In this document: positions 1 through 17,492 of the stretch, piece after piece
Position numbering within the stretch: the first letter of the stretch is position 1
Layout of the letters: the number at the start of each line of letters is the position of its first letter
Assembly: GCA_013152845.1 (NCBI GenBank)
Contig: JAADFM010000134.1
Span: forward strand, 1 to 17,492
Length of the DNA stretch: 17,492 bases
Direction: 5' to 3'
Origin: Methanobacteriota archaeon
Lineage (GTDB): Archaea > Hydrothermarchaeota > Hydrothermarchaeia > Hydrothermarchaeales > JAADFM01
Program-made: the position numbers and the translations under genes
Notes under the pieces: generated by a model
The model's database searches: none
The model's input: the letters and a program-made list of their open reading frames with translations, nothing else
Told to the model about the DNA's origin: nothing

Positions 1-151
1 AGGTCGCCCCGCCCCATACCTCCAGGCTGTAGAAGCCCACCTGGTCCATGGCCTCCACGATGGGCTCCATGTGGCGCATGCGCATCCTGGTGGCCAGCAG
101 GGACTGGTGGGCGTCTCTCAGTGTTAAATCCGTTATCTTGACCTTTGCCAT
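1..151 (-). CDS. pycB: Pyruvate carboxylase subunit B / oxaloacetate decarboxylase alpha chain, N-terminal part (partial)
   Basis: The reading frame begins with ATG at 151-149 and runs off the left edge, giving 50 residues. They contain [17 protein letters not shown] and [12 protein letters not shown], the start of the TIM-barrel carboxyltransferase domain shared by pyruvate carboxylase subunit B and oxaloacetate decarboxylase alpha. In this family the early Asp and the following Arg-Asp-His-Gln stretch help bind the metal and substrate, and the enzyme moves CO2 between carboxybiotin and pyruvate/oxaloacetate. An AGGAG ribosome site lies a few bases upstream and a TATA-like element is at 184-192. 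The gene is divergent from the OapA-type GTPase gene. The family is secure. The choice between the anaplerotic carboxylase (more likely in an archaeon) and the decarboxylase cannot be made without the rest of the gene and its biotin-domain partner. Confidence 0.88.
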
Positions 152-183
152 GTTATCTCCTTTGAATAGAAAGGCATGTGGGG

Positions 184-192
184 TTATATAAT
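184..192 (-). promoter_or_regulatory. TATA-like promoter of the pycB-like gene
   Basis: Read on the minus strand this is ATTATATAA. Its centre is about 27 bp upstream of position 161, so transcription would start just before the AGGAG ribosome site of the 151-1 gene. Position and composition fit an archaeal TATA box. No start site has been mapped. Confidence 0.5.
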
Positions 193-221
193 TTGCGATT
201 GACAGGGCTTGCAGCCCACAA

Positions 222-230
222 TTTTTATAT
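222..230 (+). promoter_or_regulatory. TATA-like promoter of the oap/que gene run
   Basis: TTTTTATAT is preceded by the A-containing ACA and lies about 35 bp upstream of the ATG at 261. A start near 250-253 would leave a very short leader holding AGGTG (251-255). It is the only clear TATA-like element facing the 261-2968 genes, which suggests one transcript for all five. Confidence 0.5.
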
Positions 231-260
231 GGAGGAATGCAATATCTCATAGGTGCTTGA

Positions 261-905
261 ATGTTAGAAGGCCTGAAGAAGAGTTTGAGAAAAATCACCC
301 GAATCTTCAAGAAAAAGAAGAAGATTCAGCTCGGTTTTTACGGTCCCGTCAATGCCGGCAAGACCACCCTGGCCAACAGGATATCCTTGGACTGGCTGGG
401 CGAGGAGGTCGGGGCGGTCTCCGAGATTCCCCACGAGACCCGGAGCATCCAGAAGGGGAGCATCCAGAAGGTGGAGGACGTGAACATAGAGACCGAGAAG
501 GGTTCCATGCACATGAACATCATCGACCTGCCCGGCATCGCCACCCAGGTTGATTTCAAGGGCCTCCAGGAGTACGGGCTCGAGGAGGAGGAGGCCAAGG
601 AGCGGGCCAAGGAGGCCACCAAGGGGGTCATCGAGGCCATAAAATACCTGGACAACGTGGACGCCGTCCTGGTGGTCATGGACGCCTGCGAGGACCCCTA
701 TACCCAGATCAACATCACCATCATCGGGAACCTGGAGGCCAGGGACATCCCCCTCATCGTGGTCGCCAACAAGATAGACAAGGAAGAGGCAGACCCCAAA
801 GCGATAGAGAACGCCTTCCCCCAGCACGTGGTTGTCCCCATCTCGGCGGCCACAGGGGAGAACCTCGATAAGCTCTACGAGGCTATCCAGGAGCACCTTT
901 ACTAG
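261..905 (+). CDS. Era-like small GTPase (OapA/ArvA type)
   Basis: This is a 214-residue single-domain P-loop GTPase. Visible motifs are G1 GPVNAGKT at 28-35, a candidate G2 threonine at 60, G3 DLPG at 89-92, G4 NKID at 170-173 and G5 SAATG at 195-199. It lacks the KH domain of bacterial Era. Residues 6-21 are very basic and partly amphipathic, which would suit binding to a membrane or nucleic acid. From memory, the euryarchaeal family next to DUF2073 and zinc-ribbon genes is called OapA (origin-associated protein) in Haloferax. It has also been described as the vesicle-forming GTPase ArvA. The order GTPase-DUF2073-Zn-ribbon here matches that cluster. The ATG at 261 follows AGGTG with good spacing. 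GTPase identity is certain. Its role in this organism is inferred from family and neighbours. Confidence 0.93.
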
Positions 906-917
906 GAGTGGTCAAAA

Positions 918-1346
918 ATGGATATACGACTCGATTTCATCTCGGCCGAGGTCCTCAGGAACAGGTCCACACCAGAGAAGATATCCTTCATCCTGGAGAG
1001 GATCAAGGAGAACGTGATAGTGGTCCTGGAAGAGGGGCTCACACCCCAGGAGGAGACGGGCCTCATCGAGGCCACCATGAAGGACACCAAGGATTTCCAC
1101 GGCATCGAGTTCTACAGGATGGACCACACCGTAACCGGCCTCAGGGAGAGGATAGCCAGTCTCATCGCCGGTAAAAAATCTGGTCTGACCATCGTCGGGC
1201 CCACCCGCATCGTGGAGGCCATAAAGAGGGAGCCCGACTACATCTCCATGTTCGCAAAGGTGGAGGCCTCGAAGAAGAAGACCAGGGCGAAGAAGACAAA
1301 GAAGAAGCCAAAGAAGAAGGCATCTAAAGAGGGTAAAAAGGAATGA
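918..1346 (+). CDS. DUF2073 protein (OapB/ArvB type)
   Basis: This 142-residue protein has a compact N-terminal domain, about residues 1-110, containing RLDFISAEVLRN and TIVGPTRIVEAIK. The DUF2073 assignment rests on this domain and on its position directly after the Era-like GTPase. Residues from about 115 to the end form a lysine-rich tail with repeated AKK/PKKK units, probably disordered and able to bind nucleic acid or acidic lipid. The ATG at 918 follows AGGAGTGG, which overlaps the end of the GTPase gene (12-bp gap), so the two are probably translated from one mRNA. The biochemical function of DUF2073 is not known to me. Genetic linkage suggests it works with the GTPase. Confidence 0.82.
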   Translation: MDIRLDFISAEVLRNRSTPEKISFILERIKENVIVVLEEGLTPQEETGLIEATMKDTKDFHGIEFYRMDHTVTGLRERIASLIAGKKSGLTIVGPTRIVEAIKREPDYISMFAKVEASKKKTRAKKTKKKPKKKASKEGKKE

Positions 1347-1357
1347 GGGTGTAGGAA

Positions 1358-1738
1358 TTGCCCCACAGATGCACCAAATGCGGCCGGGTATACCCCAAGG
1401 GCGCCAGGGAGCTCCTGGAGGGTTGCGAATGCGGCAACCGGCTCTTCATGTTCTTCAGGAAGATTACAGACGAAGAGGCCGAGGCCCTCAAAGGAAAGGA
1501 TACCAGGGAGATAATCGACCAGAAACTGGTTGAGAAACTCCAGAGGAAGCCCCGCACCGACGACGAGATATGGAACATAAAGGCCGAGGACGGGGTCTAT
1601 GAGATAGACGTCGCATCATTGATGATGAAGGAGCCCATCATAGTGGCCGGGGACGAGGGGAGGTACATCCTGAGCCTGTCGTCGGCCTTCAAGAAGGGGG
1701 GAAAGCAGGTCAAATACACCAAGAGAAGGAAGAAGTGA
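1358..1738 (+). CDS. Zinc-ribbon protein (OapC/ArvC type)
   Basis: This 126-residue protein opens with a zinc ribbon: C5-x2-C8 (HRCTKCGRVYPKG) and C23-x-C25 (GCECGNRLF). An acidic, probably helical segment follows (EEAEALKGKDTREIIDQKL). A small beta-rich C-terminal part comes next and ends in a basic tail (KYTKRRKK). The start is TTG at 1358. This choice puts the ribbon at the N terminus, as in the family, and is supported by GAGGGTG at 1345-1351 with suitable spacing; no in-frame ATG sits there. It is the third member of the conserved GTPase-DUF2073-Zn-ribbon group. The stop at 1736-1738 is one base before the queD ATG, so it is probably cotranscribed with queD. Its molecular role is unknown. 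Confidence 0.85.
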   Translation: MPHRCTKCGRVYPKGARELLEGCECGNRLFMFFRKITDEEAEALKGKDTREIIDQKLVEKLQRKPRTDDEIWNIKAEDGVYEIDVASLMMKEPIIVAGDEGRYILSLSSAFKKGGKQVKYTKRRKK

Positions 1739-1739
1739 G

Positions 1740-2216
1740 ATGAAGATCGTTCTGGACGGCTGGAGGCTGGGGCTGCGTTTTTCTGCATGCCACCTGATAG
1801 TCGAGCACGAGAAATGCGGCAGGCTCCACGGCCACACCTATACCCTCAACGTCCTGATTGAAGGCGACCGGGACGAAAAATACGGGTTCGTCGTGGACTT
1901 CATCGAGGTCAAGGCCCTCATCCGCTCCCTCATGGAGGAGGTGGACCACAGGGTGCTGATGCCCGGGCTGAACGAGAACGTCAGAATCGAGGAGCGGGAC
2001 GGGGAGGTCGAGGTCATGGTCCTGGACAAAAGGTACGTCTTCCCCTCTTCCGACGTGGTGTTCCTGCCCATCCGTAGTCTCAGCGCCGAGGACCTGGCCG
2101 GCTACTTCCTCCAGCGGATAAGGGAAGGCCTCTCCCGCTACAAGAACATACACGCCATTGAGGTGGGGGTGGACGAGGGGGCAGGCCAGGGCGTCCGGGT
2201 CAGGGCAGAGGTCTGA
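1740..2216 (+). CDS. queD: 6-carboxy-tetrahydropterin synthase QueD (6-PTPS family)
   Basis: This 158-residue member of the 6-pyruvoyl-tetrahydropterin synthase family would convert dihydroneopterin triphosphate to 6-carboxy-tetrahydropterin. That step leads to preQ0 and archaeosine in tRNA. Zinc ligands are H18 (FSACH), H30 and H32 (LHGHTY), and C26 (KCGRLHGH) is the catalytic cysteine. The later motifs VVDFIEVK and VDHRVL match the family, the second carrying the catalytic histidine. A long insert at about residues 74-108 (DGEVEVMVLDKRYVF region) is typical of archaeal members. The gene starts one base after the zinc-ribbon gene and is followed after 2 bp by queE, so pathway context agrees. 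A biopterin-type synthase is possible by fold, but the queE neighbour makes QueD much more likely. Confidence 0.92.
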   Translation: MKIVLDGWRLGLRFSACHLIVEHEKCGRLHGHTYTLNVLIEGDRDEKYGFVVDFIEVKALIRSLMEEVDHRVLMPGLNENVRIEERDGEVEVMVLDKRYVFPSSDVVFLPIRSLSAEDLAGYFLQRIREGLSRYKNIHAIEVGVDEGAGQGVRVRAEV

Positions 2217-2218
2217 CC

Positions 2219-2968
2219 ATGGCAGGTGACGGGGCGAATCTTGCAGAAGTCTTTTCGTCCTTCCAGGGCGAGGGGTTCTTTGCGGGACGGCGGCAGATAT
2301 TCATAAGGTTTGCGGGCTGCAACCTCAACTGCAACTACTGCGACACACCTGACTCCAGGATGGCCCGGGAGACCTGCAGGCTGGAGAAGGTCCCTGCATC
2401 CGGGGTCTTCGAGGAGATACGGAACCCGGTCTCCCACGAGGTCCTGGGGAGGATTATCGATAAGCTCTCCACCCCCGACCTCCACAGCATATCCCTCACC
2501 GGCGGCGAGCCCCTCCTCCAGGCCGATTTCATAAAGGACATGGCGGCCGATGTCCCCCTCTATCTCGAGACCAACGGGACCCTTCCCGAGGGGGCAAGGA
2601 AGCTGGCGGGACGGCTAAAGTTCGCCGCCGTGGACATAAAGCTCCCGGAGCACGACTGCGGCGACTGGGACGAGGTCTATGCCAGGGAACTGGAGACCAT
2701 CGACATCCTGAAGTACAAGTGCTTCACCTTCGCCAAGGTGGTGGTCTTCAGCACCACGAGGCCGGAGACCATCACCAAGCTGGCAGCCGACCTGGCCGGG
2801 GTCTGCCCCCCCATCCACCTGGTCATCCAGCCCGTTACCGCCGTGGGCGATATCCTACCCCCGTCGGTTACCGAGCTCATGACCCTCTCCGAAGCCGCTG
2901 GCCGCCACCTCCAGAACGTCCAGGTACTCCCCCAGGTCCACAAGACGGCAGACGGCGGGTGGCTCTAG
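2219..2968 (+). CDS. queE: 7-carboxy-7-deazaguanine synthase QueE (radical SAM)
   Basis: This 249-residue radical SAM enzyme should rearrange 6-carboxy-tetrahydropterin, the QueD product, to 7-carboxy-7-deazaguanine. The [4Fe-4S] cluster ligands are C34-x3-C38-x2-C41 (GCNLNCNYCDT). The SAM-contacting TGGEPLLQ is at 94-101. The N-terminal FSSFQGEGFFAG is a QueE signature, and LVIQPV lies near the C terminus. Length is normal. The ATG at 2219 follows GAGGT at 2207-2211, inside the end of queD. The stop TAG shares the sequence CTAG (2965-2968) with the stop of the convergent DHH gene, so the two genes overlap by 4 bp. The rest of the pathway (QueC, archaeal transglycosylase) is not in the window. 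Confidence 0.93.
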   Translation: MAGDGANLAEVFSSFQGEGFFAGRRQIFIRFAGCNLNCNYCDTPDSRMARETCRLEKVPASGVFEEIRNPVSHEVLGRIIDKLSTPDLHSISLTGGEPLLQADFIKDMAADVPLYLETNGTLPEGARKLAGRLKFAAVDIKLPEHDCGDWDEVYARELETIDILKYKCFTFAKVVVFSTTRPETITKLAADLAGVCPPIHLVIQPVTAVGDILPPSVTELMTLSEAAGRHLQNVQVLPQVHKTADGGWL

Positions 2969-3939
2969 GGCGCCAGGCGTTTTTCCATCATCTCCAGGGC
3001 GAGTTTTACGGCATCTTCGAGGCGGTCGTCCCGCCCCCTGGCCCCCGCGGCCCCGGCGTGGCCCCCGCCGCTTCCGCCCAGGAGGCGGCCGAGTTCAGGC
3101 ATGATGTCCGAGCCCAGGCTGATGCCGGTCTCCCGGACGAACCTCCCCCTGGCCCTACCGTGGATGCGCACCTCGCCGCCGTCTCTTGACGCCACCAGGG
3201 CGCAGTCGGCCCCGAGGTGCAAAAGGTGCATGGCGGCAGAGGAGGCGAAGGCATTGACCCGGGAGGTGACGACAAGCCAGTCGCCGAAGCGGTGGAGCTC
3301 GGCGCGCTGGGCAGCCTTCAGGTGGGCCGTCCGCCTGGAGATGTCCTCCGGGACCTGGAGGAATCCGTTGGCATCCTCCAGCTCAAGGCCCGAGGTCTCA
3401 AGGAGGTCGGAGAGGACGTGGATGGTCCCGCCTGTGGCATAGCGCAGCCGGGCAGAATCTGCCATGATGCCGCACAGGAGGGCCAGGGCCGCATCCCTGT
3501 CATCCCGGATATGGTCCCTGAGGTAGGGGTAGAGGATCTCGCAGGTCGAGGAGGCCGCCTCCCTGACCAGGTACAGGTCTGCCACCTCCCTGGTGTCGGG
3601 ATGGGGGGCGTGGTGGTCGATGACGGCAATGAAGTCGCCGAGCTTTGTTGGGTCCAGTGGCCCTATCTGGTCCAGGGTGGGGGTGTCCAGGAGGAAGAGG
3701 TAGCCGGCCCGCTCTCCGGCCCGGGGCAGGGTCTCCTCGCAGAGGGCGTCCAGCAGGAGCCTGCCGTAAGCCGACGGTCCGCCGGGCACCACGATGGAGG
3801 TCCCGGCCTCGGGGGCGATGCCGGCCAGGTACCTCTTCAGCGCCACCGCACTGCCCAGGGCGTCCAGGTCCGCATTGATGTGGGTCAGTATGAGTATCCT
3901 GCCGGTGAATCCCTCGATATCCTCTAGGAGGTCCTTCAT
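2965..3939 (-). CDS. DHH/DHHA1 family phosphoesterase
   Basis: This 324-residue protein has the full set of DHH motifs. Motif I is THINADLDALGSA (H20, D24, D26), motif II LLDTP (D85), motif III VIDHH (D108, H109, H110) and motif IV MADSARLRY (D161). The C-terminal DHHA1 domain ends with the glycine-rich GSGGGHAGAAG at 289-299. The family uses two Mn2+ ions to hydrolyse phosphodiesters or phosphomonoesters. NrnA-like members degrade nanoRNA or pAp, while others act on cyclic dinucleotides or serve as exonucleases. As the last gene of an exosome operon, a role in finishing RNA degradation is attractive but inferred. It starts 2 bp after the prefoldin beta gene. Substrate cannot be decided from sequence. 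Confidence 0.9.
   Translation of the reverse strand: MKDLLEDIEGFTGRILILTHINADLDALGSAVALKRYLAGIAPEAGTSIVVPGGPSAYGRLLLDALCEETLPRAGERAGYLFLLDTPTLDQIGPLDPTKLGDFIAVIDHHAPHPDTREVADLYLVREAASSTCEILYPYLRDHIRDDRDAALALLCGIMADSARLRYATGGTIHVLSDLLETSGLELEDANGFLQVPEDISRRTAHLKAAQRAELHRFGDWLVVTSRVNAFASSAAMHLLHLGADCALVASRDGGEVRIHGRARGRFVRETGISLGSDIMPELGRLLGGSGGGHAGAAGARGRDDRLEDAVKLALEMMEKRLAP
2979..2984 (+). terminator. Weak T-run after queE
   Basis: GTTTTT follows the GC-rich GGGCGCCAGGCG about 11 bases after the queE stop. Archaeal transcription can stop at T-runs alone. It lies inside the last codons of the convergent DHH gene, where it encodes part of EKRLAP, so it may be coincidental. Confidence 0.25.
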
Positions 3940-3941
3940 CG

Positions 3942-4310
3942 TCAGCCGGCCCTGGCCGCTCCCTGACCTGCGGGCCGCAGCTGGGCCTGGAGCTTCTCCT
4001 GCATCTCCTTGAGGCGCTTCTGCATCTTCTCCTCCTGTTTCTGGAGGGTCTTTATCCTCAGGTCAAGGACCTCCTTGCGCTCGGCCAGGTCCTTCTCAAG
4101 GGTGGCCTTGTCGCTTCTGAGGAGCAGGCCGCCGACGCTCTTGTAGACCTCGGCGTCCTCGGAAAGCTTCCCGAGCTCCTCCATGCTGCGCTCCACCTCC
4201 CTCAGCTGGACCTCCATCTGCACCCTCTGGGAACCCATGGCCTGGACCTGCTGCTGTATCTGCTGGAACTGGGCAAGCATGTGCTGTACTTCCTGGGGGA
4301 TATGTTCCAT
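3942..4310 (-). CDS. pfdB: Prefoldin subunit beta
   Basis: This 122-residue protein is mostly two long heptad-rich helices flanking a short hairpin (KSVGGLLLRSDK), the fold of beta-type prefoldin. Prefoldin is a hexamer of two alpha and four beta chains that holds unfolded proteins and passes them to the thermosome. The start MEHIPQEVQ at 4310 is chosen because it follows GGAGTGAT, which overlaps the pcc1 stop, and matches the usual family N terminus. A longer in-frame start at 4355 would add 15 residues inside pcc1 and is unlikely. The C-terminal tail (QLRPAGQGAARAG) is probably disordered. It sits between pcc1 and the DHH gene, as in other archaeal exosome operons. Confidence 0.93.
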   Translation of the reverse strand: MEHIPQEVQHMLAQFQQIQQQVQAMGSQRVQMEVQLREVERSMEELGKLSEDAEVYKSVGGLLLRSDKATLEKDLAERKEVLDLRIKTLQKQEEKMQKRLKEMQEKLQAQLRPAGQGAARAG

Positions 4311-4315
4311 ATCTA

Positions 4316-4561
4316 TCACTCCTTCTCCATCAGTTTGAGGATGAGCTTCATCCACCGGGAGTAGGTATTGACCCCTGCCCGGAATGCGGCCCGGTCGTCC
4401 CCTTCGATGAGGAGGGTCATCCTGGGACCGTCTATCTCGAGGGCCTCCCGCCCCCGGTCCCCGGGCCCGTCCTGGAGCTCCGGCTGGAGGGCCCCGAAGG
4501 CGACCCCGGCATCGCGCTCGTCGTCGAACTGGATTGCAATCTCGGCTCTTGCCAGGACCAT
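4316..4561 (-). CDS. pcc1: KEOPS complex subunit Pcc1
   Basis: This small gene of 81 residues lies inside a longer open frame that extends upstream to 4816. Only the part from ATG 4561 looks like protein: MVLARAEIAIQFDDERDA, then MTLLIEGDDRAAFRAGVNTY and SRWMKLI. This beta-beta-alpha pattern ending in an NTYSRW-like helix is that of Pcc1 / CTAG-Pcc1 proteins. Pcc1 is the dimerising subunit of KEOPS, which with Kae1, Bud32 and Cgi121 makes N6-threonylcarbamoyladenosine at position 37 of tRNAs. The start follows AGGT and lies 2 bp past the rpoP stop, and the stop is 5 bp before the prefoldin ATG. Archaeal exosome operons often hold this gene between rpoP and prefoldin. Identity is by motif and position. 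Confidence 0.85.
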   Translation of the reverse strand: MVLARAEIAIQFDDERDAGVAFGALQPELQDGPGDRGREALEIDGPRMTLLIEGDDRAAFRAGVNTYSRWMKLILKLMEKE

Positions 4562-4563
4562 CT

Positions 4564-4701
4564 CTACCTGGCCTTCACCTTCTTTACGACCTTGGGCCGG
4601 TCCTTGAATATCATCTTGTGGCCGCAGAAGGGACAGCGGAGGGTACCCCTCTCCTGGAGGTTCTCCACCACCTTCCCGCATTTCCCGCACCGGTACACCA
4701 T
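4564..4701 (-). CDS. rpoP: DNA-directed RNA polymerase subunit P (Rpb12-like)
   Basis: This is a 45-residue gene starting at ATG 4701. The product begins MVYRCGKCGKVV and has a zinc ribbon C5-x2-C8 / C23-x2-C26 (LRCPFCGHKM), followed by a basic tail (KDRPKVVKKVKAR). This is the whole of archaeal RpoP, the counterpart of Rpb12, which sits on the Rpo3/Rpo10 side of RNA polymerase. Family length is about 45-50 residues. The ATG follows GAGAGGT, which overlaps the end of the L37Ae gene (3-bp gap). The TAG stop is 2 bp before the pcc1 ATG. Small size makes it easy to miss, but the cysteine spacing, basic tail and operon position leave little doubt. Confidence 0.93.
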   Translation of the reverse strand: MVYRCGKCGKVVENLQERGTLRCPFCGHKMIFKDRPKVVKKVKAR

Positions 4702-4704
4702 GGC

Positions 4705-4974
4705 TTACCTCTCCTCTTTTATCCTCTTGAGGGTCCTTTCCGCAATGCCGGCGGCAGCGGTCTTGGGCAGGTACGCCCCTCCGGTGTACTTTGCGCCGCA
4801 CTTGCGGCAGCTCCATATACCGCTGGCAAGCCTTTTGACACCCATCTTCTTGCAGACCGGACAGCGGTGCAGCGGCCTCTGCTTCTTCTCGATTTCAAGC
4901 CATTTCTTCCTGGTACGCATCCCGTACCTGGGCCCGAACTTCCCTGAGATTCCTGCCTTCTTCGTCCTTCTCAT
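4705..4974 (-). CDS. rpl37ae: 50S ribosomal protein L37Ae (eL43)
   Basis: This 89-residue ribosomal protein begins RRTKKAGISGKFGPRYG, a highly conserved start. It carries a C4 zinc finger C38-x2-C41 / C56-x2-C59 (HRCPVCKK, WSCRKCGAKYTGGAY). It binds 23S rRNA in the large subunit. The start at 4974 follows AGGTGAG, which overlaps the TAG of rrp42 (11-bp gap). L37Ae between rrp42 and rpoP is a standard part of the archaeal exosome superoperon and ties RNA processing to ribosome and polymerase supply. Length is normal and nothing is unusual. Confidence 0.97.
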   Translation of the reverse strand: MRRTKKAGISGKFGPRYGMRTRKKWLEIEKKQRPLHRCPVCKKMGVKRLASGIWSCRKCGAKYTGGAYLPKTAAAGIAERTLKRIKEER

Positions 4975-4985
4975 CGTCTTCTCAC

Positions 4986-5765
4986 CTAGAGGAGTTTTCG
5001 GAGTTCTTTCGCCTTCTCTTTGGATTTATTAACGAGCTCCAGGATTTCCTCCTGGGTGAAGGTCCCGGGCCCGCCCTTCTGCATGGCGCAGATATCACCG
5101 TCCTGGTTGGTCCCGATGGTGAGCCTGGCGTCCAGGACCTGCTCCTCGTTGAGGTTCGGGTCCAGGACGATGCCCTTGCCTATCTTGACGAAGGTTGTCT
5201 CCATGGGCTTGTCCCTGACCGGGAGTGGGCCGGTCTTCTCTTCGTAGATTACCATCTCGTCCTCGTACTTCGGCATCTGGGTGTTGAGCAGTGCCGCTAT
5301 GGCGGCCAGGGTACCGCAGTCGAAGAGGTTGCCGTCGTAGTCCAGGATGTGCAGGTCAAGGAAGGCGATCCAGACCGCCTCCTTCTCGGTTATGCAGAGG
5401 GCGTCGAAGTCAACGGCCCCGGATTCCCGGATGACCCTGTCGATTACCCTGGCGACCTCGATGGCCTCCTGGCTTGGCGGTCCCTTCTCGAATGTTGGGG
5501 CTGCAAGTGGGATGAGCTCCGCACTGGTGGTGAGCACCCCCGAGGACGGCGTGTCCGAGTAGGGCTCCCCGACTATCAGCTTCACCCCGGCGGCCACCAG
5601 GGTGTTCCCCATGGTGACCTTGGCCGAGCCGTCGGCCTTCTGGTAGATGCCTGTCTCGATTTCGATGGGCCTGTACTCGTCGAAGCCCCGGCCGTCTATC
5701 CTCTTGCCCTCTGCGATGAGGGAGGCTATGTAGTCCCTCTCGACCTCTGATATGATGTCTTCCAT
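4986..5765 (-). CDS. rrp42: Exosome complex subunit Rrp42 (RNase PH-like, non-catalytic)
   Basis: This 259-residue RNase PH-fold protein pairs with Rrp41 in the hexameric ring of the archaeal exosome, the 3'-5' RNA phosphorolysis and tailing machine. Family features include RIDGRGFDEYRPIEIETG near the start, GSAKVTMGNTLV, DTPSSGVLTTSAEL and the central SGAVDFDALCI. Rrp42 is inactive by itself but supplies RNA-binding and structural contacts to the Rrp41 active site. The ATG at 5765 lies 2 bp after the rrp41 stop, with GGAGGCGAC overlapping the end of rrp41. The C-terminal helix is lysine-rich (NKSKEKAKELRKLL). Length is typical. The assignment over Rrp41 rests on lack of the catalytic aspartate motif and on gene order. 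Confidence 0.97.
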   Translation of the reverse strand: MEDIISEVERDYIASLIAEGKRIDGRGFDEYRPIEIETGIYQKADGSAKVTMGNTLVAAGVKLIVGEPYSDTPSSGVLTTSAELIPLAAPTFEKGPPSQEAIEVARVIDRVIRESGAVDFDALCITEKEAVWIAFLDLHILDYDGNLFDCGTLAAIAALLNTQMPKYEDEMVIYEEKTGPLPVRDKPMETTFVKIGKGIVLDPNLNEEQVLDARLTIGTNQDGDICAMQKGGPGTFTQEEILELVNKSKEKAKELRKLL

Positions 5766-5767
5766 CT

Positions 5768-6490
5768 CTAGTCGCCTCCGCCGTACTTCTCTATGAGGGC
5801 CTCTTTCTGCTTCTCATAGACCTGGTAGCAGCCCTCGACCGCGAGCTTGAAGGCCCGCTCGAACTCGTCGCCTTTGAGGTTCCCGTCCATCTGGAGGAGG
5901 GTCACCTCCCCGGTCTTCGGGATTATGGCCACCGGGAGGTCTGCCGAGCCGAAGTTGTCCTCTATGTCGAAGAGGTCCAGGACGATCTCGCCGTCCACCT
6001 TGCCCGCGGCACAGGCGGGCACCAGACTCTTCATGGGAATCCCTGCATCGGCCAGGGCCACAGAAGCCGCCGTTATCCCGGTGCACCTGGTCCCGGCCTG
6101 GGCCTGGAGGATCTCGATGAAGATGTCGATGGCGGTCCTGGGGTAGAGGTTGGTCAGGACCACCGGCTCGAGTGCCTGCCGGGTCACCAGGGATATCTCC
6201 TGGCTCCTCCTGTCAGGACCGGGGCGCTTCCGGTCTATGACCGAGAAGGGTGCCATGTTGTAGTAGGTCCTGAGGACCGCCCTGTCAGGGCGCATCATGT
6301 GTTTCGGATGGACCTCCCTGGGGCCGTAGCAGGCTGCGATGACCTTGTTGCCGCCCCATTCGAGGTAGGCGGAACCGTCCGCGCGTTTCAATACCCCTGC
6401 CTTTATCTTCAGGGGTCTCAGTTCATCGACCGCCCGTCCGTCGAGGCGCTTACCGTCGATGATGAACTTTTCTGGCTGTCCAACTTTCAT
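5768..6490 (-). CDS. rrp41: Exosome complex subunit Rrp41 (catalytic)
   Basis: This 240-residue RNase PH-type subunit is the active 3'-5' phosphorolytic chain of the archaeal exosome. The phosphate-binding segment [18 protein letters not shown] is at 133-150. The catalytic-region aspartates fall in LFDIEDNF and SADLPVAI (D178, D184), and the RNA-binding arginines are in DRRSQEIS. The N-terminal [20 protein letters not shown] is the usual family start. The ATG overlaps the rrp4 stop (ATGA, 6487-6490), indicating translational coupling of the cap and ring subunits. The stop lies 2 bp before rrp42. All key residues I expect are present, so it should be catalytically competent. Confidence 0.97.
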
Positions 6491-7155
6491 ATCTTTTCCC
6501 TCTCTTCGATTATCATATCCTTGATGCTGTCGGTAAGCCCGGGCAGGTGGGCTTCCCTTTCGATTTTCTGGAGGGCCTTCACCACGATGTCCACCTTCCC
6601 GGACTCGCCCTTTATCCAGACCCTTCCGTTCTGGCCGACCTTTATGGTGGTGCCCGTCTCCTTGCGTATCATGTTTATCATGGACATCTTCTTCCCGATG
6701 ACCCTGGGGATCTTGGTTGGGGTAATCTCCACTACCCTGCCGCCCCGGAGTATCCTGGCCACCCTCTCCCTCATGGTCAGGTATATCTTCCTGGTGGGGG
6801 TCACCTCCCTCACCCGCGCATAGACGAGGGTCCCGATGGGCATGACCTCCAGGAGCTCGGTGGAGTAGGGGTCCAGCCTCCTGTAGAAATCGTCGGAGCT
6901 TAAGATGCCCACGTAGGGGGAGTTCAGGTCGATGTCCCAGTTGGAGTAGAGCTGCTCCACCACCTGGCCGATGATGTAGTCACCGACCTTGGGGATGTAC
7001 TTGCCCGTGATGGGGATGACCCTCACGTAGTTCGGTTTCTTGTCCAGTAGTCCTATAAGGGACGAATACACCTTATCGCCGTCCCGGTACACGCCGCCGC
7101 CGAGCCTCACCCTGCCCTCGGCAACCTCGTCCCCGGGAAAAACCATCTGTCTCAT
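6487..7155 (-). CDS. rrp4: Exosome complex subunit Rrp4 (S1/KH cap protein)
   Basis: This 222-residue RNA-binding cap subunit sits on the Rrp41/Rrp42 ring and threads substrates in. It has three parts. The N-terminal domain ([16 protein letters not shown]) anchors to the ring. An S1 domain at about 65-140 contains [14 protein letters not shown] and [13 protein letters not shown] domain at about 145-210 has [19 protein letters not shown]. The start overlaps the SBDS stop as ATGA (7152-7155), and its own stop overlaps rrp41 in the same way. A second in-frame ATG three codons in is possible, but the first is the one coupled to SBDS. Csl4 and DnaG, other exosome parts, are not in the window. Confidence 0.97.
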
Positions 7156-7844
7156 AGTATCTTGGTCTCCACTTCACCTTTTGTAATGCTGTTGAGCTTA
7201 TCGAAGAAATCGTCCACGATTCCGGCAGGCAGGTCCATCACGAAGACCCAGGAGCCGTCCTTCTGCCACTCCTCCTTCCTGATGTCGCCGAACTCCCTGA
7301 CCGCTGCCATGCACCTGGGGGCGTGCTCGGGTGGTATCTTCACGGCAATCCTCTTCTCCTCGAATTTTATGGGGATGATGGGCCTGAGGAGCTTCAGGGC
7401 GAGTTTCACCTGCTCGTCCACCGACTTCGTCAGGTCCACGTGGAACTTGGCCTCCTCCAGGGCCGCCTCTATCCTCGCCGGGGGATGGGGGGTATCTGTC
7501 TGGGGGTTGATGGCGTTCCTTGCGATGGTGGCGATTATCCTCTTCTTCTTCTCTTCCATGGCCCTGCGCCGCTGCTCGGTGGTGAACTGGATGTCACCCT
7601 TCTTCACGATGGCCTTGGCCACCTCCATGGGGTCAACGGTCCCGAAGCGCTTCTGCATCATCTCCTCGGAGGCCTTCTCCCCCTTCTTGGAATCCTTGAA
7701 GACCGTCTCCACCGCGAGGAGCTTGGAGAGCTCCACGTCCTTTCCCCGCTTGAACTCCATGGCAAGGTCGGCGTCCACCAGGACCTCGTACCTCTCTCCA
7801 TGGGTATCGAGCCGTGCGATGACGGCATCATCCATGGTTACCAA
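7152..7844 (-). CDS. sdo1: Ribosome maturation protein SBDS (Sdo1 homologue)
   Basis: This 230-residue archaeal SBDS/Sdo1 protein acts in late large-subunit maturation, helping release the anti-association factor aIF6. The N-terminal FYSH domain (AVIARLDTHGERYEVLVDAD), the helical middle (FGTVDPMEVAKAIVKKGDIQ, TEQRRRAMEEKK) and the ferredoxin-like C-terminal domain (IPIKFEEKRIAVKIP) are all present. The start chosen is TTG at 7844, giving MVTMDDAVIARL. This matches the common family start MVSLDDAV. The GGAGTGAGGG purine stretch just upstream, at the end of psmA, is also better spaced for it than for the ATG at 7835. The stop overlaps rrp4 by 4 bp. Conserved SBDS-exosome linkage is well known in archaea. 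Confidence 0.95.
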   Translation of the reverse strand: MVTMDDAVIARLDTHGERYEVLVDADLAMEFKRGKDVELSKLLAVETVFKDSKKGEKASEEMMQKRFGTVDPMEVAKAIVKKGDIQFTTEQRRRAMEEKKKRIIATIARNAINPQTDTPHPPARIEAALEEAKFHVDLTKSVDEQVKLALKLLRPIIPIKFEEKRIAVKIPPEHAPRCMAAVREFGDIRKEEWQKDGSWVFVMDLPAGIVDDFFDKLNSITKGEVETKIL

Positions 7845-7850
7845 GGACCC

Positions 7851-8582
7851 TCACTCCCTGTCTTCCTTGGCGTGTTTGGAAAGGTATTTCCCAACTTCAT
7901 CGGGGCTCAGTTTGCGGAACTTCTCGGTGTCCTTGTCGATGACCGCAAGCTCCACCGTCTCATTGGAGGCCCTGCCCTCGGTTATCTCCATGAGGACCTT
8001 GAAGGCAAGGTCCACGGCCTCCTCCTGGGACATGTTCTCGTCGTACTCCTTCTCGAATATCTCCATGGCCGTGTTCCGTCCCGCGCCGATGGCGGTGGCC
8101 CGGTACTCGATGAGCGCCCCCGAGGGGTCGGTCTCAAACAGCCTCGGCTCGTCGTTGACCCCCGCAATCAGCAGGGCGATGCCGAAGGGCCTCACCCCCC
8201 CGTGCTGGGTATAGAGCTGCTTGAAATCGCAAATCCGCTTGGAGAGTACCTCTATGTCGATGGCCTCGTTGTATGTAATCCTGTTGGCCTGGGCCTCGAT
8301 CCTGGCCCTGTCAATCAGCACCCTGGCGTCGGCCACAAGGCCCGAGGTGGCGGCCCCGATGTTCTCGTCAATCTGGAATATCTTCTCAATGGACTCGGCG
8401 ACTACGAGCTTGGAGGTAATCCTTTTGTCAACTGCCAGGACCACGCCCTTTTTGTACCGTATCCCTATGGACGTCGTCCCGCGCTTGACAGCCTCCCTGG
8501 CATATTCCACCTGGAACAGCCTGCCGTCAGGGCTGAAGACCGTTATCGCCCTGTCATAACCCATGCTAGGCATTGGTTGCAT
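7851..8582 (-). CDS. psmA: 20S proteasome alpha subunit
   Basis: This 243-residue alpha chain forms the outer, gating rings of the archaeal 20S proteasome. The N-terminal [21 protein letters not shown] is the alpha signature, with the YDR gate motif at 9-11. The following [15 protein letters not shown] is equally typical. No N-terminal catalytic threonine exists, as expected for alpha. The start at 8582 follows GGATGGTGAAAG. The stop lies 6 bp before the SBDS TTG. The beta subunit and PAN ATPase are not in the window. The position between RNase P pop5 and SBDS is standard for this superoperon and underlies the proposed exosome-proteasome link. A possible promoter of its own is noted at 8616-8626. 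Confidence 0.97.
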
Positions 8583-8586
8583 TCTT

Positions 8587-9102
8587 TCACCATCCTATAT
8601 CCTTTCTTGTAAGACCGATAAATCTCCGGTTCTGTTCCTTGAGTCTTGCCTTCAGTTCGTCTCTTTCGGGCACGGCGTCGATGAATTCCCCATGAGACCG
8701 CACCAGATTAAAGGCATCACCTTCAAAATCTATCTTTCCTTTCTCTTCCTTAAACTTCTCCACCTTATTTAAAAACTTCCTTTTTAAAGACTTTACGGTG
8801 CCCGAAACACCCAGGACCCCGATGCCTGCCCTCCTGCCCCCGATTCTTCCCACAAGCCCCAGGGCCCCCCTGACCACCTCCAGCCTGTCGTGGCGGCATA
8901 CCAGGAACCCGGTGCCCGTCTCTGGGTGGTAGTCCATGACCCAGAGGTTGAGTTCTGCCGCCCGCTCCTCGCCGAAGAAGGCCGTGGCCTCCCCCCAGAG
9001 GCTCCGTATGAACTCCTCCTTCTCTATCCTGTCATCGCAGTACACCCTGAAGGCGACGTACCTCTTCCTGGGGCGCATGGACGGCTTCATCCCCTTCCTC
9101 AT
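8587..9102 (-). CDS. rnp2: RNase P protein component 2 (Pop5), with AT-rich C-terminal extension
   Basis: This 171-residue Pop5-family protein belongs to archaeal RNase P, which trims the 5' leaders of pre-tRNAs. The core shows [13 protein letters not shown] at the start and [20 protein letters not shown] in the middle. Then comes [23 protein letters not shown], the usual Pop5 ending region. About 55 further residues follow ([15 protein letters not shown] to the end); many archaeal Pop5 proteins are only 120-150 long. The DNA for this extension (8587-8800) is clearly AT-rich by hand count. The ATG at 9102 overlaps the p30 stop (ATGA) and has GAGGGG about 8 bases upstream; ATG 9090 is a less likely alternative. 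Pop5 forms a heterotetramer with p30, encoded just upstream. Confidence 0.9.
8616..8626 (-). promoter_or_regulatory. Possible internal promoter for psmA
   Basis: On the minus strand AGATTTATCGG is about 38 bp upstream of the psmA ATG. A start about 27 bp downstream would give a short leader containing GGTGAAAG. It lies in the AT-rich end of pop5, so chance AT matches are likely. Offered as a candidate only. Confidence 0.25.
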
Positions 9103-9725
9103 CCCTGTCCCCCCTCTGCGACGGCCCTGGGCCCATCCCGGAGTGCCTCGTCCACCTCGGCGTCATCGAACCCGAGGGCCCTAAGGATGGCGGCGGCGGT
9201 ATCCCAGCCCCGCAGGTCCAGGTGGGACTGCGCCCCCGTGGCCGCAATGATGGTGAAGCCGAACTTCCTCTTGAGTTCCAGTGTCTGTTTTATGCCCCTT
9301 ATGAGCCGGATCCTTGAAAAACCCCTGGAGGAGGCCAGCAGACCCAGGTTCACCTCCACCGCCACCCCGGTTTCTGCGGCCTTCCTTGCCACCACCGGGC
9401 TGATGGCCGCATCGGTACGGTTCCTGCCAAGGTCCACCAGGGCACCCACCCTCTTGTCCCCCACGGCGGCCCGGTTCAGCGCCTCGCTCCCGGCACGGAC
9501 GAGGATGAACCCCGGGTTTCTCTTCATAAGTTCCCGTTTGAGTTCCCTGCTCCCTGACGGCCGCAGTTCCGTGCCGTGGCAGGCCACGTCCCCGGCACCG
9601 TCCCCCCGGGGGCCGTCGCAGAGCCCTATCTCTATGCCCAGTCTCCTGGCATGGGCCGCCATCCTCAGGGGCGAGTCCGTCCCGCTCGAACGGATGGAAT
9701 GGGTGTGGATGTCGAGGAAACCCAC
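9099..9725 (-). CDS. rnp3: RNase P protein component 3 (p30/Rpp30)
   Basis: This 208-residue protein has the PHP-like TIM-barrel of Rpp30. It opens with MGFLDIHTHSIRSSGTD, the degenerate PHP motif, and continues with beta-alpha units such as GALVDLGRNRTDAAI, GVAVEVNLGLL and FTIIAATGAQSH. It pairs with Pop5 to support the catalytic domain of the RNase P RNA. The start is GTG at 9725, directly after the stop of the upstream RNA-binding protein gene. It is chosen because it puts the PHP motif at the N terminus and because GGGGTG lies upstream with good spacing. The next ATG would remove the first strand. The stop overlaps pop5 by 4 bp. The RNA component and Rpp21/Rpp29 are elsewhere. Confidence 0.93.
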   Translation of the reverse strand: MGFLDIHTHSIRSSGTDSPLRMAAHARRLGIEIGLCDGPRGDGAGDVACHGTELRPSGSRELKRELMKRNPGFILVRAGSEALNRAAVGDKRVGALVDLGRNRTDAAISPVVARKAAETGVAVEVNLGLLASSRGFSRIRLIRGIKQTLELKRKFGFTIIAATGAQSHLDLRGWDTAAAILRALGFDDAEVDEALRDGPRAVAEGGQG

Positions 9726-10139
9726 CTACAGCCACCCCCTCACTTCCGATACTATCCCCTCCTGGTCGAAGGGGTAGCTGATGAAACTCGTGGCGACCTG
9801 GATGCCCTCCCCGAGGCGCACCTCACCCATGCACGCCGCCATCTTGTCCAGCCTGATGAAAAAGGTCCCGCCGCTGAACCTGTCCCCGAGCTCCCGCCTG
9901 AGCCTTTCCCGTTCCTCCTCACCCAGGGCCTCGAGGAGGGACCTGAAGAAGGCCTCTCTGTCCCCTTTGACCTCCCCCTCCAGGATGATGATGGGGTTCT
10001 TGAAGGTCCCCCGGGCCCTGGTCTGCCTGAACCCGACCTTGCCCGGCATAACCTCCTCCAGGCATTCCATGACCCTGTCCATGTCCTCGGTGGCATGGAC
10101 GTGGACGGTGATGAGGATGCGCCCGACTTCCAGCTTCAT
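9726..10139 (-). CDS. COG1325/DUF54-type RNA-binding protein (exosome-associated)
   Basis: This 137-residue protein opens with VGRILITVHVHATEDMDRVM and contains ARGTFKNPIIILEGEVKGDREAF and GGTFFIRLDKMAACMGEVRL. These features fit the archaeal RNA-binding family COG1325 (DUF54), which is repeatedly found ahead of RNase P p30 in exosome operons and has been called a predicted exosome component. I know of no firm biochemical function. It is the first gene of the minus-strand operon in this genome and lies directly before p30, with no gap between stop and GTG start. The ATG at 10139 has GGGAG about 8 bp upstream. The palindromic TATA element at 10162-10173 is at promoter distance, so the leader may be extremely short or absent. 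Confidence 0.82.
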   Translation of the reverse strand: MKLEVGRILITVHVHATEDMDRVMECLEEVMPGKVGFRQTRARGTFKNPIIILEGEVKGDREAFFRSLLEALGEEERERLRRELGDRFSGGTFFIRLDKMAACMGEVRLGEGIQVATSFISYPFDQEGIVSEVRGWL

Positions 10140-10161
10140 GGTATGGACTCCCTATCCCATA

Positions 10162-10173
10162 AGATTTAAATCT
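10162..10173. promoter_or_regulatory. Palindromic TATA element between divergent genes
   Basis: AGATTTAAATCT is a perfect 12-bp palindrome. Its centre is about 28 bp from the plus-strand ATG at 10195 and about 28 bp from the minus-strand ATG at 10139. An archaeal TATA box is centred about 26-27 bp before the start of transcription, so this one element could set starts at or next to both start codons. Both flanks are A/G-containing on their own upstream side, as for a BRE. Confidence 0.55.
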
Positions 10174-10194
10174 ATTCTGCACCATATCATCACC

Positions 10195-10803
10195 ATGGCG
10201 GTCGTGCTTGCAAGGCTGAGGAACTATTTCATAGCGGGCCTGGCGGTCTTCACACCCCTGGTACTCACCGTCTGGATACTCTGGATGGGCTTCAGCTTCT
10301 TCGACGGCATCCTGAAACCCATCGTAAGGCCGGTCATCACCCCCATCCTCGGGCGGGAGATACCCGGTCTCAGCCTGCTTTTGAACATCCTCCTCCTCAT
10401 CGTCCTCGGCGTCTTCGTCACCCATGCCCTGGGCAGGAGGGTCTACAACCTCTTCGAGAAGAGTCTGCTGAGGATACCCATCATCAGCGGCATATACTCC
10501 ACCGCCAAGGAGGCCAGCAACCTCTTTCTGTCGAACAAGGACAAGAGCTTCAGGGCGGTGGTCCTGGTGGAGTTCCCCAAAGGCGGGACCTACTCCCTGG
10601 GATTCACCACGGCAGCCACCATAGAGGAAATCCAGGACAAGACCGCCTCCGAGGTCATCAACGTCTATGTGCCCACCACACCCAACCCGACCTCCGGGTT
10701 CCTTATAATGGTCCCCAAATCCGAGGTTATCCCCCTGGACATGTCGGTGGAGAAGGCCTTCAAGGTAATCCTGTCGGGGGGCCTAACAAAACCGAAGGAC
10801 TAG
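10195..10803 (+). CDS. DUF502 family membrane protein
   Basis: This 202-residue protein has two strong hydrophobic helices. They lie at about 12-32 (FIAGLAVFTPLVLTVWILWM) and 60-76 (SLLLNILLLIVLGVFV). The segment after them, RRVYNLFEKSLLRIPIISGIYSTAKEASN, is the DUF502 signature. A soluble C-terminal domain follows (FRAVVLVEFPKGGTYSLGF, VYVPTTPNPTSGFLIMVP). The family occurs widely in bacteria and archaea and its function is unknown to me. The start chosen at 10195 places the first helix near the N terminus. The open frame extends upstream, but that part reads antisense through the COG1325 gene. No good ribosome site precedes the ATG and the TATA centre is 28 bp away, so the mRNA is probably leaderless. 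It is convergent with L15e (1-bp gap). Confidence 0.9.
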   Translation: MAVVLARLRNYFIAGLAVFTPLVLTVWILWMGFSFFDGILKPIVRPVITPILGREIPGLSLLLNILLLIVLGVFVTHALGRRVYNLFEKSLLRIPIISGIYSTAKEASNLFLSNKDKSFRAVVLVEFPKGGTYSLGFTTAATIEEIQDKTASEVINVYVPTTPNPTSGFLIMVPKSEVIPLDMSVEKAFKVILSGGLTKPKD

Positions 10804-10804
10804 G

Positions 10805-11383
10805 CTACTTGCCCCTGCCCTTGTTGGCACCGATGGAAGGCCGGACCTTCTCTGCACCCTTGCCCTTGTGCCTCAGGCCCCGGGCGGCCTTGCCGGCGGA
10901 AGTGAGCCCCCGGAAGACCCTTCCCTTGTGCTGGGACTCGCCAATCCACTTGAGGTCCTTGTCATTTTTTATCGCCGGATGGGAGGGGTCCACCAGTATG
11001 ACCTCGAAGTAGATGTACTTGCCGGTCTCCCCCACCCAGTAGGAGTTCAGGACCTCCATGTTGGGGTACTTCCTCTGGGCCCTCTCCTCGGCAATCCACC
11101 TGAGGTTCTTCTTCGGCGTGTACTTCCTCACACCCATCTTCTTCGGGACCCGGCCGGCGTTGAGCCTCTGCTTCCTCCTGCCACCCCTGCGAATCCTGGA
11201 CCTGACCACGATGATGCCCTGTTTGGCCTTGTAGCCGAGACTGCGGGCCCTGTCGGGCCTGGTGGGCCTCTCCAGCCTTACCACACTCCCCTGCCTGGCC
11301 CAGAGGGGAAGCCTCTCCCTCATGAGCTCCCGGACATAGGAGCTGTCCGGCCTGTTCCATGCTTCCCTGATATAATGATACAT
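10805..11383 (-). CDS. rpl15e: 50S ribosomal protein L15e (eL15)
   Basis: This 192-residue ribosomal protein begins [13 protein letters not shown] and contains [37 protein letters not shown] and [20 protein letters not shown], all strongly conserved. It is a 23S rRNA binder in the large subunit. The C terminus is glycine/lysine-rich, as usual. The start is 19 bp beyond the upstream CBS gene and has CGGAGG about 11 bases before it. In several methanogens L15e heads the exosome superoperon, directly before the COG1325 gene. Here a DUF502 gene of opposite direction separates them, and L15e is instead the end of a serA-CBS-CBS run. Confidence 0.97.
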
Positions 11384-11402
11384 GACGGTTTTTTCCTCCG
11401 AG

Positions 11403-11810
11403 TTACCTAATCTTGGCTAGCTCTCTTATAATGTCTCCGGTGGTAATTATGCCCAGGGGGACCCTGTCTATCTTCTTCAGTCCCTGGCCATCCGGGTCGA
11501 CGAAGAGTCTGTGAACTCTGTTCTCACTTATAACCTTTGCGGCGTCCTTGAGGGTGGTATCCGGGTCCACCGCATAGATGGTCCTGCTCATGATGTCCCT
11601 CACCTTCATCCGGGTGTGGTCTCCGCTGAGGGTCCGGGCGATGTCGATGCCGGATATCACGCCGATGGGCTTGTTGGAGGCGTCCACCACCATGGCACCC
11701 GAGATGTTGTGGGTCGCCAGGACCTCGGATGCCTCCTTTATATCCATATCCTCGCCAACACTGATGATGCCCCTTGTCATGAACTCCCTGACCTTCCTGC
11801 TCCCTACCAT
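11403..11810 (-). CDS. Stand-alone CBS-domain protein (two CBS motifs)
   Basis: This 135-residue protein consists only of a Bateman pair. The first CBS is at about 6-62 ([20 protein letters not shown] to [12 protein letters not shown]) and the second at about 69-133 ([20 protein letters not shown] to [13 protein letters not shown]). Such pairs bind adenine nucleotides or SAM and change the activity of a partner protein. No effector domain is fused, so it probably acts in trans. Its gene lies 3 bp after the other CBS gene, with GGAGG overlapping that stop. The pair may be an old tandem duplication, since both share VMT/FMT starts and GIITT ends. Its target cannot be read from sequence. Confidence 0.9.
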
Positions 11811-11813
11811 CCT

Positions 11814-12233
11814 CTAGCCTCCAGCGATTACCCTGACGATGTCCTTGGTGGTTATAATCCCCACGGGTTTCATACGGTATTTGGGCCCGATTTTGTGGGG
11901 TTCAATCTCCTCGTCCACGGTGACGATGAGGCGGTGTATCCGCTCGTTCCCGATGATTTCCGCAACCTCCCGGAGGTCCATCTCGGGGTCTGCGGTCAAA
12001 AGGCACGGGGTCATGATGTCCCCGGCCTTCAGCTTTTTGAAGCTGGCCTCGTCGTCGGTGGCAAAATGTGCCACGATATCCGCCTCGGTGAGGACCCCCT
12101 CGAAGTTGCCCTCCCTGTCCTGGACTGCTACACCCGAGATATCGTTCCTGTCCATCAGTTTGATTATCTCCAGGATGCCGTCGTCCTCCAGGACGGCTAT
12201 TATCCCCTTTGTCATAACATCCTTTACCTTCAT
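11814..12233 (-). CDS. Stand-alone CBS-domain protein (two CBS motifs)
   Basis: This is a 139-residue Bateman pair. CBS1 is at about 2-56 (KVKDVMTKGIIAVLEDDGIL to GVLTEADIVAHF) and CBS2 at about 70-135 (AGDIMTPCLLTADPEMDLRE to VGIITTKDIVRVI). Both ligand-site T/S-x-x-D motifs (TEADI, TTKDI) are intact, so nucleotide binding is plausible. It starts immediately after the serA stop (TGA then ATG), so it is almost surely translated from the serA mRNA. This raises the possibility, inferred only, that it reports energy or SAM status to serine biosynthesis. It is a paralogue of the next gene. Confidence 0.9.
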   Translation of the reverse strand: MKVKDVMTKGIIAVLEDDGILEIIKLMDRNDISGVAVQDREGNFEGVLTEADIVAHFATDDEASFKKLKAGDIMTPCLLTADPEMDLREVAEIIGNERIHRLIVTVDEEIEPHKIGPKYRMKPVGIITTKDIVRVIAGG

Positions 12234-13805
12234 TCAAACCACTGCCGTCATTACCTTCTTCACGCCCTTTATATTCCGTATCTTCTCGAGGATGTCCTCC
12301 TTCAGCTCCTTGTCCACCGATGTCACCATGAGCTGTGAGCCCTCCCTCCTGCCCACGTGCATGGCATCGATGTTTATATCGTGCTTGCCGAGCTCGGTGG
12401 TAATCTGGCCTATCATGCCCGGCCGGTCGTCGTGCTCCACGATGAAGAACTTGCCCTCCGGTGTGATGTCCACCTCGTAGCCGATTATGCCCACTATCCT
12501 GGGCTCCTCGCCCCCAAGGAGTGTGGCCTTCACCTCCACCTCCTCCCCGTCAGCCATGGCGTTGAGGATAATCAGGTCCTGGTACTTCTCGGCCTCGTCC
12601 CGCCTGCCCTCGGTGACGGATATCCCCCGGTTCTTGGCAATCACCCCGGCGTTCATCAGGTTGACCCCGCCGGTCAGGATGGGGGAGAGATAGCCTTTCA
12701 AAACCGAGCTGGTGAGGACCTCCAGGCCTTCAGCCTGGGCAAGGCCCCCGCAGTACGTGATGGAGACGGCCGAGAGCCTCTCCTGGGAGAGCTGGCCTGT
12801 CAGCCTGCCCAGGAGCTCGCCGAGCTGGATGTACCCCTTCAGGCCTTCCAGGACCTCCGGGAGGACCCGGGGCATGTTGACCACGTTGGTGGCAGGCTGG
12901 TTATTCAGCACCTTGATGACCTCCTCGGCGGCGATGGTGGATGCCGAACGCTGGGCCTCCTCGGTGGAGGCACCCAGGTGGGGCGTGCCGATGAAACGCT
13001 CGTTCTTCAGCAGGGGATTATCAAAGGGCGGTTCCTTCTCGAAGACGTCGAGGGCAGCCCCTCCAAGCTTCCCGGATTCCAGCCCTTCAAGGAGCGCCTC
13101 CTCGTCGATGGTCCCGCCTCTGGAGCAGTTCACGATGAAGGCCCCGTCTTTCATCATTGCGATTTCCTCCCTGCCTATCATGTGGTATGTCTGGTCGGTC
13201 AGGGGCACGTGGAGTGAGATGAAATCCGAGTTCCTGATGACCTCCTCCAGCCCGGTCAGCTCAAAACCGAGATTCCTGGCGGCCTTCTCCGAGACATAGG
13301 GGTCGTACCCGATGACCCTCATCCCCATGGCCTTGGCCTTCTCGATGACCGCCGAACCGATCCTCCCTGTCCCGATAACGCCCAGGGTCTTGCCTCTCAG
13401 CTCGACCCCCAGGAGGTTCTTCTTCTCCCACCTGCCCTTCCGCAGGCTCGAATCCGCCCGGGTGATGTTCCTGGCCAGGGCCAGCATGAGGCCCAGGGTG
13501 AGTTCCGAAACGGTTGTGGTGGATGCCCCCGGGGCGTTGACCACCACTATCCCCCTCTCGGTTGCGGCCTCCAGGTCGATGTTGTCCACGCCGATGCCCG
13601 CCCTGCCGATGACCTTGAGGTTCTCTGCGGCCTCGATGACCTCCCTGGTCACCTTGGTGGCGCTCCTCACCAGGAGGGCGTCCTTGTCCCTGATGGCCTC
13701 TATGAGCTCCTCGTTGGACATCCCTGTCCTGAACTCCACTTCCCCGGTCTCTTCCAGCAGTTCAATGGCTGCGGGATGCAGCTGGTCTGATACCAATATC
13801 CTCAT
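12234..13805 (-). CDS. serA: D-3-phosphoglycerate dehydrogenase (long type with ACT domain)
   Basis: This 523-residue enzyme catalyses the first step of serine synthesis, oxidising 3-phosphoglycerate with NAD+. The Rossmann motif is GVIGTGRIG at 142-150. The catalytic triad is R229 (NCSRGG), E258 (VFEKEPP) and H276 (TPHLG). An intervening ASB domain follows at about 310-445. A C-terminal ACT domain at about 450-523 (FIVEHDDRPGMIGQIT) is the usual serine-feedback site. Length matches type I PGDH. The ATG at 13805 has GGTGATAAG directly before it, a near-perfect archaeal ribosome site. A TATA-like box is at 13849-13856. It heads a run with two CBS genes and L15e. Confidence 0.97.
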   Translation of the reverse strand: MRILVSDQLHPAAIELLEETGEVEFRTGMSNEELIEAIRDKDALLVRSATKVTREVIEAAENLKVIGRAGIGVDNIDLEAATERGIVVVNAPGASTTTVSELTLGLMLALARNITRADSSLRKGRWEKKNLLGVELRGKTLGVIGTGRIGSAVIEKAKAMGMRVIGYDPYVSEKAARNLGFELTGLEEVIRNSDFISLHVPLTDQTYHMIGREEIAMMKDGAFIVNCSRGGTIDEEALLEGLESGKLGGAALDVFEKEPPFDNPLLKNERFIGTPHLGASTEEAQRSASTIAAEEVIKVLNNQPATNVVNMPRVLPEVLEGLKGYIQLGELLGRLTGQLSQERLSAVSITYCGGLAQAEGLEVLTSSVLKGYLSPILTGGVNLMNAGVIAKNRGISVTEGRRDEAEKYQDLIILNAMADGEEVEVKATLLGGEEPRIVGIIGYEVDITPEGKFFIVEHDDRPGMIGQITTELGKHDINIDAMHVGRREGSQLMVTSVDKELKEDILEKIRNIKGVKKVMTAVV

Positions 13806-13838
13806 CTTATCACCAATAGATTAATAGGTGGTCTGCCT

Positions 13839-13846
13839 TGTATACA
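13839..13846 (+). promoter_or_regulatory. Candidate TATA element for the CcdA/SafE-like gene
   Basis: TGTATACA is centred about 32 bp before the ATG at 13875, so a start near 13870 would give an almost leaderless mRNA. No ribosome site is visible before this ATG. The element is next to the serA TATA on the other strand, so the two promoters overlap. A weak match. Confidence 0.35.
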
Positions 13847-13848
13847 GA

Positions 13849-13856
13849 AATATATA
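13849..13856 (-). promoter_or_regulatory. TATA-like promoter of the serA-CBS-CBS-L15e run
   Basis: On the minus strand this is part of GGATTATATATTT. Transcription would start near 13826, leaving a leader of about 20 nt that ends with GGTGATAAG before the serA ATG. It is the best TATA match for this operon, and no other promoter of similar quality precedes L15e. Confidence 0.5.
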
Positions 13857-13874
13857 ATCCGGGACGTCTTAAAA

Positions 13875-14555
13875 ATGTTTGGCATACCTGAAGTCATCTC
13901 CACCGGGGATTGGCGGACCATCCTCCTCTTCGCCTTTGTCCTGGGCCTATTTACCGGTGCGGGCCGGTGTCTGGCCATCTGCGGCCCCCTCTTCGCCCCC
14001 CTTGCGACAGCGAGAGCCGGCTCGCGGCGCGGCGGATGTACCATGGCCCTGGCCTTCGGGGCGGGCAGGCTCCTCACCTATGTCCTCCTGGGGGCCATGG
14101 CCGGGCTCTCGGGAGGAATCCTCCTGGGGGACCTCCAGTCCCCGGTGTTCATGAATGCGGCGTATGGTGCCGTCGGCGGGCTCGGAGTAGCCCTCGGCAT
14201 TGTCCAGTTTTCCGGGCGCGGGTTCCCGGGCCGGAAGGCGTGCGCACGCCTGGGCCGGGAGGGAGTCGCAGGGGCCTTCATCATGGGGTTCGGGGTGGGA
14301 TGGGTTCCCTGTCCCCCGCTGATGGAGTTCCTGGCACTGACCATGGCGGAGGGTAAGGTGCTCCTGGGCAGCCTCATGCTCCTGGTATTCGGCCTGGGCA
14401 CGGCCCTGCCACTCCTGCCGGTGGGATACGTCTCCGGCGGGCTGTCGCAACGCTTGGAGGTACTGCAAAACCGGACCGTCCCGGAGAGGGCGGCGGGGCT
14501 TTTACTCATCCTCTTCGGCCTCTATCTGATGCTTGTGCCACTAAGAAAACTTTAA
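13875..14555 (+). CDS. CcdA/DsbD-SafE (UreH-like) family membrane protein
   Basis: This 226-residue protein has about six hydrophobic segments in two similar halves. The first half starts LFAFVLGLFTGAGRCLAICGPL and the second GAFIMGFGVGWVPCPPL. Each half has a cysteine next to proline/glycine (C36 in AICGP, C146 in VPCPP). This resembles the paired membrane cysteines of CcdA/DsbD proteins, which carry reducing power across the membrane. C32, C55 and C123 are additional. Related SafE/UreH-like proteins are also annotated as sulfite or metal exporters, so the transported species is open. The ATG at 13875 lacks a ribosome site, and the frame has no better start. It is divergent from serA. The stop overlaps the TATA element of the next gene. 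Confidence 0.75.
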   Translation: MFGIPEVISTGDWRTILLFAFVLGLFTGAGRCLAICGPLFAPLATARAGSRRGGCTMALAFGAGRLLTYVLLGAMAGLSGGILLGDLQSPVFMNAAYGAVGGLGVALGIVQFSGRGFPGRKACARLGREGVAGAFIMGFGVGWVPCPPLMEFLALTMAEGKVLLGSLMLLVFGLGTALPLLPVGYVSGGLSQRLEVLQNRTVPERAAGLLLILFGLYLMLVPLRKL

Positions 14556-14557
14556 AT
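14550..14557 (+). promoter_or_regulatory. TATA-like promoter of the KaiC-membrane fusion gene
   Basis: CTTTAAAT is preceded by GAAAA, which could serve as a BRE. Its centre is about 29 bp before the ATG at 14583 and it overlaps the TAA stop of the upstream gene (14553-14555). The mRNA would be leaderless or carry only a few bases, which fits the weak ribosome site there. Confidence 0.5.
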
Positions 14558-14582
14558 CCCTCCGGGAAGTAAAGGGTAACGG

Positions 14583-16775
14583 ATGAGCGAGCCGAAGCAC
14601 GTCGAGTTTCCGGGCAGATATGCCGCCCTCCTGATCGGTCCTCCCGGCATCGGGAAATACGAGTATTTCCTGGATTTGGTGAAGATCTATCTCGAGAAGG
14701 GGGAGAAGGTCATCTTCGTGACCACCGAGAAGGCCCCCGAGGACATAAAAGCCAGGCTCCAGGAGGAGGGCTTCGACCTGGACAGGTACGAGGGCACTGA
14801 TTTCATCTTCGTTGACATCTACTCCTATTCCTCGGGCACCAAGTATGAGAAGGGCCTGCATGTTGACAACCCCGCAAACCTGAACCTCATAAGCATCAAC
14901 ATCAACAAGGCCCTGGAGAAGGTGGGCAAGCCTGCGAGGATATTCTTCGATTCCCTCTCCACACTCTTCCTCCACGCCTCCGAGGGCGAAATCAAGAAGT
15001 TCTTCGGCACCCTCAACTCCAGGGTGAAAAAGGACAACGGGTTCATCCTCTACAGCCTCCAGGACGAGATGCACGACGACCAGACTGTCATCACGTTGAA
15101 GCACCTGGTGGATGCGGTCCTTGAGATGCGCTTCGACGAGGGTCCCCCCCTGAAGCGGCAGTTCAGGGTCCACCATGCCAAGGGGCTGAAAACCACCCCC
15201 GTCTGGCAGAGTTTCGAGATAGGGGACCAGGGGTTCGAGTTCATAGAGGAACCCGAAGAACCGCCCGCCGAGGCCCCCCCGTCCGCACCAGCAGAAACCG
15301 CCCCCGCCCCAGCTGCGGCCCCTGCCCCAACGCCTCCTGTGGAAGATGTTGTAAAGCCCAAACTCCCGGTGGTCAAGATAGGTATCGCCATGGCGGTCCT
15401 GGTTATTGGTGCCGTTGTCTTCCAGGTCATATCCCCCTTCTCCGGCGAGGGGGAGACCACCACCCCGGAGTCCGGACCCACCCTCCCTTCCGGGACGGTC
15501 GGAGAGGAGTACCAGGTCTTCGAAGAGAAGGCCCTGTACCGCATGGACCTTGACAGGACGGTGAACGTTGGGGGCGAGGAAGTCAAGGCCTTCATCGACG
15601 TGAAGAACATCCGGGACACCAATGCCCCCAAACTGGGGAGGATTGTCATCGAGACCCCCTTTTACATCATCGACATCTACCAGGACGGGGCCAACCTGGA
15701 GGAGATGCGGCCCGGGCCCCACTACCTCATCTATGACAAGCTGAACAAGCGTGACCTCCTGGTCTTCAACGACAGGGTGGAAAACCCCATCGACATGCTC
15801 ACCGGCTCAACCCTGGGCTACGCCGACCTGGACGGCGAGAACATGGTCAGCTTCTCCAGCATGGCCCTCCACGACGAGAGCGGGATAAACTTCAAAATCG
15901 TAACCCAGGACAAGGAGAAGGGCTTCCTCCTGGTCAACACCGAGGGCTGGGACTTCCAGAGCCCCGACCAGAGGAAGGGCTACGACGTCGAGGGCGAAAT
16001 CATGCTGGGCATCTTTGCCGACAAACCCTACTTCATCGATGCGACCGAGATTGACAACCTCCAGACCCAGGGCTTTGCCATGGAGCGCGGTTTCAGGAGC
16101 CCGGACGAGATTGTCAGGGACTGGGTCCTGCGGGGGGACTACGATTCCGCCGTGATAAAGGGCGGGGACCCCAACCACCTCAACGGGGAGACCGTCTGGC
16201 AGCCATTCTACGAGGTCCAGTCACTGAGCGGGGGGCTGAGGAAGTCGTGGCATGCAGGCTCTGCGTCATTTTCCAAGATGTTCCCTGACCACGTCCTCAT
16301 CGGCAACACCCTCGGGGGCGGGGTGATTTTCAGCCTCCCAAAAGGCAGGTTCAGGTTCGATGACTCCCAGGGCATATACGGGGGTCAGGTCAATGCGGAG
16401 TTCATAATCATGGTGGAGCACCCGGAAAAGGCCACGGCCTTCTCCGCCGACCCCGTGAACCGGAACTCCTTCTTCTATGACGCCGTGGACTTTGGGAGCA
16501 CGCCGGGGTATGCGGAGTCCATGGAGGAGATATGCAACAGGTACGGCCTGCCCTATCCGGGTGGGATAATCGATGCCCACCAGTGGCAGACCAAGAGGTT
16601 CGCCTATGTCATCACCCTGGTGGACGACTGGTACGACCCGGCCTTCAACTCTGCCAAGGAGGCATGGGCCCAGGCCGATGCAGCCCTTGAGGATTTCGAG
16701 AACTACGAGGACATCATCTACAAGAAGATGGAATCCACAAAGCCGCTGCTGGCCAAGATGATGATGACGCCCTAA
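14583..16775 (+). CDS. Membrane-anchored KaiC/RecA-like ATPase-domain protein with large unknown ectodomain
   Basis: This 730-residue protein has four parts. (1) Residues 1-222 form a KaiC/Rad55-like P-loop domain. Walker A-like GPPGIGKY is at 19-26, with Y26 where Thr or Ser should be. VTTEKAPEDI at 46-55 corresponds to the KaiC catalytic-glutamate region, and Walker B-like IFFD is at 120-123. (2) Residues 223-262 are a Pro/Ala/Glu linker (APAPAAAPAPTPP). (3) One membrane helix lies at about 266-284 (IGIAMAVLVIGAVVF), with lysines before it and acidic residues after it, predicting N-inside and C-outside. (4) About 445 residues of beta-rich sequence with a helical end are not recognised by me. 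Only one cysteine is visible (EEICNRYG). ATP hydrolysis may be weak or lost. A soluble KaiC gene follows after 36 bp. The function is not known. Confidence 0.85.
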   Translation: MSEPKHVEFPGRYAALLIGPPGIGKYEYFLDLVKIYLEKGEKVIFVTTEKAPEDIKARLQEEGFDLDRYEGTDFIFVDIYSYSSGTKYEKGLHVDNPANLNLISININKALEKVGKPARIFFDSLSTLFLHASEGEIKKFFGTLNSRVKKDNGFILYSLQDEMHDDQTVITLKHLVDAVLEMRFDEGPPLKRQFRVHHAKGLKTTPVWQSFEIGDQGFEFIEEPEEPPAEAPPSAPAETAPAPAAAPAPTPPVEDVVKPKLPVVKIGIAMAVLVIGAVVFQVISPFSGEGETTTPESGPTLPSGTVGEEYQVFEEKALYRMDLDRTVNVGGEEVKAFIDVKNIRDTNAPKLGRIVIETPFYIIDIYQDGANLEEMRPGPHYLIYDKLNKRDLLVFNDRVENPIDMLTGSTLGYADLDGENMVSFSSMALHDESGINFKIVTQDKEKGFLLVNTEGWDFQSPDQRKGYDVEGEIMLGIFADKPYFIDATEIDNLQTQGFAMERGFRSPDEIVRDWVLRGDYDSAVIKGGDPNHLNGETVWQPFYEVQSLSGGLRKSWHAGSASFSKMFPDHVLIGNTLGGGVIFSLPKGRFRFDDSQGIYGGQVNAEFIIMVEHPEKATAFSADPVNRNSFFYDAVDFGSTPGYAESMEEICNRYGLPYPGGIIDAHQWQTKRFAYVITLVDDWYDPAFNSAKEAWAQADAALEDFENYEDIIYKKMESTKPLLAKMMMTP

Positions 16776-16782
16776 GGAAAGA

Positions 16783-16790
16783 TTTATATT
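16783..16790 (+). promoter_or_regulatory. TATA-like element before the soluble KaiC gene
   Basis: TTTATATT follows GAAAGA, a BRE-like purine stretch. Its centre is about 26 bp before the ATG at 16812, implying a start at or next to the ATG. However, a strong GGTGAT site (16803-16808) lies in that gap, so cotranscription from the upstream gene is also possible. Confidence 0.5.
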
Positions 16791-16811
16791 CAGATGAGGT
16801 AAGGTGATATC

Positions 16812-17492
16812 ATGGAAAAAACGCCGACAGGAATAGCGGGTCTTGACGAAATGCTGGACGGAGGCATCCCTACCGGTTACACCGTGCTGGTCTCGGGGGG
16901 GCCGGGCTCTGGCAAGAGTACCTTTGCCATGCAGTTTTTGACCAACGGCAAGGAGATGTACGGTGAGGACGGGGTGTATATCACCATGGACGAACGCCCC
17001 TCGGAGATTGACCGCAACTTCGCCCAGTACGGCTGGGACCTCAGCAAGATAATGCTCCTCGGCCTCAACATCAGGCAGGCCACCGATACAACGGAGGTAA
17101 AGTACACCACCCTCGACGAGGACAAGAGGGAACACTCCAACATCATAGAACTGGACGTGAAGAAGATATCCGTGGATTCGCTGAAGGACTTCATCACCGA
17201 CATCGAGGACAAACGCCAAGAGGCTCGTGGTGGATTCCCTGGCCTCTTTCGCCCTCCAGATGCAGAACGAGTACGAGGTCCGCCAAGAGGTCCTGACCCT
17301 GGTGAACCTCCTCCACGACCTCAACTGCACCACCCTCCTCCTATCGGAGAGGCCCGAAGGCACCGAGGGCATCAGCAGGTTCGGCGTTGAGGAGTTCATG
17401 TGCCAGGGGGTCATGCTCCTCTATAATATGAAGGTGGGTACCAAGAGGTCCAGGGGTATTGAAGTCTTCAAGATGAGGGGTACCAACCACAG
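16812..17492 (+). CDS. KaiC-like ATPase, frameshifted near 17214-17220 and truncated by the window end
   Basis: The protein begins MEKTPTGIAGLDEMLDGGIP, the typical KaiC/RecA-superfamily start. Walker A GGPGSGKST is at 29-37 and the catalytic-acid region YITMDERPSEI at 56-66. The first frame is convincing up to about residue 135 (17216). Beyond that it gives a Pro/Arg-rich nonsense tail ending at a stop at 17388-17390. Family sequence resumes in the +1 frame from 17218. It reads KRLVVDSLASFALQMQNEYE, which is Walker B, then TTLLLSERPEGTEGISRFGVEEF and GTKRSRGIEVFKMRGTNH, open to the window edge. One extra base, or two missing, explains this. GGTGAT precedes the ATG. It may be a pseudogene or an assembly error. 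The likely role is as a soluble partner of the upstream membrane KaiC-like protein, an inference from adjacency. Confidence 0.85.
17211..17222 (+). other. Frameshift site in the KaiC-like gene
   Basis: Codons for D-K-R (…GACAAACGC) end the first frame. Conserved K-R-L-V-V-D begins at 17218 in the +1 frame. Removing one base, for example from the CC at 17216-17217, restores one continuous reading frame through the Walker B motif. No long homopolymer is present to explain a simple run-length error. Confidence 0.85.

Follow-up and report, generated by a model that had tools for sequence, protein, structure and literature searches.

In the window (the whole stretch of DNA that was analysed, 17,492 nucleotides), positions 14583..16775 of the plus strand form one open frame with an ATG start, which encodes a protein of 730 amino acids, referred to here as the receptor. 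Its N-terminal part, predicted to lie on the cytoplasmic side, is a degenerate KaiC/RecA domain (residues 9–223, 14607..15251) that matches PF06745 with 60.3 bits, above the cut-off of 26.6, and is overlapped by a Pfam match to DUF7504. In its Walker A motif, GPPGIGKY (residues 19–26, 14637..14660), the Ser/Thr is replaced by Tyr, and a Walker-B-like strand, ARIFFDSL, is found at residues 118–125 (14934..14957). The domain is followed by a Pro/Ala-rich linker (residues about 224–256, 15252..15350) and by a single membrane helix, whose core, the best 19-residue window of a Kyte–Doolittle scan, comprises residues 257–275 (15351..15407); by eye, the helix reaches about residue 283. The C-terminal ectodomain (residues 299–730, 15477..16772) is predicted to be a galactose-mutarotase-like supersandwich and is ordered in the AlphaFold model from about residue 308 to the end (~430 residues). 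A preliminary description of this DNA had named a KaiC/RecA-like N-terminal domain, a proline/alanine linker and then one hydrophobic helix, all of which were recovered; its remark that it knew of no named family with this arrangement agrees with the finding that none of the Pfam and NCBIfam models covers it. According to Pfam, the receptor itself has neither a REC nor a kinase domain. Identity with ArlH was considered and rejected, the FlaH model PRK06067 giving only 23.0 bits (cut-off 194) and the ArlH model being unmatched by the receptor. With region 285–730 as a 446-residue query, relatives were found at 86, 81 and 66% identity over 98–100% of the query, and since those at 86% and 81% cover the whole of it, the layout is regarded as more than chance.

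A DsbD/CcdA-type membrane protein is encoded 27 bp upstream of the receptor on the same strand (13875..14555; PF13386, 94.2 bits). No tblastn match to it was found in loci L011–L019 and L021–L027, nor in a second set of 11 loci. Downstream lies a gene for a soluble KaiC with an intact Walker A motif, GGPGSGKS (16812..17490, plus strand; PF06745, 109.3 and 78 bits). It is split over two frames, with the break near 17199–17225, and the contig ends inside it, which leaves any following ATPase out of view. The break was attributed to an assembly error or a broken copy, because in L018, L039 and L041 the related genes have an uninterrupted frame. Between the two genes (16776–16811), a TATA-like element, TTTATATT, was noticed by eye about 22–29 bases before the KaiC start; given this element, the soluble KaiC gene may have its own leaderless promoter. 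Elsewhere in the window, the minus strand carries an apparent archaeal exosome/proteasome cluster (4705–8582), whose genes we take to be those for an L37Ae-like protein, Rrp42, Rrp41, Rrp4, SBDS and proteasome alpha.

Relatives of the ectodomain were sought at an E limit of 1e-3 with a tool that works by shared 5-residue words and similar length. The search with residues 285–730 returned 80 proteins (weakest E 1.3e-94) and a profile search 91 (weakest E 3.0e-112); combined, they gave 97 distinct proteins and no weaker matches. As the weakest E values lie far below the limit, the family has, as far as a tool of this sensitivity can show, a sharp boundary. Two further ectodomain proteins, P0098 and P0099, came from a search with the KaiC domain. 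The matched ectodomain ends 0–11 residues from the C-terminus in all 97 members; this position, together with a KaiC head in 35 of them, led to the rejection of the receptor as a chance joining of two genes.

It was found by AlphaFold and fold search that the ectodomain models as a galactose-mutarotase-like supersandwich and that its closest folds are, by title, mostly sugar enzymes, namely mutarotases, GH38, GH174, PL26 and rhamnogalacturonan lyase. On the sequence level, Pfam at E ≤ 10 returned DUF2774 alone (E 0.14), and a profile search of the PDB sequences gave no sequence of the galactose-mutarotase class and nothing else of relevance. The beta-rich region without a recognisable motif of the preliminary description therefore does lack a Pfam family, but a fold can be assigned to it by modelling. 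A search of viral contigs with one protein query gave no relative, and a viral fold library gave two matches at E ≤ 0.001, with TM-scores to the query of 0.33 and 0.36. Polar residues are invariant at several positions in the 80-row alignment of the ectodomain, e.g., D385, D415, D431, H557, R591, Y632, D633 and W683. Galactose mutarotase itself has a catalytic His and a catalytic Glu in a cleft.

The ectodomain occurs in 8 of the 23 genomes of the window's phylum and in none of the other 175 archaeal genomes of a 198-genome set; in the class of a Methanophagales genome, it was found in 4 of 58. The spread is patchy; each genome that has the ectodomain has a single copy, which in one case is in two pieces, and several of the genomes that carry it are incomplete, the window's own being at 62.7%. 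A Methanophagales gene of this family in L019 (5368–6786) is broken into several frames. Judged by sequence, the ectodomain is an orphan family of Hydrothermarchaeum-like and Methanophagales archaea. It had been asked whether the order of ATPase, helix and ectodomain is conserved across archaea; the order does recur, in 35 of the 97 members, but in restricted lineages.

Exactly one hydrophobic helix was found in 90 of the 97 members by the Kyte–Doolittle scan. The remaining seven have none, and they appear to be truncated at the N-terminus, because no more than 22 residues precede the ectodomain match in any of them. Among the 90, Lys and Arg are more numerous in the 15 residues before the helix than in those after it in 69 members, equal in 15 and fewer in 6, with means of 3.6 before and 1.2 after per 15 residues. 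Where members were scanned for modules, the zinc ribbon, TIR and CBS were located before the helix and PKD (P0023) after it, positions that fit a KaiC domain inside and an ectodomain outside the cell. This predicted topology is well supported, and the charge-based assignment made earlier (the ATPase inside, the big domain outside) was supported in both respects. The alternative that the hydrophobic stretch is buried in a soluble fold was rejected on the retention of the helix and on the placement of the modules on its two sides.

The part of the protein before the helix varies within the family. A KaiC head is present in the 35 members mentioned above, 16 of which also show a zinc-ribbon pattern; this pattern occurs without KaiC in a further 11 of the 97, while 44 have the helix but neither module and 7 lack the helix. 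Among the 44, TIR is found in P0030 and CBS in P0026, the other 42 having inner tails of 1–153 residues. P0030 (600 aa) consists of a TIR domain, one helix and the mutarotase-like ectodomain, which amounts to an archaeal Toll-like layout. A tree of the ectodomain was built from the 73 sequences in which 370 or more residues could be aligned, the rest being dropped. In this tree, the TIR member stands beside a zinc-ribbon KaiC member with a support of 1.0, and KaiC members appear at two separate places, several connecting nodes being weak. KaiC is only one of several interchangeable heads predicted to be cytoplasmic, the others being the zinc ribbon (with or without KaiC), CBS, TIR and a short tail.

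The KaiC domain of the receptor keeps the RecA-type fold, the Walker B Asp123 and a TTE motif, and D123 and S124 are invariant in a 34-row alignment (A3). The Walker A motif is degraded: GK[S/T] is found in none of the 36 receptor members that include the region. The Ser/Thr is replaced by Y, H, F, L or K, or the motif reads GEK or GER, in all 36, and in the 6 with GEK or GER the P-loop Lys itself is displaced. The domain is probably inactive, and as the Ser/Thr is gone throughout, a nucleotide switch within the receptor is unlikely. The proposal of such a switch in the preliminary description was not upheld; the intact KaiC is encoded by the next gene.

A search with receptor residues 1–225 returned 42 proteins at E ≤ 1e-10. 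Nine of these (P0101–P0107, P0109 and P0110) form a sister group, which resembles the receptor in having a related KaiC domain (50–56% identity) and one helix, but differs in having an intact GKS Walker A (9/9) and another outer domain. The outer parts of this group are beta-rich by eye; one protein passes the cut-off of PF06439 (3-keto-disaccharide hydrolase), which we take to be a lectin-like fold, and one falls below it. CIA30 was matched below threshold in 2 of the 3 pieces given to Pfam, and the one piece that was searched against PDB sequences had no match. In P0108, the KaiC domain is C-terminal, after four hydrophobic segments, and reads GKF. Another KaiC-helix protein, with a GKS Walker A, is encoded in L053 (1–1888), and its outer part ends in cysteine-rich repeats of the CCGNGICD type. 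Free-standing relatives of about 220–250 residues carry GKF, GKH or GKQ; they lie near a response regulator in all six loci read (L056, L057 and L059–L062, three of which represent one family), with a histidine kinase nearby in L060 and L061 (Pfam). In a separate listing of 50 entries no ArlH chain appeared, which does not count as negative evidence.

Soluble KaiC relatives were defined as at least 51% identical to the copy in L018. Such a gene is the immediate neighbour of the receptor in L018 (G011, Candidatus Hydrothermarchaeum profundi) and L039 (G020), and in L041 (G012) one gene lies between the two; G014 has it as well, on a contig other than that of its receptor, and so does G015, in which no receptor turned up. 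Directly beyond the soluble KaiC, a T2SSE ATPase (PF00437, 165–172 bits) is encoded in L018, L039 and L041, so that receptor, soluble KaiC and T2SSE occur together in 3/3 KaiC-type loci with enough flank, two of the three (G011, G012) coming from one family. For this ATPase, ArlI/FlaI was the best of the 19 models matched, with 298–302 bits (below the cut-off of 550), and the partner KaiC reaches 34–39 bits to ArlH (cut-off 215). No match to T2SSF, the pilus platform, lies in the three loci; in all three genomes (G011, G012 and G020) the T2SSF matches are at other places. In L014 (G016), where the receptor has a zinc ribbon but no KaiC, a longer KaiC and a T2SSE are encoded at a distance of about 1 kb, and the same pair in G017 is on a contig other than the receptor's. 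In both cases (L014, 8022–10157; L048 of G017, 3784–6394), the KaiC of about 400 aa overlaps the ATPase gene, and in L014 its N-terminal part of about 155 residues has no Pfam match. Similar ATPases, with no KaiC in the 9–9.5 kb read, occur in two genomes that lack the receptor, G001 and G006. A double-ATPase pilus locus was also noticed in Hydrothermarchaeum (L050, 2948–6106), where two T2SSE matches in one frame of 1052 aa are followed by two T2SSF-bearing frames; similar frames of about 1000–1140 aa with two T2SSE matches occur in other genomes.

Directly upstream of the receptor, L018 (2796–4457) and L041 (8831–9523) carry orthologous membrane genes of 63% identity, the former with a sub-threshold match to the PMT_2 glycosyltransferases. 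This gene was rejected as a part of the system: G011 and G012 belong to one family, and the receptor is missing from 8 of the 15 genomes in which the gene occurs.

Eight loci with non-KaiC receptors were read (L014, L016, L017, L019, L040, L042, L043 and L045), L042 and L043 being from one genus. In seven of them, the receptor stands beside a large secreted beta-helix/NosD or CWB2 protein, six by Pfam and the seventh, in L019, by 81% identity, along most of the protein, to its counterpart in L017; L014 has no large surface protein adjacent. All but L014 show no KaiC or T2SSE match within 5.4–15 kb.

The interpretation we favour, with a probability of about 50%, is that of a kinase-less transmembrane receptor that senses the surface or its glycans and acts, by way of the adjacent active KaiC, on an ArlI-like ATPase. 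The ligand of the outer mutarotase-like domain would be a glycan or some glycosylated part of the cell surface (the S-layer, an exopolysaccharide or one of the large secreted beta-helix proteins), and its binding would make the inner pseudo-KaiC change in arrangement or in oligomeric state. The pseudo-KaiC would dock on the soluble KaiC encoded next to it and change the latter's ring or autophosphorylation state, and the soluble KaiC would in turn gate the secretion ATPase, much like ArlH does with ArlI in the archaellum. In receptors without the KaiC domain, zinc ribbon, CBS or TIR heads would take its place. The architecture, the predicted fold, the lost P-loop residue and the co-location are what the analysis shows, and the glycan ligand, the contact with KaiC and the effect on the motor are what we infer; control of KaiC and then of T2SSE is proposed because pseudo-KaiC and active KaiC are co-located, because ArlH acts on ArlI (PMC8978795) and because KaiC ATPases are proposed pilus regulators (PMC4858521). 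In favour of the receptor model are the ectodomain fold common to sugar enzymes, the one helix with variable inner heads, the Walker A Ser/Thr lost in the receptors and kept in their soluble partners, the co-location with KaiC and T2SSE, the response regulators near the free-standing relatives and the sister group with other outer domains. Against it stand the suitability of the fold for an enzyme, the end of the window's contig before any ATPase gene, the small number of KaiC-type loci that could be read (three, two of them from one family), the pair on another contig in G017, the missing T2SSF, the non-KaiC loci with a large surface protein but without KaiC or T2SSE (7/8), the soluble KaiC without a receptor (G015) or apart from it (G014) and the weak tree nodes. 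Of the earlier suggestion that the outer domain is a sensor or surface effector coupled to an internal nucleotide switch, the sensor or surface role is plausible, but such a switch in the receptor itself is unlikely. More tentatively, a lineage-specific superfamily of archaeal receptors can be considered that would work without a histidine kinase and would combine an outer domain for glycan recognition and one helix with interchangeable inner outputs; in its KaiC branch, surface contact would be relayed to a pilus-type motor ATPase through pairing of pseudo-KaiC with KaiC.

Other explanations draw on much of the same evidence. It is rather improbable that the ectodomain is a tethered sugar enzyme (a lyase, epimerase or glycosidase) by which the cell trims or remodels glycans on its own surface, with the inner domain as a mere anchor or regulator, even though the nearest folds, the invariant polar residues (D385 to W683 above) and the PMT_2-like protein upstream of the receptor in G011, with its orthologue in G012, all point that way. 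The ectodomain matches no enzyme family by sequence, anchoring alone would hardly account for an exchange of signalling-type heads, and the PMT_2-like gene, present in 15 of 23 genomes, does not adjoin the receptor gene of the window, of L039 or of L014. The large secreted proteins beside most non-KaiC receptors and the T2SSE beside the KaiC-type ones would also suit a structural coupler or adhesin, whose ectodomain grips S-layer or beta-helix proteins while the inner domain ties it, stator- or anchor-like, to a pilus or archaellum-like motor. This is unlikely, given that no T2SSF lies beside the KaiC-type receptors and that the short tails (1–153 residues) of 42 of the 44 helix-bearing members without KaiC or zinc ribbon offer no obvious motor contact. 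It is very improbable that the KaiC domain of the receptor, with its unusual P-loop, nevertheless functions as a nucleotide-dependent switch; the retained RecA fold, Asp123 and TTE motif and the GKS of the one-helix sister proteins speak for it, but the loss of the Ser/Thr after the P-loop Lys is without exception, and the Lys itself is displaced in six.

The receptor family is a concrete, conserved candidate for what feeds archaeal KaiC hubs from outside the cell, testable with three proteins, and the exchange of heads, including one TIR, would, if true, reveal an archaeal receptor logic resembling that of one-helix receptors elsewhere. The literature searched contained no earlier description of the fusion, the ectodomain family or the head exchange, the likeliest place for one, Makarova et al. 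(2017, mBio), being outside its scope. It likewise contained no paper joining Hydrothermarchaeota with KaiC or KaiC with galactose mutarotase, and none on KaiC with carbohydrate binding and a transmembrane receptor in archaea.

Signalling through KaiC is already known, as are KaiC domains that have been inactivated and KaiC genes in the vicinity of pilus ATPases. The galactose-mutarotase-like superfamily (GalM, part of GH38, PL26, rhamnogalacturonan lyase and GH174) shares with the ectodomain the predicted supersandwich fold, but there is no detectable sequence relation, and the ectodomain is an orphan family anchored by a single helix. KaiC ATPases whose genes neighbour operons for the pilus ATPase and TadC have been described as potential regulators of archaeal type IV pili (Makarova et al. 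2016, PMC4858521); the passages on them name no membrane receptor, and 'mutarotase' is absent from the main text. The ArlH–ArlI pair of the archaellum, in which presumably only ATP-bound ArlH can stimulate ArlI, is similar in that a KaiC-family protein is encoded beside an ArlI-like T2SSE ATPase (PMC8978795). The partner KaiC and ATPase described here differ in falling below the ArlH and ArlI cut-offs. To our knowledge, the pseudo-KaiC receptor is no part of the archaellum. A role as signalling hubs in archaea has been proposed for KaiC-family proteins (Makarova et al. 2017, cited in PMC5847659), and iKaiC, the inactivated KaiC-like domains of archaeal signalling, have been described in fusions with REC, DUF835, MEDS and HalOD1 (Galperin et al. 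2018, PMC5847659). As portrayed there, iKaiC resembles the receptor in its degenerate KaiC fold and, as far as the receptor's free-standing relatives near response regulators indicate, may resemble it in its signalling context and its link to such regulators; the receptor differs in that its KaiC domain is joined through one helix to a large outer domain.
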